DNA from: a virus
IMG/VR virus record: IMGVR_UViG_3300044620_000614
Location: 1-64,000 of that record
Length of the DNA stretch: 64,000 bases
Strand: one strand, 5' to 3'
Part shown: piece by piece, positions 1 through 64,000 of the stretch
Layout: every line of letters starts with the position of its first letter
Position numbering within the stretch: position 1 is the first letter of the stretch
Translations under genes and position numbers: made by a program
The notes under the pieces: model-generated
The model's input: the letters and a program-made list of their open reading frames with translations, nothing else
Told to the model about the DNA's origin: nothing
Database searches by the model: none

Positions 1-558
1 TGAATACACCCAATGTTTGTATGAATTGTATTCAGTATTTTTATTATAATCTACTATTCTATCTCCCATGAGAATTATCTTACCATTGTAGCAATTTAAA
101 TATTTAATAAGATATTGGATGTTTGAATCATTCAATGTTTTATCGTATTCACGAATTTTTACATTTATCACAACATAATTATAATTTGGTTTTTCAAAAT
201 CTTCCTTATGTACTATAAAACTTAAATCTTTTGGTTTAAATTCAACATCTAATAATTTAGAATAATCATGAGTACAAATAGATCCAGTATCCAAAGGATC
301 ATCTATTAGTTGAAATCTAGGATCTTTAAATACACATTTTGCTAATGACTGTGTAAATTTATGCAAAGATTCAGAATATTTATTATCATTTCTATAAAAA
401 TATAAAACACCATAATCTATCCTAATTTTAACAGACTCAAATCTATTAAATAATTCACTACCATAAATGTAACAATTTATTAGATCACCTATACCCGGAT
501 TAGTTTGTAAGTGTGGTATATTGGATTTGAAAATATGTTTTTTAATAGTTTCTATCAT
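1..558 (-). CDS. Partial sugar-transfer-type protein, runs off the window
   Basis: Open over the last 186 codons to the window edge, so the C-terminus is missing. It starts at ATG 558 inside an ATGA overlap with the stop of the gene upstream. An N-terminal NPGIGDLINCY resembles the glycine-rich start of GT-B glycosyltransferases (compare GLGDHFCCNG in the next gene). It is the last visible member of the minus-strand sugar operon. Function inferred from this motif and context only. Confidence 0.6.
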   Translation of the reverse strand, partial: MIETIKKHIFKSNIPHLQTNPGIGDLINCYIYGSELFNRFESVKIRIDYGVLYFYRNDNKYSESLHKFTQSLAKCVFKDPRFQLIDDPLDTGSICTHDYSKLLDVEFKPKDLSFIVHKEDFEKPNYNYVVINVKIREYDKTLNDSNIQYLIKYLNCYNGKIILMGDRIVDYNKNTEYNSYKHWVYS

Positions 559-1409
559 TCTTTATGATATCCCTGTATTGTAAATGTATTATTTGCTCCT
601 TGATACATTGGATATTTTCTTTTGCATAATATTTCGGAACAATCTTGCCATATTAAATTCCAATCATGTATGGAATTGTTTCCCCAAATTGCTCCTCTCC
701 ATGCATGTAAATTTAATTTTGGTTTGCTCATGTCATATATTTTAGCTTCTATTAGACAACGAATAGAACTTTCCATTAAATGTAATTCTGAGGCATTTTC
801 CAAAACTTTGCCCAAATCCATTATGCTATAGTTTTTTGGATTATCTATTATTTTTATTTTGCTATTTAAACATTTTCTACTAGGAGCAATCATTTGTCGC
901 GTCATATCATCAATTGCAACAAAAATATACTCTTCATTATTTGGATTTAATTCTGTATAAACTTGATTTTCTCTCTCAATGTCTCTATCAAAAGAAAAAC
1001 CATCAAATCGTAGTTCATATGGAACTTGTGTTTGCATATAAAAACATTGATCACAAGAAACATGTTGTGATATTTTTTTATGACATTCATTTTCCATCCA
1101 ACTAAAACCTACTTGATAATAATCTCCACTATTTCCAGTTAACCAATCGACTACACCATTATGATGCAAAGAAACTCCACAATTTTTTAAATATTCATTT
1201 ACTTGTTTCTGCTCGTTAGTATGTCCCTTTAGTGGTATCAATTCTACTTTTTTGTTAAAGTATAGTTTTTTTAAATTTTCTAGATTATGCTCCCAACAAA
1301 ATAAAAACATCTTATCAACATTCCATCTTTTAATAAGTTCCAAAACCATTCCATTACAACAAAAATGATCACCTAGACCCATGTGATGGTGTAAATATTT
1401 TATTTTCAT
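555..1409 (-). CDS. Putative GT-B type glycosyltransferase
   Basis: 284 aa. The N-terminus has HHHMGLGDHFCCNGMV, like the nucleotide-fold start of GT9/fucosyltransferase-like enzymes. A late segment MESSIRCLIEAKIYD resembles the 'E/S-S' region near the nucleotide-sugar site of such enzymes. It overlaps both neighbours by 4 nt (ATGA), so it is translationally coupled. Likely adds sugar to a phage- or host-surface glycan; donor and acceptor unknown. Confidence 0.55.
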   Translation of the reverse strand: MKIKYLHHHMGLGDHFCCNGMVLELIKRWNVDKMFLFCWEHNLENLKKLYFNKKVELIPLKGHTNEQKQVNEYLKNCGVSLHHNGVVDWLTGNSGDYYQVGFSWMENECHKKISQHVSCDQCFYMQTQVPYELRFDGFSFDRDIERENQVYTELNPNNEEYIFVAIDDMTRQMIAPSRKCLNSKIKIIDNPKNYSIMDLGKVLENASELHLMESSIRCLIEAKIYDMSKPKLNLHAWRGAIWGNNSIHDWNLIWQDCSEILCKRKYPMYQGANNTFTIQGYHKE

Positions 1410-2170
1410 GTATTATCCTTGTAAAAATTAATATCTTCATCGCTTACGCTTTCTATTCTTCCAATATAATCATTATCATAATTATCGTATTTTTTATATT
1501 CTTGAGAGCGTTGTTCTTTGGTGGTAGCATTCAAATACATCAATATATCGTTTTGAATAAATTCTCGCATTGGTTCTTTTCTTGGTATTGGAAATTTTTT
1601 AGCACCTTCTCCAAAACGATCCATAAAATCATGAACCAATGAATTATTTTTTACCAGAGGATAAATGACCTCTTTTAAAAATTCTTGATCTATATTTTTT
1701 CTATTGTTTGTTTCTTTTCTACTATAATTATCTATCAATGATTTCATATTTGGTACTGCTCCTTGCATTGCACCCCACATTCCACCCATAATTTTGGCAC
1801 TATGTGAGCGATGATCTCTCATTATATGAAACATTTTTTTACTTGCAATCCATTCATCAACTGCTGCTTTATCTCTTATGTTTAAATAACTGTCACAGTC
1901 TCTAGAAATCATAATATCTACGGTTGGATCGCTTGCTGGATAAAATCTCCAAAACATACCATTCCAACCCTCATCTTCGCCCATCAAAACAATTTCAGAA
2001 TTATCTCTACTGTTTATAAAATTTACAATATTTTGCGGAACATTCGGTGATAAATGGACTCTACAGGTCCAACCTTCAAAAAACTGTTTTGCTAAATCTA
2101 AATTTTTTATTAAATTTATTGTATATTGCGGAGAAGAACCCCACAAACTATATGATATTACTTTTTTCAT
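1406..2170 (-). CDS. Glycosyltransferase-like protein, copy 1 of a tandem pair
   Basis: 254 aa. It opens MKKVISYSLWGSSPQYT and contains WRFYPASDPTVDIMISRDCDS, with a DxD-like SRDCDS, then IMRDHRSHSAKIMGGMWG. The next gene upstream (2167-3099) has the same blocks, MKKIISYSLWG and MLSRDTDS, so the two are tandem paralogues. The acidic SRD-DS block is the likely metal/nucleotide-sugar site (inference). Coupled by 4-nt overlaps on both sides. Confidence 0.6.
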   Translation of the reverse strand: MKKVISYSLWGSSPQYTINLIKNLDLAKQFFEGWTCRVHLSPNVPQNIVNFINSRDNSEIVLMGEDEGWNGMFWRFYPASDPTVDIMISRDCDSYLNIRDKAAVDEWIASKKMFHIMRDHRSHSAKIMGGMWGAMQGAVPNMKSLIDNYSRKETNNRKNIDQEFLKEVIYPLVKNNSLVHDFMDRFGEGAKKFPIPRKEPMREFIQNDILMYLNATTKEQRSQEYKKYDNYDNDYIGRIESVSDEDINFYKDNT

Positions 2171-3099
2171 ATTATCTTCTCCGAACCATGTTCGTGCTGT
2201 ACTGGACTAAAACCATACTTGTATTGTTTAATTAAATACTGTTTATAATATTTAAAAATATTTTCTCGTTCTTGTTTTTCTTCTTCACTTAAATTCAGAT
2301 ATTTTATTTCATCTTGTGTTAAAGATTCGACTTTTCCAATATATTTATTATCGTGTTTTAACCCGCAATGCACACAAGTATGGTAACATTCGCCATATTG
2401 TCTGGGAATAGGCATTTTTCGCATCTCATCATTTACATGAGGAAGTCGGCTAAAACCGGGAAACCTCAAACAACCAAATGCAATATCATCATGAGAAATT
2501 ATACTAATTTGATTTGGATCATATGTTCCTAATTTATTAATTTTTTCACAATTTGCATCTATTTCACCAACAGCATACAAATAAACTTTTGAGTTTAAAA
2601 AATCTTGATCGCACCCCTTTCTAGCAGATCCATTTTTTACTTTCTTTAACATAAAATCAATATGAGGTTTAATCCAATTTAAATAACCCCTTTTAGCACC
2701 CCATAATCCACCCATCATTTGGGATTGATGTACGCAAGTATCTCTTATGACATGAAGTTTTTTTGTACTCACTAACCATTGATCCACACACGCTTTTTCT
2801 CTAAAAGAAAGTCGGCTATCGGTATCTCTACTTAGCATTACCTCAACATCATCTTCTGTGGCAGGATAAAAACGATAAAGCATTCCACCCCAACCAACAT
2901 TATCATTGTAAAATACAATTTCTACATTATCTTGTTTTTTTAATTCTTCAACTACCCATTGAGGAACTGATGGTTCGTGAATATAAAAACGACATATCCA
3001 TCCGGGATATATTTCTTTTGCTTGTTTTGCGTTCGAAATTGCACCAACGGTATACAGAGGTAAATCTCCCCAAAGACTATATGATATTATTTTTTTCAT
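2167..3099 (-). CDS. Glycosyltransferase-like protein, copy 2 of a tandem pair
   Basis: 310 aa paralogue of the preceding entry, sharing MKK(I/V)ISYSLWG, FYPA-(T/S)-(E/D)-D, (I/L)SRD-DS and (M/I)MGG(L/M)WGA blocks. It is longer in the second half, where CYHTCVHCGLKHD offers three cysteines and histidines that could hold a metal. Overlaps its neighbours by 4 nt. A recent duplication with divergence of the C-terminal half is the simplest reading. Confidence 0.6.
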   Translation of the reverse strand: MKKIISYSLWGDLPLYTVGAISNAKQAKEIYPGWICRFYIHEPSVPQWVVEELKKQDNVEIVFYNDNVGWGGMLYRFYPATEDDVEVMLSRDTDSRLSFREKACVDQWLVSTKKLHVIRDTCVHQSQMMGGLWGAKRGYLNWIKPHIDFMLKKVKNGSARKGCDQDFLNSKVYLYAVGEIDANCEKINKLGTYDPNQISIISHDDIAFGCLRFPGFSRLPHVNDEMRKMPIPRQYGECYHTCVHCGLKHDNKYIGKVESLTQDEIKYLNLSEEEKQERENIFKYYKQYLIKQYKYGFSPVQHEHGSEKII

Positions 3100-3686
3100 T
3101 TATTTCTCTTCATAAACTTTACTGTTTCAGATTTTGCAGAATCAAATTGGTAGATATACATCCGATCACCAATCAGTGCTTCTGTTTTCATTAATCCACT
3201 ATCCCACAAGCGGTGAGAATAATCTTGATCTTCACCGTGAGATATTTCGGGATATCGTACTTGTCTTGCAATACTAGTTTTAATTGTATTCAAATGGTTT
3301 GGTGTGCGAAATTGTATTCCATCTTTGCGGAAATGCCCACCGCAGTTCAAATTATGAATAAATGGTAGATTGTATTTTGGTAAGAAACCAACAAGTTCTA
3401 CGACATCTGGCTTTGATTCTAGTGCTTTTAAAGTTTTAGAAACGTAGATATTCGTGATCATATCATCGTCATCAATAAAGCAAACATATTCACCTCTTGC
3501 TTTGTCCAAGACGGTGTTTCGCTTTTTACCAACACTGTTTTCACCATTATCAGTTTCGGTTATGATCTCAATTTTATCTTGAGCATTTTCTGCTGCAATT
3601 TGTTTATTGAGTTCCGTAAGTAATTGATTATAAACATGCGCGCGTTTTGGTAAATGTAAAATACCTATAGTCCATAATATACTCAT
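3096..3686 (-). CDS. GT-A/GT2-type glycosyltransferase
   Basis: 196 aa. GKKRNTVLDKARGEYVCFID followed by DDD is the classical GT2 arrangement: a Gly-x-x-x-Asn helix, then the metal-binding acidic strand end. The protein is short for the family and lacks membrane segments. Expected to act in the cytoplasm with a nucleotide-sugar donor. 4-nt overlaps with both neighbours. Confidence 0.75.
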   Translation of the reverse strand: MSILWTIGILHLPKRAHVYNQLLTELNKQIAAENAQDKIEIITETDNGENSVGKKRNTVLDKARGEYVCFIDDDDMITNIYVSKTLKALESKPDVVELVGFLPKYNLPFIHNLNCGGHFRKDGIQFRTPNHLNTIKTSIARQVRYPEISHGEDQDYSHRLWDSGLMKTEALIGDRMYIYQFDSAKSETVKFMKRNK

Positions 3687-4348
3687 AGTGGAAATCCTCT
3701 TTGTTTTCTTGATTCAAATACTTGTTTATCGCTATGATAAAATTTTTCAGTGTGTTGTCTTAGATTGTCTTTTATATCATTCCAATCATGTGTGATAATT
3801 TTATTGTTTATATCAACAATTTTATTTAAAGATCTGGCAATAACAGTTTGTTCTTCATCACAAAATAAACTAGTGTACTCTGGATGATATATGTAATTAA
3901 ATCTTTTATAGTATGGATTTCCTATAATTGAAAGTACCATAACTTTTGGATATGCATGACCTCCACAATTATAATTTAATGCACCATCTAAATCTGGAAA
4001 ATGCATATTCATATCATTGATTATTATTTCATCAAATCCATGAACTCTTGGTGTCATGTCATCTGAAACTAAAACACAAACTTTCCAACCATCTGTTGGA
4101 ATATTACGATTACATGCATGTATTTTATTTTGACTATCACCGTAATGATATTCCAAATCAATTCGTGATTTCATATCTTCTAAGAAATAGCGCATTGGAT
4201 TATTATTGCAAGTTTCGTCATTCAAATCCATAGAAATAACAAACTTGACTTTATATTTGCCAGATAATTTATTTACATATTCCGAAAGAATACGTTTAAA
4301 TTGATCTGGTCTGGCTCGTGTTGGATATTTAATTAATAAGTCTATCAT
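3683..4348 (-). CDS. Glycosyltransferase-like protein (GT2-related)
   Basis: 221 aa. Starts MIDLLIKYPTRARPDQF, typical of nucleotide-recognising GT2-like phage proteins. CVLVSDDMTPRVHGFDE supplies the acidic DD at the expected strand end. Ends ESRKQRGFPL, like the RERKANNFP end of the neighbour at 4345-5022, suggesting shared ancestry. Part of the coupled operon. Confidence 0.6.
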   Translation of the reverse strand: MIDLLIKYPTRARPDQFKRILSEYVNKLSGKYKVKFVISMDLNDETCNNNPMRYFLEDMKSRIDLEYHYGDSQNKIHACNRNIPTDGWKVCVLVSDDMTPRVHGFDEIIINDMNMHFPDLDGALNYNCGGHAYPKVMVLSIIGNPYYKRFNYIYHPEYTSLFCDEEQTVIARSLNKIVDINNKIITHDWNDIKDNLRQHTEKFYHSDKQVFESRKQRGFPL

Positions 4349-5022
4349 AGTAAAGGTTCACTGTTTGGAAAATTATTTGCTTTGCGTTCCCTGTAAATTT
4401 TCTCCGCTACCTTTGTATTTCCTGCTGGAATGGTGGGATGAAATTTATGAGTTCCGCGAAGTCGATGCTCATGGTATTGCTTCAAGTCGCCGCGTATCCA
4501 CAAGCAATTGTATTTAGTTGCAACTTGATATAGTTCCGTATCCGCCCACATGTGCCAATATTCTTCCCACATTGGACCTTTACCTTGATTGATTTTTTCC
4601 CTAAACTCTTTACCCAACCAAGCACTTCCGCAGATTTGTTCACAGGTATCACAAGCCATGCTTCCAAACTTATCACCGTATGGTTGCATTACACCAAAAG
4701 TACCACCAAAATGACGAACAAATTGTAAACGTAGTTGGTGTGCTTCATAATCTGAATCTGGGTACATATCATCACCAGCAGCAATTATTATTTCATAATC
4801 AGACAATAATCCAGATAGGTAATTTACTGCTTTGGGCCAACCTTGATAACCACCAATGCTAGATTCTGCAACGATAATATCGGCTAATCCTGAGTATTGA
4901 GAAAGCAATCTATCTGGAACAATTACGGCAATCTTATAACCTTTACTTTTCCAAACCGGAAAAGTTTTCTTTGCCATTTCTATATTTGCACTGGGTAGTG
5001 CTAACCACACATCTTCTTTCAT
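4345..5022 (-). CDS. Glycosyltransferase-like protein (GT2-related)
   Basis: 225 aa. Begins [20 protein letters not shown] and has EIIIAAGDDMYPDSDYEA, an acidic GDDMYPD loop equivalent to SDDM in the adjacent gene. Several cysteines (ACDTCEQICG) sit mid-protein. Coupled by ATGA overlaps. Function is predicted from the acidic loop and from operon context; acceptor unknown. Confidence 0.6.
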   Translation of the reverse strand: MKEDVWLALPSANIEMAKKTFPVWKSKGYKIAVIVPDRLLSQYSGLADIIVAESSIGGYQGWPKAVNYLSGLLSDYEIIIAAGDDMYPDSDYEAHQLRLQFVRHFGGTFGVMQPYGDKFGSMACDTCEQICGSAWLGKEFREKINQGKGPMWEEYWHMWADTELYQVATKYNCLWIRGDLKQYHEHRLRGTHKFHPTIPAGNTKVAEKIYRERKANNFPNSEPLL

Positions 5023-5630
5023 TTTCCTACCTTTGTTTTAAGTCTTCTGCTTGCTTGCATATGTTCAACTACTACTGGTTGTTCTGGTTCAAACCATTTG
5101 CAGTCAAATACTTTGCAATATGACTGTGGAAAATTAAAAGTACGCAATCCCATTTTATCATAAGATTCCCATACCTTTTGTAAACTTTGTTGCTCCCAAC
5201 GATTGGGATTGTTTCTGCTTTCAACTTTCCATGTATTGATTAGACTTCTTGCAAGCGGAGTATTGTTAAAATACATTGTACCTCCAGCAAGAGCCTCATT
5301 ACCAAGATTCCAAGGTTTTAAGTGTGCATTTTTTGGTTGATTCCAAACATTAGGAATCCAATAACAGCCAAAATCATAATCACCAAGTTTATCAAACAAT
5401 TCTGGTTTATTTCTAAATCTACCATCAGCATCCACCCAAATAACACCACCTTGACATTCATGTAGTGCTTGTTCTATTACTTCGGCTTTCATGGTGCAAT
5501 TATGAACCCAAGAACCTTTACTTTCTTTGGGATATGCTTTTACTGGCAATTGAAAATTGTTGCAAGTCTTAACAAGTTCAATTGCTTCTTCTTTATATTC
5601 TGGTGTATAAAAAGTAATTACAGTTACCAT
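5019..5630 (-). CDS. DxD-containing glycosyltransferase-like protein
   Basis: 203 aa. Blocks [15 protein letters not shown] and [11 protein letters not shown] (DxD) match the gene at 6658-7284 ([26 protein letters not shown]), so these are paralogues flanking gmd. Near the end both keep FPQSYC or LPQSYC. Likely a GT-A fold with the DxD binding Mn and nucleotide-sugar. Overlaps gmd by 7 nt. Confidence 0.65.
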
Positions 5631-6661
5631 TTTGGTTTTAAATTCTTATCATGGATATGAATCGTATAATCTCTTCTACCAAGTTCAAAATCGTGCTCTG
5701 TCATCATGTTTACTAGACCATCAAAATCTACTTTTGGTTGCCAACCAAGAACGGTTCTTGCTTTTGTAGAATCTCCTAGCAACTGATCTACTTCGGCTGG
5801 ACGATAGTAACGCGGATCAATTTCAACATAATCCTCATAGTTCATGTTATATTTTGAAAATGCTTTTTGACAGAATTCACGAACCGAATACATTTTTCCA
5901 GTTGAAACAACATAATCATCTGGAGTATCTTGTTGTAACATTAGCCACATTGCTTCGACGTAATCCCCGGCAAATCCCCAATCACGCAAAGCGTCTAAAT
6001 TTCCAAGATACAATTTCTTTTGTAATCCTTGATAAATTCTACCAATTGCTCTTGTAATCTTTCTTGTTACGAATGTTTCACCTCTGCGTGGACTTTCGTG
6101 ATTAAAAAGAATACCACAAGAAGCGTGCATTCCATAACTTTCTCGATAGTTTACAGTTAAGTAATGTGCATATACCTTCGCACAACCATAAGGAGAGCGG
6201 GGATAGAATGGTGTAGTTTCCTTTTGCGGAACTTCTTGTACCTTACCAAACATTTCGCTACTGGATGCCTGATAGTAACGAATCTTCTTTCCAGTTCTCT
6301 GCTCATACTCTCGTATTGCTTCCAGAGCATTTAGAGTACCAATACCAACCACTTCACCCGTGTATACTGGAGCATCGAAAGATACTTTAACGTGGCTTTG
6401 CGCTCCAAGATTATAAAACTCGTCTGGGTTATATTTGTTTATTACATTTGAAATTGTATTATAGTCTGATAGATCACCGTAATGTAAAAACAGAGTCTTA
6501 TTATAGACCTCTGGATTGTTCATTAAATGTTCAATTCTTGCTGTATTGAAGGAAGAAGAACGACGAATTATGCCATGTACCTCGTAACCTTTCTCCAACA
6601 AAAGATCTGCGAGATAAGAACCATCTTGACCAGTTATTCCTGTAATTATTGCTTTTTTCAT
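5624..6661 (-). CDS. gmd: GDP-mannose 4,6-dehydratase
   Basis: 345 aa, full length for the family. The N-terminal Rossmann motif [20 protein letters not shown] binds NADP. SSSEMFG and [12 protein letters not shown] give the catalytic Ser/Tyr-x-x-x-Lys set, and [15 protein letters not shown] is the family signature. It makes GDP-4-keto-6-deoxymannose, precursor of GDP-fucose, GDP-rhamnose or perosamine. No fucose synthase is visible nearby, so the later step may rely on the host or on genes outside the window. Sits in the middle of the sugar operon. Confidence 0.95.
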
Positions 6662-7284
6662 TGTCTATTCACTTTCTGTTCTACTGAAGCTAAACGATGT
6701 AAAATCACTGCACCTTGACGACCGTGCATTCTATCTATCTGACAATAAGACTGTGGTAAAAACTCTGTCTTGGGTTGTATGTCACACCAAGCCTGTTGCA
6801 GAGTCCATTGATCCCAATCCGTTGGTTTTTCGTTTTTTAATTGAATCCATCTATCGCACAGTTTTATACTGTTTTCACAAACTCGCATAAAAATAGTACC
6901 AGAATTAAACCAACATGGAGTAACTGTTTGCGGCCAATTATTAGGTAAATGAATTCGTTCTCTACCAGCCGGTATTTTACTTTTACCGCCTGGTTCTCCC
7001 CGAATCATAAATTCTTGATCACCTAATAAAAACAAATCAGGATATTTCACGATCTCCGCATCGCTGTCGATCCATACTATGCATTCATTCTTTGGTGTTT
7101 GTAACAGCATAGTTTTCATAAACTGTGCCTTTATAGCACAGTTCTTGACCCAAGAACCCATGTCCTCTTGGAGTTGAATTACATAATTCAAAGAATACTT
7201 TTCTAAACTTTTTTCTAAGTTTTTTATAAGTTTAGGATATATTCCAGTATTTGTATAGAAAGATACAAATGTTACTTTGTTCAT
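6658..7284 (-). CDS. DxD-containing glycosyltransferase-like protein
   Basis: 208 aa paralogue of 5019-5630 with WIDSDAEI as the DxD site and [13 protein letters not shown] near the end. [18 protein letters not shown] is a unique mid-loop. Overlaps gmd by 4 nt, so it should be co-translated with the enzyme that makes its probable donor. Substrate unknown. Confidence 0.65.
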
Positions 7285-8147
7285 TTTTTACGCTTATGTA
7301 GCAAATCAAAATATGTTGTCATATTTACTTTTTTGCGTTCAGCCTCTTGTTGTTTTTTAGCGTTCATCATTTTTCTATATTCATGACGATTTCTGTCAAT
7401 TTCTGACATTTTTTTGGCTTGTTGTTTTTGTTTTACTTCTTCTCGTATTCTTTCAATAGATTGAGAATACGACATTGTTGGACGAACCGGATCATTTTTT
7501 TTTACTTTATCTAAAATGTCATGTGTGAATTTGGGAACAAATTGTTCAAAAATAGGTCCACATTCCCACGAATACCATTCGTATCCTTTTTGTTTTGCAA
7601 CTGGATACCAAGTAACAAGAGCATCTTTTATCTGATCTAATGTCTTTTTAAAATTATGCTGTTTCTTTTTATCAAAATTTTTCAATTCGTATGAATACTT
7701 TGTGTCGAATGATTGTGCTTCTAAATCATTTCCAGCAAAAATAATATTTTTTACTCCAGAAACGTGCAACCACTGTATGGCAAATGTAAGAGTCTTGTGT
7801 GGACCACGCAACAAAGGTTTATACGGATCGAATAGTAAAGTTTCATACTGTCTGTTTGCTTCTCTACCTTCGTGATAGGGATGCATCAATACCGATTTAC
7901 CCGGTGATCTTGGTGTTTTATTTGGTATTACTTTTTGAATTAATTCATTTTCCCAAGCCTCTTTACCCTCATCACCGTGCATCTCATTTAGATGATCGGC
8001 AATAAACCAATAATCCGGAGTTTTTACAGATCGTATTGCTGTGCTAATTGCACATATTGGTAGTCCTAAAGAAAACACATCTACTTTATTTAAAGATGGT
8101 CCAGAACAAGCAACAACACAAGTATCAACTGGAAACTGATAGTTCAT
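7281..8147 (-). CDS. DUF115-like glycan-associated protein with charged tail
   Basis: 288 aa. The N-terminal CVVACSGPSLNKVDVF is the 'GxGPS' type start seen in DUF115/motility-accessory-factor-like proteins linked to sugar transfer. A late IFAGNDLE gives another acidic site. The last ~60 residues are strongly Lys/Glu/Gln-rich and probably helical. Cytoplasmic, first sugar gene of the operon. Assignment rests on the motif and context. Confidence 0.5.
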   Translation of the reverse strand: MNYQFPVDTCVVACSGPSLNKVDVFSLGLPICAISTAIRSVKTPDYWFIADHLNEMHGDEGKEAWENELIQKVIPNKTPRSPGKSVLMHPYHEGREANRQYETLLFDPYKPLLRGPHKTLTFAIQWLHVSGVKNIIFAGNDLEAQSFDTKYSYELKNFDKKKQHNFKKTLDQIKDALVTWYPVAKQKGYEWYSWECGPIFEQFVPKFTHDILDKVKKNDPVRPTMSYSQSIERIREEVKQKQQAKKMSEIDRNRHEYRKMMNAKKQQEAERKKVNMTTYFDLLHKRKK

Positions 8148-8799
8148 TTACATTTTCCTCGTAATATTCATCTATTGCAGTTTTCAAACTAGCAACATAT
8201 TTGATTGGATCTTTTTGGTATACCATAATAGAACCATCTTCGCATGACATTAGAATTGCGATATTTCTAATGGAAATTCCTGTTCTCTCTTGAAACATTA
8301 TTGCATATGCGGTTGCTTGCATAAAATACTCTTGAATGTCTTTTTCGTCTTTGATTGCTTTGCTTGTTTTAAAATCTATGACAGAGAGTTTCCCATCATA
8401 TTCTGCAATGCAATCAACTCTTCCAGCCATGCGTAGTGTGCTAGACCACAAAGCAGTTTCTATTGCTTTGATATTATTTATCTTGTCCAGTTCTTCCTTG
8501 ATCTGAGCAAACATGTAATAATCACCGGGACGAGATGTTTTCTTCTCTTCGACCACGGCGTCTTCGTTCATCAAATAGTTTTCAATTATGGAATGGAATG
8601 AGGTTCCGCGAGAAAGAACTCGGCGAGACTCGTCTGGATTTTTTCTTCGCCACTCTGCGAAGAACGCTCTCTTTTTCCAACCCGTAATGGTTGTAACCGA
8701 TGGGTATTTGTTGCCATCTGGAGCAACATAATATCTTTTACCGTTTATTTCTTCTGTTTTTAAATTGTCTTCTATCTTCACTATATCATGATTAAACAT
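8125..8799 (-). CDS. PD-(D/E)XK nuclease, RecB/Cas4-like
   Basis: 224 aa. PSVTTITGWKK..FF, then RGTSFHSIIENYL, then MAGRVDCIAEYDGKLSVIDF-KTSK. The last block holds the catalytic D (VDCI) and D-x-K (DFKTSK), and the upstream His gives the RecB-type order. QATAYAIMFQERTG completes the motif-IV helix. Equivalent exonucleases are common in T4-like cyanophages and act on DNA ends. Overlaps the following gene by 23 nt. Confidence 0.85.
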   Translation of the reverse strand: MFNHDIVKIEDNLKTEEINGKRYYVAPDGNKYPSVTTITGWKKRAFFAEWRRKNPDESRRVLSRGTSFHSIIENYLMNEDAVVEEKKTSRPGDYYMFAQIKEELDKINNIKAIETALWSSTLRMAGRVDCIAEYDGKLSVIDFKTSKAIKDEKDIQEYFMQATAYAIMFQERTGISIRNIAILMSCEDGSIMVYQKDPIKYVASLKTAIDEYYEENVNELSVSS

Positions 8800-8809
8800 A
8801 TGTTCACTT

Positions 8810-9394
8810 TCAATCTAGTTCGGGCATTCCCCGCATTTTCATTTTGAATTTTTTACCCATTCCCGAGGATTGTACTTGGGCAGGATCAAATGTTCTTATA
8901 CCGGATGTTGGAATATAACCAACTGCGGATACTGATTTTTTACCAGTTGAGTGTGGCATTACTGATATAAACCCGTGAGGTCCAGCACTCATACCAGAAA
9001 CTTTATGTGTCTTTTTACCACTCATCAAATAGGTGCTACCGTCTGAATGAGGAACTAAGTAATGTCTTTCCAATTCACCCTCATGCTCATCACCAAACTT
9101 TGGTTCTTTTTGTAAGAACACTGCAACTCCTTTGCCACCCTTCAAATGACCACTTATTGCATCATGAGAGGCTTGTGCTGCTTTTTGTCTTGCCTCGCCG
9201 GTTACTTCTGCGGCGATATTTCTGGGACGGGGTGCAACCTGTGCTTTTGATTTGGCAACATCTCCAGCAAACACGCCGCTCGCATCAGTAGCAGCAGTGT
9301 AAGCCTTGGGTGCAGACTTTCTTGCTTCTTCTAGTTTTTGTTCAATTAATTGGGTTACTTGTCTGAATACAAAAAAGTCGATTGCCATTGCCAT
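8810..9394 (-). CDS. Unrecognised protein, possibly virion-associated
   Basis: 194 aa; not recognised. Starts MAMAIDFFVFRQVTQLIEQK after an AGGAGTA ribosome site. The first 30 residues form an amphipathic helix; Ala/Lys-rich middle; the last third (HYLVPHSDGSTYLM onwards) is Gly/Ser-rich and probably beta. A CTAAATAG box lies about 25 nt before the start, suggesting late expression. Confidence 0.7.
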   Translation of the reverse strand: MAMAIDFFVFRQVTQLIEQKLEEARKSAPKAYTAATDASGVFAGDVAKSKAQVAPRPRNIAAEVTGEARQKAAQASHDAISGHLKGGKGVAVFLQKEPKFGDEHEGELERHYLVPHSDGSTYLMSGKKTHKVSGMSAGPHGFISVMPHSTGKKSVSAVGYIPTSGIRTFDPAQVQSSGMGKKFKMKMRGMPELD

Positions 9395-9457
9395 TACTCC
9401 TGTTATTTACAACTATTTAGTACTCCGGGAACCTCGACCTTTATAGATAAAGAACCG

Positions 9458-9478
9458 GACTCTTTTGGAGTCCGGCTC
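9458..9478. terminator. Hairpin terminator flanking the rRNA-like element
   Basis: CCGGACTC and GAGTCCGG pair around a TTTTG loop. Read on the minus strand it is followed by TTCTTTATC, like an intrinsic terminator, so it could end an RNA that starts at the late box near 9607. Confidence 0.6.
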
Positions 9479-9483
9479 CCCTG

Positions 9484-9561
9484 ACGGTCGAAAGGTAGCG
9501 AAATTCCTCAAGCGCATGAATAGCGTAATCAATGGTTTCCAGTGTTCGCGGCACTGTCTCC
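9484..9561 (+). ncRNA. 23S rRNA domain IV-like fragment
   Basis: On the plus strand the stretch reads ACGGTC, then AAGGTAGCGAAATTCCT (9492-9508), then GAATAGCGTAAT and CTGTCTCC. These match in order the universally conserved 23S rRNA segment around E. coli positions 1930-1990. The small H72 hairpin is missing and an extra CAGTG/CACTG hairpin is added. No other rRNA sequence is present, so this is not a ribosomal gene. The minus-strand late box at 9600-9607 and the hairpin at 9458-9478 would instead yield an RNA antisense to 23S rRNA. Strand and function are undecided. Confidence 0.7.
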
Positions 9562-9599
9562 TAATCGATCCCCGGTATTCAAATCCCTCCAACCACCTC

Positions 9600-9607
9600 T
9601 ATTTATA
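9600..9607 (-). promoter_or_regulatory. T4-like late promoter box
   Basis: TATAAATA on the minus strand, the T4/cyanophage late -10 consensus. It lies upstream of the antisense side of the rRNA-like element and of the gene starting at 9394. Confidence 0.55.
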
Positions 9608-9616
9608 ATAGGCAAG

Positions 9617-9829
9617 TTATCTGGCTCTAACATTTATTCGTTTTGCTCTGCGAATATTCTCTTGATTTGCAGTGCTGACCATGACCAGTTCTGGAGCAGT
9701 CTTGTGTGCCCAATCCATAAAACCCATCATTGGCTTTGCTTCTGAGCAACCAACACAGGTATCTACGCCAGGAAGTGCTTCCTGACGAGCCTTGGGAATA
9801 TTCTTTTCACAATTCTTACACTTAGCCAT
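9617..9829 (-). CDS. Small zinc-finger protein, DksA/TraR-like
   Basis: 70 aa. CKNCEKNIPKARQEALPG followed by VDTCVGC gives the Cys4 zinc finger spacing of DksA/TraR C-terminal domains. The coiled-coil arm of DksA is absent, as in minimal phage members. It may touch host RNA polymerase or simply be a Zn finger; the residues alone do not decide. Confidence 0.7.
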   Translation of the reverse strand: MAKCKNCEKNIPKARQEALPGVDTCVGCSEAKPMMGFMDWAHKTAPELVMVSTANQENIRRAKRINVRAR

Positions 9830-9832
9830 TTG

Positions 9833-10027
9833 TTACCTCACAAAGAAAGAGTTCTTGACAGTCTTACGCTGAACTGCGAAAAAAGCATCACCGTGCATCT
9901 TTCGCGTCTTAAGTGTCACCTTACCGAGACCCCGTTTGGCAATTTGTGTAGTCACTTGCTTCTTGAAGGCATTACCTTCCCTCTCAGCAGCCATATCAAA
10001 CTCATCCCAATGTCTCTTGCGATTCAT
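9833..10027 (-). CDS. Small basic protein, unrecognised
   Basis: 64 aa, Lys/Arg-rich (MNRKRHWDEFDMAAEREGNA). Follows a good sigma70-type promoter at 10069-10096. Three nt separate it from the zinc-finger gene downstream, so the two form a small operon. Function unknown. Confidence 0.65.
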   Translation of the reverse strand: MNRKRHWDEFDMAAEREGNAFKKQVTTQIAKRGLGKVTLKTRKMHGDAFFAVQRKTVKNSFFVR

Positions 10028-10045
10028 AATATAACTCCAAATAAA

Positions 10046-10068
10046 AGAGGACGCACTTCTCGTCCTCT
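10046..10068 (-). terminator. Terminator hairpin overlapping a promoter start
   Basis: AGAGGACG/CGTCCTCT stem with a 7-nt loop, followed on the minus strand by TTTTATTT. It can stop transcripts from the gene at 10168-10626. Transcripts starting at the embedded promoter (10069-10096) begin inside the stem and would escape it. Confidence 0.65.
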
Positions 10069-10096
10069 AGTATAGTCTTATTTAGTTGTAAGTCAA
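10069..10096 (-). promoter_or_regulatory. Sigma70-type promoter
   Basis: TTGACT (10096-10091), 16-nt spacer, TATACT (10074-10069) on the minus strand. It drives the two small genes at 9617-10027. Confidence 0.7.
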
Positions 10097-10121
10097 GTTT
10101 TGGGTCTTAGGTCTTTATGGG

Positions 10122-10142
10122 CCTGTGTCGCACATACACAGG
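10122..10142. terminator. Hairpin after the 10168-10626 gene
   Basis: CCTGTGT/ACACAGG 7-bp stem with a 7-nt loop, just past the stop codon of the minus-strand gene. No clear T-run follows, so it may be an RNA-stability hairpin. Confidence 0.4.
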
Positions 10143-10167
10143 TATGTAGACTTCGGTATGAGTGGCC

Positions 10168-10626
10168 TTATAGAGTGAAGGAAGATGCTCCCTTTGCTCT
10201 CATAGCGGCCGCCTTGTCTCTTCTTAAACCAGCCAAAGCCTTTTCTGCTTTGTCTACGTTCTTAGAAGCCTCTATCTTGCCACATTCGACTTTAAGTTCA
10301 TCAAAGTCTTGTTGAATTAATTTTTGTTTATCTGGATTATTCTTGGCACTAGCATGTTGTCTTTGGAGTGCAGCCAATCTTTCATGACAACGAATGACTT
10401 CCTTGTCCAACATTTCTGCACCCTCTTTACGACGTTGCATTGCTTCCATACCACCGGATACAGCGGCTTTAGCCAAAGGACCACCAACAACATCTAAAGC
10501 GGCAGAACCTATTGTTTTACCAATACCACCCAATGCACCCTTTAAGAAAGAGCCAATTTGCTCTTCAACGGGTTCTTGGCATCCGCAATCTTCTTGTGAA
10601 TTTAAATATTGTGAGAAGTTCTTCAT
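10168..10626 (-). CDS. Virion-type protein with capsid-targeting-like N-terminus
   Basis: 152 aa from ATG 10626; longer readings run into the Pro-tRNA. It opens MKNFSQYLNSQEDCGCQ, resembling the short amphipathic, Glu-ended targeting peptides of T4 internal head proteins. It then has a Gly/Ala-rich membrane-active-looking stretch and a coiled coil to the end. A TATAAATA box at 10635-10642 sits 8 nt before the ATG. Likely a late, head-associated protein (inference). Confidence 0.7.
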   Translation of the reverse strand: MKNFSQYLNSQEDCGCQEPVEEQIGSFLKGALGGIGKTIGSAALDVVGGPLAKAAVSGGMEAMQRRKEGAEMLDKEVIRCHERLAALQRQHASAKNNPDKQKLIQQDFDELKVECGKIEASKNVDKAEKALAGLRRDKAAAMRAKGASSFTL

Positions 10627-10634
10627 AGTGCCAG

Positions 10635-10642
10635 TATTTATA
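10635..10642 (-). promoter_or_regulatory. T4-like late promoter box
   Basis: TATAAATA on the minus strand, directly before the ATG of the 10168-10626 gene and just after the Pro-tRNA. Confidence 0.6.
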
Positions 10643-10646
10643 ATAG

Positions 10647-10720
10647 TCGGAGAAACAGGATTTGAACCTGCGACCTCCTGGTCCCAAACCAGGCGCACTA
10701 CCAAACTGTGCTACTCTCCG
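10647..10720 (-). tRNA. tRNA-Pro(TGG)
   Basis: Full cloverleaf: acceptor CGGAGAG/TTCTCCG, anticodon stem CCTGG/CCAGG with loop TTTGGGA, T-arm GCAGG TTCAAAT CCTGT. The 3' CCA is not encoded. First of a five-member tRNA run. Confidence 0.95.
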
Positions 10721-10722
10721 AA

Positions 10723-10812
10723 CGGATAGAGAGGGATTCGAACCCCCGGTAAGTATCTAGTACCTACGGCGGTTTAGTAAACCGCAGCCTTAAACCACTC
10801 GGCCATCTATCC
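10723..10812 (-). tRNA. tRNA-Ser, anticodon read as ACT
   Basis: Class II tRNA: acceptor GGATAGA/TCTATCC, discriminator G (typical of Ser), anticodon stem GCGGT/ACCGC with loop TTACTAA, and a 6-bp variable arm. A34 is unusual, as GCT is the normal bacterial anticodon for AGY codons. Sequence of the loop is clear; decoding is inferred. Confidence 0.85.
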
Positions 10813-10815
10813 AAA

Positions 10816-10904
10816 AGCGTAGTGGAGGACTTGCACCTCTGTTGCTCTGTATCAAATCACCCCTTGCAAGTAGGCGATTCTAGTCAGCGTTAACTGAACT
10901 ACGC
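10816..10904 (-). tRNA. Atypical class II-sized tRNA, identity unclear
   Basis: A perfect 7-bp acceptor stem (GCGTAGT/ACTACGC) and a T-arm-like GAGG TGCAAGT CCTC enclose 55 nt. The D-arm is poor (TCAG/CTGA). The central 7-bp stem AATCGCC/GGTGATT has an 11-nt loop, TACTTGCAAGG. If the loop folds to CTTGCAA the anticodon would be TGC (Ala). It may be a degenerate tRNA or a tRNA-like RNA. Confidence 0.5.
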
Positions 10905-10908
10905 AGAA

Positions 10909-10990
10909 TGCGAGCGGAGGGACTCGAACCCCCGAAGTCGAATGACAACAGATTTACAGTCTGTCCTCGTTGCCGCTTGAGTACACTCGC
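10909..10990 (-). tRNA. tRNA-Tyr(GTA)
   Basis: Acceptor GCGAGTG/CGCTCGC, anticodon stem ACAGA/TCTGT with loop CTGTAAA, long variable arm, T-arm GGGGG TTCGAGT CCCTC. Discriminator A, as expected. Confidence 0.95.
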
Positions 10991-10994
10991 AAAA

Positions 10995-11067
10995 TACCCA
11001 AGGTCGGGATCGAACCGACGACTTCTTCCGTGTAAAGGAAGCACTCTAGCCGCTGAGTTACTCGGGT
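10995..11067 (-). tRNA. tRNA-Val(TAC)
   Basis: Acceptor ACCCGAG/CTTGGGT, anticodon stem CTTCC/GGAAG with loop TTTACAC, T-arm GTCGG TTCGATC CCGAC. Its 5' end abuts the stop codon of the membrane-protein gene upstream. Confidence 0.95.
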
Positions 11068-11397
11068 TTAAATCTTGGCAATAATGATTCCAAGTACGGA
11101 AATCACACAACCAATAATTGTCTTAGTATCTATTTTAAAATCAAAGAGAAAAAGCGGAAATGCTAGGACCATAATTGTCACACCAACATCCCAAATACAA
11201 TTAATAATCATGATTGTATTTGGATCTTTATAGTGACGAACCAAACAAGTCCAAGCAGTCACACTCAATATTGCTGCAATTGCTGCCAAGGTATATGCAA
11301 AGAATGCATTCTTTTGACATTTATCTGAATACGCAACAATCGCATACAAATAACTGGAAACGGTAATAGCAATAAATCCAATAATATAAGGCATCAT
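11068..11397 (-). CDS. Small multispanning membrane protein, SMR/DMT-like
   Basis: 109 aa from ATG 11397. Four hydrophobic helices (PYIIGFIAITVSSYLYAIV, AYTLAAIAAILSVTAW, IINCIWDVGVTIMVLAFPLF, IIGCVISVLGIIIA) match the size and layout of small multidrug-resistance-type transporters. The Glu essential in EmrE is not evident, so transport is only a guess. The ATG lies 3 nt after the Asn-tRNA 3' end with no room for a ribosome site, and the stop abuts Val-tRNA. Confidence 0.75.
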   Translation of the reverse strand: MMPYIIGFIAITVSSYLYAIVAYSDKCQKNAFFAYTLAAIAAILSVTAWTCLVRHYKDPNTIMIINCIWDVGVTIMVLAFPLFLFDFKIDTKTIIGCVISVLGIIIAKI

Positions 11398-11400
11398 AAA

Positions 11401-11473
11401 CTCCCCGAACTGGACTCGAACCAGTGACATGCGAGTTAACAGCTCGCCGCTCTACCAACTGAGCTATCAGGGA
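11401..11473 (-). tRNA. tRNA-Asn(GTT)
   Basis: Acceptor TCCCTGA/TTCGGGGA pairing with one wobble, anticodon stem GCGAG/CTCGC with loop CTGTTAA, T-arm ACTGG TTCGAGT CCAGT, discriminator G. Its 5' end overlaps the last 7 nt of the CDS at 11467-11847. Confidence 0.95.
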
Positions 11474-11847
11474 ATGTTTCTCAAAATTCCGTCCAAACTT
11501 CTCATCAGTACCGGATCATTCCAACAACCGGCAACTTTAAGAATTTTGTAACCAAAATTCTGAAGCAAAGTATGTATGTTGTTTCCACCAACAGGATTCA
11601 TGGTATGAACAACGACCATACCACACTTAATATTATGCTCTACCATGTATTTTGCAACATCATAACCGGTCTTAATTTCATCACCAAGATCGTGATCTAA
11701 AAACACAATATCGTATTGGCGATAACCAAAACCATTAGTTGCAGCATTATAGTTGATAGCCCAAGCCGCACACCAATTCATTTCTGTTGCTTGCTTGGAA
11801 TATTCACTCCAACGCTCAGTACTATCATCTACAAACAAAGTATTCAT
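11467..11847 (-). CDS. Receiver-like protein, cyclic-phosphate-processing (cREC) type
   Basis: 126 aa. NTLFVDDSTERW, then DIVFLDHDLGDE, then TGYDVAKYM and VVHTMNPVGGNNIHTLL. This H-D-L-G plus HxxNPxG pattern fits the receiver-derived family proposed to process cyclic phosphates, rather than a classical phospho-receiver. It lies among tRNA genes, and its end overlaps Asn-tRNA. A role in RNA-end repair is inference. Confidence 0.6.
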   Translation of the reverse strand: MNTLFVDDSTERWSEYSKQATEMNWCAAWAINYNAATNGFGYRQYDIVFLDHDLGDEIKTGYDVAKYMVEHNIKCGMVVVHTMNPVGGNNIHTLLQNFGYKILKVAGCWNDPVLMRSLDGILRNIP

Positions 11848-12215
11848 TTTTCTTCTGTCTTTTCTTGTTTCGTTCTGGCTTCTAATGAGTCATAATAGTC
11901 CATGCGCTCAATGGCATCTTGAAGCCCATAATACTTTGCCATAATCTTTTCTTCTACAAATTCAATACGAATTTGCAAATCTTTGCGCTTTGGGTTATCA
12001 TAATAATTCTTGGTTTCACCCTTATGTTGTTCAATAAGACAACCTTGGGCTTCTCTCAAGTAACCGTGTTCTTCTAGAAGAACAGCAATTGGTGCGTACT
12101 TCAAACGGAATGTAAACTTATCAAAAGTTTCATCTAAAACCCAATTGATGGCACCTTTTGGTGACCATAATTTTGTAATTTTATCAATAGACTTTTTAAC
12201 TCTCTTCTTTGCCAT
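11844..12215 (-). CDS. Unrecognised basic protein
   Basis: 123 aa from ATG 12215, preceded by AGGAGCATAAAG. Starts MAKKRVKKSIDKITK; mixed helix/beta composition; acidic end EARTKQEKTEEK. The 4-nt overlap with the cREC gene implies coupling. Function unknown. Confidence 0.65.
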   Translation of the reverse strand: MAKKRVKKSIDKITKLWSPKGAINWVLDETFDKFTFRLKYAPIAVLLEEHGYLREAQGCLIEQHKGETKNYYDNPKRKDLQIRIEFVEEKIMAKYYGLQDAIERMDYYDSLEARTKQEKTEEK

Positions 12216-12417
12216 CTTTATGCTCCTGATGAAACACAATAAAATGTTCCGGTACATCTTCTGGATTGTTCTCTGCTCTTATCTTTGCTCGGTTATATTC
12301 AACATCAGTTAAAAGTAATGATGTTACTTCTCCGTTGGCATCAACATGTGCAACAAAATAATACTCTTCGTTTGCAGTTGGCTTCTTGTTTTTGTTTTTA
12401 ATTTTTCCCTTGGCCAT
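12196..12417 (-). CDS. Small unrecognised protein
   Basis: 73 aa, MAKGKIKNKNKKPTANEEYY then EVTSLLLTDVEYNRAKIRAEN. Very basic N-terminus, acidic end. Overlaps the next gene by 20 nt and the previous one by 1 nt, so it belongs to the same mRNA. Function unknown. Confidence 0.6.
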   Translation of the reverse strand: MAKGKIKNKNKKPTANEEYYFVAHVDANGEVTSLLLTDVEYNRAKIRAENNPEDVPEHFIVFHQEHKDGKEES

Positions 12418-12605
12418 TAACCGCTCTCCTCGTCGAATCTACGACGAATATCCTGTTTGTGATAAAATCCCATCAACTCATCACGAACATCATTTAGTAA
12501 ATCGACAATACTATCAGTAGTATATTCGTGCATTAAAGCACGAGGCGTAGACAATTCTAGTAGCGCCTTGTTGATTCGTTCGATTGTGTAATACTTTGGA
12601 TTCAT
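12417..12605 (-). CDS. Small unrecognised protein, leaderless after tRNA
   Basis: 62 aa from ATG 12605 (MNPKYYTIERINKALLELST); predicted mostly helical. The ATG is 3 nt past the discriminator of Leu-tRNA(TAA), so tRNA 3' processing would leave a leaderless mRNA. Upstream reading would run through the tRNA. Confidence 0.6.
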   Translation of the reverse strand: MNPKYYTIERINKALLELSTPRALMHEYTTDSIVDLLNDVRDELMGFYHKQDIRRRFDEESG

Positions 12606-12608
12606 AAG

Positions 12609-12682
12609 TAGCACGGGTGGGACTCGAACCCACACTACACAGATTTTAAGTCTATTGACTCTGCCGATTGGTCTACCGTGCC
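12609..12682 (-). tRNA. tRNA-Leu(TAA)
   Basis: Acceptor GGCACGG/CCGTGCT, anticodon stem ATAGA/TCTGT with loop CTTAAAA, T-arm GTGGG TTCGAGT CCCAC, discriminator A. The variable arm is short for Leu. Confidence 0.85.
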
Positions 12683-12686
12683 GTAG

Positions 12687-12769
12687 TACCCGCAGTAGGA
12701 CTTGAACCTACACGCTTCTTAGGGCAGCGGATTTTGAATCCGCTGTGTCTGCCATTCCACCATGCGGGC
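12687..12769 (-). tRNA. tRNA-Leu(CAA)
   Basis: Acceptor GCCCGCA/TGCGGGT, anticodon stem GCGGA/TCCGC with loop TTCAAAA, class II variable arm, T-arm GTAGG TTCAAGT CCTAC, discriminator A. Confidence 0.95.
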
Positions 12770-12778
12770 GTGAACTGT

Positions 12779-12807
12779 ATTATATCATGCCTCTGTCTTC
12801 AATGCAA
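12779..12807 (-). promoter_or_regulatory. Extended -10 promoter for the tRNA run
   Basis: Minus strand: TTGCAT, 17-nt spacer ending TGA, then a perfect TATAAT (12784-12779). It lies between the tmRNA and Leu-tRNA(CAA), so it can transcribe the tRNAs and genes towards 10 kb. Confidence 0.65.
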
Positions 12808-12809
12808 GT

Positions 12810-12837
12810 GGTTGTTGAGGATTTCTCCCCAACAACC
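12810..12837 (-). terminator. Hairpin at the 3' end of the tmRNA coding piece
   Basis: GGTTGTTG/CAACAACC 8-bp stem with a 12-nt loop. It follows the second pseudoknot region. It may be the last tmRNA helix or a processing/termination signal. Confidence 0.5.
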
Positions 12838-12876
12838 GTGATCCGTTCAGTCGCGGGTGGATCAGACCCCACTGCT

Positions 12877-12930
12877 TCAAGCAGCCATTGCCATTGGTGC
12901 GGCAATCAATTTTTGCAACTGTTTATTTAC
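12877..12930 (-). other. tmRNA proteolysis-tag reading frame
   Basis: Resume codon GTA at 12930 by alignment with the E. coli GTCGCA-AAC context. The frame reads VNKQLQKLIAAPMAMAA then TGA at 12877. The hydrophobic -MAMAA end fits recognition by ClpXP-type proteases, as with known -LAA/-VAA tags. The resume codon is inferred. Confidence 0.8.
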
Positions 12931-13168
12931 GACACTTGTTACCCGTGTCGGGTATCTCCTTCTTCATTACTCTGCGTCAATCGAAGCCAGTTCAGCCCCT
13001 TAAATACCTGAAGCCCGGGCTTCAGGAATTGCCCCCTGCAAAGAGGACTTTACTCGCCATCTCTAATAGACTTGCAGAATCTATTTCGGTTAGGCTAATG
13101 GAGCCGAGGGGAATCGAACCCCTGTGTTGTTCGCATTTCAATCCAATATCAACAATACCAAAGATTAT

Positions 13169-13441
13169 TTAGTCCATTTCCTTTTGATCGCTTATAAAGT
13201 CGTCATATAGACCAAGTTCTTCATCTAATTGTGCCAGTCTATCAAGTGCGTCGCGGCGAGGAGTATTTAGAATATGCACTGCTTCTTTTACAATAGAAGC
13301 CAATCCATGCACATCGCCCTTTTTTAGCGTTTCGCTGTAGTATCCATCATAGTCTACGAGGATAGCCCATGCGCGGAACATAGTTTCTCTAAGTTCCTTA
13401 TTTTCTTTTTCAAGTTGCTTAATCTTTTCTTCGTTACTCAT
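13169..13441 (-). CDS. Small coiled-coil protein
   Basis: 90 aa from ATG 13441, preceded by GGGTAAGG. MSNEEKIKQLEKENKELRET is a heptad coiled coil; the rest is helical with an acidic end. Overlaps the stop of the previous gene. It ends 19 nt before the tmRNA acceptor piece. Function unknown. Confidence 0.65.
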   Translation of the reverse strand: MSNEEKIKQLEKENKELRETMFRAWAILVDYDGYYSETLKKGDVHGLASIVKEAVHILNTPRRDALDRLAQLDEELGLYDDFISDQKEMD

Positions 13442-13673
13442 CCTTACCCTTTCCCCAACCATTTTGAAACTTTTGCATCGCTTCGCGTTTAATTTGAGAA
13501 ATTTCTTTTTCTAAATTTAAAACTCGTTCACGTAACTTATCGTTTTCAATTTCCAACATTTGATTACGCAAACGCAATGCTTGATTATTCATCAAGACAT
13601 CTTCAAACTCCCAAGAACGCTCAGGAGTTCTATCAGTCTGCTCCTTCAGAAAATCCTTGTGATCCATACTCAT
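13434..13673 (-). CDS. Small coiled-coil protein
   Basis: 79 aa from ATG 13673 (AAGGAACGAAAC upstream). Residues 25-65 form a Leu/Glu/Lys-rich coiled coil (LRLRNQMLEIENDKLRERV). Its first 41 nt overlap another small frame, 13633-13809. Unknown function. Confidence 0.6.
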   Translation of the reverse strand: MSMDHKDFLKEQTDRTPERSWEFEDVLMNNQALRLRNQMLEIENDKLRERVLNLEKEISQIKREAMQKFQNGWGKGKDE

Positions 13674-13809
13674 GTTTCGTTCCTTTTGGTTCTCTAAGTA
13701 ATCGAATTTCATACATGGCATCTTTGCAAACATCTCTAACTTCAGGTTGCGCCCACTGCCATTTGTTTGCTAATTCTTGCAATCTATCTAGTATGTCTGT
13801 ATTATTCAT
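13633..13809 (-). CDS. Small protein overlapping both neighbours
   Basis: 58 aa: ATG at 13809 inside the last codons of the gene upstream (ATGAATAA), stop at 13633. Starts MNNTDILDRLQELANKWQWA and has the same codon bias as its neighbours. It fills what would otherwise be a gap in an otherwise continuous operon, with AAGG 8 nt before the ATG. Confidence 0.6.
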   Translation of the reverse strand: MNNTDILDRLQELANKWQWAQPEVRDVCKDAMYEIRLLREPKGTKHEYGSQGFSEGAD

Positions 13810-14074
13810 ATCTAACCTTAATCTTTGCGTAACCTTTTTCCGAATCTAGTATTTCAATAGAACGGACTTTAGCATCCATATCTATCTCAATCATTGGATC
13901 ACCGACCATTAAAAATGGACCACCTTCAAAGTCAAACATTTCGGTGGTATTATCTTTGTCAACCGTAGAACAACGATAGTACAGAGTTTCCCCTTCAATA
14001 ATTAGGGAACCATCTGCATCTTCTGTAATTAAACGATTAACTCCGTATCTTGATTTTATCAGTTTTACCATCAT
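13802..14074 (-). CDS. Small beta-rich protein, leaderless after tRNA
   Basis: 90 aa, MMVKLIKSRYGVNRLITEDA; alternating beta pattern (YYRCSTVDKDNTTEMFDFEG). The ATGATG start lies 4 nt after the Gly-tRNA discriminator and has no ribosome site. Function unknown. Confidence 0.6.
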   Translation of the reverse strand: MMVKLIKSRYGVNRLITEDADGSLIIEGETLYYRCSTVDKDNTTEMFDFEGGPFLMVGDPMIEIDMDAKVRSIEILDSEKGYAKIKVRYE

Positions 14075-14303
14075 ATAGTGCGGTAGGAGAGAATCGAACT
14101 CTCATGTCGGGTTTGGAAAACCCGCGTAATGAGCCATTATACGACGACCGCTTGTTTTCGCGCTCTTTTGCCATAAAGAGCCCTTGACTGATGCCACTAT
14201 GGTTTCCATCTTGATAACCATTGTGATAAGCAGTTCTATAGTACCAAATTTGAAAGGCAATGATAGCGCACAGACCTGATATCGAAAGTAGTATTGTTTC
14301 CAT
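14037..14303 (-). CDS. Short membrane protein reading through a tRNA gene (doubtful)
   Basis: 88 aa. The first ~24 residues (METILLSISGLCAIIAFQIW) are a clear membrane helix, followed by YYRTAYHNGYQDGNHSG. Codons 51-75 lie inside the Gly-tRNA gene, and the last ones overlap the next CDS. Either the tRNA was inserted into the gene, or the true protein is shorter and broken. Low confidence. Confidence 0.35.
   Translation of the reverse strand: METILLSISGLCAIIAFQIWYYRTAYHNGYQDGNHSGISQGLFMAKERENKRSSYNGSLRGFSKPDMRVRFSPTALYDGKTDKIKIRS
14079..14151 (-). tRNA. tRNA-Gly(TCC)
   Basis: Acceptor GCGGTCG/CTACCGC (one mismatch), anticodon stem CGGGT/ACCCG with loop TTTCCAA, T-arm GAGAG TTCGATT CTCTC, discriminator A. 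Confidence 0.92.
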
Positions 14304-14350
14304 GCAAGTATGTTTGCCTTACCATATTTTGAACCGAATCTTAACTTTAG

Positions 14351-14424
14351 TACACCTACGGGGACTCGAACCCCGAGTCACCGCCTTGAAAGGGCGGGGA
14401 TTTAGCCGGTTAATCTATAGGTGC
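14351..14424 (-). tRNA. tRNA-Glu(TTC)
   Basis: Acceptor GCACCTA/TAGGTGT, anticodon stem CCGCC/GGCGG with loop CTTTCAA, T-arm CGGGG TTCGAGT CCCCG, discriminator A. Confidence 0.93.
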
Positions 14425-14478
14425 AGAAAGCCCCAATCACAAATCATAATATACGCCGGGGCCCAGCGAATGTATATA

Positions 14479-15024
14479 TCAACCTATTTGCACTCCGTTG
14501 CAAACCTTAGAGCAGTAATCATACATTGCGATACCGCTGGCTGTTCCAACATTTAGACTTCTCACTGATCCATACTGCCTAATATACACCAACTCATCAC
14601 ACAAGTCAAGCAGTTTCTTCGGGATTCCAATCTGCTCCTGTCCAAAAATCATGAGGACAGGCTTACTGCATGGCCAACTAAACTCATCAATTGGCTTAGC
14701 ATCTCCAACATTGTCAACACCAACAACATACATGCCACGCATTGCCTTTAGAAGTTCTGCTTCTTGATCTTCCTTAAAATGGCGGAAGTGGGTATAGTTG
14801 TGTGTACCGACAGTTCCACGACGATCATATTGCTTATTTCCATAAATCCAAACGGAGTTGGCTAGAAATGCATTAGCATTACGAATCACCGTAGCAATGT
14901 TGAAATCATTTCCAAGATTACTGCAAAGAACAGTAAAGTTGTTGCGCTTGGTGTCAAGATCTGCAACAATATCATCGTGCTTCCAATAATGATAGTGGTC
15001 GATGATGTTACGAGTTTCGCTCAC
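14479..15024 (-). CDS. SpoU/TrmH-family RNA ribose methyltransferase
   Basis: 181 aa from GTG 15024, chosen because AAGGAGG precedes it and it forms a GTGA overlap with the upstream stop. It has all three SPOUT motifs: NIATVIRNANAF, VLMIFGQEQIGIP, and YGSVRSLNVGTASGIAMYDY, which form the knotted SAM site. Single-domain, like TrmH, which methylates tRNA position 18. Lying among tRNA genes it may modify phage or host tRNA, but a 23S rRNA target is also possible. Confidence 0.85.
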   Translation of the reverse strand: MSETRNIIDHYHYWKHDDIVADLDTKRNNFTVLCSNLGNDFNIATVIRNANAFLANSVWIYGNKQYDRRGTVGTHNYTHFRHFKEDQEAELLKAMRGMYVVGVDNVGDAKPIDEFSWPCSKPVLMIFGQEQIGIPKKLLDLCDELVYIRQYGSVRSLNVGTASGIAMYDYCSKVCNGVQIG

Positions 15025-15254
15025 TTGTCGTCCTCCTTTCGTGGCACAGGGACAATCGTCACCAGATCGTCGGGAGGTGCAGGAAGGTCGCGCACACCGC
15101 GTAGCACCTCTTGACCGAGCAACAGCAAGCGACATTCCCGCCTCGCCTCGTCGCGCTCTTTGATTAGCCGCTCAATCACTTCTGCGATCTCATCGGCACA
15201 GTTGATGCTGTGAGACAGTCTCTTGATCCTTGCGATGGCATCGTGTTCGTTCAC
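15021..15254 (-). CDS. Small helical protein
   Basis: 77 aa from GTG 15254 (AAGGAGG 7 nt upstream); begins VNEHDAIARIKRLSHSINCA, mostly helix, Pro-rich end. Directly behind a consensus promoter (15277-15305) and coupled to the SpoU gene. Noticeably richer in GC than its surroundings. Function unknown. Confidence 0.65.
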   Translation of the reverse strand: MNEHDAIARIKRLSHSINCADEIAEVIERLIKERDEARRECRLLLLGQEVLRGVRDLPAPPDDLVTIVPVPRKEDDK

Positions 15255-15276
15255 TTGGTTTCCTCCTTGTCGGTAG

Positions 15277-15305
15277 AGTATAGCAGGTAAATAGTGTGGT
15301 GTCAA
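15277..15305 (-). promoter_or_regulatory. Consensus sigma70 promoter
   Basis: TTGACA (15305-15300), 17-nt spacer, TATACT (15282-15277) on the minus strand. The -35 overlaps the stop codon of the 33-aa gene. It drives the 15254 gene and the SpoU methylase. Confidence 0.85.
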
Positions 15306-15403
15306 GCAAACATCTTGCGGATCTGCTGGTAGCCGTAGTATGCCATCACGGACACTCCCATGACGATGGCTGCGGCTTTGATGTACTTCCAAAAGTTATT
15401 CAT
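15302..15403 (-). CDS. 33-aa single-span membrane peptide
   Basis: ATG 15403 after AGAAAGGAAAAAGCC; MNNFWKYIKAAAIVMGVSVM then AYYGYQQIRKMFA. One hydrophobic helix, basic end. The codon use and ribosome site support a real gene. Role unknown; the size resembles phage membrane micro-proteins. Confidence 0.55.
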   Translation of the reverse strand: MNNFWKYIKAAAIVMGVSVMAYYGYQQIRKMFA

Positions 15404-15423
15404 GGCTTTTTCCTTTCTGTGTT

Positions 15424-15795
15424 TCAGTTGATGACTTCTGCTGTGACGGGAACGGGCTTTGACCGCTTCCCATACTTCTTATAGATGGTGTAGGCAAGGT
15501 AGGCAAACGCCGCCAAGACACCCATCTTCAACAGGGACGAGAACCATCCGCTGCTGGGCTTCTCATTGGGCTTGCTCTCCGCTTCCTCGGTGTGTGCGTG
15601 GTTCTTCTTGCAAGCACATCCCGAAAAGTAGAGACTGCTGTAGTGGCGCAACTCGGATTCAAGATGACGAATCTTGTTGTCCTTGCTCAAGAGTTTCCAC
15701 TTGGTGTCATACAAGTGAATCACGTAGAGCAAGAACACCACGACGAATCCGACTGTGGAAAGTCCAAGCAAAATGTTGAGATTGTGTGGGGTCAC
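15424..15795 (-). CDS. Two-span membrane protein
   Basis: 123 aa from GTG 15795 (AAGGAGG upstream, GTGA overlap). N-terminal helix ILLGLSTVGFVVVFLLYVI, then a charged coil, a Cys/His cluster (SGCACKKNHAHTEE), and a second helix MGVLAAFAYLAYTIY. The N-in/N-out direction is unclear. Could be a holin- or antiholin-like protein; no direct evidence. Confidence 0.6.
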   Translation of the reverse strand: MTPHNLNILLGLSTVGFVVVFLLYVIHLYDTKWKLLSKDNKIRHLESELRHYSSLYFSGCACKKNHAHTEEAESKPNEKPSSGWFSSLLKMGVLAAFAYLAYTIYKKYGKRSKPVPVTAEVIN

Positions 15796-16217
15796 TTGCA
15801 GTCCTCCTTGTAAGGAACATAACGATCCATTCGGTGTTCTTCGCAAACTGTTTTAAGCCAAAAACCACCTTGAGTTACACAAACTTGACCGGGATTACCA
15901 CAAACTTCACAAGTCTTGCCACTCTTTCTTTCCGCTTCAATAATCCAATCAAAAATTTGATTATCGGCACCACTAACATAGAAACGAAGAGTGCCAAACT
16001 TTTCTTTGACCTGTTCTATGCGGAATGGGAATTCAACATCCACGAACTTATCACGATTGGTATCAAGATAGTTTTCTATCTTTTGTAGAAGTTCATGTAG
16101 AAGTTCAGTCCAACCAATACCACACTCTATACCAAAAAGAATGCAACAACCTTCATTCTTAAAGCACAGGGGATACTTTGATTTCCAATCTTCGAAATTA
16201 AATTCTTTGCTTGTCAT
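15792..16217 (-). CDS. Zinc-ribbon protein, conserved phage type
   Basis: 141 aa from ATG 16217. The first half has IGWTELLHELLQKIE and VKEKFGTLRFYVSG. The second half carries CEVCGNPG...WLKTVCEEH, a Cys/Cys..Cys/His zinc site. The KEKFGTLRFY block recurs in phage proteins of unknown function. Coupled to both neighbours. Confidence 0.65.
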   Translation of the reverse strand: MTSKEFNFEDWKSKYPLCFKNEGCCILFGIECGIGWTELLHELLQKIENYLDTNRDKFVDVEFPFRIEQVKEKFGTLRFYVSGADNQIFDWIIEAERKSGKTCEVCGNPGQVCVTQGGFWLKTVCEEHRMDRYVPYKEDCK

Positions 16218-16398
16218 TTTGAAAAACATCCGGGTAGCGTTGTTCTATGGAATAATCCATAGGGAAGTGCTTACAAACTCTGTACGCTCGCTGCCGAACT
16301 GCCTTGGGTACGCGAGGAGTCTTTGACGGATCAAGTAGATCGTAAAGAAATCTACGAACTGCTTGTAAACTTTGAACTTCTTCGTTCGGTAAAGTCAT
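16198..16398 (-). CDS. Conserved small phage protein, leaderless after tRNA
   Basis: 66 aa: LDPSKTPRVPKAVRQRAYRV then CKHFP is a block I recognise from many short phage proteins of unknown role. The ATG at 16398 is 2 nt after the Ile-tRNA discriminator, so no ribosome site is possible. It overlaps the next gene by 20 nt. Confidence 0.7.
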   Translation of the reverse strand: MTLPNEEVQSLQAVRRFLYDLLDPSKTPRVPKAVRQRAYRVCKHFPMDYSIEQRYPDVFQNDKQRI

Positions 16399-16400
16399 AA

Positions 16401-16471
16401 TGCGCGATTCAGGGATTGAACCTGATTGAACCCGTTATAAGCGGGTCTGCGAAGCCATCCGCCCATCGCGC
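16401..16471 (-). tRNA. tRNA-Ile(TAT)
   Basis: Acceptor GCGCGAT/ATCGCGC, anticodon stem ACCCG/CGGGT with loop CTTATAA, T-arm TCAGG TTCAATC CCTGA, discriminator A. TAT reads AUA directly, so no tilS-type modification is needed. Confidence 0.9.
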
Positions 16472-16520
16472 TTGTAAATCCTACCACTTATATATATAAG
16501 TATATCAAGGAGTATCCATT

Positions 16521-16934
16521 ATGTCAAGCAATAAAACCAAAAAAGTATTCTGCACAAATTGTGGAACATGGTGTGGTTCTGGCAGAAAATACTGTAAAGA
16601 CTGTCGATTAAAAAGGAAACAAGAATTAAAAGAGCAATCAATAAATGCCAAAAAATCTGATGCAATTTATACACATGGTCATATTTCAAATAAATATGCA
16701 AAAATAAGATACCACGCAAGACATGATTTTGAAAAATCAATAACTAAATGTCAAAAATGTGGTTATGATAAACATGTTGAAATATGTCATATCAAATCCA
16801 TAAAAGAGTTTCCCGATAGTGCAACCATAGCAGAAATAAACAACAAATCAAATATTATTGGTCTTTGTCCAAATTGTCATTGGGAATTTGATCATGGACT
16901 ATTAAATATTACTACTGCCATAATTGATAACTGA
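16521..16934 (+). CDS. HNH endonuclease, probably homing
   Basis: 137 aa, AAGGAG 9 nt before the ATG. N-terminal Cys4 ribbon (CTNCGTWC..YCKDC), then an HNH core CQKCGYDKHVEICHIKSI ..NIIGLCPNCHWEFDHG, with structural zinc Cys pairs and the catalytic His. It is the only plus-strand gene in a long minus-strand region and clips the end of the gene at 16902, as expected of a mobile free-standing homing gene. Confidence 0.85.
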   Translation: MSSNKTKKVFCTNCGTWCGSGRKYCKDCRLKRKQELKEQSINAKKSDAIYTHGHISNKYAKIRYHARHDFEKSITKCQKCGYDKHVEICHIKSIKEFPDSATIAEINNKSNIIGLCPNCHWEFDHGLLNITTAIIDN

Positions 16935-17159
16935 TTTTCTATTGTTCACATGACCTGAAGGAGTCTTGATGAAGTAGTTGCTCTTTTGGCGATCTTCGTC
17001 GTGACCAAGACGATAGTTGATCTGTTCAAGACCAAGTTCGCGCATTCGCTTTTCGGAAATGCCATTATCAAAACAAAAGCGAATGATTTCCTTTGCTACT
17101 TCTAGAGCCTGTGCTTCGTCACCATTAATTGGAATGTCGATGTGTAATCTGTAGGTCAT
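16902..17159 (-). CDS. Small unrecognised protein
   Basis: 85 aa, MTYRLHIDIPINGDEAQALE then an alternating helix/beta pattern; not recognised. Its last ~11 codons are antisense to the end of the HNH gene, so the native C-terminus may have been replaced on HNH insertion. Overlaps the next gene upstream by 4 nt. Confidence 0.6.
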   Translation of the reverse strand: MTYRLHIDIPINGDEAQALEVAKEIIRFCFDNGISEKRMRELGLEQINYRLGHDEDRQKSNYFIKTPSGHVNNRKSVINYGSSNI

Positions 17160-17515
17160 TCTTTATATTCTCGCTTGTCGTGCCAGTAACCGTAATCGTT
17201 CTCTGCTCCGTGCCGTGCCTTTAGATCAATGTATTGGAACACTGCCAATTCTTTGATGAAGTCATCTATCATTTTGATTGGTTCTTCGCTGATTGGCCAT
17301 TCTTTGGGTGCTTCTGCTTGCCAATCACATGGACGGCACTTGTCGGGATTCTTTTTGCATACTTCCATTTCTGCAACGATGAGATCGCCCATTTTAACCA
17401 TATTCAACAAAGTTTCAAGTGCCTTTGCGCTTTGATAATAGAGATCCTTTTTGGGTAAATCTTCTTCCTTGCGGGCGAGATTGCGGAGTTCGTAACACAT
17501 TTCCTGAATACGCAT
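17156..17515 (-). CDS. Unrecognised helical protein
   Basis: 119 aa, MRIQEMCYELRNLARKEEDL; four cysteines (CKKNPDKCRPC plus one) may bind metal. Starts after AAGGAGATACCTTT. Function unknown. Confidence 0.6.
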   Translation of the reverse strand: MRIQEMCYELRNLARKEEDLPKKDLYYQSAKALETLLNMVKMGDLIVAEMEVCKKNPDKCRPCDWQAEAPKEWPISEEPIKMIDDFIKELAVFQYIDLKARHGAENDYGYWHDKREYKE

Positions 17516-17549
17516 AAAGGTATCTCCTTATTAGAATGTCCACAACTAT

Positions 17550-17927
17550 TTAGTATGCCAACTGCTCAAAACCATCATTTGTAGTAAAACGAATGCTGTG
17601 AAAAACCTTAACACACCAAGGCATGCAAAGTTCACAAGGACGAGCCATACGCATGTCGCCAAATTGATTAAACCTAATATTGATTAGGTGCAACTTCTTT
17701 CCAAGAAGCCGCTTTTCGATCTTCTGAAATGCGTCCAGTTCGGAATGCATTTCTTCGTACATATAGCCAATTTGCTTCGCCTTGGGGTGAGTCTTGAAAC
17801 GATTCATACCAACAGAAACAATCTTGTGCTTATGCACAATAATTGAGACATGCTTCTTTTGCCTGGGAATATCCAGGCAAATAGGATAAGCAACATCAAG
17901 CAAAGAATCGAGAGTTGTATTAGTCAT
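17550..17927 (-). CDS. Cytidine/dCMP deaminase-family protein
   Basis: 125 aa. HSELDAFQKI supplies the zinc His and catalytic Glu; RPCELCMPWC supplies the two zinc cysteines, in the standard order. It lacks the extra regulatory parts of T4 dCMP deaminase and is compact. It could make dUMP for ThyX (59287-59991) or edit RNA/DNA; context favours nucleotide metabolism. Confidence 0.75.
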   Translation of the reverse strand: MTNTTLDSLLDVAYPICLDIPRQKKHVSIIVHKHKIVSVGMNRFKTHPKAKQIGYMYEEMHSELDAFQKIEKRLLGKKLHLINIRFNQFGDMRMARPCELCMPWCVKVFHSIRFTTNDGFEQLAY

Positions 17928-18380
17928 TTAAATCTTTCGCTTACGCGAGATCGCAAACAAGGCCGCAACACCAAGCATAACGGACACGCTCGGTGCTGGT
18001 ACTGGCGGACGAACAGGGCAATCGGGACACGGAATACTTTCATTTCCGGCAGTAATCATTGCGTCACTTTCGACATAATCGTGTGCAATTGGCAAAAACA
18101 TATCCTGATCTACACCCTGCACAGTATACACCAAATTACCCTCACGATACAACTTATGAATCCAAAAACCATCAAATGAACCCATAAAGAACGGAGTAGC
18201 CGTATTGGTATAATTACTAACCGTTGGCATTTCAATTGCTTCTTTAGTTTCAGTAGTCATGCTCAAAGAGCCATCAAACTTAAGTGGTAGTGTGTACGAA
18301 ACACCCATGTAAGTTGAACCCTGATAGTTTGAAGAAGTGAAACGCTGACCTTCGCCGTAAATTGTAGATGTTGTAATCAT
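17928..18380 (-). CDS. PEP-CTERM-like surface-sorting protein
   Basis: 150 aa, preceded by GAAAGGG. The C-terminus is VPAPSVSVMLGVAALFAISR then KRKI: a Pro-x-Pro motif, a hydrophobic helix and a basic end, the three-part tail recognised by exosortase systems. No N-terminal signal peptide is visible in the called frame, which is odd for a sorted protein. A CPDCPVRPP segment precedes the tail. Its stop abuts the deaminase start. Confidence 0.65.
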   Translation of the reverse strand: MITTSTIYGEGQRFTSSNYQGSTYMGVSYTLPLKFDGSLSMTTETKEAIEMPTVSNYTNTATPFFMGSFDGFWIHKLYREGNLVYTVQGVDQDMFLPIAHDYVESDAMITAGNESIPCPDCPVRPPVPAPSVSVMLGVAALFAISRKRKI

Positions 18381-18399
18381 AATATAAACCCTTTCAAAG

Positions 18400-18473
18400 C
18401 GTTCCCGAGTGGATTCGAACCACTGACCATTCGCTTAGAAGGCGAATGCTCTATCCAACTGAGCTACGGGAAC
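18400..18473 (-). tRNA. tRNA-Arg(TCT)
   Basis: Acceptor GTTCCCG/CGGGAAC, anticodon stem TTCGC/GCGAA with loop CTTCTAA, T-arm AGTGG TTCGAAT CCACT, discriminator G. Confidence 0.95.
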
Positions 18474-18478
18474 AAAGA

Positions 18479-18508
18479 ATAATGCGGGCACTTTCATACC
18501 CGCATTAT
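18479..18508. terminator. 10-bp hairpin between tRNA-Arg and a CDS
   Basis: ATAATGCGGG/CCCGCATTAT with a 10-nt loop, directly 5' of tRNA-Arg on the minus strand. No long T-run; it may separate transcripts or guide processing. Confidence 0.5.
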
Positions 18509-18521
18509 ATCAGAAGTTGAA

Positions 18522-18830
18522 TCAACCTTCAACTAATTTTAGTTCAGGAGCAACAACTTCTTGCTGCACCGGAACAACCAAGCCATTGCCAAATGCACTG
18601 TTGTAGTGATTTGCAAGATCCATCTTAGCATCAACATGCCAAGCAATTGCGTTCCAGCGGACCAAAATACCATTCTCAATCTCGCCATAAGGAATCCACG
18701 GAGCCATTCCGAGTTCTCCCTTACCTGCCGGAACAAGAATGGCAGCCTTCTTAAGAAGAAGACCGTTTTCCTGTTGCTCTACCTTTGCGATTAGTTGTTC
18801 GCCCGTCGTCAATCCTACTAGTTGAATCAT
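18522..18830 (-). CDS. Lsm-like conserved phage protein
   Basis: 102 aa from ATG 18830, chosen because AAGGA lies 7 nt upstream. MIQLVGLTTGEQLIAKVEQQ resembles the short SH3/Lsm-like barrels conserved in T4-like cyanophages; Pro/Trp-rich middle (GMAPWIPYGEIENG). Such folds often bind RNA, but no function is established here. Confidence 0.6.
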   Translation of the reverse strand: MIQLVGLTTGEQLIAKVEQQENGLLLKKAAILVPAGKGELGMAPWIPYGEIENGILVRWNAIAWHVDAKMDLANHYNSAFGNGLVVPVQQEVVAPELKLVEG

Positions 18831-18936
18831 TGTCATTTCCTTTCTTTCCAAAGATTCTGTCATAGTTTTCTGAATACTTATCCCAGTCTACTCGGCGATA
18901 AGCATCACCTTTACCAGCGCCGTGTTTACCTTCCAT
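18751..18936 (-). CDS. Small 'GKGD' phage protein
   Basis: 61 aa after AAGGAGATGTT. MEGKHGAGKGDAYRRVDWDK followed by YSENYDRIFGKKG matches a family of tiny phage proteins that usually end at IFGK. Here the frame continues ~28 Arg/Ser/Thr-rich residues into the next gene, overlapping it by 80 nt. Function unknown. Confidence 0.6.
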   Translation of the reverse strand: MEGKHGAGKGDAYRRVDWDKYSENYDRIFGKKGNDNDSTSRIDDGRTTNRKGRATGKRSSS

Positions 18937-18956
18937 AACATCTCCTTATTCAGAAA

Positions 18957-19028
18957 AGCCACTTACTGGACTCGAACCCGCAACCTGTGCTTTACAAAAG
19001 CACTGCTCTACCATTGAGCTAAAGTGGC
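18957..19028 (-). tRNA. tRNA-Thr(TGT)
   Basis: Acceptor GCCACTT/AAGTGGC, anticodon stem GTGCT/AGCAC with loop TTTGTAA; T-stem has one mismatch; discriminator T. Confidence 0.92.
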
Positions 19029-19030
19029 AA

Positions 19031-19101
19031 CTGCCCCGCTTGGATTCGAACCAAGAAGAGGAGGTTCAAAGCCTCCCATGTTACCGTTACATCACAGGGC
19101 A
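19031..19101 (-). tRNA. tRNA-Gln(TTG)
   Basis: Acceptor TGCCCTG/CGGGGCA, anticodon stem GGAGG/CCTCC with loop CTTTGAA, T-arm CTTGG TTCGAAT CCAAG, discriminator G. Confidence 0.94.
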
Positions 19102-19110
19102 TTAAAGAAA

Positions 19111-19134
19111 GAGCGGAGTTATTTATGCTCCGCT
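19111..19134. terminator. 8-bp hairpin
   Basis: GAGCGGAG/CTCCGCTC with an 8-nt AT-rich loop between Gln-tRNA and the winged-helix gene. On the minus strand TTTCTTTAAT follows, consistent with a terminator. Confidence 0.6.
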
Positions 19135-19164
19135 CCTTCAACCCTCAACCCGAGGATTTACCGA

Positions 19165-19419
19165 TTAGCGGCAACCGCCAACGGTGTAGTTAGAAGGACC
19201 AACGAGGGCGACGCGCTTCATGAAGTAGCGAGTGCTGCCATCACGGTTAGTGTGCGAAACGATACGCCAGTTGCCGTAACGCTCAACAGTCTCCTTGATG
19301 TTGCTGATGGTGGCGCGGAAATTCTTGACACCAAACATCTTGCTAGCCTGAGCAGCGGTCAATCCACGACCTGTATGGAGATAATTGAGAACGCGATCCT
19401 TCTTAGTAATAGTTGTCAT
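19165..19419 (-). CDS. Winged-helix DNA-binding protein
   Basis: 84 aa from ATG 19419 (AAAGG 7 nt upstream). KDRVLNYLHTGRGLTAAQAS then KMFGVKNFRATISNIKETVE is a helix-turn-helix with recognition helix, followed by a beta wing (WRIVSHTNRDGSTRYFM). Similar short winged helices are frequent in T4-like phages. Probable transcription or replication regulator. Confidence 0.65.
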   Translation of the reverse strand: MTTITKKDRVLNYLHTGRGLTAAQASKMFGVKNFRATISNIKETVERYGNWRIVSHTNRDGSTRYFMKRVALVGPSNYTVGGCR

Positions 19420-19492
19420 AACGAAACCTTTCAAACCGGCATTCACTTAAACACAAATAAACTCTGCCGTTAAGTTTATTTGCTTTTGGAAG

Positions 19493-19565
19493 TGCCTCCA
19501 GCAGGGGTCGAACCTGCGACCTATCGGTTAAAAGCCGAATGCTCTGCCAACTGAGCTATAGAGGC
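19493..19565 (-). tRNA. tRNA-Lys(TTT)
   Basis: Acceptor GCCTCTA/TGGAGGC, anticodon stem TTCGG/CCGAT with loop CTTTTAA, T-arm GCAGG TTCGACC CCTGC, discriminator A. Confidence 0.95.
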
Positions 19566-19870
19566 GTGAAACGGTTTTGTAAAGAACCGTAAACTTTATG
19601 ACGGTTTCGTAGTTATGTAGAAAGTTATCCGTAAACTTTTCTACACACTTGAGAGACAAGTCCTCTCAAAAACCTTCCGCAACCTTCACAATCTCGTTTT
19701 AGTTGCTAGGGGGTGTTCCTCACACCTTGTCCTGATCGGATGCATTCTATGAGACTTGATACTCCATCAAATGCACACGCGATGTGCTAACATTACATAA
19801 TAAAAAGGTTCAAAACATTTAAATAGTAATCATTGTTAACACTCCGTTGAAGGTACTGTGTTTCCTGTCA
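19566..19870 (-). ncRNA. Structured untranslated leader or ncRNA
   Basis: About 300 nt between a consensus promoter and Lys-tRNA without a credible gene. In order on the minus strand it can form hairpins GCACA/TGTGC, GGTGT/ACACC, TTGAGAG/CTCTCAA, GTAGAAA/TTTCTAC and AACCGT/ACGGTT. GTTTACGG occurs twice, near the tRNA end. Could be a regulatory leader or stand-alone RNA released by tRNA processing. Not a family I recognise. Confidence 0.5.
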
Positions 19871-19878
19871 TGCTCATA

Positions 19879-19906
19879 ATTATACTGCATTTCCGTTGTT
19901 TGTCAA
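19879..19906 (-). promoter_or_regulatory. Consensus sigma70 promoter
   Basis: TTGACA (19906-19901), 16-nt spacer, TATAAT (19884-19879), both boxes perfect, on the minus strand. It drives the structured leader and the Lys/Gln/Thr tRNA region. Confidence 0.88.
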
Positions 19907-20964
19907 GCAATTTCCTGTCCATTAAATACGGAATTGATTTGGCGGTTTACCCGAACGAATGTCGTACACTTTGGCAGATCCTTCAGACGCTTGGCGCCAA
20001 CATAAGTGCAAGCCGAACGAACACCACCAAGAATTTCCTGAACTGTATTGTCGATTGGACCGGTTTGCTTAACCTTGATGGTCTTACCCTCTGACGCTCG
20101 GTAAGTGGCTACACCGCCAGAAAACTTATTCATTGCGGTGTCTGATGACATTCCATAAAACACTCTGTTGCCAGATTCATCGTGTTGTGCTGCTTCATCG
20201 GAACCCGCAAACATACCACCAAGCATGACAAAATCACCACCAGCACCAAATGCCTTTGCAACATCGCCTGGACAAGTACAACCACCATCTGCCATAATGT
20301 GACCACCAAGACCGTGCGCCGCATCAGCACATTCCATGATTGCGGACAGTTGCGGATATCCAACGCCAGCAACCTTACGAGTGGTGCAAACTGAGCCAGG
20401 ACCAATTCCTACCTTTACGATATTTGCGCCAGCAAGAATTAATGCTTCTGTCATTTCACGGGTTACTACATTACCGGCAATCAAAATCTTGCCAGGAAAA
20501 ATCTTACGAATAGTCGAAACATACTCTACAAACTTTTGCGTGTAACCGTTTGCAACATCAATACAAATAAATTTTACAGCAGAGCAATAATCTAGAATAT
20601 TAGTTGCTTTGCGAATTTCTTCATAGGAATTTGTTCCCATTCCCATACTGTAAACGAGACAATCAAGATCAGGATTGCTAATCAGTTGATTATCGTAATT
20701 TTTCATCCACTCTTCTTCAGTATAGAACTTGTGAATGCAAGTTAACATTCTGTGTTGAGATAATTTTTCTGCAACAGAAAAAGTACCAATACCACTCATA
20801 TTTGCCGCTGCAATAGGAATTCCATCCCAAGCAACATGCATTCCAGAACTATCAAAATCAAATCTGCGTGAAAGTGAAACTTCTTTACGGCTGTTTAGTT
20901 CACTTCGCTTTGGACGAATTAGTACATCAGCAAAATCCAACTTCACATCATCTTCAACTTTCAT
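19903..20964 (-). CDS. guaC: GMP reductase
   Basis: 353 aa, close to E. coli GuaC (347). The IMPDH/GMPR barrel shows [14 protein letters not shown] (catalytic Cys loop), [20 protein letters not shown] (phosphate site), [24 protein letters not shown] flap and [14 protein letters not shown]. The flap, the [14 protein letters not shown] block and the absence of CBS domains favour GMP reductase over IMP dehydrogenase. Catalyses GMP + NADPH to IMP + NH3, feeding guanine nucleotides back toward adenine. Rare as a phage gene. Confidence 0.88.
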
Positions 20965-20966
20965 AA

Positions 20967-21275
20967 TTAATCCTTATTATACTTGGCGTAAAATTCCTTG
21001 AAGAAATCCGACTTACCATATGGAGTGTTCTTGTTGTGGAAAGAATCTTCAGAAGAGGTAGTGTAACCGTCTTCCCATGCCTTTGCAACAAGTTCTCTCA
21101 CTTCGGCAATACTAAACATTTTTGGTTGTACATTTTGTTCATTCATAATATTTTTTTCTTCCCACTCAAAATCATCAAGTGACAGTTCTTCATTATTGAC
21201 ATAATAATGTGGATATTTTACTGGTTTTGGTCTTATTTGTTTAATTGTACGACCACCGACACTTGGAATTTCCAC
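20967..21275 (-). CDS. Unrecognised protein
   Basis: 102 aa from GTG 21275; begins VEIPSVGGRTIKQIRPKPVK. The frame stays open ~8 codons upstream to an ATT/ATA behind TAGGAC, so a non-standard start there is possible. The C-terminal half is helical and acidic. Two nt before guaC, so probably co-transcribed. Confidence 0.55.
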   Translation of the reverse strand: MEIPSVGGRTIKQIRPKPVKYPHYYVNNEELSLDDFEWEEKNIMNEQNVQPKMFSIAEVRELVAKAWEDGYTTSSEDSFHNKNTPYGKSDFFKEFYAKYNKD

Positions 21276-21315
21276 GACTTCATAATCTGTTTCAATTATG
21301 TCCTACTTTTTGGTG

Positions 21316-21636
21316 TTAGATGTCCGATTGGTCGGTTTCATCTGATTCAGTGATGTCATTAATTGCTTGTTGTATTCCATTTAGCAATTCTTTTTCAATA
21401 TTTGAAACCCATTTATGATATTCGAACGCTTCACAATCAATAATTTCTTTAATTACTGGTGGAATACGGATTATAACATTATTTTCATGCTTTTCAAGTA
21501 AATAGTGAAGTAAATCCGAAGGAGATTCGGAGTCTACTATCTTCTTATATTTACCTTCTTCATAAAAAAACAACTCATATACGCCATCTTTAGCATATTC
21601 TATGAGGGCTTCGTACTTTTTTCTTGCTTTTTTCAT
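21316..21636 (-). CDS. Unrecognised protein
   Basis: 106 aa, MKKARKKYEALIEYAKDGVY; mixed alpha/beta, acidic end ITESDETDQSDI. Behind the promoter at 21680-21707. Function unknown. Confidence 0.6.
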   Translation of the reverse strand: MKKARKKYEALIEYAKDGVYELFFYEEGKYKKIVDSESPSDLLHYLLEKHENNVIIRIPPVIKEIIDCEAFEYHKWVSNIEKELLNGIQQAINDITESDETDQSDI

Positions 21637-21679
21637 ATACTTATCCGAAAAAAGGTATAAATTTGCTCATAACGAACAA

Positions 21680-21707
21680 ATTATACAAGGTACGAGTAAA
21701 AAATCAA
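21680..21707 (-). promoter_or_regulatory. Sigma70-type promoter
   Basis: TTGATT (21707-21702), 16-nt spacer, TATAAT (21685-21680) on the minus strand; a 7-bp hairpin follows at the likely start of the transcript. Serves the 21316 gene and perhaps guaC. Confidence 0.7.
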
Positions 21708-22027
21708 GCAGATTGCTCAGGATTTTCTTGTTGTTGTGATTCTTCTTGTCCCGGTTCAGCGCCTTGTTGTCCTTGTTCAGCGGCTTGTTGTTGTGCTTCT
21801 AGTTCTTGTTGCTGCATTTCTGCTTCTTGTTGCTTTGCCATGACAACTTGAGCAGATAAACTTGGTATTAATTGCTGCACAACACGATGAATAAACCATT
21901 TTCTATCGGGACTTTTAACATTTTGTGTTTTTGCCTTTTCAATCTCTGCTGCATTTGCATTTTGCATTGATGTTGAAGTTGGCATTACACTTTTTTGCGC
22001 GGCGGTTTCTGCTTCGTTTAATCTCAT
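21704..22027 (-). CDS. Gln/Glu-rich virion-type protein
   Basis: 107 aa from ATG 22027 (GAGG upstream). Helical first half; the last 45 residues are almost only Q, E, A, G (MQQQELEAQQQAAEQGQQGA), a flexible acidic tail. A CATAAATAG box sits about 25 nt upstream. Likely structural. Confidence 0.6.
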   Translation of the reverse strand: MRLNEAETAAQKSVMPTSTSMQNANAAEIEKAKTQNVKSPDRKWFIHRVVQQLIPSLSAQVVMAKQQEAEMQQQELEAQQQAAEQGQQGAEPGQEESQQQENPEQSA

Positions 22028-22047
22028 TTTATTCCTCACTAACCTAT

Positions 22048-22329
22048 TTATGGTTGTACATCATCTTCAAGATCTCTGTAATAATCAGAAACTCGAACTC
22101 TTAAATATTTTTTGGCTTTTTGTAGCAAAACCAACTCTTGTTGTGTTAATGCTTCTCCGCCTTTTTGTTTATCTACCAGTTCTTGAACAATTTCGCGCAT
22201 TCTCCATTCAATATCTTCTCCACCTTCTTCGTGCGCGTCTTTTGGAGAATTTCCTCCCTGTTCGGGTGGTGTCCCGAACATTGCTTTGATGTAGTTCTCA
22301 AAGTCATTTGGAGAAAATTCTGGCTTCAT
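22048..22329 (-). CDS. Small virion-type protein
   Basis: 93 aa from ATG 22329; MKPEFSPNDFENYIKAMFGT, then acidic/Gly linker and a helical end. An AATAAATAC box ends 4 nt before the ATG. Function unknown; N-terminus resembles the targeting-type peptides in this genome. Confidence 0.6.
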   Translation of the reverse strand: MKPEFSPNDFENYIKAMFGTPPEQGGNSPKDAHEEGGEDIEWRMREIVQELVDKQKGGEALTQQELVLLQKAKKYLRVRVSDYYRDLEDDVQP

Positions 22330-22342
22330 GAAAGTATTTATT

Positions 22343-22501
22343 TTATTTTGCGTGTTTAAAATACTCAATTTGTCGCAGACGATTTTTTGCAGCCGCTTTA
22401 GTATCAAACTTGCCCATATTTTTACCCTTCTCAGAGCGTACCACATATTGACTACCCTCACGACGAATAAATTCAAGAAGATGTTGCTTAAAGGTTTTCA
22501 T
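22343..22501 (-). CDS. 52-aa protein with capsid-targeting-like N-terminus
   Basis: ATG 22501, stop 22343. MKTFKQHLLEFIRREGSQYV then VRSEKGKNMGKFDTKAAAKN; the second half is a small basic beta-helix motif familiar from T4-like phage proteins. TATAAATA at 22507-22514 lies 5 nt upstream. Highly probable gene despite its size. Confidence 0.7.
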   Translation of the reverse strand: MKTFKQHLLEFIRREGSQYVVRSEKGKNMGKFDTKAAAKNRLRQIEYFKHAK

Positions 22502-22506
22502 ATGTG

Positions 22507-22514
22507 TATTTATA
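22507..22514 (-). promoter_or_regulatory. T4-like late promoter box
   Basis: TATAAATA on the minus strand, immediately before the 52-aa gene; the transcript would be nearly leaderless. Confidence 0.6.
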
Positions 22515-22519
22515 AAGAA

Positions 22520-22568
22520 ACAACCTCCTTTTGAGGGGAGGTTGTCGGACCGGAGATGCTATCTCCGG
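22520..22568 (-). terminator. Two tandem terminator hairpins
   Basis: ACAACCTCC/GGAGGTTGT (22520-22545) and CCGGAGAT/ATCTCCGG (22550-22568). On the minus strand the first is followed by TTTCTTTATAAA. They end the transcript of the genes above 22.58 kb. Confidence 0.75.
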
Positions 22569-22588
22569 TGGGGTTGTAAGTATTTATA

Positions 22589-22756
22589 TTACTTGCCGCT
22601 TACTGCACCGACGAGGTTGTTAACAGCATTGACAACCATGTGGACACCAGCAACAGTAAAAGGTAGTACAGCAAGGAAGAAAAACCAATGAGTTGGGTTC
22701 TTCCAGCAAAAACCACCGAGGGGGCACTTCTTAACGCATGTTTGTGTTTGTTCCAT
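22589..22756 (-). CDS. 55-aa single-span membrane protein
   Basis: ATG 22756 after AAAGGAGATT, stop 22589. Cys-containing N-terminus (CVKKCPLGGFCWKN), then helix WFFFLAVLPFTVAGVHMVV. Lies just downstream of the barrel protein gene, probably on the same mRNA. Function unknown. Confidence 0.65.
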   Translation of the reverse strand: MEQTQTCVKKCPLGGFCWKNPTHWFFFLAVLPFTVAGVHMVVNAVNNLVGAVSGK

Positions 22757-22782
22757 TTTTAATCTCCTTTAAAATAAATGAA

Positions 22783-23517
22783 TTAGAACTTGATTCCCAA
22801 ACCAGCCGTAACGATTGCGTTCGCTTCGGGCGTAACAACATCTTGATACACGGGAATACCTACTCCCAAGTTCAAGTCTACATTTGAAGCAACACTCCAG
22901 TTGACTGTTGGGCCAAGGAAGAGTTGTGCTTCACCACTATTGACATAGTACAATTGATCAAACTCAAGACCGAACTTGAAGGCATTCCAGTCGTATGATA
23001 GACCGGTTCCCAAAGAAACGACATCTGAATTTGTCTTTGCACCAAGCCAAGTGATATAGGATTCGCCACCATTGAACCGATATCCGGCAGTTTGAGTGAA
23101 ATCAAACATCCAGAGTTTGCAGTTAAATGCAGCGTTGAGGTATGGATCTACGTTAGCATTGCGGAAATATTCCGAACCAACGGGGATGTACATACCAGCA
23201 CCTACAGAGACGCCCCACTTATCACCGGACAAAACATCCCAAGCACCACCAAGATTGATGTTGCTTACAGTTGTGTTATCGTCCTGTGTATAAACTGGAA
23301 CATCCAAATCAACATGGAAATCCTTGTTGATATCCAATGAGAGGTTTTGGTTGAGTCCAACCAAAGTAGAGCCGGCACCCTTGAAGGTGTGGACTTCTAC
23401 AGTCTCATTAAATGACCACTTAAGATCCCAATTTGAAACCGGAGCAGGAGCAGCATTTTGTGCTGCCGCGGAACCGGAGACTGCAAGTGCAGTCAAAACT
23501 GTATAACCTGTATTCAT
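22783..23517 (-). CDS. Secreted beta-barrel outer-membrane-like protein
   Basis: 244 aa. N-terminal signal peptide MNTGYTVLTALAVSGSAAAQ with AxA cleavage. Then alternating amphipathic strands with aromatic girdles (YRFNGGESYITWLG, FKFGLEFDQLYYVN), and a final -GLGIKF with terminal Phe, the BAM recognition signature of outer-membrane barrels. Predicted to insert in the host outer membrane. It has its own promoter and a leader hairpin. A role in blocking superinfection or altering permeability is a guess. Confidence 0.75.
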   Translation of the reverse strand: MNTGYTVLTALAVSGSAAAQNAAPAPVSNWDLKWSFNETVEVHTFKGAGSTLVGLNQNLSLDINKDFHVDLDVPVYTQDDNTTVSNINLGGAWDVLSGDKWGVSVGAGMYIPVGSEYFRNANVDPYLNAAFNCKLWMFDFTQTAGYRFNGGESYITWLGAKTNSDVVSLGTGLSYDWNAFKFGLEFDQLYYVNSGEAQLFLGPTVNWSVASNVDLNLGVGIPVYQDVVTPEANAIVTAGLGIKF

Positions 23518-23550
23518 TCATTTCTCCTTATATAAAAATGTCAGTACAGT

Positions 23551-23575
23551 TACACCTCGCACTTCTTGAGGTGTA
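23551..23575 (-). promoter_or_regulatory. 5' leader hairpin of the barrel gene
   Basis: TACACCTC/GAGGTGTA 8-bp stem with a 9-nt loop, 34 nt before the start codon; probably stabilises or regulates the mRNA. Confidence 0.5.
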
Positions 23576-23582
23576 GGGGTAT

Positions 23583-23610
23583 ATAGTATCAACATTTTTT
23601 GGCTTGTCTA
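23583..23610 (-). promoter_or_regulatory. Probable sigma70-type promoter
   Basis: TAGACA (23610-23605), 16-nt spacer, TACTAT (23588-23583) on the minus strand, upstream of the barrel gene and divergent from the plus-strand gene at 23664. Confidence 0.5.
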
Positions 23611-23635
23611 GCCTTAAAACGAAATTTCTATTTTA

Positions 23636-23643
23636 TATAAATA
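23636..23643 (+). promoter_or_regulatory. T4-like late promoter box
   Basis: TATAAATA on the plus strand, 20 nt before the ATG at 23664. Confidence 0.65.
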
Positions 23644-23663
23644 AAATAAACTAGGAGATTACT

Positions 23664-23864
23664 ATGACAGACTCAAGATGGTTAAATGAATTAACAAAAA
23701 CCTACGTTCAAGAATCAGTAGGTCAACCCGCTAATTTAAACGAACAACGCATTCAAGAACAAGAAGAATACATTCAACTTCTCGAAAGTGTAATTTCCGA
23801 CATTGTAGAACAATATAACATCAATATTGAAGCAATTTTAGAAGAAAAACAAAAAGCAAACTAA
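23664..23864 (+). CDS. 66-aa virion-type protein
   Basis: CTAGGAGATT before the ATG. MTDSRWLNELTKTYVQESVG shares W-(L/I)-x-E-(L/V)-(T/S)-K-T-Y-(V/L)-x-E with the start of the 40374 gene. The rest is a coiled coil. Alone on the plus strand between minus-strand genes. Likely late, head-associated. Confidence 0.7.
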   Translation: MTDSRWLNELTKTYVQESVGQPANLNEQRIQEQEEYIQLLESVISDIVEQYNINIEAILEEKQKAN

Positions 23865-23885
23865 TCAAAATAACAAAAAAGAAAG

Positions 23886-23910
23886 AACCCCGGTTGATCC
23901 GGGGTTTTTT
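23886..23910. terminator. Bidirectional terminator
   Basis: AACCCCGG/CCGGGGTT with loop TTGAT then a T-run; A-rich on the other side. It separates convergent genes. Confidence 0.85.
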
Positions 23911-23911
23911 A

Positions 23912-24220
23912 TTATATCTCTAATGGTTTTCTTGTTAGACTTGTAATTCTATCAATCTGTTTGGTAATTGCAACAGTACGATCAGGCCACTTAATATAAT
24001 CCTTGTCGGGATTTTTCAAAAGATTATACAATAGAGGAAGAATCAATTTTTCCAACGATTGCATGTTTTGTGTGTACTTTGCAATTGCTGCTTCTTTTGC
24101 CTCATCAATTGCATCGTTGGCCTCTTCTTGTGCCTTTTGAATTGTTTGCTCAGGTGTATCCGAGAATTCAAAACTGAAATCTTCTGAGAATGGATCTGCT
24201 GGATTAAATGTGTTTGCCAT
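23912..24220 (-). CDS. Conserved T4-like phage protein
   Basis: 102 aa. LPLLYNLLKNPDKDYIKWPD followed by RTVAITKQIDRI is a block I recognise in small proteins of T4-like cyanophages of unknown function. Acidic disordered start (ANTFNPADPFSEDFSFEFSD). Adjacent, 1 nt apart, to the 384-aa gene. Confidence 0.7.
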   Translation of the reverse strand: MANTFNPADPFSEDFSFEFSDTPEQTIQKAQEEANDAIDEAKEAAIAKYTQNMQSLEKLILPLLYNLLKNPDKDYIKWPDRTVAITKQIDRITSLTRKPLEI

Positions 24221-25375
24221 TTATTTTTTCCCCTTTTTATTCATTTCATCTAATTGTTTAGCCAAATCATACATCATTGGTCCGGCTTCAATCAAATTTC
24301 TCATATATGGTTTATATGTTTTTTTCCCACCCGATTTAGAAGATGGTGATTCTACTTTTACTCTTATTTGCAACAATCTGTTTGAGCTCTTTACAGAATC
24401 CACATATAGTTCTACTTTTGGATCACCTTCTTCTTCATCAAACTGTACCAATATTTTTTTACTTTTCAATAGATTGGTATAATCTTTAATAAAGGTTGGA
24501 GTAAATGCTATTCTTTTATAGGTTCCCTTTTCCAACTTTACCAATTCAATACCGGGTTCACCTAGTGTGGCACTATTTGCTATAAGTTTTGTGAGAGTAG
24601 TATAAAAGGCAGAATTTTTTGAATTAATCATACTTTTTAATTCTTTTGCTGCCTGCCCATATACAAACCTTCCCGCTTCCTTTAGTATTTTTTTTAACGT
24701 TTTCAATCTCGCATTTTCTCTGGAAGTAAATACGATATCCTTATCATAATTTTCTAATAGTTTGTTATATTTTTTTTCCAGCCCAACAATGTCTATGCCA
24801 AGCGTTTTTTTCCAAACCGAAATTTGTTTAGTAAATTCCTCACCCGATACCTGAGCAAACTGATCACCACCAGCCACTTTCAGTGAAATCTGACGAGAAT
24901 AGGTTTGTCCATTATGTGTAATCTTAATGTCCGCCTTGGTCTGCGTTTGTGCGCCAGTACCATCTGAATGAACATCTACTGCATCTATTATACCATTCAG
25001 AGCAAATTGGATAGCATCGCTTTTCCATGTCTCGTTCACATATTCAATTGCAGATGAATAGAGATCTTTTAAAACATCCATCTGTCTAGTTTTTTTGACT
25101 TTTAGTATATCCGTATCTGCTTGTGGAATGTTAATTTGCAAAGTCATATTGTCTTTGACTTTTGTGCCGGGATCGGTAATAGTTTTCTTTAAAACCTTCC
25201 CAACACTATAAGATCCGTAATACTCTGCCAATACATCTTCCACCATAGCCAAAGTTAAATCTGGATAATTAGATTTCTTATCTTTTGGACGATTTATAAA
25301 TTTAGCAAATAGAGCAGCACCTACAATTGCTTCTGCTATGTTACCTTTATTATATTTTGCTCGTTCGTTGGCCAT
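24221..25375 (-). CDS. Large unrecognised protein, possibly nuclease-like
   Basis: 384 aa. MANERAKYNKGNIAEAIVGA, with an early Glu, and KADIKITHNGQTYSRQISLK followed by VAGGDQFAQVSG could provide an E...D-x-K (SLK) set as in PD-(D/E)XK enzymes. I cannot confirm the fold. Otherwise mixed alpha/beta with many lysines. Late genes of this type in cyanophages are usually annotated hypothetical. Confidence 0.6.
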   Translation of the reverse strand: MANERAKYNKGNIAEAIVGAALFAKFINRPKDKKSNYPDLTLAMVEDVLAEYYGSYSVGKVLKKTITDPGTKVKDNMTLQINIPQADTDILKVKKTRQMDVLKDLYSSAIEYVNETWKSDAIQFALNGIIDAVDVHSDGTGAQTQTKADIKITHNGQTYSRQISLKVAGGDQFAQVSGEEFTKQISVWKKTLGIDIVGLEKKYNKLLENYDKDIVFTSRENARLKTLKKILKEAGRFVYGQAAKELKSMINSKNSAFYTTLTKLIANSATLGEPGIELVKLEKGTYKRIAFTPTFIKDYTNLLKSKKILVQFDEEEGDPKVELYVDSVKSSNRLLQIRVKVESPSSKSGGKKTYKPYMRNLIEAGPMMYDLAKQLDEMNKKGKK

Positions 25376-25419
25376 AAAAATATGTATGGTTTCCTAAATA
25401 CAAAAAAGGAGCATCAATT

Positions 25420-25590
25420 ATGTCAAATATACCAAACAATATCAAGAAGATGTGGGAAGCAGCAGCAAACATCGAAGCCATAAAGAAGGGAATGAGCAAA
25501 TCGACAGCGAGCATTCCCGGTGGACCCAAGAAGGAAGTCGGTGGAAAGATTCACGGTAATCGTGATGAAAAGGGAAACCTAAAGAACTAA
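25420..25590 (+). CDS. 56-aa basic protein
   Basis: ATG 25420 after AAAAAAGGAG, stop 25588-25590. MSNIPNNIKKMWEAAANIEA then a Gly/Lys-rich end. A CCTAAATAC box precedes it and a strong terminator follows. Function unknown. Confidence 0.65.
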   Translation: MSNIPNNIKKMWEAAANIEAIKKGMSKSTASIPGGPKKEVGGKIHGNRDEKGNLKN

Positions 25591-25616
25591 ACAAATAACA
25601 AAGAACAAATAGAGAG

Positions 25617-25638
25617 CCTCCCTTGATGGGAGGTTTTT
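25617..25638 (+). terminator. Intrinsic terminator
   Basis: CCTCCC/GGGAGG with loop TTGAT, followed by TTTTT. Ends the 56-aa gene and marks the left edge of the GC-rich region. Confidence 0.85.
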
Positions 25639-25639
25639 C

Positions 25640-25995
25640 TTTTGGGGGGTTCCTTTTGGAAATGTCTATAGGATTTGACGGGGGTGGGGGTCCCAAGTAA
25701 TTGCTTATAGGATTTCCGGGGGAGGGGTCCCATGAGAAGTATTTGAGAGAAGAGGGGATGGGGGAGCCTTGCCCCACCGGGTCCCACCCAAATCCCCCTA
25801 GAAATACTGTTTTTCCCGCCAAGTCTTGCTCTAGAAACCCCTATGTTTCGCCTACGATCATAGCGTTTTCAGCACATCGCGCGGCAGGCCATAGAAGCCG
25901 AAGGCCAGTACTTCGAGCACGCCAGAGTCGCTTTGATCCCACTTTGGGTCGGGGATCAAAGTTTCTGTGGCTCCCCGGCAACACGGCAAACGAAA
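25640..25995. other. Gene-free transition into the GC-rich island
   Basis: About 355 nt with no credible gene. It contains a direct repeat of TATAGGATTT followed by G-rich GGGGG-GGGG-TCCCA (about 25663-25693 and 25706-25730) and a CCCCTAGA motif near 25796 that recurs at 28398 and 35245. The base composition rises sharply across it. Confidence 0.6.
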
Positions 25996-25996
25996 A

Positions 25997-26030
25997 AGCC
26001 CCCACGAACCGGTTAGGGTTCGCGGGGGCT
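25997..26030 (-). terminator. Strong intrinsic terminator of the vWA gene
   Basis: 14-bp stem AGCCCCC-CGAACC / GGTTCG-GGGGGCT with one mismatch and a 6-nt loop; TTTTTCG follows on the minus strand. Confidence 0.9.
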
Positions 26031-26054
26031 ACTATGGGTCTGATCTACTCTAGA

Positions 26055-28358
26055 TCAGGAGAGGTTCTTGGCGATGATGTCCGCGACTCGTCCCATCAGC
26101 ACACGGCTGGTGCGCTTGGACTTCTCGGTCTTGGCGAAGGTGTTCTTCAGCTGCGTACCGGTCAGTCCCGTCAGGTCACCCTGCTTCACCGTCTTGGTGG
26201 GGACGATGATGAAGTTGGAGTCGAACCCGTCACCCGGCAGGGCGGCGAAGTTGTTCTCCTTCATTGACTCCTTGGCGATCTCCGCGACCTTGGGATTCGT
26301 ACCGATCAGCATATGATCGAAGTACCGGGCGCTGCCGATGAGGAAGAACCCGACGACATTGGCACCGGTCTTGTGCTTCAGGTACATACGCAGAATGGCC
26401 GTGGTGGAGCACTGCATGGACACATTCGTACCCCACCGGGTCTTTTCCTTGCGAACCGGGATCGTCCAGGTCTTGCTACCGTCGACCAGCACCGGGATGG
26501 CGTTGGCGTCACCCTTGGCGTTGTAGATGTCGAACGGGTGCGAGCCAGACTCACCATCGGTCAGGAAGCACACATTGACAACCTGCAGGCGATTGTCCCG
26601 CTTGAACTTCTCGGTCACGGGAACCATCGCGTACACAGCTTCATCGAGCGGCGTACCACCGAGGCTGAATCCCGCAGGAGTCTTGGCGGTGTACGCATTC
26701 GAGTCCTCCGCGATCCGCAGCATCATACCGGCGGCCACATCGAACTCGGTCTTGCTCATCCGGCTCGACAGAGTGTTGAGCAGGTGGAAGTGGCTGAAGC
26801 GGAGGTAATCACCAGTGGTCTGATACCCGTGCTCGTCCTTCTCATACTCCTTGCACACGGAGGGACGAGTGAAGGACTTGCTCGGCATCTTGCCGGTGAG
26901 GTTCATCTCCGCGTACTCCGGCGAGTACGAATCGGAGAACAGATAGACCTCGTAGGGGATGTTGACCGACTTGCAGAACATGACGAGGTTCAGCAACTGG
27001 TAGATCGTCTCGCGGAGGTTCTGGCTCATCGAACCCGACCAGTCCATGCAGAAGATCATGCCGTGGTTCTTACCCTTGGCGATCTCCTCGGTGGCGAGGA
27101 AGATGTCATCAGCGAACTTGTAATCGTTGATACGATCCATGTCGATGATACCGCAACGGGCCGAACGCGTACGGCGCGACTCGTCGGCAGCCATCTTCAT
27201 CTCAAACTGCTTGACGAGCATCTTGATGGCGTCCGCGCTGTTCGTGCGGAAATCCTTGAGCAGCTTCTCGTTGTTGAGGCCGTTACGCTGCGCGACAGCG
27301 GCGAACTGGGGCACGATGGTCTTGAAGTCAACGAGGATCGAATCCATGTTGAGCGTCGGCATCTTCCACCGACGAACCTGCGTGGCCGAAGTGTCCACCA
27401 TGTTCTTGCGGTTACGCTCCTCGGCTTCCGCAGTCACCGAACGAGTCGGCTTGCCGTTCTGATTACCACCGGTCGACGCGGTGTTGCCGGGCTTGGACTC
27501 GGACTTGGACGGCTGCGAGCCGTTACCCTGGTCCTTGTCCTGCTTCTGCTCACCCTGGCCCTGACCGTCCTGCGACTGATCGTCGCTCTGGTCACCCGCG
27601 CAATCGGCGGGATCGTTACCCTGACCCTGACCAGTCGGCTGGGTGCCGGTGTTGCCGGAACCCGAGGGCTGACCCTGCGGACCGTTGTTCGGCTTGTTCT
27701 GCTGCTGCTTCGCAGCCTTACGCGCACCATCGTACTCGTAGATCTCGGCAGCGAGAGCGACCACATCGTCCCAGGTCTTCATCGCCTCAAGGCGAGGAAG
27801 GAACGCAGCTTCGTCCGCAGTCATCGGCACGGCAGTGACGCCGTAGATGCCAGACTTGAAGTGGACATTGAGACGGTCGAGCAGCGGGAGATCCTGCATC
27901 GCTTCGGTGTTGAGCGACTTGACGCCAAAGAAGTCCTTGTCGAACAGATACTTGCCCGCTTCGGCGTAGCAACGCTTCAGACCGGGGAAGCGATCCTTCA
28001 TCTGGCGGTCGATACGAATGTCCTCGCACACATTGAGGTAGTCGTGAATCACGCGCACATCGACGCCGGTATCCGCATCGACAGCGGCGTGCGACTGGTC
28101 GATGACGGTGAGATCAGCCGGAGTGAAGAGAGCGTGACCGACCTCGTGAGCGCAGAGCATATCGTACAGGTCACCGCTCATCTCCTGCCAGACGGGGAGA
28201 GTGAGAACGCGAGTGCCGGTATCGAACGATGCAGTCTGCGCGGTCGCGTCATGCATGACCGTGAGATTCTCGGTAGCCAGCAGACGCGCGAATGCGTCCT
28301 TGGCAGCCGTGTTGATGGCGAACGGGTTAGAAACGGTAGTGGTAGGAGTCTGTCCCAT
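26055..28358 (-). CDS. CobT-like vWA protein with zincin-type N-domain
   Basis: 767 aa. N-domain with LCAHEVGHALFTPAD (HExxH), typical of phage CobT-like proteins; Gln/Gly/Asn/Asp-rich linker at about 215-310. C-terminal von Willebrand A domain with MIDAS DWSGSMS (about residue 435), a conserved Thr, and FLTDGESGS. CobT pairs with the CobS AAA+ ring in cobaltochelatase. Here the partner is the divergent gene at 28648. CobN is absent, so chelation is not implied; MoxR/vWA pairs also remodel proteins. Near-leaderless from its promoter. Confidence 0.85.
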   Translation of the reverse strand: MGQTPTTTVSNPFAINTAAKDAFARLLATENLTVMHDATAQTASFDTGTRVLTLPVWQEMSGDLYDMLCAHEVGHALFTPADLTVIDQSHAAVDADTGVDVRVIHDYLNVCEDIRIDRQMKDRFPGLKRCYAEAGKYLFDKDFFGVKSLNTEAMQDLPLLDRLNVHFKSGIYGVTAVPMTADEAAFLPRLEAMKTWDDVVALAAEIYEYDGARKAAKQQQNKPNNGPQGQPSGSGNTGTQPTGQGQGNDPADCAGDQSDDQSQDGQGQGEQKQDKDQGNGSQPSKSESKPGNTASTGGNQNGKPTRSVTAEAEERNRKNMVDTSATQVRRWKMPTLNMDSILVDFKTIVPQFAAVAQRNGLNNEKLLKDFRTNSADAIKMLVKQFEMKMAADESRRTRSARCGIIDMDRINDYKFADDIFLATEEIAKGKNHGMIFCMDWSGSMSQNLRETIYQLLNLVMFCKSVNIPYEVYLFSDSYSPEYAEMNLTGKMPSKSFTRPSVCKEYEKDEHGYQTTGDYLRFSHFHLLNTLSSRMSKTEFDVAAGMMLRIAEDSNAYTAKTPAGFSLGGTPLDEAVYAMVPVTEKFKRDNRLQVVNVCFLTDGESGSHPFDIYNAKGDANAIPVLVDGSKTWTIPVRKEKTRWGTNVSMQCSTTAILRMYLKHKTGANVVGFFLIGSARYFDHMLIGTNPKVAEIAKESMKENNFAALPGDGFDSNFIIVPTKTVKQGDLTGLTGTQLKNTFAKTEKSKRTSRVLMGRVADIIAKNLS

Positions 28359-28367
28359 AGTGCGCCC

Positions 28368-28396
28368 ATTGTACCAGGTCCGTCTGGCGCTTGCAA
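28368..28396 (-). promoter_or_regulatory. Promoter of the vWA gene
   Basis: TTGCAA (28396-28391), 17-nt spacer, TACAAT (28373-28368) on the minus strand; the start codon is 10 nt past the -10, giving an almost leaderless mRNA. Confidence 0.7.
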
Positions 28397-28438
28397 GCCC
28401 CTAGAATATAGGGAATAACTGGGGGCGGACGCAGCAGG

Positions 28439-28456
28439 CCCTGTAAATCTAGGGGT
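28439..28456. repeat. 18-nt inverted repeat, left copy
   Basis: CCCTGTAAATCTAGGGGT; the exact reverse complement is at 35244-35261. The two copies enclose the plus-strand gene train of the island. Each copy is itself an imperfect palindrome. Confidence 0.7.
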
Positions 28457-28539
28457 CCTAGGTCCGATAACGCGCTGTCGATGCAGGGCGCCGCGTAAAC
28501 CCTTGCTATTACTGGACTTACGATTTCTTGGGCGCCCCC

Positions 28540-28568
28540 TTGCGCCGGACCCAGGGATCGGGTACAAT
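28540..28568 (+). promoter_or_regulatory. Promoter of the AAA+ ATPase gene
   Basis: TTGCGC, 17-nt spacer, TACAAT on the plus strand: same design as the divergent promoter at 28368-28396. A GGCCC/GGGCC hairpin lies in the leader. Confidence 0.7.
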
Positions 28569-28647
28569 GGCTGCACACGGCCCGCAGTGGGCCACAGACT
28601 TCCGTACCGTCTAGTTTCACTCTTTCCTCTTTCGGAGAATCACTACT

Positions 28648-30036
28648 ATGGCTAACGCCACCAACAACAAGATCGCTACCTTCGTCAACCTCTGCGTGAC
28701 CGAGGGATACAAGTCGCCGCTTTCCCGTTCGCAGATCAAGGCGCTGCGCGCGAAGTACGGTTGCCCGATGCCCGCGTGGCTGATGAAGGACGAGGACCGT
28801 CGCGTCGGTCACGGCAAGTACGCTTGCGCGGAGCTCGACGCTGCGTGGTCGACTCGCAACGGCGTCGCTGCTGCTGCGTCCGTTCCGGCTCCCGTGTCCG
28901 CTCCGGTCGCTGTCGCGGCTCCGGCTGCTCCTGCGATGCAGGCTCGCATCGCCCGTGCGGAGTCCACGCTTGACGGTAACTTCATCCCGTCGAAGCTGAT
29001 GACCTATGTGCCGTACGGCAACTACAAGGACATCGAAGCCATCGTGAAGTCCAAGCGTTGGTATCCGACGATGGTGACCGGTCTGTCGGGTAACGGCAAG
29101 ACGACCATGATTGAGCAGGTGTGCGCGAAGCTCGGTCGTGAATGCATCCGCGTCAACCTCACCAGCCAGACCGATGCGGACGACCTGCTCGGTGGGTTCC
29201 GCCTCGTCAACGGTGACACCGTGTGGCAGGACGGTCCGGTCGTGACCGCGATGAAGCGCGGTGCGATCCTCCTGCTCGACGAGATGGATACCGCGTCGCA
29301 CAAGATCATGTGCCTCATGCGTGTCCTCGAAGGTAAGGGTGCGTTCCTGCCGAAGATCAACACCCAGGTCGAGCCTGCTACCGGGTTCAATGTGTTCGCT
29401 ACGATGAACACCAAGGGCCAGGGTGGCGAGGGTTCCGAGCAGTTCTCCTCGCGTAGCATTCTCGATGAGGCGCTGCTTGAGCGTTTCAGCGGCACCTACG
29501 AGCAGGACTACCCCACCAAGGCGGTGGAGAAGAAGATCGTCCTCGGCAACATGGAGGCGCTGTCGTGCGTGGACGAGCCGTTCGCTGACTGCCTGGTGAA
29601 GTGGGCCGAGATGATCCGCAAGACCTACATGGAAGGTGGTGCGGACGCGATCATCACGACCCGTCGTCTGTGCATGATCGTGGACAACTTCAGCATCTTT
29701 GCTGACCGCACCAAGGCTGTGACCGCTGCGTGTGCGCGCTTCAGCAACTCGACCAAGGAGGCGTTCGTGAACCTCTACACCAAGGTCGACGCGGAAGTGT
29801 CCACGACCGCTGATCCGGCTCGCGCTGCTGCGATGGAGGCGGAAGCCGCTGCCGCCGCTGTCGCCAAGGCTACGCGGTTCGACCTCAAGGGTGCTGCGTT
29901 TCAGGATCGCGCCACGGTGAAGAACCTCGGTGCGGCGTGGGACGCGACTGCCAAGGTTTGGTATGTCACGGGTGACCAGTACCGCGCGAACCCGAGCGCG
30001 TTCGACCCCTTCAAGCCGACTCCGGTGTCGGCCTAA
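28648..30036 (+). CDS. CobS/MoxR-like AAA+ ATPase
   Basis: 462 aa. An N-terminal ~65-residue domain (LSRSQIKALRAKYGCPMPAW, then RRVGHGKYAC) recurs in two neighbours. Ala/Pro linker to ~100, then AAA+ core: Walker A GLSGNGKTTM, Walker B ILLLDEMDTAS, sensor region FATMNTKGQ, and arginine-finger segment. C-terminal FDLKGAAFQDRATVKNLGAA then WDATAKVWYV resembles a small DUF5710-type domain. Probably forms a ring working with the CobT-like vWA protein. Confidence 0.85.
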   Translation: MANATNNKIATFVNLCVTEGYKSPLSRSQIKALRAKYGCPMPAWLMKDEDRRVGHGKYACAELDAAWSTRNGVAAAASVPAPVSAPVAVAAPAAPAMQARIARAESTLDGNFIPSKLMTYVPYGNYKDIEAIVKSKRWYPTMVTGLSGNGKTTMIEQVCAKLGRECIRVNLTSQTDADDLLGGFRLVNGDTVWQDGPVVTAMKRGAILLLDEMDTASHKIMCLMRVLEGKGAFLPKINTQVEPATGFNVFATMNTKGQGGEGSEQFSSRSILDEALLERFSGTYEQDYPTKAVEKKIVLGNMEALSCVDEPFADCLVKWAEMIRKTYMEGGADAIITTRRLCMIVDNFSIFADRTKAVTAACARFSNSTKEAFVNLYTKVDAEVSTTADPARAAAMEAEAAAAAVAKATRFDLKGAAFQDRATVKNLGAAWDATAKVWYVTGDQYRANPSAFDPFKPTPVSA

Positions 30037-30054
30037 TCCAACGAAAGGAACCAC

Positions 30055-30336
30055 ATGAAGAATCCTTCTTCCAACAGCACGACCAACACTAGTGACCAAC
30101 TCGCACTTATCGACTGGACATACGATGCCTGGCTGAAGTGCGAAGATGGGAGCGACAAGGAGGAGCAGTTGCACACCTACCTTGGCGAACTCCTGCTGAC
30201 GTTTGCCCGTTGCAATCCGCCAGAGCGCCTGCTCCCGCAGGAGTACACCCACTTCATGAACATCTCCCGCGAGTTGTGTCTCTCGGGTGGCATGAGTGAG
30301 GACGAGTTTGATTCCAACGACATCGAGAACGCCTAA
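30055..30336 (+). CDS. Small acidic protein of the island
   Basis: 93 aa; helical, AAAGGA before the ATG; ends ACIDIC SEDEFDSNDIENA. Follows the ATPase by 18 nt, so probably same mRNA. Not recognised. Confidence 0.65.
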   Translation: MKNPSSNSTTNTSDQLALIDWTYDAWLKCEDGSDKEEQLHTYLGELLLTFARCNPPERLLPQEYTHFMNISRELCLSGGMSEDEFDSNDIENA

Positions 30337-30353
30337 CAGAAAGACCGCACAGT

Positions 30354-30530
30354 ATGAAGCTCACCAAGAAGAAGCCCGTTCGCAAGACCCCCGTCCGCAC
30401 TCGCATCGACGCGCTGATCGAAGATATCCAAGTCTTTGTAGCCGAATACGAGAACAACTCCACAAACGACTATCATAACGAGATCCTGCGCGTCCGTGAT
30501 GAACTCCGTAAGATCAAGCGCATCGCCTAA
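30354..30530 (+). CDS. 58-aa basic helical protein
   Basis: ATG 30354 (AGAAAGACCGCACAGT upstream), TAA at 30528. MKLTKKKPVRKTPVRTRIDA then a Glu/Ile-rich helix. Placed between island genes with matching GC-rich codons. Function unknown. Confidence 0.6.
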   Translation: MKLTKKKPVRKTPVRTRIDALIEDIQVFVAEYENNSTNDYHNEILRVRDELRKIKRIA

Positions 30531-30550
30531 CAACAGAAAGAGAACCAACA

Positions 30551-30895
30551 ATGAACACTCTCAACGCAACCATTCCCGCCGCATACCTCAAGTGGGTTGA
30601 TGCAGCAATCGCATCTGGCCTCTCTACCGACCTCATCAGTCGTAAGCAGGCTCTGAAGGTGAAGCAAGCGACTGGCGCCCGTCTTCCGCGATGGCTGATG
30701 AAGGACCCGAGTCGTCGTCGTGGTCGTGGCAACTATTCGTGTCCCGAGATCCCCGAGCGGATCAAGGAACTCGAAGCTGCGCGTAACGCCAAGCCCGCCA
30801 ACATGGCGTTCCGTGGTAAGGGTATCCCGCAGATCGCCCGTATGGCGCTGCGCGGTAAGGTTTCGATTCGCACCAAGATCAAGCGGAGGAAGTGA
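30551..30895 (+). CDS. Stand-alone copy of the ATPase N-terminal domain, plus basic tail
   Basis: 114 aa. LISRKQALKVKQATGARLPR then WLMKDPSRRRGRGNYSCPEI matches the ATPase N-domain (LSRSQIKALRAKYGCPMPAW, LMKDEDRR, GKYACAEL). The tail is Arg/Lys-rich (RGKVSIRTKIKRRK). It may compete with or extend the ATPase by binding the same partner, perhaps nucleic acid. Confidence 0.7.
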   Translation: MNTLNATIPAAYLKWVDAAIASGLSTDLISRKQALKVKQATGARLPRWLMKDPSRRRGRGNYSCPEIPERIKELEAARNAKPANMAFRGKGIPQIARMALRGKVSIRTKIKRRK

Positions 30896-30896
30896 T

Positions 30897-31118
30897 ATGT
30901 GTAACTGCACCGAGACTCACGAATGCGATGACTGCGCCGATGAGCGCGCTGTCGCCGCCGAAGAGATGGCTGATATCGAACGCGAGATCAACATCTTCCA
31001 AGAGTTCTACGCCGTCCACAACCTGAAGCCGGTTGTGCGTAAGCCTGTCAACGAACCCATCACCAACGAGGAGTACGATCTCCTCGCTTCCATCGACTCC
31101 AACGGAGGTTTCTGCTAA
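30897..31118 (+). CDS. Small Cys-rich protein
   Basis: 73 aa from ATG 30897 (GGAGGAAGTGAT upstream). N-terminal CNCTETHECDDCADE could hold zinc; the rest is acidic and helical, ending CGGF-like NGGFC. Its stop overlaps the next ATG (TAATG). Unknown function. Confidence 0.6.
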   Translation: MCNCTETHECDDCADERAVAAEEMADIEREINIFQEFYAVHNLKPVVRKPVNEPITNEEYDLLASIDSNGGFC

Positions 31119-31615
31119 TGTCCGACACCATTCTTCGCCGTGCCCACATGTCCGCCATTCAGGAGGTTTCGTCCCTCAATCAGCGCATCAAGCGGCTCGA
31201 AGCCGGTCTTGTGGTCGCCGAGTGCATGAACCAGTACCTCGCCGCTCGACTCCAGCTGCACGGTAAGCCGTACAAGATGGATACGGCAGTCCTCACGCTC
31301 GGCCAGGCAGCCATTGATGTTGAGGACAATGCTGCCGCACAGAAGTGCATCGACGCTCTGCGTGAACTGATGGGACTGGCTCGGAAGTTCACCGACGAAG
31401 CCATCAAGGAACACAAGAACAATGTCGATCTCTACACCGACGACCAGATGACCGCAGATGGGATCATCCGCTCGGTGTTGCAGAGCGTGGACAAGAAGCT
31501 TTTGGCTCACCGTGACGCCGAGTTCAAGAAGCATGGCTTCACCGAGGAGGATCTCAAGGATCTGATCGCCGAACTGGAGCGCGACCTTGGCCTTGGCGGG
31601 AAGGATTCCGAGTAA
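31118..31615 (+). CDS. Coiled-coil protein of the island
   Basis: 165 aa. MSDTILRRAHMSAIQEVSSL then LNQRIKRLEAGLVVAECMNQ; nearly all helical, acidic end. Not recognised. Last gene before an internal promoter. Confidence 0.6.
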   Translation: MSDTILRRAHMSAIQEVSSLNQRIKRLEAGLVVAECMNQYLAARLQLHGKPYKMDTAVLTLGQAAIDVEDNAAAQKCIDALRELMGLARKFTDEAIKEHKNNVDLYTDDQMTADGIIRSVLQSVDKKLLAHRDAEFKKHGFTEEDLKDLIAELERDLGLGGKDSE

Positions 31616-31621
31616 TCCTAC

Positions 31622-31649
31622 TTGACTTTGTATGAAACCCTTATATAAT
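31622..31649 (+). promoter_or_regulatory. Sigma70 promoter
   Basis: TTGACT, 16-nt spacer, TATAAT; a GTTCAT/ATGAAC hairpin follows near the start of the transcript. Confidence 0.8.
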
Positions 31650-31695
31650 ATGTTCATACATCCGTGTGGATGAACAATACGAATAAGGAGTCATC

Positions 31696-32004
31696 ATGCA
31701 AATCAAGTCAGACTACACGAAGAACCAAGTAGAGTTCTTCAACAAGGCGAAGGAAATGTTCCCGAACCAGGCGTCGTTCTCCCGCAAGCAACTTCTCGCA
31801 GTCAAGGATAGCCTTGGCTACAGCGTCATTCCCGTGTGGATCACTGGCGACCCGGCGCGAAAGGTGAATCGAGGTATGTACAGTCTCCCCGAGTGTACGA
31901 CCGACCTCACCTCGCTGCCAGTGACCAACGATACTCGTGGTGCGCCACGGAAGAGCCAGTCAGCGCCGGCCCTCACGACGGCTGACAACAGCGCACAGTC
32001 CTGA
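31696..32004 (+). CDS. Second stand-alone copy of the ATPase N-terminal domain
   Basis: 102 aa after AAGGAGTCATC. FSRKQLLAVKDSLGYSVIPV then WITGDPARKVNRGMYSLPEC lines up with the domains at 28648 and 30551 (S-R-x-Q, P-x-W-(L/I), D-x-x-R, G-x-Y-x-x-(P/A)-E). The remainder is Thr/Ser/Ala-rich and probably flexible. Has its own promoter and terminator. Confidence 0.7.
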   Translation: MQIKSDYTKNQVEFFNKAKEMFPNQASFSRKQLLAVKDSLGYSVIPVWITGDPARKVNRGMYSLPECTTDLTSLPVTNDTRGAPRKSQSAPALTTADNSAQS

Positions 32005-32022
32005 TAGCAGGACACTTGGGAA

Positions 32023-32042
32023 ATGGCGGGGAAACCCGCCAT
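32023..32042 (+). terminator. Intrinsic terminator (GAAA loop)
   Basis: ATGGCGGG/CCCGCCAT around GAAA, followed by CCTCCTTTTC. Confidence 0.75.
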
Positions 32043-32054
32043 CCTCCTTTTCTT

Positions 32055-32345
32055 ATGAGAGCAATGAAAGAACCACAGGCAGAAACCCAGACGCACACCT
32101 TTGTCAACCCCAAAACGATCATGCGTCGTTGTTGGTGGACTGGCAAGACCTCCATCATCACGGTGGAGGAAGATGGATACATGGAGTGGCTGGCTTCCGG
32201 CAATATGAAGCCGTTGGAGGTCTGCCTTCCCATGCTAACCCGCGAGGAGCGGGAGCTGCTCATCTCTGGCTTGTCTGAAGCCGGATACGAAGCCGTTGTG
32301 GGCCACGGTTTCGATGAGGATGAGCAGGACGAATCAGGTGATTGA
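32055..32345 (+). CDS. Small unrecognised protein
   Basis: 96 aa from ATG 32055; an internal ATG at 32064 is equally possible. TKIMRRCWWTGKTSII-like segment and acidic end EDEQDESGD. No clear ribosome site. Not recognised. Confidence 0.55.
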   Translation: MRAMKEPQAETQTHTFVNPKTIMRRCWWTGKTSIITVEEDGYMEWLASGNMKPLEVCLPMLTREERELLISGLSEAGYEAVVGHGFDEDEQDESGD

Positions 32346-32348
32346 GCC

Positions 32349-32376
32349 TTGACATTCAGACTGGCCCGATTACAAT
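32349..32376 (+). promoter_or_regulatory. Sigma70 promoter
   Basis: TTGACA, 16-nt spacer, TACAAT, 9 nt before the ATG of the next gene. Confidence 0.8.
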
Positions 32377-32385
32377 AGAGGACAT

Positions 32386-32553
32386 ATGAGCGACAGAGAT
32401 CGAAACTGGCGTAGAGAACGAGAAGCGCAGCACCGCAAGAGGAAAGAGAAGCAGTCGCCCCGCGTTTCCCATCGTCCGAGACAGGACGATGACCACGACC
32501 GTCGATGGGATCGTTTCGACCTCCCCCATGAGGATCACGACCTAGACGACTGA
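32386..32553 (+). CDS. 55-aa highly charged protein
   Basis: ATG 32386 after GAGGACAT, stop 32551-32553. MSDRDRNWRREREAQHRKRK then an Asp/His-rich end (HEDHDLDD). Strong promoter before and a strong hairpin after. Likely disordered; nucleic-acid or protein mimic unknown. Confidence 0.6.
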   Translation: MSDRDRNWRREREAQHRKRKEKQSPRVSHRPRQDDDHDRRWDRFDLPHEDHDLDD

Positions 32554-32561
32554 TCGTGAAG

Positions 32562-32583
32562 GGGGCTGGCTTCGGCCAGCCCC
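32562..32583 (+). terminator. Hairpin terminator
   Basis: GGGGCTGG/CCAGCCCC with a CTTCGG loop, right after the stop codon. Confidence 0.7.
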
Positions 32584-32653
32584 ATCTAACCGACGAAGCA
32601 AGTCTACCGCTTCTGTGAGAGTAGACAACACCAACCCGTTTGAGGATTTCAGT

Positions 32654-32887
32654 ATGAAGAATCGCAACAACAACATCATCGACCGCACCATCAACATCTT
32701 CCGCGACTATATGCGTGAGCAGGCTGCCATGCTCGACTCTCGTTCGTTCGAGAACGCTCGGCAGTGCCGCATCGTCGCCCGTGAGGGTGGGTTCCTTGCG
32801 AAGTTTGATCGCGCTGTCGCCGCGGACAAGTCGCTTCGCGTGTTCACGGACAACGACTACAAGTACGGTCGTGCCGTCAGCGCCTAA
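32654..32887 (+). CDS. 77-aa helical protein
   Basis: ATG 32654 after GAGGATTTCAGT. MKNRNNNIIDRTINIFRDYM then RSFENARQCRIVAREGGFLA; basic, helical. Not recognised. Confidence 0.6.
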   Translation: MKNRNNNIIDRTINIFRDYMREQAAMLDSRSFENARQCRIVAREGGFLAKFDRAVAADKSLRVFTDNDYKYGRAVSA

Positions 32888-32924
32888 TGCGTAACGACAA
32901 CTGAATACAAAGCCCCTCGGGGTT

Positions 32925-32948
32925 GAGCCACCTTCGGGTGGCTCTTTT
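32925..32948 (+). terminator. Intrinsic terminator (TTCG loop)
   Basis: GAGCCACC/GGTGGCTC around TTCG, followed by TTTT. Confidence 0.9.
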
Positions 32949-32973
32949 CATTGGGCCACCTAGAAAGCCCCCC

Positions 32974-33002
32974 TTGACACGGCCCCCAAGATCGGGTATA
33001 CT
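32974..33002 (+). promoter_or_regulatory. Consensus sigma70 promoter
   Basis: TTGACA, 17-nt spacer, TATACT; drives the gene at 33032 and those after it. Confidence 0.85.
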
Positions 33003-33031
33003 GGCCCCATCTAACGAATAGGACTAATCAC

Positions 33032-33622
33032 ATGAAGATCGCTTTCAACCCTCGTTTCGTCCCCTCTCGCACTTTCATGCACGACATCGTTGGTCGTGTG
33101 GACGAGTACCGCTTCACTCGCAAGGAGTGGGCGCGCCTGCGTGGTTCGTCTGCTCATGGCGTGCAGTCGTTCTTCATCCCCAACAACGCCAAGCCGCATC
33201 AGCGGAATCACTACGCCCTCAAGGTGTACGACACGCTGGTCGAAGCGTTCGCCGCGTGGCAGCGTCAGGGAATCGCCGCGCGTAAGCACCTCGCCCCGCC
33301 TGTTCGTCGCATCTGCAAGTTCGTCATTGACGGACTGGAGCCGCGTTGGGGATACCAGTCCTGCGTGGCTAGCCATATCAACCGCGTGGGTGGTTGGGAT
33401 GACTGGGGGTGGGGGCCCTCCGTGACGCTAGAGCGCGATCTCCTGCGGCTGGATATCTCGGGTACGGTCAACGACGACCAGCGGTATGTTGGTATCCGCC
33501 GCGCCAAGCGTCTCGGCAAGCGTACTCGCATCCGTGGTGATCTCCACGGTGGTAATGTCGGATTCTTCAAGCACCGGCTCGTCTGCATCGACTTCGGCAC
33601 GGAGTCGATTGATTTCCGCTAA
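33032..33622 (+). CDS. Small kinase-fold-like protein
   Basis: 196 aa. RIRGDLHGGNVGFFKHRLVC followed by IDFGTESIDFR reproduces the kinase catalytic loop (GDLH..N) and the metal-binding DFG. The usual N-lobe Gly loop and Lys are not evident, and the protein ends soon after DFG, so it may be a minimal or inactive kinase/phosphotransferase. The N-terminal half is basic. Confidence 0.6.
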   Translation: MKIAFNPRFVPSRTFMHDIVGRVDEYRFTRKEWARLRGSSAHGVQSFFIPNNAKPHQRNHYALKVYDTLVEAFAAWQRQGIAARKHLAPPVRRICKFVIDGLEPRWGYQSCVASHINRVGGWDDWGWGPSVTLERDLLRLDISGTVNDDQRYVGIRRAKRLGKRTRIRGDLHGGNVGFFKHRLVCIDFGTESIDFR

Positions 33623-33637
33623 TCAGAGGACACACAC

Positions 33638-34255
33638 ATGGGATACTGCTTTGACATCACAGACTCTAGTTTCCACATCGAGGAACGACACTACCCCGAC
33701 ATGATGGATCACCTCATCCAGTTCCACAATCGGCTGATCGCGCAGAAGGTGGAAGTCAAGTGGGTGGATCTGCCGGCGGCGCTGTCGCTGCTCGAAGCCG
33801 GTGATCTGATTGGATTCTTCGCTGCGTGGAACTACGAGGTCAAGATCGACATCACGACCGGCGATATCGTGGATATCACCACGATGGCAGAGAAGATCGC
33901 CGACGAGGAGAAGCTGTGGGAACAGATTGCGCCTTGGGTGGTGGATTGCTCATACATCCAATGCCACGGAGAAGACGGAGCGTATTGGCGTTGGGTGTGG
34001 CGTGAAGGTGCCTACTACTATGTGGAGGCAACCCTGCGCTTCGATGACCCCATCGACTGTGGCTACCGCATCGTCAATGCCAACATGATGGACGACGAAC
34101 TCCGCGTCGCTCGCAAGGCTGTTGGGTACGACGAAGATCAGGTGCCGCTGAAGCCAGATCCGGTGACCACGCTCAACGAGATCATCAACAGCATCCACCA
34201 ACCGATTGACACGCAGTACGCTCTGAACGCACTCCGAACGAAGGGAACGACATGA
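33638..34255 (+). CDS. Unrecognised protein
   Basis: 205 aa. MGYCFDITDSSFHIEERHYP, then an aromatic beta region WRWVWREGAYYYVEATLRFD; helical end. ATGA overlap with the next gene. Function unknown. Confidence 0.65.
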   Translation: MGYCFDITDSSFHIEERHYPDMMDHLIQFHNRLIAQKVEVKWVDLPAALSLLEAGDLIGFFAAWNYEVKIDITTGDIVDITTMAEKIADEEKLWEQIAPWVVDCSYIQCHGEDGAYWRWVWREGAYYYVEATLRFDDPIDCGYRIVNANMMDDELRVARKAVGYDEDQVPLKPDPVTTLNEIINSIHQPIDTQYALNALRTKGTT

Positions 34256-34668
34256 CGCCACTAGTGACCGGAACAAAATCTGCAATGCACGCCGACATCA
34301 TCACCGACATGGAGTATTTGGCTGCCGAGATGGTGGCAGGTAAGATTTCAATCCTGCGCGGAACTCACATCGAGGTGCAACTGACCAATCTGCTTCTCAA
34401 GGCAGCCAGAACGGTTCGAGATCAGCAGTATCAGATCATCGAGCTTGAGGAAGCCAATACGGCACTCGCCCGCACCGCGGTCCCCGATACGGTCGAGGGA
34501 ATAAGCGATCACTACCAGCAGCTGATCGTGGAGAACGAGAAACTGAAGAAGCGTAATGCCAACCAAGCGGCATTGATCGACGCCATCAATCAGGGACGAG
34601 CAAAGAAAGTCGCCGGTGGTGGTTGGACACACGACAACATCCCACACACAGAGGTAACCAGCCCATGA
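34252..34668 (+). CDS. Coiled-coil protein
   Basis: 138 aa. Long helix (YQQLIVENEKLKKRNANQAA) in the second half. Coupled by ATGA to both neighbours. Not recognised. Confidence 0.6.
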   Translation: MTPLVTGTKSAMHADIITDMEYLAAEMVAGKISILRGTHIEVQLTNLLLKAARTVRDQQYQIIELEEANTALARTAVPDTVEGISDHYQQLIVENEKLKKRNANQAALIDAINQGRAKKVAGGGWTHDNIPHTEVTSP

Positions 34669-35069
34669 GCAAGCCACAGCCAGACATCTTTCAACCCATC
34701 ACCGAAGCCACCGCGCTTGAGCATGAACTCTCCATCATGCTCAACGCCAAACAGGTTGTCGATCACTTCATGCCAGTCCCCGGCTCCTACCCACCAGGCC
34801 CTCAAGTGGCCAAAGCCGTCCGCGTCATTCAGGCGCTGATGATCTTGGTACACGCCCAGCAGAAGGTCGTCATCGAAGCAGAGAATGCCCTTCAGCCCAC
34901 TCTAGACCAACTGGGTGATACCAAGATGGCTCTCAAGGAAGCCGAACAGCGTGTCGTTGCTGTAGAGAAGATGAGGGATGACGCCGAACAACTCTACAAC
35001 GATCTGCTCGTACAGATGGCCAATTTGGAGCAGGGTATTCACGACGAGTACAACTCCCTACAGAGCTAA
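34665..35069 (+). CDS. Coiled-coil protein
   Basis: 134 aa from ATG 34665 (ATGA overlap). MSKPQPDIFQPITEATALEH, then a coiled coil (ALKEAEQRVVAVEKMRDDAE). Last gene of the main island operon. Unknown function. Confidence 0.6.
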   Translation: MSKPQPDIFQPITEATALEHELSIMLNAKQVVDHFMPVPGSYPPGPQVAKAVRVIQALMILVHAQQKVVIEAENALQPTLDQLGDTKMALKEAEQRVVAVEKMRDDAEQLYNDLLVQMANLEQGIHDEYNSLQS

Positions 35070-35089
35070 CCAAGGTCTTCATGTGATTG

Positions 35090-35124
35090 CCCCCGGCATA
35101 CCGTAACTGGATGTCGGGGGTTTT
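35090..35124 (+). terminator. Intrinsic terminator of the island operon
   Basis: CCCCCGGCAT/ATGTCGGGGG with an 11-nt loop, then TTTT. Confidence 0.85.
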
Positions 35125-35445
35125 GCATTTGGTCCTGCCAAACGGCGACAGCGCCGGCGCCAGAGTCTACAGCACCCTTTGGCGGAATAAAAATGATCGT
35201 CGAATAAAAATATATTCGGTTTAATTAGTTCTGGCGCTCAAAAACCCCTAGATTTACAGGGGCCACAAGGCAAAGTTTCCCAGGTTTTGGATTTAATACT
35301 TCTGGCGAGCACGAGAAGACGCCCGCCAAATGGAAGTTTTACGACCCGGGCTGTCAAAACTGCCGTTCGATTGGAAGTTTAGCCATTTGGCGCACGCATT
35401 GGCTCCAGAACCAGCTCGAGCAGGTGGAGCCAAAACAATTATAAC
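35125..35445. other. Gene-free, repeat-rich spacer
   Basis: About 320 nt without a credible gene. Holds a twice-repeated GAATAAAAAT (35193-35217 region), the right 18-nt inverted repeat (35244-35261), and a 10-bp inverted repeat CGCCAAATGG/CCATTTGGCG (35324-35392). The latter encloses two copies of the TTGGAAGTT element. Confidence 0.65.
35244..35261. repeat. 18-nt inverted repeat, right copy
   Basis: ACCCCTAGATTTACAGGG, exact reverse complement of 28439-28456. Confidence 0.7.
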
Positions 35446-35473
35446 TTGATACTCGGGGTGGCTCCTATATACT
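35446..35473 (+). promoter_or_regulatory. Sigma70-type promoter
   Basis: TTGATA, 16-nt spacer, TATACT, 6 nt before the ATG at 35480, so nearly leaderless. Confidence 0.7.
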
Positions 35474-35479
35474 AGGAAC

Positions 35480-35899
35480 ATGAAGAGTACAGACCGACGA
35501 GTTCTGGCTTTCATTGATTACCTCCGCGAGTCTTGCCGCGAGGGGAAGACCCGTATTATCCTAAAAAATCTGAAGAGTATACCAGACTGGGACGGGGAAT
35601 TCGTTGACGGCCTCGATGGCTACTTCAACCCACCCAAGAAAAAGACCATTGGCACGATAGTAATCGCCGCCAATCGTCCATTACCGACTGTTTTACACAC
35701 TTTGGCGCATGAATATGTCCATTATTTGCAATGGAAAGCCAAAAATAAGTACTACAACACGGTTTCTTACCACCAATTAGAGAAAAAAACTGAAGCCAGA
35801 GCGTTAAAACTGCTGGAACAGTTCAATTTACCCATAGACTTGAGCGCCAGAAAGCGTTCGTCTACCCGTTACATCAAAAGATTAGCCAAAATGCGCTGA
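35480..35899 (+). CDS. Putative zinc metalloprotease-like protein
   Basis: 139 aa. LHTLAHEYVHYLQWKAKNKY carries HExxH with a following helix, as in SprT-like/minimal zincins. KKTEARALKLLEQ provides a Glu that could be the third ligand. Basic throughout. Substrate unknown; anti-repressor or DNA-protein crosslink roles are only analogies. Confidence 0.65.
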   Translation: MKSTDRRVLAFIDYLRESCREGKTRIILKNLKSIPDWDGEFVDGLDGYFNPPKKKTIGTIVIAANRPLPTVLHTLAHEYVHYLQWKAKNKYYNTVSYHQLEKKTEARALKLLEQFNLPIDLSARKRSSTRYIKRLAKMR

Positions 35900-35922
35900 G
35901 TTTGGCGGATTCCCTGCGAATT

Positions 35923-36006
35923 CATCGACAGCGACACTCTAGACACTCAGGGTTTTCTCTGAAATACCCGTCGCTTCGCGGAGTGTCTAGAGTGTCGCTG
36001 TCGATG
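35923..36006. repeat. 26-bp perfect inverted repeat
   Basis: Arms 35923-35948 and 35981-36006 are perfect reverse complements (CATCGACAGCGACACTCTAG onwards) with a 32-nt loop, starting 24 nt after a stop codon. Far longer than the terminators here; no T-run follows. Confidence 0.9.
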
Positions 36007-36017
36007 CGCGCGTTTGG

Positions 36018-36295
36018 CGACTGGAAGTTCTCGATGAGTCGCTCTTGGAACGTTGATCTCGATTGGAAGTTCTGGCGAGCACTGTGCGAATGGAAGTTTT
36101 CACACAGTGCCGGCGATTGGAAGTTCGATTGGAAGTTTTAGAGTACCTCAGCTCGACATGCGCGATTGGAAGTTTTGGCTTCATAAAACTTTTTGGAGTT
36201 CGATTGGAAGTTCCCAGAGGCCAAATAGAATTCGCCCCATTCGAATGGAAGTTCTAGCACATTACTGCCACCCCAGAACGATTGGAAGTTCTGGG
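36018..36295 (+). repeat. Array of CGATTGGAAGTT elements in hairpins
   Basis: Nine copies of a 12-nt unit, consensus CGA(T)TGGAAGTT(C/T), at about 36020, 36060, 36088, 36114, 36126, 36162, 36201, 36242 and 36280; two more lie at 35329 and 35368. Copies at 36114/36126 are in direct tandem. Several sit in loops: GCGACT/AGTCGC (36015-36040), GCACTGTG/CACAGTGC (36079-36110) and CCCAGAAC/GTTCTGGG (36272-36295). No credible gene. Confidence 0.85.
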
Positions 36296-36320
36296 ATACA
36301 TACTGGTAAAGGAGTACATT

Positions 36321-36605
36321 ATGCCGGCATATGATTACCAATGCAGTAAGTGTGAGAGAGTCTGGGAAGAGATCCGTAAGATCGCAGAACACGACGAACC
36401 CGAGAGGCTTCCGTGTCCCCATTGCGGCAAGAAGAAGTGCGTACAACAGGTGGTCTTAGAGGCCCCTGCGATGGCAATGGACACTAATCACCGTATAGAT
36501 GGGAAGGCTAAGGGTGGCTTTAAAGATGTGATGAGTAAGATTGCTGATTCTGCGGGCGTCAAAGGTGGCAAGTTAGAGAAGGCGATTCGTCGCAGATACC
36601 TCTGA
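36321..36605 (+). CDS. FmdB-like zinc-ribbon protein
   Basis: 94 aa from ATG 36321 (AAAGGAG upstream). MPAYDYQCSKCERVWEEIRK and LPCPHCGKKKC form the FmdB-type Cys4 ribbon. The Lys/Gly/Ala-rich tail is longer than usual. First gene right of the repeat array. Possible transcription-related Zn ribbon; unproven. Confidence 0.75.
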   Translation: MPAYDYQCSKCERVWEEIRKIAEHDEPERLPCPHCGKKKCVQQVVLEAPAMAMDTNHRIDGKAKGGFKDVMSKIADSAGVKGGKLEKAIRRRYL

Positions 36606-36656
36606 TCCCCCCAACAAACACCGAATCTGGCCCCCAGACCCCCCTTTATTTCATAT

Positions 36657-36664
36657 TATAAATA
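36657..36664 (+). promoter_or_regulatory. T4-like late promoter box
   Basis: TATAAATA on the plus strand, 41 nt before the first gene of the virion-type run. Confidence 0.7.
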
Positions 36665-36705
36665 CCCATAGATTTCAAAAATGTTAACAAATTAAGGATC
36701 TACCC

Positions 36706-37182
36706 ATGTCAGACATAGTAAAGAAATACCAACACTACTTCGCAGAATCTACTCGTTTACAAGAACTGGTTAATGAACAGGCTGCTTATATTGCAGAACT
36801 AGAGGAGGCAGTATTGGCTCTCTCTGAGGATTACTTTGACTCTCCTGCAAGTTCTGCTGCAAGTAGAGCAAATGTCAAAAAGGCAACGAAAGTATTGGGT
36901 GCAGAATCACCAGCCACAAAAGCACTAGCACAAACTCATGCTGCTATTGTAAAAAGTCCTAGAGCATACGGTATTTCCGATGATGAGTTGGGTCGCCGAG
37001 AAGGTGACGAGTTTGACGTTCTTGGTAGACCATTTACTGGAAAACCAACATTGACCCCAATTACACCAAAGGATATGGACGGATATGATGCTGAATTTGG
37101 TGGTAAAGAAAAAGGAGTAAATTTGGGATCTATCGGTAAGGCTGCAAAGGCAATCAAAGCGACTAAAGGTAAAAAGGGATAA
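36706..37182 (+). CDS. Virion-type protein with coiled-coil start
   Basis: 158 aa. MSDIVKKYQHYFAESTRLQE, with an amphipathic start ending in Glu, then a helix (AYIAELEEAVLALSEDY). The second half is Gly/Lys-rich. Head of the plus-strand cluster behind a late box; likely head-associated. Confidence 0.65.
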   Translation: MSDIVKKYQHYFAESTRLQELVNEQAAYIAELEEAVLALSEDYFDSPASSAASRANVKKATKVLGAESPATKALAQTHAAIVKSPRAYGISDDELGRREGDEFDVLGRPFTGKPTLTPITPKDMDGYDAEFGGKEKGVNLGSIGKAAKAIKATKGKKG

Positions 37183-37184
37183 AC

Positions 37185-37763
37185 ATGGACAACATAAACA
37201 ACGATGTAATGCAACAATTGGCTCAAGCATATATGAATATGCTTGCTGAAAGCCACACCCACGAACAACTCATGAAACTCTCTGTTGAGAAGTTGAAAGA
37301 ACTCAAGGCCGAATATGTAAAAAAGATCGGTGAGGCTGAAGGTGAAGAGAAAGAGAAGCACCAAAAGGAATTGGCTAACATTGAGGACATTTTGGCTTCC
37401 CGTAAGGATGACAAGGATGATAAGGAAGAGGTCGAAGAGGCTTATCGTCTTACTCCCGAAAGAGAAAAGGTATTGGATAAGGCTGATGCAGACGCAACAA
37501 AGGCATTAGACAAATCTATTGGCTCTGCAAATAAAGATGAAGCCATAAAGGCACTTGGCAGGTCAACAAGAGCAGAAATCCTCCGTCAATTGGCAAAGCC
37601 AAAGAAAACAGGTGCATGGGCAGGATCATCCGACGACGATCTAAAATCAACATTGAACTATGCGCGGAAATCACAACTTGGTGAATCTGCTAAAGAGATT
37701 GTACAAAATATCAGTGAATGGATGAAGAATATGAAAGGTAAGAAGAATGGCAAGAGTAAGTAA
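37185..37763 (+). CDS. Virion-type helical protein
   Basis: 192 aa. MQQLAQAYMNMLAESHTHEQ gives a targeting-like start with Ala-Glu-Ser. Then a charged coiled coil (KKIGEAEGEEKEKHQKELAN) and Lys-rich end. Similar layouts occur in T4-like scaffold/core proteins; function not established. Confidence 0.6.
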   Translation: MDNINNDVMQQLAQAYMNMLAESHTHEQLMKLSVEKLKELKAEYVKKIGEAEGEEKEKHQKELANIEDILASRKDDKDDKEEVEEAYRLTPEREKVLDKADADATKALDKSIGSANKDEAIKALGRSTRAEILRQLAKPKKTGAWAGSSDDDLKSTLNYARKSQLGESAKEIVQNISEWMKNMKGKKNGKSK

Positions 37764-37872
37764 TAAGGGTAAGGGTCGTGGTGGTTTCAAGCATGTAACC
37801 AAGCGCAATCGTCATTGGATGGCTCAAGTGAAATCAACCAATCGTAAAACCGATTTAGCGAGAAAATCATGA
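37747..37872 (+). CDS. 41-aa very basic protein
   Basis: ATG 37747 overlaps the end of the previous gene; stop TGA overlaps the next ATG (ATGA). MARVSNKGKGRGGFKHVTKR then HWMAQVKSTNRKTDLARKS. Lys/Arg-rich, could bind nucleic acid. Both overlaps favour a real gene. Confidence 0.6.
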   Translation: MARVSNKGKGRGGFKHVTKRNRHWMAQVKSTNRKTDLARKS

Positions 37873-38132
37873 ACAAGAAAGAACTATTTCAAAGAATAAA
37901 GCAACTAAAAGAATCTCGTCAGTTGAACGAACACGTTCCACTTGATGATGAAGAGGGTGGCATGGCTATGGGTGAGTTGAAAACTAGTGCTGAAGCGGCA
38001 AATGAAATTGCTGGAATGTTGCAAAACAACACTCAACTTGAAGCATGGGTTCAAAGCAAGATAACCAAGGCTAAAGATTACTTGGTTTCTGTTCGTGATT
38101 ATCTGAAGAGTAACCCAGATGCAAAAGAATGA
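37869..38132 (+). CDS. Small virion-type helical protein
   Basis: 87 aa. MNKKELFQRIKQLKESRQLN is an amphipathic start with KES; acidic middle and helical end. Coupled on both sides. Unknown function. Confidence 0.6.
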   Translation: MNKKELFQRIKQLKESRQLNEHVPLDDEEGGMAMGELKTSAEAANEIAGMLQNNTQLEAWVQSKITKAKDYLVSVRDYLKSNPDAKE

Positions 38133-38289
38133 TATTGAAGAATACATAAAAGATATAAGACAAGCAATTGCAAGAGAAACAGCAAGGACTCCTGCAAGCA
38201 ACAAACCATCACCATCTGACATCTTGCTTGCTGCAAGAGAGATGATGAAAAGAGCAAAAGATGCAAGATCCAACAAAAGCAATCGCTGA
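38119..38289 (+). CDS. 56-aa helical protein
   Basis: ATG 38119, TGA 38287-38289. MQKNDIEEYIKDIRQAIARE then KPSPSDILLAAREMMKRAKD. Overlaps both neighbours by 14 and 29 nt; continuous coding of the cluster supports it. Unknown function. Confidence 0.6.
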   Translation: MQKNDIEEYIKDIRQAIARETARTPASNKPSPSDILLAAREMMKRAKDARSNKSNR

Positions 38290-38449
38290 AGCATACACAA
38301 AACAAGTTCTTTTTGAGCAATGGGCATCTTCAAAACAAAATGACATTGTTGAAGCAATTTCATTGTTTGAAGAAGAAAATGGTGTAGAATTAACCGAAGA
38401 GCAAATCAAGTTCGTAGTAGAATCATTTTTAACTGAATCATATCAATGA
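38261..38449 (+). CDS. 62-aa acidic protein
   Basis: MQDPTKAIAEAYTKQVLFEQ then ISLFEEENGVELTEEQIKFV. EAYxxxVLxE is related to the N-terminal block of other cluster proteins. ATGA overlap with the large gene downstream. Not recognised. Confidence 0.6.
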   Translation: MQDPTKAIAEAYTKQVLFEQWASSKQNDIVEAISLFEEENGVELTEEQIKFVVESFLTESYQ

Positions 38450-40371
38450 GATCATTTCGTCAACATATGAGCGGTGGATATGTTCCACCAACCCCAGAAG
38501 AGCGTGCAGAATTAGCACGCGAGCGTGCTGCACATTTTGAAAGACAAATTGCTGGCAGCAAAATGACCGATTTTGATCGTGGACAATACACAGAGATTGG
38601 TCATGCTGCAACAACCGGTGGCATTGGCAGCAACGCCGATACCGAACTCTGGGTTCACCACGACGACAAGATTCTAAAGAAAAGATTACCTTCATGGCGT
38701 CCACACGGCGCACACCATGATGTTTTTGGTATGGGTGAGTTGAACTATCCAGAAGGTGGTCCTCGCAAACCCGCTGGTAGAGTAGATCACGCATTAAAAG
38801 CCATCTCACTACAATATGATCCAAAGACACCTTCTCAAAATATAGAAAGAGTTGTTCAACAATTACGCAAAGCACATCCTGATTATGTCATTCGTGATTA
38901 TGAACAAAACAAGTATGTTCATGAGGGTGTAGCAAAAGATATTGCAAAAGTGTTGGGTGCAGCGGCAATTGCTGGAGCCGCTACATTTGGTGGTGGAAAA
39001 GCCGTCAAGCAAATATTTCCAAGTAAACCAGAAGCACCAATCGCAAAAATAGATCACGGTTCAAAACCAGTAGATAAACCAACATCTACGCTTAAAGTGC
39101 CAAAAGATGTCAAGACTCAAATGCCAGCCGCTCCCAAGGTCAAAGAACCAACAGGACATAAAGAGTTTCACGGCAGACTACAAAAGCATTTTGGTGCAGA
39201 ATATCCAGTAATAATGGCTGCTGCAAAAAGAAATGGTATTGCTGAAACCGATCACGATAACTTGGCTACACTATTCGCCATCCGCAAATCTGAAAACGGT
39301 AAACCCGGAAAAGAGTTTGGAGTTCTACATCCAAAGGCTGTGGGTAAGAAAGGCGAATCCAGAGAAGCAACTCTGGATAGACAAGCAGGATGGTCGGCGG
39401 CAACTATAATGAGTAAGCGCCGCGCACACGAAGCATCAAAAACTGGTGGAGACTTTGTGGAATATTTGGCATCAAAGTATGCTCCTGTTGGTGCTAGTAA
39501 TGATCCAAACAATCTGAATAAAAATTGGCACAAAAATGTTTCTGGTTGGCGTGATGTGTTTAGTGGCAAAAAGAGTGGGATAAGCGAAGCAAAAAAGCAT
39601 CTTCATGTATTTGATTTCGACGATACTCTTGTAAAGAAAACTGGTTCAACTGTTAATGTTAGAAATAAAAAGACAGGTGAAACTAGAAAACTTTCATCAG
39701 GTGAATTTGCATCATTCAAACCTGAGGACGATCATGAATTAGACTTTTCTGGTTTCAATACTGTAGAGAATCCAGAACCAATTAAAGGATTAGATCGTGC
39801 TGCTCGTAACGCCTCAAGAAAGGGCAGAGATGTTGCAATATTGACGGCTAGACCTGGTGAAGCAGAACCCGCAATTCGTAAGTACTTGAAAGGTCGTGGT
39901 ATAGGAGGCAAGCGTCTCAAAATAATGGCAGTTGGTTCTTCAGAACCTACAGCAAAACGCGATGCATTAAGAAAACATATTGCTGGTAAAGGATATAAGA
40001 AAATAGAATACAGCGACGATCATGCTCCAAATGTGGCAGCCGTTGGTGAATTACAACAAGAAAATCCAAGCACAAAATTTAGATTGAGAACAGTAAAGAT
40101 TAAAGAGGAAGCAAAACCCAAAATTTTAACTCGTTTAACAAATCAATTAAGATCAAAAGGTGTAAAGAATGCCGCTGGTGTTGCTGTTGGTAAACTTCGC
40201 CAATTTGGTTTAATGAAGAAGGATTCTTTGTCGCTCACAGACAAGGGTGCCACTAGGAACAAAATGTCACCCGGTGCAAGAGCCAAAAGTAGAGCAGCCA
40301 AATATAATGGTGGATCGCCAAAAGATTATACATATAATAGCAAAACAAACAGAGCCACTAAAAAGGACTAA
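38446..40371 (+). CDS. Multidomain lysozyme-like / HAD phosphatase protein
   Basis: 641 aa. Short MRSFRQHM start. Middle domain (about 240-360): LFAIRKSENGKPGKEFGVL then KYAPVGASNDPNNLNKNW resembles glycan-cleaving phage/bacterial domains with an E-N-G-x-P-G-x-E-(F)-G-V core. C-terminal HAD domain (about 380-545): LHVFDFDDTLVKK (nucleophile DxD), ILTARPGE (motif II Thr), EYSDDH (acidic motif). Basic tail. Might be an injected virion enzyme (inference). Confidence 0.65.
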   Translation: MRSFRQHMSGGYVPPTPEERAELARERAAHFERQIAGSKMTDFDRGQYTEIGHAATTGGIGSNADTELWVHHDDKILKKRLPSWRPHGAHHDVFGMGELNYPEGGPRKPAGRVDHALKAISLQYDPKTPSQNIERVVQQLRKAHPDYVIRDYEQNKYVHEGVAKDIAKVLGAAAIAGAATFGGGKAVKQIFPSKPEAPIAKIDHGSKPVDKPTSTLKVPKDVKTQMPAAPKVKEPTGHKEFHGRLQKHFGAEYPVIMAAAKRNGIAETDHDNLATLFAIRKSENGKPGKEFGVLHPKAVGKKGESREATLDRQAGWSAATIMSKRRAHEASKTGGDFVEYLASKYAPVGASNDPNNLNKNWHKNVSGWRDVFSGKKSGISEAKKHLHVFDFDDTLVKKTGSTVNVRNKKTGETRKLSSGEFASFKPEDDHELDFSGFNTVENPEPIKGLDRAARNASRKGRDVAILTARPGEAEPAIRKYLKGRGIGGKRLKIMAVGSSEPTAKRDALRKHIAGKGYKKIEYSDDHAPNVAAVGELQQENPSTKFRLRTVKIKEEAKPKILTRLTNQLRSKGVKNAAGVAVGKLRQFGLMKKDSLSLTDKGATRNKMSPGARAKSRAAKYNGGSPKDYTYNSKTNRATKKD

Positions 40372-40373
40372 AT

Positions 40374-41261
40374 ATGACATCTGAATCTAATTGGATCAAA
40401 GAAGTATCAAAGACTTACCTCGAAGAAGCATACAAGACAAATGCAGTTCACAATGCTGGTAAGAAGCCTTCTTATATAAAGGACAAGAAAGAAGAAGTTA
40501 AGGAAGAGACTGAAGAGTGCAGTGATTGCTTACAAGAGCAAACACTCATTGAGTCTATTGACTTCTTAACAGAAGAACAACAAGAACTCTTTGCTCTTTC
40601 TTTCGTAGATGATCTTCTTGAGAATCTTTCGTGGGAAGAAATTGAAGCATTGACAGAGGAACAACTTGAAGAAGGCTTGATGGCTAAACTCAAGGGTTAT
40701 GCCGGTGGTGCTCTCGCTGCCGCTAAGTCTGCTCCACTTTCACAATTTGTATCAAAGGCAAAGAAGTATGGTGCAGAAAGAACTGAGCGTCTTGAAAAGA
40801 AGGAAGCAGAAACTGCACACGCTAAGGAAGTAGAAAAAGCAAGAGGTGAAGCCAAGGGTGGAGTAAGAAAAGCAACTGATGCTGAACTTCACGCAATCGT
40901 TGGTAAACTCGGTAAGTCTAAGGGTGCAACAAATAAGGCAGTCCTCGCAAAGGCTCAAGAAACTCTCGGTAAGAGAGCAGAAGCCGCTGCTGGTAAGGGA
41001 TTGGGTGGTTTGGTTGCAAAGACAAGAGGATTGCTTGGCAACAAGGCTGCCATGCGCGATAGAGTATCAAAGATGGCCGAGCGTTCGAAACAACAAGCCG
41101 GTAAGGTAAAGGTTGATGCTGCTGGAACTGTAGATAAAGCCAGACAGGGTTACAAGAAACAAACCATTTCAAAAATTCAAGCACTACGCGCACAGGGTAA
41201 GCAATCTGCGGGTGCGATAAAGAAACTACAAAAAACATTACCTAAAAATAAAAAGAAGTGA
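40374..41261 (+). CDS. Large Lys/Ala-rich virion-type protein
   Basis: 295 aa. MTSESNWIKEVSKTYLEEAY shares its first block with the 23664 gene. An acidic part (SWEEIEALTEEQLEEGLMAK) is followed by a long basic Ala/Lys/Gly region resembling histone-like or core proteins. Ends before a strong terminator. Likely packaged in the head (inference). Confidence 0.65.
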   Translation: MTSESNWIKEVSKTYLEEAYKTNAVHNAGKKPSYIKDKKEEVKEETEECSDCLQEQTLIESIDFLTEEQQELFALSFVDDLLENLSWEEIEALTEEQLEEGLMAKLKGYAGGALAAAKSAPLSQFVSKAKKYGAERTERLEKKEAETAHAKEVEKARGEAKGGVRKATDAELHAIVGKLGKSKGATNKAVLAKAQETLGKRAEAAAGKGLGGLVAKTRGLLGNKAAMRDRVSKMAERSKQQAGKVKVDAAGTVDKARQGYKKQTISKIQALRAQGKQSAGAIKKLQKTLPKNKKK

Positions 41262-41263
41262 AC

Positions 41264-41289
41264 AAAACCCCCAGAAATGGGGGTTTTTT
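41264..41289 (+). terminator. Intrinsic terminator
   Basis: AAAACCCCC/GGGGGTTTTTT with loop AGAAAT. Confidence 0.92.
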
Positions 41290-41293
41290 GTTG

Positions 41294-41301
41294 GATAAAT
41301 A
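41294..41301 (+). promoter_or_regulatory. Late-type box
   Basis: GATAAATA, one change from the late consensus, right after the terminator and 20 nt before the next ATG. Confidence 0.55.
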
Positions 41302-41320
41302 CTTTCATCGGGAGTATCAT

Positions 41321-42226
41321 ATGGATCGATCACAACTATTATCTAATATAAAGAAAATACTCGAAAAACAAGGCGCAAAACGAAAACTCATGCAAAAAGC
41401 AAAAAGAGATTCCGTTGCAGTTGCCAGTGAATTGATTGGGATTACCATGCCAGCCATTAGAATGCCTTCTATCAACGAAGAGGCAATTATAAAGCAATAC
41501 TCCGTACAAGCAGTTGGTCGCAAAAGAAACACCATGATGAATGCGATGCAATTGAATGATGCCGAATTCTTGAACTGGGTTCAAGATAGACTTTACAGAT
41601 TAGCCCATGAAAACGAAAGAGCCGTTGTGGAATTTAGCGTAAAAGATTTATCTGCTGGATTGCAAAGATGGGAAAGTTTATTTTCAGAACAAGATAAAGA
41701 CTGGGGTAAATATCGAGACACCTTTATGAAGTATAAGGATCGATTTATTAAAGCCGCAACAGTCATACTTAATACTGGTCAAGCATCTGGTTCATTAAAC
41801 GATTCTCCAAGTAAAGCGGCACCAAATAATACAAAAGGTTCGCCCGCTACTCCTGCAATGCTAAAACAACAAGCATCTGATGGTAGAGGTGGACAAGGTG
41901 CAATGACAGTTGGTGGCGGTGGAGAAGCCGCACCACAAGAAGAACAACCACAAGAATACGGTCCTTCTGAATATTTGCAATATTTCCAACAACTATTGCA
42001 AATGGATGATGCACAATTTGCTGAATTTGTGCAGGATAAGATACTTAGTGGAGAACAAGATCCAACCAATGTATCAAAGAAGACAGTAGAAAAGATGTTA
42101 AAAAGAGACGAAAAAGAAGTAACAAAAATTTTCAAGAAGTATGAAAAGGAGATGCATAAACTGTACAAAGAATATTCAAAACGATTCTTAAGTGCTGTAG
42201 AAATGATGCTGGGCCAAGAGGAATAA
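41321..42226 (+). CDS. Virion-type helical protein
   Basis: 301 aa from ATG 41321 (CGGGAG upstream). MDRSQLLSNIKKILEKQGAK amphipathic start. Two helical domains flank a Gly/Ala/Pro/Gln-rich linker (about 180-225). Ends KRFLSAVEMMLGQEE. The composition resembles prohead core or internal proteins; unproven. Confidence 0.6.
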   Translation: MDRSQLLSNIKKILEKQGAKRKLMQKAKRDSVAVASELIGITMPAIRMPSINEEAIIKQYSVQAVGRKRNTMMNAMQLNDAEFLNWVQDRLYRLAHENERAVVEFSVKDLSAGLQRWESLFSEQDKDWGKYRDTFMKYKDRFIKAATVILNTGQASGSLNDSPSKAAPNNTKGSPATPAMLKQQASDGRGGQGAMTVGGGGEAAPQEEQPQEYGPSEYLQYFQQLLQMDDAQFAEFVQDKILSGEQDPTNVSKKTVEKMLKRDEKEVTKIFKKYEKEMHKLYKEYSKRFLSAVEMMLGQEE

Positions 42227-42229
42227 ATT

Positions 42230-42751
42230 ATGAGTAAAGATGTATTATTATTAAATGCTTCAGAAGAAGTAATTAATGTGATTGATTGGACTAAAGCAGT
42301 AAAACTTCTGATGGCTGGAAAAGCAATAAAGCCATATAACTACGAAGATTATCACGAAATCACAACTAGCAGTGGAATATATAAACTTCCTACTGCGATT
42401 GTTCTCGTTCAATATATTAGAATACCATATCGAAAGTGCAAACTTAATAAAAAGAATTTGTTGAATCGGGATAATGGTATTTGTCAATATTGTGCAAAGA
42501 AGTTAACAAAAGCAACTTTGACGGTAGATCACGTTTTACCAAAGAGTCGTGGTGGTAAAAACTCATGGGAAAACATGGTGTCATGCTGCCGAGCGTGTAA
42601 TGTTAAAAAGAAAAATAGAACTCCATCAGAAGCAAATATGAAATTGCTCTCTGTTCCGGGTTTACCTCATAAGGATTTTGTACTTATTAAGGTATACGAT
42701 GGCTCCCACAACAAATTATGGGAGAGATGGATTAGTATAAATAATAAGTAA
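42230..42751 (+). CDS. HNH endonuclease
   Basis: 173 aa. Core CQYCAKKLTKATLTVDHVLP then KSRGGKNSWENMVSCCRACN: two Cys pairs around D-H, N and N, the full HNH zinc-clasp arrangement. The N-terminal domain (LLLNASEEVINVIDWTKAVK) matches the standard upstream part of this HNH family, which occurs widely in bacteria and phages. 3 nt after the previous gene; may be mobile or recruited to packaging/repair. Confidence 0.9.
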   Translation: MSKDVLLLNASEEVINVIDWTKAVKLLMAGKAIKPYNYEDYHEITTSSGIYKLPTAIVLVQYIRIPYRKCKLNKKNLLNRDNGICQYCAKKLTKATLTVDHVLPKSRGGKNSWENMVSCCRACNVKKKNRTPSEANMKLLSVPGLPHKDFVLIKVYDGSHNKLWERWISINNK

Positions 42752-42771
42752 CCTTAAGGAGAATACACAAA

Positions 42772-43098
42772 ATGAGATTTTCGAACTTTCCCGCATATAC
42801 AATAACTGGCACATTAAGTGCAAATGTTGAACTTAATTCTCGCGCCTTATTAATAACAAATTCAAACGCAGCAGCTGGTGCAAATGCATCCGTTGCAATT
42901 ACCGCAGATGTGTGGATTACACAAAATGCTGGAACAAGAGATGCGGATGAGTATGGTGATTACACTGGTAGAACATATAAGTCTGTAACATTTACAGTGT
43001 ATGTCAGACCGGGAGAAACATTGACATTGCCACTTGCACTCAAAAAAGTAACTTCTTTGACAAAAGGTTCTGGTGCGGAAGTATATGTACTTGTTTGA
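42772..43098 (+). CDS. Small beta-sandwich-like structural protein
   Basis: 108 aa, AAGGAG before the ATG. MRFSNFPAYTITGTLSANVE; alternating beta pattern, Thr/Ala/Asn-rich, no charged tail. Looks like a decoration or fibre-adaptor domain. Not recognised. Confidence 0.65.
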   Translation: MRFSNFPAYTITGTLSANVELNSRALLITNSNAAAGANASVAITADVWITQNAGTRDADEYGDYTGRTYKSVTFTVYVRPGETLTLPLALKKVTSLTKGSGAEVYVLV

Positions 43099-44470
43099 TT
43101 TTTCACAATTTCAATTAAACTGGAATCAAAAGCATCCTAGTGGAGATCTCAGAACCATTAGCGAGGCTCGTCAATCTAATGATGACGCTGGTCCTAATGT
43201 TCACTTAGATCACGCAGAGGATGCTATTTTTGATGAAGGACATGATGGTGGTAGATCTGCTGCCCATTATATTCATTCTTTGGCTAATGGACTACGCGGT
43301 AAACATGGTGCAGACTTCAAGGTTACGACAAAATATGATGGTGCTCCGGCAATAATATTTGGTGTACACCCAGTTACCGGCAAATTCTTTGTTGGTACTA
43401 AATCTGTGTTTGCCAAAACTCCAAAGATAAACTACTCTCTAAAAGACATAGAAAGAAATCACGGAGATTCCCCAGGTCTTGTAACAAAGTTGCAAGCCGC
43501 ATTTACCAATTTGCGTAAGTTAAACCTCGCCCACGGTGAAGTATATCAGGGTGACATGATGTACACTCCAGATGATATTAAACTAGAAAATATAGATGGT
43601 AAAGAGCATTTAACATTCACTCCAAATACTCTGACATACGCAGTTCCTCATGGTGGAGAAGACGCAAAACGAATTGCGGCTTCTAAAATGGGCATTATAA
43701 TTCACACTGGTTATAGAAACTTTGGTCAAAAAGGAATGACGACAGAGTTTTCGCCAGATTTAAGTCACATTGAACAACATCCCGATATTTGGATGAAAGA
43801 TGCTCAATTGAGCAGAGATGGTGATAAACAACTTTCTTCCGGTGATCACAAACGAATTGTGGATCATTTAAGAGCAGCACACAAACATTTAGATGATAGT
43901 AAAGATTTTATTGGTGGTGTTGCGGGACATGGAACACTAAAACCACTAATGAAAATGTTTGTCAATGATATGGTCAAGCGTGGAATAGAAAAACCAACAA
44001 GACAACATGTTACAGATTTTATCACAGCAAGACACGATGCTGAAGCAGAAAAATTAAAAACACAAGCGGGTAGAGATAGAGTTCATGCTCGTAGGACAGA
44101 ATTGCTAAGTCATCTTATGCAAAATGGACAACACCTTGATAATCTTTTGGCTGCACATCATAATATTGCAGCAGCAAAACATGTTCTTATCGGTGGATTA
44201 AAAAAGACTAAGGGTATTGCAACATATGCAAGAACTCAAAAACAAAACGCAGATACAAAAGAAATGATGGATCATTTAGAGCCAGTTTCTCCAGAGGGAT
44301 TCGTTATGATTGATACTGGAACTGGTAAAGCATTAAAGGCCGTTAATCGTTCCGAATTCTCTCGTATGAACTTTGAACGCGGTAAAATGGCACAAATGAA
44401 AAAAGAAAAACAACAAGACAAAGAAAACCAAGAAGATCAAGAAGATCAAGAAGGAGATCAAAATGGCTAA
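43085..44470 (+). CDS. KxDG ligase-like nucleotidyltransferase
   Basis: 461 aa from ATG 43085 (GGAAG upstream). TTKYDGAPAIIFGVHPVTGK contains the adenylation Lys (KYDG); LAHGEVYQGDMMY, SPEGFVMIDTGTGKAL and KAVNRSEF give later nucleotidyltransferase motifs. A helical C-terminal half, then Lys/Glu/Gln tail. Such proteins in T4-like cyanophages are annotated hypothetical. DNA versus RNA end-joining cannot be told. Confidence 0.65.
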   Translation: MYLFDFSQFQLNWNQKHPSGDLRTISEARQSNDDAGPNVHLDHAEDAIFDEGHDGGRSAAHYIHSLANGLRGKHGADFKVTTKYDGAPAIIFGVHPVTGKFFVGTKSVFAKTPKINYSLKDIERNHGDSPGLVTKLQAAFTNLRKLNLAHGEVYQGDMMYTPDDIKLENIDGKEHLTFTPNTLTYAVPHGGEDAKRIAASKMGIIIHTGYRNFGQKGMTTEFSPDLSHIEQHPDIWMKDAQLSRDGDKQLSSGDHKRIVDHLRAAHKHLDDSKDFIGGVAGHGTLKPLMKMFVNDMVKRGIEKPTRQHVTDFITARHDAEAEKLKTQAGRDRVHARRTELLSHLMQNGQHLDNLLAAHHNIAAAKHVLIGGLKKTKGIATYARTQKQNADTKEMMDHLEPVSPEGFVMIDTGTGKALKAVNRSEFSRMNFERGKMAQMKKEKQQDKENQEDQEDQEGDQNG

Positions 44471-44519
44471 AAAAGGATGCGGCTGCGGTGGCCCAAAAAC
44501 TGGAAATGGTGGTAAGTAA
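44463..44519 (+). CDS. 18-aa Cys/Gly micropeptide
   Basis: ATG 44463 behind AAGGAGATCAAA, stop TAA 44517-44519 overlapping the next ATG (TAATG). MAKKGCGCGGPKTGNGGK. Good ribosome site and coupling, but very short; may be a translation-coupling leader or a real zinc micropeptide. Confidence 0.45.
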   Translation: MAKKGCGCGGPKTGNGGK

Positions 44520-44761
44520 TGCTTAAAGCAAAGATGATGGGCATATTTAAAAATATGTTTGGTGGTTCTTATAGTAAAAAAGATGGTAAGATTTTTTGGT
44601 CAAAAGATGGATTTAAAGAACTTGTTACGATTGGTTTCTTAAAACACTTTATTGATAAAAAGAAAGATCCATCAGTATCAGATACAGTAAAACCAGCACC
44701 AAAGAAAGTAAAGAAAGATGCAAAAGTTGCAACAAATCCTGAAGTACCTGAAGGAAGCTAA
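44519..44761 (+). CDS. Small basic protein
   Basis: 80 aa. MLKAKMMGIFKNMFGGSYSK, hydrophobic/basic start, then Lys-rich end. Translation probably coupled to the 18-aa frame. Overlaps the next gene by 44 nt. Unknown function. Confidence 0.6.
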   Translation: MLKAKMMGIFKNMFGGSYSKKDGKIFWSKDGFKELVTIGFLKHFIDKKKDPSVSDTVKPAPKKVKKDAKVATNPEVPEGS

Positions 44762-45839
44762 GTCAGTAGGACCTGCTTTCTTGGTTACTGGTGCATTCGG
44801 TCCTTATACAAGAGGACATGAAGAAATGGCACGTGCTGCCGCAACACATGCTGCTAGTACAGGTCACAGTCACTTTTATCATGGTATTGGTGCTTCTGAA
44901 TTAAAACCAGACGCTCCACTAACACATGAACAAAAAACAGAAATAGTATCCGGTTCACATAAGCACATTGCCGGAAGCATGCCCAGAGAACATCGAGGCA
45001 GATTGGGATTTGGTGTAGTTCCTAGAGAGCATTCAACTACACCATTTCACCAAATAGGTCATTTAATATCTAAGGGACACAGAGATATTACCGTTGCTGT
45101 TGGTTCCGATCAATTGGCAAAAGGTGGATTGAAAGATCAAATACTAAAGCACATAGAAAGACACGGTGGATTTGTTGGTCCAGACAAACAAGTTCATGAT
45201 GTCACTATTAATTTTCACCAACTTGGTAAACCCAGAGTAGAGGGTGAAATACCAAGAGAAAAATTATTGAAGCAAGTTCGTGGTGGAGACTATACCGGAG
45301 TCAAAGCAGGCAAATTGCGCGCCGCTGTTGGCTCTGGTGATGAAGAATTGGCACACGAAATGATGCCACATTCCATAAAAGATAAAGCAGGCTATTTCAA
45401 ACTAATCAAAGGACAAATGGATGCAGTTCAAAGAGGAATTGACGCCCAACGAGCCGAGAAAGAAGCGAAAAAAGCAGCCAAGACTACGGCGAAGCCAAAA
45501 ACCAAACCTAAAAAGAAGAAGGTAGTAAAAGAGGCACTACAGCGCATTGCTTCTTTCATGGAAGCAACTAAAGATCCTACTCGTAAAGAGAGAGATCATA
45601 GAATGTATGGTTGGGGTAAAGAAGATCCAACCCCGAAACAATTGGCTAATAGAAAGAAGAAGGATAAGAGAACTGTCGCTCGCAGACGAGCAAATGCATC
45701 GGGACGAACCCGTAAAGGAGATAGTTCTGTGGAACTGGATCACAAAAACGGTAATGCAAACGACAACAGTTCGGATAATTTAAGAGTTATTTCTAGAAAA
45801 ACTAACCGTTCTAGAAACAATAACAAATGGCGTAAATGA
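44718..45839 (+). CDS. Nucleotidyltransferase-like protein fused to HNH domain
   Basis: 373 aa. MQKLQQILKYLKEAKSVGPA targeting-like start. FLVTGAFGPYTRGHEEMARA resembles the cytidylyltransferase start (G-x-F-x-P-x-x-x-G-H), with VAVGSDQLAKGG later. The C-terminal ~100 residues are VELDHKNGNANDNSSDNLRV then SRKTNRSRNN, an HNH nuclease pattern. Fusion of the two is unusual; the HNH may have inserted in frame. Confidence 0.7.
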   Translation: MQKLQQILKYLKEAKSVGPAFLVTGAFGPYTRGHEEMARAAATHAASTGHSHFYHGIGASELKPDAPLTHEQKTEIVSGSHKHIAGSMPREHRGRLGFGVVPREHSTTPFHQIGHLISKGHRDITVAVGSDQLAKGGLKDQILKHIERHGGFVGPDKQVHDVTINFHQLGKPRVEGEIPREKLLKQVRGGDYTGVKAGKLRAAVGSGDEELAHEMMPHSIKDKAGYFKLIKGQMDAVQRGIDAQRAEKEAKKAAKTTAKPKTKPKKKKVVKEALQRIASFMEATKDPTRKERDHRMYGWGKEDPTPKQLANRKKKDKRTVARRRANASGRTRKGDSSVELDHKNGNANDNSSDNLRVISRKTNRSRNNNKWRK

Positions 45840-45862
45840 TAAATACATCGGAGATTTAACAA

Positions 45863-46342
45863 ATGGATTTTCATAAATTACGCCAAATTATAAAAGAAGC
45901 CTCTTGGAAAGATACACCAGCAGGCAAAAAACTTGCTAAAGCAAAAGCAGATTATGCAAAGCATGTCTCCGATAACTTGGGTGAAGTACCCCCTCAAATG
46001 GGTTCAGTTAATGCTAGAAGAAACCCCAAAACAGGCAAAGTTGAGTGGGTAAAAGAAAGCAAAGAAAGCATGCCTTGCAACAAACCAACTCGCTCTACCA
46101 GTGCTGGTAAGAAGATGATGGTAAAGGCTTGTGAAGGTGGTCAAGAAAAGATAGTCCACTTTGGAGCAAAGGGATATGGACACAACTATAGTCCCGCTGC
46201 TCGTAAGTCTTTCCGTGCTAGACATAAGTGCGGTGAAACGAAATCAAAATTAGGAGCACAATACTGGGCTTGCCGTAAACTATGGGCAGGACCAAAAGGA
46301 TCAAAGAAATCATGCCCACCAGGCAGAAAGTGTAAGTATTGA
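45863..46342 (+). CDS. Cys-rich virion-type protein (DUF5872-like)
   Basis: 159 aa after GGAGATTTAAC and a GATAAATA box at 45838-45845. MDFHKLRQIIKEASWKDTPA targeting-like start. Then MPCNKPTRSTSAGKKMMVKA, EKIVHFGAKGYGHNYSPAAR and RARHKCGETKSKLGAQYWAC form a Cys/His domain seen in many T4-like phage proteins. Probably zinc-binding and packaged. Confidence 0.7.
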   Translation: MDFHKLRQIIKEASWKDTPAGKKLAKAKADYAKHVSDNLGEVPPQMGSVNARRNPKTGKVEWVKESKESMPCNKPTRSTSAGKKMMVKACEGGQEKIVHFGAKGYGHNYSPAARKSFRARHKCGETKSKLGAQYWACRKLWAGPKGSKKSCPPGRKCKY

Positions 46343-46343
46343 T

Positions 46344-47047
46344 ATGAAATTCAAACAACTCAGAAGATTGATCGAACAATATGACCTATTCCACACCATC
46401 AATGAAGGTGGTAAAGGAATGATGGTTCCCGGCTTGAACAGCAATCAAGCATCTGACGGTAGCGTTGGATTGCATGAACTGGATAAGCCAGAAATGATTG
46501 AGCGCATCAATGCGTTCATCGCTGCATTCCTGTCCAATGTCCCACAAGCAGGAACATTAGATCCACGCGGCTTATTGGTTCAACTTCGTGTAGAATTGAA
46601 TAAGATTGGTTTGGACTTCAAGTATGATGGTAAACACTATCCACAAGAACACATGGAATTCTCTTTGACCCAATTTGGTGGACGCAAGGGAATCGATAAC
46701 AACGCTAAGAAACTTGAAGATGATGGCATTGAACATCGTCTTGGTCACAAGTTAAAACTTGTAATGGATATGAATCACCCACCAGAGATGGGATTCCATA
46801 AAATTGAAGCAAAGGTTGTTTCTGGAGAAGGTGCGGGAGAACCATCACACGATGGTGGTTCCGAAGCAGCATCAACCTATAAACAGGTCAAGGAACAAGT
46901 AAAAAAAAACTGAATGAAGAGAAAGACGCCTGTTACTATAAGGTAAGAGCAAGATATGATGTTTGGCCGTCAGCATATGCTTCAGGTGCATTGGCAAAAT
47001 GCAGGAAAGTAGGTGCAGACAATTGGGGAAACAAGAGTAAGGATTAA
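46344..47047 (+). CDS. Virion-type protein with probable -1 frameshift
   Basis: MKFKQLRRLIEQYDLFHTIN targeting-like start. The zero frame stops at 46913 (189 aa). At 46904-46910 the heptamer A AAA AAC lies at the end of a nine-A run just before the stop. A -1 shift continues for 45 codons to 47047 with LNEEKDACYYKVRARYDVWP then SAYASGALAKCRKVGADNWG. This is a well-known phage domain with no start of its own. Either programmed frameshifting or a homopolymer sequence error. Confidence 0.7.
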
Positions 47048-47049
47048 TA

Positions 47050-47445
47050 ATGGAACTTTTGGTTATGGATGTTTATAAAATAAATGATGATAACTTTTTG
47101 ATGTTTGCAATGAAACACTACGATAATCCGCAGTGTAAAAACATTGAAGAATTTCACGAAGATATGAATAGAATTAAATACCTGAAGAGATTGTTTAGAA
47201 AATATAAAACATCAGGTATATTACGAGAGAGATTGATACTAAACCATTTGATTATATTCACAAATGTATTTGGGATAGAAGCGGCAAGTAGATTACTTTT
47301 TTCTAGAATAGAAGAAGATCTTCACACATATCTTAAAACTTTTCTTGTATTTCTTAACAGCATGCCAGAAAACATCCCAGAAGTAGACTTAGTAATGATT
47401 CCTTTAGATAGAAGAATAATAACGAGACTCAGAGAAATTAAATGA
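47050..47445 (+). CDS. Conserved T4-like phage protein
   Basis: 131 aa, AAGGA before the ATG. MDVYKINDDNFLMFAMKHYD and NPQCKNIEEFHEDMNRIKYL, then KTSGILRERLILNHLIIFTN form a helical protein I recognise as widely conserved in T4-like cyanophages, function unknown. Coupled to the next gene. Confidence 0.75.
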   Translation: MELLVMDVYKINDDNFLMFAMKHYDNPQCKNIEEFHEDMNRIKYLKRLFRKYKTSGILRERLILNHLIIFTNVFGIEAASRLLFSRIEEDLHTYLKTFLVFLNSMPENIPEVDLVMIPLDRRIITRLREIK

Positions 47446-48272
47446 ATAAACAACCCGTATATCTTCTAGAAGATCTCCGTAGGTGGTTCAAGGAAAAATG
47501 GACCGCTCAGGATGGTTCTCCGTGTGGAGCATATGAGGGAAAAGGAAGAGTCAAATGTCGCCCATCCAAGAGAGTATCAGGTAAGACTACAAAGACCTGG
47601 GGCGAAATGGATAAAAAAGAAAAAAGAAGTGCCATACGATTGAAGCAAAAGGCTCATCGTAGGGGACACCAATTTAGTAGCCACAAAACTGGCGAAACTT
47701 GGAAAGGTGATAAGTATCAACCCGAAAAAGTTAAGTCTACTGTGAAAGAGTCTGCTCAAATTAAACCAAACAAAGCAGAAATGAAACAAATAATGTCATA
47801 TCTAAAAGGATCTATCAATAATCCTAATAGATTTTATTATCTTTTGCTCTTATCTGGTATGAATGGTTCTAAGGCAAATAGTTTATTGTTTGATTTAAAG
47901 AATCCAAATCTAAGAACATCTAGTCCGATATTTAGAAAAAGATTGTTAAAACTGCTAAAGTCTATAATTGACGCCATTACAAAAGATCAACTGCTCTACA
48001 ATAGAGTTCGTTCAATGGCACTAAGTGGTAATCTTTCTCTGCATGAGCAAGAGGGTGCTGCCACTGGTGGCGGAGATGCTGGTGGGGAAAGCGGTGGAAT
48101 GGGTGGAATGAGTGTCGGTGGTGGATATATTGAAGGAATGCCAGACGCTACACCACCAGAACAAACTTCTGGTCCTGCTTGGGGTTCTTCACCACCACCA
48201 AATAAGAAAAATAGAAAGCGTTTAGTGAAACAGTATCGTGACTTTGCCAATTTACACAGGAGACAACCATGA
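47442..48272 (+). CDS. DUF5872-like virion protein with Gly/Pro-rich tail
   Basis: 276 aa. WFKEKWTAQDGSPCGAYEGK then GRVKCRPSKRVSGKTTKTWG with RRGHQFSSHKTGETWKG forms the Cys/His phage domain. Helical middle; Gly/Met/Pro-rich segment (about 205-255) and basic end. Likely structural. Confidence 0.7.
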   Translation: MNKQPVYLLEDLRRWFKEKWTAQDGSPCGAYEGKGRVKCRPSKRVSGKTTKTWGEMDKKEKRSAIRLKQKAHRRGHQFSSHKTGETWKGDKYQPEKVKSTVKESAQIKPNKAEMKQIMSYLKGSINNPNRFYYLLLLSGMNGSKANSLLFDLKNPNLRTSSPIFRKRLLKLLKSIIDAITKDQLLYNRVRSMALSGNLSLHEQEGAATGGGDAGGESGGMGGMSVGGGYIEGMPDATPPEQTSGPAWGSSPPPNKKNRKRLVKQYRDFANLHRRQP

Positions 48273-48709
48273 TCCCTACAGAATTAATAAGTATGATTGG
48301 AGGAGGAGCAACAGGATTCCTCTTCAAATTTATGGCACAAAAGAGTGCCGATCAAAAGCAGATGTTTGAGCAATTGATTAAGGCAAATCAACAAACAACT
48401 GAGAACCAAGACAAAGCAGTACAAAGAGTATCAATTGATGCGGGACGAGTTGTTCGTCAAATCATCGTATTGACTGTTCTCTTTGGTGCCTTCGCTGCTC
48501 CATTCATTCTTCCATTCTTTGGCGTTCCAACCTTCATTGAAGTTGATGTCAAGAACCCAGAGGGATTGTTTGGTTTAATCCCAGAAACTTCCAGAAAGGT
48601 ATTCGTTGAAGTCAACGGATTCTTCTGGTCATCTGAAAATAGACAAATTCTTCTAAGCATCGTTGGTTTCTACTTCGGAACCGCTGCTGCAACACCAAGT
48701 AGATCATAA
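48269..48709 (+). CDS. Holin-like membrane protein
   Basis: 146 aa. An N-terminal short helix (ELISMIGGGATGFLFKFMA), a Gln/Lys coil, then hydrophobic IIVLTVLFGAFAAPFILPFF and a last hydrophobic helix (ILLSIVGFYFGTAAATP). Two or three spans with a soluble Gln-rich part fits a holin-type protein. Coupled by ATGA. Candidate only. Confidence 0.55.
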   Translation: MIPTELISMIGGGATGFLFKFMAQKSADQKQMFEQLIKANQQTTENQDKAVQRVSIDAGRVVRQIIVLTVLFGAFAAPFILPFFGVPTFIEVDVKNPEGLFGLIPETSRKVFVEVNGFFWSSENRQILLSIVGFYFGTAAATPSRS

Positions 48710-48719
48710 GGAGTAACAC

Positions 48720-49007
48720 ATGAAATATATTACAATACTATTCTCCGCTTTGGTGCTTGCTGCTTGTGATACCATGCCAGTAATTGTACCGGACAACACA
48801 AGCGATAATGTGGTAATGATGCAATTGAAGGATTCGATTTCACAACCAGGTCCAACCCCACCTTCATTTGGTTGGGTTATTTGGTACTTCCCAGTAGCAG
48901 TAATCTCTATGATGGCTGCTTGGAGATACCTGATAAAGAAACCAGTGGTATGTGAAGAGGATAAAGATGGTGATGGTTTCGTTGATCCGCAAAAACCAAA
49001 ACAATAA
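48720..49007 (+). CDS. Lipoprotein with membrane span, spanin-like
   Basis: 95 aa after AAGGAGTAACAC. Signal MKYITILFSALVLAAC with a perfect lipobox; a short periplasmic part; helix FGWVIWYFPVAVISMMAAWR; then an EF-hand-like DKDGDGFVDP end. A lipid anchor plus a span in one protein is the layout of unimolecular spanins, but it is short for them. Next to the holin-like gene. Confidence 0.6.
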   Translation: MKYITILFSALVLAACDTMPVIVPDNTSDNVVMMQLKDSISQPGPTPPSFGWVIWYFPVAVISMMAAWRYLIKKPVVCEEDKDGDGFVDPQKPKQ

Positions 49008-49063
49008 TAAATAAGTAAACTGCGAATTCTTGGTTATGTTAAATCTTTTTGGGGGAGATTTTC

Positions 49064-49771
49064 ATGACGAAAAAAGTAGAATCGCATGGCACATGCGAAG
49101 TATGTGCCAAAGCATGTGAAGATGCTAAAGATAATGTAAAGAAACTTCAAAAGAAGTTGCAAACGATGACTATTGTTACTTGCGTATCCATCACGCTCGG
49201 TGGAGAACAAGTAGCAAAGTCTATCGTTTCTTACATTACTTCATTTAATGAAGCAACAAAAGCGGCTGAGGGTAAAACACCAACAGTCAATAAGGACGAC
49301 AAGAAGGAGGATGGAGATGGCAAAATAGCCATCTCCCCCTTTCGCGGTCCAGCATATAAATTTGGCTTAAAAACAAATATCAAAGAAGATATCAAATATA
49401 AACCAGAAGACGAATTGGCGCGATTTGCTAAAAAACCAATACAACAAAAACCAATACCAGAAGAAGCAGTGGCTATAGTGCCCCCTTCAGCCGAATCTGT
49501 TGCTATAGCGAAAGCCCTGTCAAATGACACACAGTTAGGAATAATGGGTGGAATCGCACAAACAGACTGGCGAACCGTCCTATTGACGCCTAGCACCCTT
49601 CCTTTCGATGTATACAGCACCACCGTTGGGTTGGGTTACAACTATGGATTTGGTGAGTACTATGGACTGGGTGAAGCCAATGGGTACTCTGCTGGCCCAT
49701 CCGTACCTTCCCCCTCATCATTATCAGTATTTGCAATTGCACAATTATTCAATACAAGAAAGAGAATATAA
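49064..49771 (+). CDS. Membrane protein with PEP-CTERM-like tail
   Basis: 235 aa from ATG 49064. GTCEVCAKACEDAKDNVKKL Cys motif, a hydrophobic segment MTIVTCVSITLGG, then a Pro/Lys-rich region. The C-terminus is VPSPSSLSVFAIAQLFNTRK then RI, the Pro-x-Pro/hydrophobic/basic pattern. 3 nt before the next PEP-CTERM-like gene. Confidence 0.65.
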   Translation: MTKKVESHGTCEVCAKACEDAKDNVKKLQKKLQTMTIVTCVSITLGGEQVAKSIVSYITSFNEATKAAEGKTPTVNKDDKKEDGDGKIAISPFRGPAYKFGLKTNIKEDIKYKPEDELARFAKKPIQQKPIPEEAVAIVPPSAESVAIAKALSNDTQLGIMGGIAQTDWRTVLLTPSTLPFDVYSTTVGLGYNYGFGEYYGLGEANGYSAGPSVPSPSSLSVFAIAQLFNTRKRI

Positions 49772-49774
49772 CAC

Positions 49775-50410
49775 ATGAATCGACTACTATTGGCTTCTAT
49801 CGCATCATTTACAATTTCAGCATCGGCAAGTGCTGGACTTGTTGACGGCAGTTTTGAATCTGCCGACCCGTGGGGATACTCATTCTTTAATGGAGGATAT
49901 GATACTCCGTGGCTAACCACAGCCCCAGATAATCTTATCGAAATCTGGAACGGTCCAAACATGGGCGTATCTGCATATCATGGAATCAACTTTGCAGAAC
50001 TTAATGCAAACTACTCTTCCGCTCTGTATCAGGATGTAAATGGATTGGGTGATTCTCAACCAATCAACTGGCACTTTGCCCACCGTGGACGCGATGGAGT
50101 AGACACCATGCGTCTTACCATTACAGACTTGGGCGCAGATCAAGCATGGGGTGGTGGTGACGATACTACCCTACACACCGCTCTATACTCAGATGGAAAT
50201 GCCGCATGGGGTGTATATTATGGAACCATCACTTCTATTGGAAATCTAACTCGATTTTCATTCGAAGCAATTAGTGCAGTTGGTGGTAATACACAAGGTA
50301 ATTTTATCGACTGGTGTGATTTTGGACCAGGAGTTGTAATTCCTACACCCGGATCACTGGCTCTGCTTGCAATCGGTTGTATTATTACATCAAGACGCAG
50401 ATTCGTTTAA
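49775..50410 (+). CDS. Secreted PEP-CTERM-like surface protein
   Basis: 211 aa. Clear signal peptide MNRLLLASIASFTISASASA. The mature beta-rich domain starts GLVDGSFESADPWGYSFFNG, like bacterial DUF642/carbohydrate-binding type surface proteins. The tail IPTPGSLALLAIGCIITSRR then RFV is a textbook PEP-CTERM-type sorting signal. It would be exported and anchored by a host exosortase-like system. A bacterial-looking gene in a phage: probably acquired from the host. Converges with the resolvase gene (21-nt overlap). Confidence 0.8.
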   Translation: MNRLLLASIASFTISASASAGLVDGSFESADPWGYSFFNGGYDTPWLTTAPDNLIEIWNGPNMGVSAYHGINFAELNANYSSALYQDVNGLGDSQPINWHFAHRGRDGVDTMRLTITDLGADQAWGGGDDTTLHTALYSDGNAAWGVYYGTITSIGNLTRFSFEAISAVGGNTQGNFIDWCDFGPGVVIPTPGSLALLAIGCIITSRRRFV

Positions 50411-50950
50411 TTTAGAATACAAGTACTTACAGATATAGTACGAATCAACAATATCTGACACCGGACTAGTAATATCCTTCTTGTCCGGTGTTATTATTGA
50501 TTTCAATAGCATATTGTTTTCAATAACAAATGCATCATACATTTTTTCTTTATCCGCATTACCTTTGCCAGTTGCATACTTCTTCACCTCTGTTGGTGGC
50601 ATAATGCTTAATGGTATCCCTTTTTGATAAATCTTGTACTTAAGAACACCAGTATTTTCAGCAATGTGGAAAACTTTACCTTTGGCACCATAAGCATATC
50701 CTTCCAATGCAATAGCAGAACAACCCAGAAGAACTTCCATTGCCCAATCTGCGATTGTTTCATATCTTTCGATATCACAATCCCAATCAAGGAATGTTTC
50801 TCCTATGATGTTACTGAGATAACTGTTAGCGTACTTTTTGGTGTCTGTAAGGTAGTAAAACGAACACTTGTTGAACGCGAAGGTTCCCGTTCCATTGAAC
50901 ACACAAATTGCGGGCCCAGTTAAGGAATAATCTATACCAGCGATTACCAT
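50390..50950 (-). CDS. RuvC-like Holliday junction resolvase
   Basis: 186 aa. AGIDYSLTGPAICVF (first Asp), IALEGYAYGAKG (Glu), and SPVSDIVDSYYICKYL (final Asp pair) in RuvC order. PPTEVKKYATGKGNADKEKM is the usual DNA-contact loop. T4-like phages use other resolvases (gp49), so this is a replacement. Acts on branched DNA before packaging. Confidence 0.85.
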   Translation of the reverse strand: MVIAGIDYSLTGPAICVFNGTGTFAFNKCSFYYLTDTKKYANSYLSNIIGETFLDWDCDIERYETIADWAMEVLLGCSAIALEGYAYGAKGKVFHIAENTGVLKYKIYQKGIPLSIMPPTEVKKYATGKGNADKEKMYDAFVIENNMLLKSIITPDKKDITSPVSDIVDSYYICKYLYSKLNESAS

Positions 50951-50981
50951 ACATCATATGTATTCTGCTTGTAGACACTTA

Positions 50982-51055
50982 TCCCCACACAATCTGTTGT
51001 CTTAATCTTTCTATTGATTTAAGACGATCCGCTTCGGGATTCGATCATGTGGGGA
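50982..51055. ncRNA. tRNA-sized three-way-junction structure
   Basis: TCCCCACA/TGTGGGGA closes two hairpins: GTCTTAA/TTAAGAC and GATCC/GGATT. Length and closing stem match a tRNA, but no D-arm or normal T-arm forms on either strand. Either a decayed tRNA or another structured RNA between genes. Confidence 0.45.
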
Positions 51056-51085
51056 CACAATTATTTATGCCACTTTATTAAATAA

Positions 51086-51112
51086 AAATCCCGATTTTTT
51101 AGATCGGGATTT
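51086..51112 (-). terminator. Intrinsic terminator
   Basis: AAATCCCGAT/ATCGGGATTT 10-bp stem with an 8-nt loop; TTTTATTTAA follows on the minus strand. Confidence 0.85.
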
Positions 51113-51115
51113 CAT

Positions 51116-51406
51116 TCACTTCTTGTTTTTCATATATGTGTTGATTTTGTCTTCCAAACTCCGAACCCTCTGATATAGAGCGGAAATACTATCATTAGAA
51201 TTTTTACTTGATTCATCCATATTTCTTTGTAATGCTTCCGCTTCTCTTTGCATTTGATTATAAACATCAGTAAATCTCTGGTGTTCTTCTGCTGCTTCTT
51301 TTTGTCTGCGGAGCTTTTTGTTTTCACTTTCCGCTATAAAAAACAAAACAGTCATGAAACCAAAACTACCCAATAGTAACCAAACATAAAACATTGCATT
51401 ACTCAT
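51116..51406 (-). CDS. N-anchored coiled-coil membrane protein
   Basis: 96 aa. N-terminal span (MFYVWLLLGSFGFMTVLFFI), then a coiled coil to the end (SISALYQRVRSLEDKINTYM). This is the layout of inner-membrane spanins (Rz-like), though lysis genes lie elsewhere. Directly before the Dcm methylase stop. Confidence 0.55.
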   Translation of the reverse strand: MSNAMFYVWLLLGSFGFMTVLFFIAESENKKLRRQKEAAEEHQRFTDVYNQMQREAEALQRNMDESSKNSNDSISALYQRVRSLEDKINTYMKNKK

Positions 51407-51407
51407 A

Positions 51408-52346
51408 TCAAGTCTCCTTAAAAAGTGTTTTCATTCGCTTTGCAACCCATTCCGCCACGTTGACGGTTACTGCGTTGCCCATTTGATTGTATCTTGCACG
51501 ATCTGACAAACCATCTGTCCAACCATCAGGGAATCCTTGTAATCTTTCCCATTCTAATGGTGTCAAATATCTAACCGTATTCTTATTTTCCATCACCAAT
51601 ACACTAGATCGTTGTCCAACATCAAACAGATTTAATGTATTGGAATACTCAGTCTGTACCCATGTTTCAAAATCTTTATTGCTTTGTGCTTTTCTAGACT
51701 TTCTTATGGCTTCTGGGTACTGCTCAACATATTCGTCAAACAGTGGGCTAAAGGTGGATACAGGGTTTTTCCCATTCGTTGCCCTCGCTCTAGTATCCCC
51801 TCGCATGTCGGTATTGAGATCCAGTACTTCTGAGGCGCGTTCTCCTCTAAGATCTGCAACAACGAACACTCGTTCTCTTCTTTGGGGAATACCGAAGTAT
51901 CTACTGTCCAATGTTCTCCACGCGATAGATTTAGGACTCCACTGCTTGACCATTTCATTGAGAACGATTCCGAAATCTCTTCCGTTACTGCTTGTGAGCA
52001 TTCCGGGGACATTTTCGACCACCACGAAGGATGGTCTGGTTGGCATGTCTCTGACGATTCGAATAAACTCATAAAATAATCCTGAGCGTTCTCCCGCTAA
52101 TCCTTTTCTCTGTCCACCCGTAGATAGATCCTGACAAGGGAACCCACCGATTACGACATCGACTGGACTGGCCTTGAGAGGATCTATCGTTCGGACATCT
52201 TCGTATATTGTAGCGTTTGGGAAATGCTTTGCAAGTATTTTCCTGCAACTTCTTTCCTTATCGCATGCCCAGGAAATGGAGAATCCTTGACGCTCGAATC
52301 CGAGATCAAGGCCTCCAACTCCTGAGAATAGCGATCCTACCTTCAT
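51408..52346 (-). CDS. dcm: DNA cytosine-5 methyltransferase
   Basis: 312 aa. Motif I LFSGVGGLDLGF, motif IV GGFPCQDLS (catalytic Cys), motif VI VENVPGML, motif VIII RRERVFVVAD, motif X YNQMGNAVTVNVAEWVAKRM: complete. Motif VIII-IX spacing holds a target-recognition region of about 60 residues. No partner endonuclease is visible, so it is probably a solitary anti-restriction methylase. ATGA overlap with nrdJ. Confidence 0.93.
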   Translation of the reverse strand: MKVGSLFSGVGGLDLGFERQGFSISWACDKERSCRKILAKHFPNATIYEDVRTIDPLKASPVDVVIGGFPCQDLSTGGQRKGLAGERSGLFYEFIRIVRDMPTRPSFVVVENVPGMLTSSNGRDFGIVLNEMVKQWSPKSIAWRTLDSRYFGIPQRRERVFVVADLRGERASEVLDLNTDMRGDTRARATNGKNPVSTFSPLFDEYVEQYPEAIRKSRKAQSNKDFETWVQTEYSNTLNLFDVGQRSSVLVMENKNTVRYLTPLEWERLQGFPDGWTDGLSDRARYNQMGNAVTVNVAEWVAKRMKTLFKET

Positions 52347-54253
52347 TTAGTCAAGTCTACGATTTCACACTTATCGCCACTGCAAGCGTAGGTTTGTGTA
52401 CCAGCAGTGTTGTCTTCCTTCTCATACTTCTTGAGTTGACTCCAATCAACACTCTTTGGCATCTTTGCAAGCATTTCTTCATATTGCTCCTTTGTGCAAT
52501 CTTGATATGGTGCTTGACGGTAACTGTGATCAGAATGTGGCAAGAAGGAAATACCACTAATCTCATCAAAGTGCTTGTAAACCCATGCTCCAACTTCCAC
52601 CCATTCATGTTCCTTCACGGTGATGGTAACTGATGGCTTATGCTCACACCAGTTGCGTTGATACACCAACCAAAGTTCTAGTTGCTCAATGGCGGTCATA
52701 TCATTTCGGGTGATAGAACCTTCTGCTTTCATTGGGAAAGAGAATACCATTGTGTGTTCTGGCTTCATAACGCATGGCTCATGTGGGAAGCCAAGATCCA
52801 CCATAAGTTTACAAATTGGATCTTTTTGGTCCGCACGAACAGTACGGATATAATATTCGGCGTGTCTGGCGTGAATACCAGATGCGGCGTCTACCAGTTG
52901 CGAGACTGTACCCGATGGTTTTACACAGGTGATGGCAGCAGCAGAATTGATTCCTAGACGCTTTGCCCATTCCTGATTGGTGCTGATCGCTTCTTGCTTC
53001 AATGTGCCTAAAAGATCACTGCTTGGATTTTGCATCATCTTGTTATCAAGAATGCCAGTCAGGGATACACCAAGAAGTGCTTCTTCTTCACAATTCTTCT
53101 TCCATTCGCTTGAGAGGTATGGGAAGTTTGTGAGAGATGCTTGCCAAGTGCCGAGAATGGCAGCCAAGCGAGTCTTGCGCTTTAGTGATTCTGTTGTATC
53201 CTCTGTACGAACAACAACCTCAGTTAAGTTGCAGAACTCACGATCACGCAGAATAATCTCACTGCATGGGTTTGTACCAAACTCAAAGTTCGGATCACGA
53301 CGCTCACCTAGACGAGCAACGGTCTTCTTTGTTGCATCACGGTTAAAGATACCACGCTCACCACTCTTACTGTTGTAGAGAGATAGCCATTCTTCCATGA
53401 ATACACCAATCTCTGGACGCTCTGTATAAACGGCAGAGTTGTTTGCCAAGGCGCGTTGTGGATTTGCTTCCCACCATGCACCTGTCTTGGCGTTTCTCAT
53501 GCGGTCGTCCGAGAGATTTGATAGGCTAATAAGAGCAGATCGACGGACTCCTCCGACCACGACAATCTCCGCAATCTTGCAGACGATATCATGGCATTCA
53601 ATTGAGGTAAGTTTGCGCCCTGCCGCTCTCTTAAAAGTATCACAGGTGAATTGGAATAGATCTTCGAGAGGCTTTGGACCTGAAGCTCTCCCTCCAAATG
53701 TCTTAAGCCGCGCACCAGCAGGTCGTACCTTAGATACGTCCCATTGTGGTATTTGACCTCCAATGAGCAAGGAGACAAGTTCCTTATAAGCCTTAGCCCA
53801 ACCAGCCTTACTGTCCTGTACAATGATAGTGGTATCTGACTGAGTGAACTCCTCAGCGATTGTTGGGAGTTTCTCGACGAATTGCTTCTCGACACTAAAA
53901 CCCACACCAGTACCGCACATAAGAATATATAAAATTTCATCAAATGCCCTCACACGGTTTACTGCCACATAAGAACAATTATAGCCGGCAGTGTTGTCCC
54001 GCAGTAACGCTTCACCTGCCGTCATCAATGATCTCATACTTGGCATAATTTCTAAATTTAAAACTGCTTGGCGCAATTCCTCGCGCTCTTCTTTTGTAAT
54101 TTTAACCTTCATTCCCTTGAGATGTTCATCAAAAAAATTAAAGTAGCGATTCACAGTTTCTTCCCAAGTTTCTCTGCGACCTTCTTCCTCAAGCCAACGA
54201 GAGTAGCGAGAAAGGTGAATAAAATCTTGGTAAAGTGTTGGTAAGTTTTTCAT
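52343..54253 (-). CDS. nrdJ: Adenosylcobalamin-dependent ribonucleotide reductase (class II)
   Basis: 636 aa monomeric RTPR type. GYNCSYVAVNRVRAFDEILY with FDEILY..CGTGVGFSVE, FEFGTNPCSEIIL (active-site NPCSE loop), CVKPSGTVSQLVDAASGIHA (PSG/S loop) and C-terminal CSGDKCE redox cysteines. It reduces ribonucleoside triphosphates using B12 and thioredoxin-like donors. Typical of phages of B12-using hosts. A consensus promoter lies upstream at 54278-54305. Confidence 0.92.
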   Translation of the reverse strand: MKNLPTLYQDFIHLSRYSRWLEEEGRRETWEETVNRYFNFFDEHLKGMKVKITKEEREELRQAVLNLEIMPSMRSLMTAGEALLRDNTAGYNCSYVAVNRVRAFDEILYILMCGTGVGFSVEKQFVEKLPTIAEEFTQSDTTIIVQDSKAGWAKAYKELVSLLIGGQIPQWDVSKVRPAGARLKTFGGRASGPKPLEDLFQFTCDTFKRAAGRKLTSIECHDIVCKIAEIVVVGGVRRSALISLSNLSDDRMRNAKTGAWWEANPQRALANNSAVYTERPEIGVFMEEWLSLYNSKSGERGIFNRDATKKTVARLGERRDPNFEFGTNPCSEIILRDREFCNLTEVVVRTEDTTESLKRKTRLAAILGTWQASLTNFPYLSSEWKKNCEEEALLGVSLTGILDNKMMQNPSSDLLGTLKQEAISTNQEWAKRLGINSAAAITCVKPSGTVSQLVDAASGIHARHAEYYIRTVRADQKDPICKLMVDLGFPHEPCVMKPEHTMVFSFPMKAEGSITRNDMTAIEQLELWLVYQRNWCEHKPSVTITVKEHEWVEVGAWVYKHFDEISGISFLPHSDHSYRQAPYQDCTKEQYEEMLAKMPKSVDWSQLKKYEKEDNTAGTQTYACSGDKCEIVDLTK

Positions 54254-54277
54254 ATATTTACATCTCCTATGGGTAAT

Positions 54278-54305
54278 ATTATAGTACGAGACACTAACTT
54301 GTCAA
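54278..54305 (-). promoter_or_regulatory. Consensus sigma70 promoter of nrdJ
   Basis: TTGACA (54305-54300), 16-nt spacer, TATAAT (54283-54278) on the minus strand, 25 nt before the start codon. Suggests early or middle expression. Confidence 0.85.
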
Positions 54306-54334
54306 TTCTTTTGGTACGATATTTAGTGTTTAAA

Positions 54335-56128
54335 TTAAAGTTCGTTTATGCTTGCTTCAGCAAAAATTCTAATTGTTTCTGCTGATGTAAAGTTATTACC
54401 ATCACCGGAAGCAACTGTTATTTGTGCAGTTGTTGCTGAATAACTATTAACAAAAACGCTACTAACTTTTCCACCACGATTTGGAGTTACTGAAGTACCA
54501 TCAGACGAACCCGCTGTTGCTATAATTCTTGGTAAACGAGTTGCGGGATAAGGATATCTAAATGTCCAAGTGGAACTTGCAACTTTATAGTCACTAGTTG
54601 AGGTAGTTAATTGTTCAGTATAGTGTTGTTTTTGCAGTCTCATTGGAGCCGCGGCATTTGCAGATGAACCAAAGACAGCCAATATAGTTCCGCTTGGGGC
54701 AATTATATCGTCAATTATAATAGAAAGATTAGCGGAAACGTCATTGGTTCCTAGGAAAGATAATATTGAAAATGCGCTGGCTGCTTTATGATTCAATCCA
54801 CGTATATCAATATTGATTTTATCTGTAGGTGCAGAACTATTACCAGCATAAAGCATGACACAACGATGGGTGCTTGGAGAGGAACCTTTATTTTCCATAG
54901 TGTTATTGTGCATAATCAATTTAAAATCTTCAGTGATTTTATCAACATCAAGGTACACACAACCAGCAGAACTGCAATTACCATATGTTATTAATTCACA
55001 ATTTTGTATTGTAAAAGTTCCACCCACCACTTCGCTACCCCATATACAGGAACCATCATCAGACAATCCTAAATCACCAGCACCCAATAATGTACTAGTT
55101 GGTCTTCCATATATCTTACAATTTTTATATGAAACATTTCTACCGGCCATGTTCGCATGTTGAATTATGCAATTTGTATATAAGACATCATCAGAATTGC
55201 CGTGCATATCAGCGGCACCCACTCCCAATTCTCCATCATTTTCTAAAATGCAATGATCTATGATTACATTTCTAACAGGAGGCCCCAAACCACCACCCAT
55301 AGCAATACAATGACGATCACTGTACAATGAACAATTACTAACCGTAATTTTTTGCGAATTAAGAAAGACTATAGGATAAGAATCACTAGATGGGAAGGAT
55401 GCGCTTCTTCTTGCTGTTGCTTTTAAATTTTTAACATCAATATCAAAACATGTTTGAATTGCTATACCAGTTCCTGTAGCACCAGTATTTAATGAAATAT
55501 CACGAATAACTACTCCTTCGTGCCCCTCAACGGTTAATGCAATTTTTGATGATCCGCTTGGTGGAATAATTTTTAAATTTGAAATATGAACTTTACCACC
55601 AGTCAGTTTGGTCATAGTCATAGAGCCCGAAGCATAGGTGTCTGGTGAAGTTGAGTATGTTTTTATATTAGTAGAATTTGTTGGATCTGCTACTTTGAAA
55701 AAACAACCATCTCTATAATAATTTCTGTGAGGTCCAAAACTAAAATCAGTAGGATTGTATGCAACAATAACATCACCCTCAGACAATCCGTGTGCTGTTG
55801 AAAATGAAATAACATTACCACCGGCCTGTATATTGGATGCTAAATTTGGCAAAGAACTTCGTGTGCATACTAATTTTAATTCACCATTCGTAGAAAAATT
55901 TAAAACCGAACTATCACCAGATCCATATAAATGAATATTTGCATTTGATATAGTTAGTGTACTTGTTATTTTATATGTTCCTTGTGGAAAAAACAATGGA
56001 ACATTTGCATTAAAAGCCAATTGAATAGCGGCTGTATCATCAGTTACACCATCTCCAGTTGCTCCGTAATCCTTTATGGATTTTATGTCGCAAACTTTAC
56101 TGCTGATAGTTCTTGAGGTACAAGTCAT
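54335..56128 (-). CDS. Beta-helix tail-spike, pectate-lyase-like
   Basis: 597 aa. The start IKDYGATGDGVTDDTAAIQL is the hallmark of phage/bacterial pectate-lyase-3 tailspikes. Repeated NSQKITVSNCSLYSDRHCIA-type coils continue to ~470. C-terminal ~100 residues are a separate beta domain (WTFRYPYPATRLPRIIATAG). Expected to be a trimeric spike that binds or cleaves host surface glycans. No catalytic set can be assigned. Confidence 0.85.
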   Translation of the reverse strand: MTCTSRTISSKVCDIKSIKDYGATGDGVTDDTAAIQLAFNANVPLFFPQGTYKITSTLTISNANIHLYGSGDSSVLNFSTNGELKLVCTRSSLPNLASNIQAGGNVISFSTAHGLSEGDVIVAYNPTDFSFGPHRNYYRDGCFFKVADPTNSTNIKTYSTSPDTYASGSMTMTKLTGGKVHISNLKIIPPSGSSKIALTVEGHEGVVIRDISLNTGATGTGIAIQTCFDIDVKNLKATARRSASFPSSDSYPIVFLNSQKITVSNCSLYSDRHCIAMGGGLGPPVRNVIIDHCILENDGELGVGAADMHGNSDDVLYTNCIIQHANMAGRNVSYKNCKIYGRPTSTLLGAGDLGLSDDGSCIWGSEVVGGTFTIQNCELITYGNCSSAGCVYLDVDKITEDFKLIMHNNTMENKGSSPSTHRCVMLYAGNSSAPTDKINIDIRGLNHKAASAFSILSFLGTNDVSANLSIIIDDIIAPSGTILAVFGSSANAAAPMRLQKQHYTEQLTTSTSDYKVASSTWTFRYPYPATRLPRIIATAGSSDGTSVTPNRGGKVSSVFVNSYSATTAQITVASGDGNNFTSAETIRIFAEASINEL

Positions 56129-56166
56129 AATTCTTCCTTTAAATTATTTGGTACTATATTTAGTTG

Positions 56167-56394
56167 TCAGAATGCTCCACCGTCAAGCGAATTGGAATTT
56201 TTCCATTCGATACCATCATACTTCAATACTTCATTTGAAGTCGGTGTTGTGATGGTTACGTCGCTTAAATCACTTAATGAAATATCAATTGTTCCTGCAC
56301 TTTTCACAGTCCAAGCAGTGCCATTCCATTCCCATGTAATAGTTCCTACTGTGTAGGTATTGCCAATTGATGGTGTGTTTGGAAATCCTGCCAT
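56167..56394 (-). CDS. Small fibre-associated protein
   Basis: 75 aa. MAGFPNTPSIGNTYTVGTIT then WEWNGTAWTVKSAG and LSDLSDVTITTPTSNEVLKY are the 'W-N-G-x-x-W' and 'L-x-D-V-x-I' repeats common in phage tail-fibre tips. Between spike and fibre genes. Confidence 0.75.
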   Translation of the reverse strand: MAGFPNTPSIGNTYTVGTITWEWNGTAWTVKSAGTIDISLSDLSDVTITTPTSNEVLKYDGIEWKNSNSLDGGAF

Positions 56395-56405
56395 TTATTA
56401 TTCCT

Positions 56406-57623
56406 TTATATGATTTCAAACCAAGAAAAATCTACGGCAACATCTGTCTGATTACTTTTACCGGCCATTGCAATGGTGATTATATCTGAAACTCCAGCTT
56501 GTGTTCTTCCTAATTGGAAATTAAAGTCATTTATATCGGATATAGTAAGCAATCCATTGATTTCAATATATCCGCCAATAATATCAGTACCACCTGTATA
56601 TGATGTTCCAGAACCGTGAAAAGAATATTGAACATTTCCATTGTAGTGATCGCTCCAAGTGACAGCATCCCCAGTAAATGTGGGATTTAGTAAAATTCTG
56701 TATTGTGCAGAGGTATTTGCAATTACCAATGCACTTATATTTGATGGAACAATTACAGAATCTAATCTAGAGTCTTTTAAACGCAAAGAAACTACAGGAT
56801 AGAAAGTACCAGCGGTTGCCAATCTTTTTGGAGATGTTATAGTCGTTGCGACATTATACCGTCTAGAGAATCCTTCAAATCCTGCTTCCGACATTACGCT
56901 ATTGCATATTTGTTTTGCTGTGGATGCAGATGCGGTTGCTGCTAAATTCTCTATCTCTATACGCAATGGTAGAGTTGCAGTAGTCATGTATGTGGTAGGT
57001 CTCAAATTATCATTATGAAATGTATGTGCTATAACAGGTCTTCCATCAACAAAAAATCCAACACGCACATCACCCACACCTAACCATTCAATATCCATTA
57101 TCAAAATGTTTGCTTTGGTTAGATCTAAAGTTCTGCCACTTGGACCAGTGCCATTGAACTTATCGCCGTTCCAATTCGCTTGGGATACTTTATATGTCTC
57201 ATCATCAACAGATCCATCAACATATGTTCTCAATACAAGATAAACATCATTTCCATTTTGCTCAAGATAGATTCCATTTTGAGCACCAAAATAACCAACT
57301 CTTTGACGAAGGTTTGCTTTCTTTGCTGCAAATACGAAAGTACTTAATACCAATAAAGATTTGCCTGGTTGATATGCAAATACTCTTTTTGTTTCTCTAT
57401 AAACCTTCGCACCCGAAGCGGTTGTTAGATTTAAATTAATCGCACTTTCATTTGGTTTGAATTCTGTAGAACCACCACTAGTGGTTAAAGTATCCCATTT
57501 ATCATTTTCTTGATAACGGTGCTGTGAATCAAACAGAGTAAATGGTGTGCTTACTTTAAGACGAGCAAAAGCATCAATTGCTTCGCCGTTAAATCGTATT
57601 TGATCGTTAAATAGGTAACTCAT
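56406..57623 (-). CDS. Tail-fibre/adhesin-type structural protein
   Basis: 405 aa from ATG 57623 (GGAG upstream). [20 protein letters not shown], then a jelly-roll-like region ([40 protein letters not shown]). The [19 protein letters not shown] block occurs in cyanophage structural proteins. Probably a fibre or spike shaft/adhesin subunit. Confidence 0.7.
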
Positions 57624-59278
57624 ATGATTCTCCATCCATTTCTATAAATGAATTGTAATGCACCATTGCTAATATTTAAAATTGCAGATTCTTCATTATC
57701 TATGAAATCGTTTGTATTGCCAGGAACAATTTCAATGTAACGATTAGCATATCCTGCTTGTCCAGATTCATCTTTTACTGTAATAGTTTCTCCAGTAACT
57801 GGTGTTGTTGGAAGAGTAATTGTAACTATTCCGGCGTAGTTTACACCAATATAATAATCTAAGGATGACGCTTGATATGATGATGTGGTTACTGCTTGTG
57901 TGTGATAAACAGGCGACAAATTAATAGAGGGTACTACAGAAATTTCTACCCATTGAGATGAATCACCATCGTCAATGTAAACAAAGTATCTACCAGTTAA
58001 ACTATTAAACCATCTATCACCATTGATTGCACCTTCGGGTGGAACCGGAGCATAAGTGAATCTATTTGCTACCGTAGTTCCACCACCAGAGATATCGATG
58101 TTGATATTCTTGCCATCAGAAGAAACCGATGAAATACCAGTTCCTGTGAAGTTTATACTTTTAGCGGCAGAAGTAAGTCTACTTCCTTCATGTTTAACAA
58201 TAAGGTTTCCACCACCACCGCCTTGTGCGCTATGTTTTCCTACATGTGCAACAAGATCATTTAAATACTTAGATTCTATCGAAAGAGTTTTCTTTTCGAG
58301 TTTCAAAGGAAACGTAGCAGCAACTACACCGGGTTCTCCAGTATCTCCTTTAGGACCAATTGATCCTGCTTCTCCCGCTACACCAGCAGGTCCCTGCGGA
58401 CCTACATCGCCTTTTGCTCCCTGAGTTCCCTGTATACCTTGAGCGCCGCGTTCTCCCTTTGGACCAGTTTCGCCCGCTTCTCCCTTATCGCCGCTCGGAC
58501 CTCTGTCTCCTTTAGCACCGCGAGGACCACGTGGACCGGGTGGACCAGATAACCCAATAGGCCCTTGGGGACCGGTATCTCCTTTTTCGCCCTTTTCTCC
58601 TCGCGGTCCAATTGGGCCAACTTCTCCCTTATCTCCAGTATCTCCACGGTCACCTTTAGGACCAATTTCGCCTTGTAATCCATCTGTGCCCCTTTCTCCG
58701 GTGTCACCCTTTGGACCTTGAATACCTTGTGGACCAATATCGCCTGGTTCGCCCTTGTCTCCCTTTTCACCTTTCTCTCCGCGATCACCAATAAATCCAC
58801 GTTCTCCACGGTCACCCTTTTCACCATTGTCTCCCTTTAAACCGGGAAGCATAATAGGAGTTGGTGCTTCTAGTTGTTTTGGTTCTTCTTTAATTACTTC
58901 AGCAACAGAATCAACAATAACATCTTCACTTGCAAGAACAAACAACTTATCAATGATGTTATATTCTTTACCATCTGGATATTTGTCATTACCACCAAGG
59001 ATTTTAAATAATCTGTTTGTTCCTTCTTCTACAAAGCAATATTCACCTATACCGTTTAATTTCACAATATATGGTTTATTGCCCTCTTCTGTAAGAAACT
59101 GAAATGTTTCAGAAAGGATTATATTAAATACTGATCCTTGCTTCATTTCTCCCAGATCACGGGTAAGTAAAAATCTATTATTCCGTGGTGCAGCCTTTCC
59201 TGAAATGTACCAATTTGATAAATTGGCATAATTCAATCGCGGTTCCGGTGTGTTAAATGAAGAAAATGATGGTAGCAT
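57620..59278 (-). CDS. Collagen-like tail-fibre protein
   Basis: About 552 aa from ATG 59278; a longer start at 59311 would overlap thyX. N-terminal globular part (~1-145), then roughly 55 Gly-X-Y triplets ([20 protein letters not shown]) with some interruptions. C-terminal beta domain ([20 protein letters not shown], then [20 protein letters not shown]) as in many phage fibres. Likely a trimeric triple-helical fibre; the Lys/Asp/Glu-rich triplets favour charge-stabilised collagen. Confidence 0.88.
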
Positions 59279-59286
59279 ATCTCTAT

Positions 59287-59991
59287 TTATTTGCCAGTCA
59301 AAGCCTTCCAAGAGTGCGGAAATAGCGGTTGGATTATATCATAAATGGCTTGTGCATACTGGCGAACCTCCCATTGTGCATGGGGATCAATTCTTTGTGC
59401 ATATACTCTCGCGTATGCAGAAAGTGATCCTGTCCACCACCATTCGGTGTAAGTCCCCTGTGGTAGCACGGAACGCGCCTGCTCGGGGGCTACCCCCTCT
59501 GCGATGAGTTTATGATACACCTCTAGCGCGGGTTTAGCGATCCTTTCCCAATCAGTATTATATGAATTCACTAATTCGGGGTTAACGAAATCTTCGCTTC
59601 CCTGCTTTGCGCCATTTGTTGGCTTTGAACGCCACTGCGGACAATAGATTTCTGGCGTATCCGAAACATATCTACGGGATACTTCATTCTCTACGAATCC
59701 AACCTTGTGCTTAAAAAGTTGAGTTCGGATGAAAATTGGGGCTTTGATTCTCAAAGTTATCTGAGGATGTGCAAAGGGAGTCCAGTGCTTGTGCTTTGCA
59801 AGATAAGAGATCAGTTTCTGATCTTTTTCAGACAATTTGTGTTCACGATAACCAGTCCAATTGGGATCAGTATCCCAATCACTTTCCTTATTAAAGGAAA
59901 CTCTCGCGGCATTTACTACCGTGAGATCGCTTCCCATGTAATCAACTAAGTTAACAAATCCGTGATCAAGTAGGTTTATCTTTTTGTTCAT
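59287..59991 (-). CDS. thyX: Flavin-dependent thymidylate synthase
   Basis: 234 aa from ATG 59991. [20 protein letters not shown] then RYV is the ThyX signature, with KHK where bacterial enzymes have [23 protein letters not shown] and [20 protein letters not shown] are the flanking substrate/FAD blocks. Converts dUMP to dTMP with FADH2. Works with the deaminase and NrdJ. Confidence 0.9.
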
Positions 59992-60334
59992 TATCATCAC
60001 CAAAATTAAATTCCACACCATCAATTTGAACGTAATCTAGAGCATAATCTTTTGCGCGTTTCCACATTTCGGGATCTATCGCTTTGATGTACTCTGCAAA
60101 TTTTATACCAAATTCAGCAACGGCTTCTGTGCTTAAAATCCAAGCGCGTTGCTCTTCTGTTAAGTTGTCGAATTCGACTTCAATTTCGTCCAAGTCGATA
60201 ACTTCTTCATCATCTTCTTCGGACCCTCCATCTGAGTAACTTGGGAATGGTGGAGTTTCTTCCGGATCATCTGATTCAATCTCGTCATCTTCATAGTATT
60301 CATCCTCATCTTCGTAGTCGTCGTAGTTTGACAT
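59966..60334 (-). CDS. Acidic protein of unknown function
   Basis: 122 aa. The first ~55 residues are almost only D, E, Y, P, S (DYEDEDEYYEDDEIESDDPE), followed by a helix rich in aromatic and basic residues. Possibly a DNA-mimic or intrinsically disordered adaptor. Overlaps thyX by 26 nt; placed between primase and thyX. Confidence 0.65.
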   Translation of the reverse strand: MSNYDDYEDEDEYYEDDEIESDDPEETPPFPSYSDGGSEEDDEEVIDLDEIEVEFDNLTEEQRAWILSTEAVAEFGIKFAEYIKAIDPEMWKRAKDYALDYVQIDGVEFNFGDDNEQKDKPT

Positions 60335-61327
60335 TTAAACCTTCTTCCATTGAGAGAATCTAATAAGTGCTTCAGGTCCGGAGTAAGTGTTAGTATCGAT
60401 TACTCTTTTTACTTCGATTGGTGTTCTACCTCTCAACACCATATCATTTACATCCTTACCTGTTACACTATTAGGCCATATGCAAACTGTCTTACCAGTA
60501 TTTATTAATTTTTGATATTGCTGAACCACATGCTTATTACGAGGTTCATTGTCCAACACATAAATCAACTTACTACTTGCAAATAAATTTGCATCAATTT
60601 CGTGGTTCATTCCAAGAATGGCAACTGAGTTTGGAATGAACAACGAATCAATGGGTCCTTCCATAACATACACAACTGATTTCAAATTTGCTCGCTCGAC
60701 ACCAAAACACAACTTGGTATCTTCGTCAAATTTGATAGTAACATAACGAATTGCATTGTCATCCAATGCTCTTCCCTGAAACCCAACAAGTTCATTGTCC
60801 TTATCGAATATTGGAATAATCAATCTTGGTTCTTCACCAACATCTTTTTGAATATGCTTATTCACAAATTCCGCAAAGTTTTCTGCATAATACAAATTTT
60901 CCCAATGTTCTTGTGGTATCTTTCTGCGTGTTACATAAGATTTACAAACATGTGAACGATCCAAATCATTAATAGTTGGTAAAACTATCTTATTAAATTT
61001 GGGAGTGTCCATTTTGATTTTTGGTTTTTCATAATTTGAATGACCGTTTTCTCCACCTTTCCAACGCTCCAAAGAGTATTGTTTGCTTAATGCTGGAGAA
61101 ACGGTTTCCAAAAATCTATAGATGCTTGTAGATGCCCCACAGTTGTGACATCTATAAAACATATCATTGTTTTTAGAATAAAAGTATCCTCTTGCTTTTG
61201 TCTTATTTGATTTGGAGTCACCACAAATAGGACAACGACAATTTGCCAAAGTATCACCCTTCCACTTGAACATCTCAAGCATGGGGGATACTAGATTGAT
61301 ATACTTTTTATCTACAATTAATGACAT
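60335..61327 (-). CDS. DNA primase (T4 gp61/DnaG-like)
   Basis: 330 aa. N-terminal zinc ribbon CRCPICGDSKSN .. YRCHNCGAS. TOPRIM: VVYVMEGPIDSLFIPNSVAI (catalytic Glu), LIYVLDNEPRNKHVVQQYQK (Asp). Works with the helicase two genes downstream to prime lagging strands. 1 nt after the acidic gene. Confidence 0.88.
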   Translation of the reverse strand: MSLIVDKKYINLVSPMLEMFKWKGDTLANCRCPICGDSKSNKTKARGYFYSKNNDMFYRCHNCGASTSIYRFLETVSPALSKQYSLERWKGGENGHSNYEKPKIKMDTPKFNKIVLPTINDLDRSHVCKSYVTRRKIPQEHWENLYYAENFAEFVNKHIQKDVGEEPRLIIPIFDKDNELVGFQGRALDDNAIRYVTIKFDEDTKLCFGVERANLKSVVYVMEGPIDSLFIPNSVAILGMNHEIDANLFASSKLIYVLDNEPRNKHVVQQYQKLINTGKTVCIWPNSVTGKDVNDMVLRGRTPIEVKRVIDTNTYSGPEALIRFSQWKKV

Positions 61328-61329
61328 TA

Positions 61330-61473
61330 TTACTCAATGTTAAATGTGCGCTTTGCCCACTCTTCCCACTCTGGAAGATCCTCGTCGCGGATTGCCGGTA
61401 AAGCGGCAAGTCGTTGCTCAAAGGTGCGAGTATCGTTTTCACTGATGTATTGTACTTGCTTATATTCAGGCAT
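61330..61473 (-). CDS. 47-aa protein between helicase and primase
   Basis: ATG 61473 with AGGAGACACACG before it. [20 protein letters not shown] then LPEWEEWAKRTFNIE. Short, helical, conserved position in the replication operon. Unknown function. Confidence 0.6.
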   Translation of the reverse strand: MPEYKQVQYISENDTRTFEQRLAALPAIRDEDLPEWEEWAKRTFNIE

Positions 61474-62884
61474 CGTGTGTCTCCTCAAATTGCCAATCCT
61501 TTGCTTTGTTACCAAAACTTTTTCTCTTAAACTTACTAGTAAAACCGTTATCCTTTGTTGCTACCTCATCCTCTGCACCAACACCAATCAATCCTTCTTG
61601 TGCAGATTCTTCAACAGTATACAACTTCATCTTGGAACGGTTGATACCAAGAATGAATTTACGATTAGAAGCCAAATCATTATATCGATTCTTTAGTTGT
61701 TTGACAACAACTTGATCCATCTTGTCAAGATCCTCTGTGCGGATCATTGCAAACATGAAATCGGCTGTCTGCGGCAAACCAAATGACTCTGAAGTATTTT
61801 CCAAACCAAGATCAGTATTTGTATACCCATCACGGTTTGTTTGTGTTGCAGTAAAAACTGGCACATTGTATTCTACTGCCAATCCACGAAGTTCTTCTGC
61901 TATTCCCTTAACATAAGTGTAGGAATTTACCATAGCCGCTTTAAAACGACTAGAGGCACAGATGTTCAGATAATCTACAAAGATAATATCTGGAACAAAC
62001 TTCTTCTTAAGTTTTAGTTCTTCCAACAGATGGCGGAAGTGATTTACATTTGAAGATCCGGTAGGATACTCCTTCACGATCAACTTACCGCTAACCCCAC
62101 GGGTTGCATTGAATAACTTTTTGGCGTACATCTCTTTTGGTAGTTGCTTGAGATCATCCAAAGTGATGTCCATGATATTTGCATCGATTCTTTCTGCAAT
62201 TCGTTCTTCTGCCATTTCACAAGTGATGTAAAGCACATTCTTGTTCTGCATTAAACAGTTTGCAGCATGGTGACACAAAAACAAAGACTTACCCACACCA
62301 GTACCCGCAATGACTACATTCAAAGTCTTTTGAGGAGTACCATTGTTTGTAATTTGATTCATGTAATCAAGATCGAAGGGTATACGCTGTTCTACTGTGT
62401 GATAGAACTCGTATCGCTTTTCTGCATCTCGTAGGTAATCGTGTCCGATGTTATTATCAAAAGAAACAGCCAATGCATCCGACAATATAGACGGAAGTGC
62501 ATTGACTGACTTCTCCTTCGACTTACCCTCAATAATATGAACAGACTCTAGGATAGCATTGAAGATTGCTTTGTCTTTGCAAAACTTCTCTGTCTCATCC
62601 ACAAGCCAATTTTCATCTTGCTTCGTGGTTGTATCGAACGCTTTAATTTTTTGATCAATACTATCAAACTCGTTCTGAGTTAAATCAGTACGAGATGATA
62701 GACCAATTTTTAGTGCATCAAGAGATGGTAACGCATTATACTTATTGAAGAACTCCTGAACAGCACGAAATATGGCTTTATCAGTTCGTTCTTGAAAGTA
62801 TTCATCCTTGATGAACGGCAGTACTCGTCTAACATATGGTTCGTTAGAGAGTAAGTTTTCAAGTATTACTTTTTCTACACTCAT
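61466..62884 (-). CDS. Replicative DNA helicase (gp41/DnaB-like)
   Basis: 472 aa. N-terminal helical domain to ~165, then RecA-type core: Walker [30 protein letters not shown] (Walker B), [16 protein letters not shown], and [14 protein letters not shown]. Hexameric 5'-3' helicase. ATGA overlap with uvsX. Confidence 0.92.
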
Positions 62885-63948
62885 TCATCAGACTCATCAT
62901 TGTCCTCTGAAGCAGTCTTCTCGCCGGCAGACTGAGTACCGTATTTGAACTCCGCACCAGCGGCTTGTTCAAGTCTATCCATTACATCTTGCGTAAAGAA
63001 CTTTTCGGGATTCTCTCGAATACTCTTCTCAAAAGCAGTTTTGCCATCGGGAAGTTCAATACGAGTAGAAACCTTCTTAAAGATTCCATACTTTAGGGCT
63101 AGATCAACTAGTCCATAGTATCTATCCAATCCACTGTCATACTTAAGCAGAACATCAACCATCTTGTTCTCCTTAGTAATTCTACCCTTGTAGAGTTTGC
63201 AGTGTATCACATTTCCAACTACACCTCCATCACTATCCTTCTCTTTTCTCTTGGAGAGATAGACAATAGTTGTGGCTGCATACTTTAGACCAGATCCACC
63301 ACCCATTTCCTTCGTTGGGAACATCGAACCCACAACATCGTAGGTGTGATTGGTCATAATAAGTGGCACATTTGCCTTACCAAGTTTTAATGTAAGAACC
63401 CGGAAAGTGGCTTTAATTACTTGTGCGCGAGTCATATCCTTTGTAGTCTTACCTTCGGCAGTGTCCACCATTTCTTTATTTGTAGACAACATACCAAGAG
63501 AATCAAGAACAATCATCATTGGCTTCTTATCCTTCTCCGCTAGAGCCAAATAAGAATCAAGAATAGTGACTGCTTGATGACGGAACTCCTCCACCGTGTT
63601 TACGGGGAATACAGCAACCCTAGAAGGATCTACACCGCGTTCCTTGAACATTTGACTAGTGACTGCTTGCTCTGTATCAAAATACAGCACAGCACCGTCT
63701 GGACGATCCTTGAGAAATTGGCTTACGATACCGAGCGTGAAGTAAGTTTTTCCAGTTGCACTCTCACCTGCCAAAGCCATGATCTTATTGTCAGGCATGC
63801 CACCATGAAGAGAACCAGAGAGTAGAGCATTGAAAGCGTAACTGCCAGTATCAACGAACCCCTTGATATCGCTTCCTTCAATTCCTTCATCCACGATTGA
63901 AGCAAACTCATTTTTAGATTCCTTAATGATGTTTTTCAAAAAACTCAT
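62881..63948 (-). CDS. uvsX: UvsX/RecA-like recombinase
   Basis: 355 aa. Walker [16 protein letters not shown], Walker [15 protein letters not shown]2/MAW-like [15 protein letters not shown] short acidic C-terminal tail ([10 protein letters not shown]) as in RecA. T4-type gene order (uvsX, helicase, primase) supports UvsX. Drives homologous recombination-dependent replication. Confidence 0.92.
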
Positions 63949-63950
63949 AA

Positions 63951-64000
63951 TTATTTATCTCCTTTTAGTTGTGATTTGGCATATTCTAGATCTGCAATTT
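63951..64000 (-). CDS. C-terminal end of an upstream gene (partial)
   Basis: The last visible codons read [15 protein letters not shown] then TAA at 63951. The AAAGGAGATAAATAATT ribosome region of uvsX overlaps its end. Too short to identify. Confidence 0.45.

Follow-up and report, generated by a model that had tools for sequence, protein, structure and literature searches.

The window analysed here, the 64,000 nucleotides that make up the whole stretch of DNA under study, belongs to a virus record of 73,552 bases, and its UvsX places the phage near the T4-like phages of Methylophilales and Pelagibacter. The element occupies the intergenic interval 9395–9616, between two ORFs that are both encoded on the minus strand, which makes the strand antisense to rRNA the co-directional one. 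It lies upstream of ORF 8810–9394 in the same direction, and a DksA-like zinc-finger protein is encoded on its other side (9617–9829, minus).

On the plus strand, positions 9484–9561 carry three blocks of 23S rRNA in their native order, equivalent to E. coli 1919–1943, 1964–1978 and 1989–1997. The first of these (block A) equals E. coli 1919–1924 plus 1927–1943, giving 23 identical positions out of 27 over 1918–1944, and includes the 17-mer AAGGTAGCGAAATTCCT (9492–9508, plus), which is the longest exact match to proteobacterial 23S rRNA in the whole 64 kb. Block B matches 1964–1978 at 13 of 15 positions and block C matches 1989–1997 at 9/9; in neither case was a match as good found in 300 shuffles. 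The hairpin that separates the first two blocks in E. coli 23S rRNA (1945–1961), which we take to be H71 by standard numbering, is absent. The alignments with E. coli and proteobacterial 23S rRNA thus bear out a preceding sequence-only reading of this DNA, which had recognized domain IV blocks in order, including the 17-mer; its observation that a hairpin had been deleted also stands, although the hairpin it named H72 is H71.

That no other rRNA lies nearby was likewise confirmed by an Rfam search of the window, which returned just tRNAs and a permuted tmRNA. The latter, of the two-piece type, lies at 12877–13159 (minus); a tmRNA of permuted type has also been reported for the related Methylophilales phage Melnitz (PMC9004378). 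Over the element itself, no Rfam family reached its gathering threshold. A resemblance to group II intron domain V was rejected, as it scored 19.5 bits against a threshold of 53 bits and its matching part was the terminator hairpin described below. A 23S gene or gene fragment was also rejected: H71 is missing, there is no other rRNA, and the promoter and terminator are on the antisense strand.

Distribution and conservation of the element

Pattern scans recovered versions of the element from 26 other viral contigs, five near-identical and 21 more divergent, in ~17 divergent lineages and several genomic contexts. The search in related phages, proposed with the sequence-only reading as a check, therefore had a positive outcome, and the presence of the element in both groups of contigs rules out local contamination. 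The tetranucleotide TCCT, which was outside the search pattern, directly follows one searched motif in 7/7 true homologues. In viral contigs, looser patterns retrieved nothing but chance matches (L022–L033). In the bacterial and archaeal genomes scanned, the short-gap pattern had a single match, a true 23S gene containing assembly Ns; cultured phages yielded solely 23S contamination or weak, unrelated partial matches, and the nearest of them (Melnitz, HTVC008M and P-HM1) do not contain the element.

Conservation extends to other positions that the search patterns did not include. Block B is matched at 12–14 of its 15 positions in most lineages (0–2 of 300 shuffles as good), and is weak or degraded in L008, L020, L038 and L040; block C is 9/9 in six rows of the comparison. 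In the close relatives L001, L002 and L070 the body of the RNA is 94–100% identical to the window, versus 64–88% for the adjacent coding sequence 8810–9394. Four carriers (L038, L039, L044 and L045) have an unrelated hairpin inserted exactly at the position of H71 in 23S rRNA. The DksA-like gene adjoins the element in the window, L007 and L059, the neighbours otherwise vary, and in many carriers the RNA is housed in a tRNA cluster. A more divergent version, with ATTACGCTATTCATGC followed by TTTCGGTAACTTAGGACTGTCATAG and no evident terminator, was noted on the minus strand of L062 near 7229; it retains positions 1925–1926, which are changed in all others.

Strand and boundaries of the predicted RNA

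On the minus strand, an exact T4-type late promoter box (TATAAATA, 9600–9607) precedes a predicted RNA start at ~9595, and an intrinsic terminator at 9447–9480, comprising the hairpin GGAGCCGGACUC/GAGUCCGGUUC and a T-run (TTCTTTA), was detected on the minus strand and not on the plus strand. The late box and terminator described in the sequence-only reading as framing the antisense strand are therefore where it placed them, and they bound a predicted small RNA of ~150 nt (9447–9597, minus). Each of the seven exact late boxes in the window immediately precedes either the start of an ORF or a small intergenic RNA unit. A second such unit is at 22515–22580 (minus), with TATAAATA at 22581–22588, two hairpins and a T-run, followed by another late box and an ORF start; it is a candidate for a second late small RNA.

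The same late box, or a variant, stands at the equivalent place in most lineages; by inspection, sigma-70-like sequences take its place in L008 and L129. A minus-strand terminator (hairpin plus T-rich run) was found in 17/17 of the T4-type lineages tested and at 20 of 23 loci overall, against a rate of 4% in shuffles, whereas plus-strand terminators were found at 8 of the 23. The terminator stems are mostly richer in G·U pairs on the minus strand, with A·C at those positions on the plus strand (L038 and L044 are exceptions), and in the window these G·U pairs occur on the minus strand only. The closing helix P1 of the window has a predicted energy of −17.3 kcal/mol on the minus strand versus −4.5 kcal/mol on the plus strand. 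From the minus-strand box and terminator, the G·U bias and the stability of P1, we take the product to be the ~150-nt minus-strand RNA, antisense to 23S rRNA and probably made late.

Predicted structure and pairing with 23S rRNA

Two helices recur in the predicted structures: P1, formed between the 5' end and the nnGACCGTC segment that precedes the terminator, and P3, which involves the complement of block B (B'). Since the variable parts could not be aligned, a column-wise pair count on the MAFFT alignment was uninformative and pair permutation was used instead; real pairs beat permuted pairs for both P1 (44/20,000) and P3 (54/20,000) on the minus strand. P3 has nearly the same stability on the two strands and so does not discriminate between them. 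From lineage to lineage the predicted P1 co-varies, whereas the anti-23S blocks remain constant.

Read 5' to 3' along the minus strand of the window, the 5' strand of P1 (GGUGGUUGGAGG, 9586–9597), supported by P1 energy on each strand and by pair permutation, is followed by C' (9553–9561), the full complement of 23S ~1989–1997, and by B' (9514–9528), complementary to 1964–1978 at 13 of 15 positions with one G·U pair and one mismatch (at C1967), and shared with P3. The A' core (9492–9508), an exact 17-mer complement of 1927–1943, and its extension GACCGU (9484–9489), the complement of 1919–1924, come last. The extension is exact in the window and nearly invariant in the family, and also provides the 3' strand of P1, a role that the permutation result supports. 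Beside GACC, the variable 'nn' faces C1925/U1926 and either abuts P1 or forms part of it; this placement can account for its variability and for its seldom matching 23S rRNA.

When the minus-strand RNAs were matched to complete enterobacterial 23S rRNA, the best duplex of 18/18 started within 1907–1920, ran past 1978 and spanned the 1918–2000 region; in 17 of the 18 it was better than every shuffle, and the plus strands landed elsewhere. Co-folding with a beta-proteobacterial 23S segment gave ΔΔG values between −27 and −54 kcal/mol, with z from −5.7 to −11.5. In the predicted hybrids inspected (window, L035 and L044) H71 remains folded and loops out of the junction, and in L044 the RNA's own hairpin faces it. 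The apparent deletion of the hairpin is thereby accounted for, as pairing by an antisense RNA can skip a hairpin of its target if that hairpin keeps its fold. Across 37 23S sequences from several phyla the target is invariant at 1918–1944 and nearly so at 1964–1978. Complementarity to a target encoded elsewhere is therefore conserved, as in a trans-acting antisense small RNA.

Pairing alone does not explain the mismatches to 23S rRNA that recur at A1918 and C1967. By eye, changes within the blocks showed no bias towards those compatible with wobble pairing and gave antisense no advantage over sense. Both observations may reflect a second function or a constraint imposed on B' by structure. With the minus-strand terminators, late boxes, G·U pairs and predicted hybrids taken together, the late RNA antisense to the 23S core offered by the sequence-only reading is favoured, and we consider it highly probable that the RNA is an antisense RNA pairing with 23S rRNA.

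Other scaffolds carrying the anti-23S core

A further scan located loci in which the same anti-23S core is set in a different scaffold. Additional loci with the 16-mer are about as numerous as chance predicts, and for this reason just the three whose matches extend further (L124, L131 and L135) were counted as real; L128, L129 and L130 are less certain, with L128 and L130 possibly real. The L124 and L131 loci belong to temperate-type phages and are flanked there by genes of head or terminase type, with the block of L131 presented as a loop closed by GTCATA/TATGAC; the L135 locus sits within a tRNA cluster on a contig of 344 kb. These three loci suggest convergence on the 23S target.

Other features of these loci were also recorded. 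The RNAs of L124 (3420–3720, minus) and L131 (4900–5180, minus) start with AGGAGGTGATCC or GAGGTGATCC, the complement of the 16S 3' end, with the anti-23S block coming later, and Streptococcus phages, SM1 among them, have this 5' part again upstream of their terminase gene. In L128, a skipping-rope RNA (Rfam RF02924; 4928–5024, minus) shares its tRNA cluster with the anti-23S 16-mer.

Discussion

The putative RNA resembles the bacterial and phage small RNAs that act in trans by base-pairing in being small and structured, in having its own predicted promoter and intrinsic terminator, and in presenting its target-complementary segments single-stranded or in loops. The targets of those RNAs are mRNAs or other small RNAs; here, in contrast, the predicted target is the rRNA of the catalytic core, approached through two or three blocks placed around a hairpin that stays folded. 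To our knowledge, rRNA is not the target of any natural base-pairing RNA in bacteria, and no precedent was found in Rfam, in the cultured-phage collection or in a limited literature search for a natural phage antisense RNA against rRNA. The predicted mode of action is thus that of a base-pairing small RNA, with a target that matches nothing in Rfam or the literature searched. The nearest analogues are the rRNA-pairing snoRNAs. Like archaeal and eukaryotic C/D or H/ACA RNAs, the element is structured and antisense to conserved rRNA, and some snoRNAs pair on both sides of an rRNA hairpin, as predicted here; the element, however, belongs to bacterial viruses, C/D or H/ACA boxes were not noticed in it, and it has no known partner protein. 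It also shares residence in tRNA clusters with rnaC and rnaD, small stable RNAs of the T4-type phage T4, although neither these nor the T4 tRNA cluster match 23S 1918–2000 in either orientation.

In our preferred explanation, to which we assign a probability of roughly 60%, a structured RNA made late from the minus strand would act in trans on host 23S rRNA and inhibit ribosome assembly or subunit joining. Transcription from the T4-type late promoter to the intrinsic terminator would yield a discrete, structured small RNA. Its A' segment would pair with 1919–1943 (the 3' strand of H69 and the adjoining strand of H70), B' with 1964–1978 and often C' with 1989–1997, H71 remaining folded and looped out of the hybrid. 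Pairing with 1919–1943 and 1964–1978 would open H69 and the neighbouring strands, a state incompatible with the native domain IV core, the site of intersubunit bridges. As the hybrid could not coexist with that core, the RNA would most likely capture nascent or partly unfolded 23S rRNA or free 50S subunits, and 50S maturation or subunit joining would be blocked during infection. Conservation, strand, boundaries, structure and the predicted hybrid are results of computation, whereas expression of the RNA, formation of the hybrid in vivo and the outcome of pairing are inferred.

Given pairing with 23S rRNA, an inhibitory consequence has close to an even chance. The region is sensitive in principle, since a synthetic PNA against H69 inhibits growth of E. 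coli (Kulik 2017, as cited in PMC7038079); that PNA, as described there, is likewise antisense to a neighbouring 23S region, and differs in being synthetic and short rather than a natural RNA. A role in the control of translation, of either sign, would agree with the late box and with the location of the RNA in tRNA/tmRNA islands, and a late block of ribosomes is not obviously useful because the phage needs translation late. The wider proposal, that a family of structured phage RNAs with more than one unrelated scaffold hybridizes to the universally conserved 23S core (1919–1978) on both sides of H71 and halts subunit joining or the maturation of 50S, is tentative, its odds falling a little short of even.

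The antisense RNA might instead help, preserve or redirect ribosomes as a snoRNA-like chaperone or protector. The rRNA-chaperone snoRNAs have pairing blocks around a folded hairpin, an arrangement matched by the two blocks that flank one here, and the RNA sits among tRNA and tmRNA genes that support phage translation; the predicted hybrid is nonetheless so stable that its release would be difficult unless a helicase took part, and no helicase is linked to the element, so we regard this role as unlikely. Slightly less likely is that the RNA guides a phage or host nuclease, a modifier or RNase III to 23S rRNA or its gene. Its structured scaffold and invariant target-complementary segments would suit a guide, and a long perfect duplex would suit RNase III as a substrate, but no partner gene is common to the different contexts, and the exact skipping of H71 fits an RNA rather than a DNA target.

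A functional plus strand, forming a mini domain IV without H71 as a decoy for a methyltransferase, a ribosomal protein or a 23S-cutting toxin, is improbable. It would draw on the preservation of rRNA sense sequence on that strand, the similar stability of P3 on either strand, the hairpin at the H71 position in L038, L039, L044 and L045, and the additional plus-strand terminator of some lineages; most lineages, however, have their promoter box and terminator on the minus strand, and the G·U pairs of the terminators and P1 of the window are specific to that strand. The same promoter, terminator and G·U evidence disfavours the sense mimic that the sequence-only reading had entertained. An rRNA-sensing leader or attenuator, suggested by the position of the RNA upstream of and co-directional with ORF 8810–9394, was rejected as very improbable, as neighbouring genes differ among lineages and in L009 and L021 the next gene has a late box of its own directly after the terminator. 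The relic of homing into rRNA that had also been considered, in whose favour block A overlaps part of the I-CeuI target, and assembly contamination both have a negligible chance, being contradicted by conservation above that of the neighbouring coding sequence in close relatives and by ~17 lineages with unrelated flanks and a conserved promoter, terminator and co-varying helices.

The late antisense RNA remains the preferred reading, and it suggests that direct base-pairing to rRNA is a way for phages to interfere with ribosomes or to re-tool them. If confirmed, it would represent a new route of phage control over host translation, and 23S domain IV and 50S assembly intermediates would have a natural ligand. 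With a target that is identical in E. coli and hardly varies among bacteria, it would also provide a natural example for antisense approaches.
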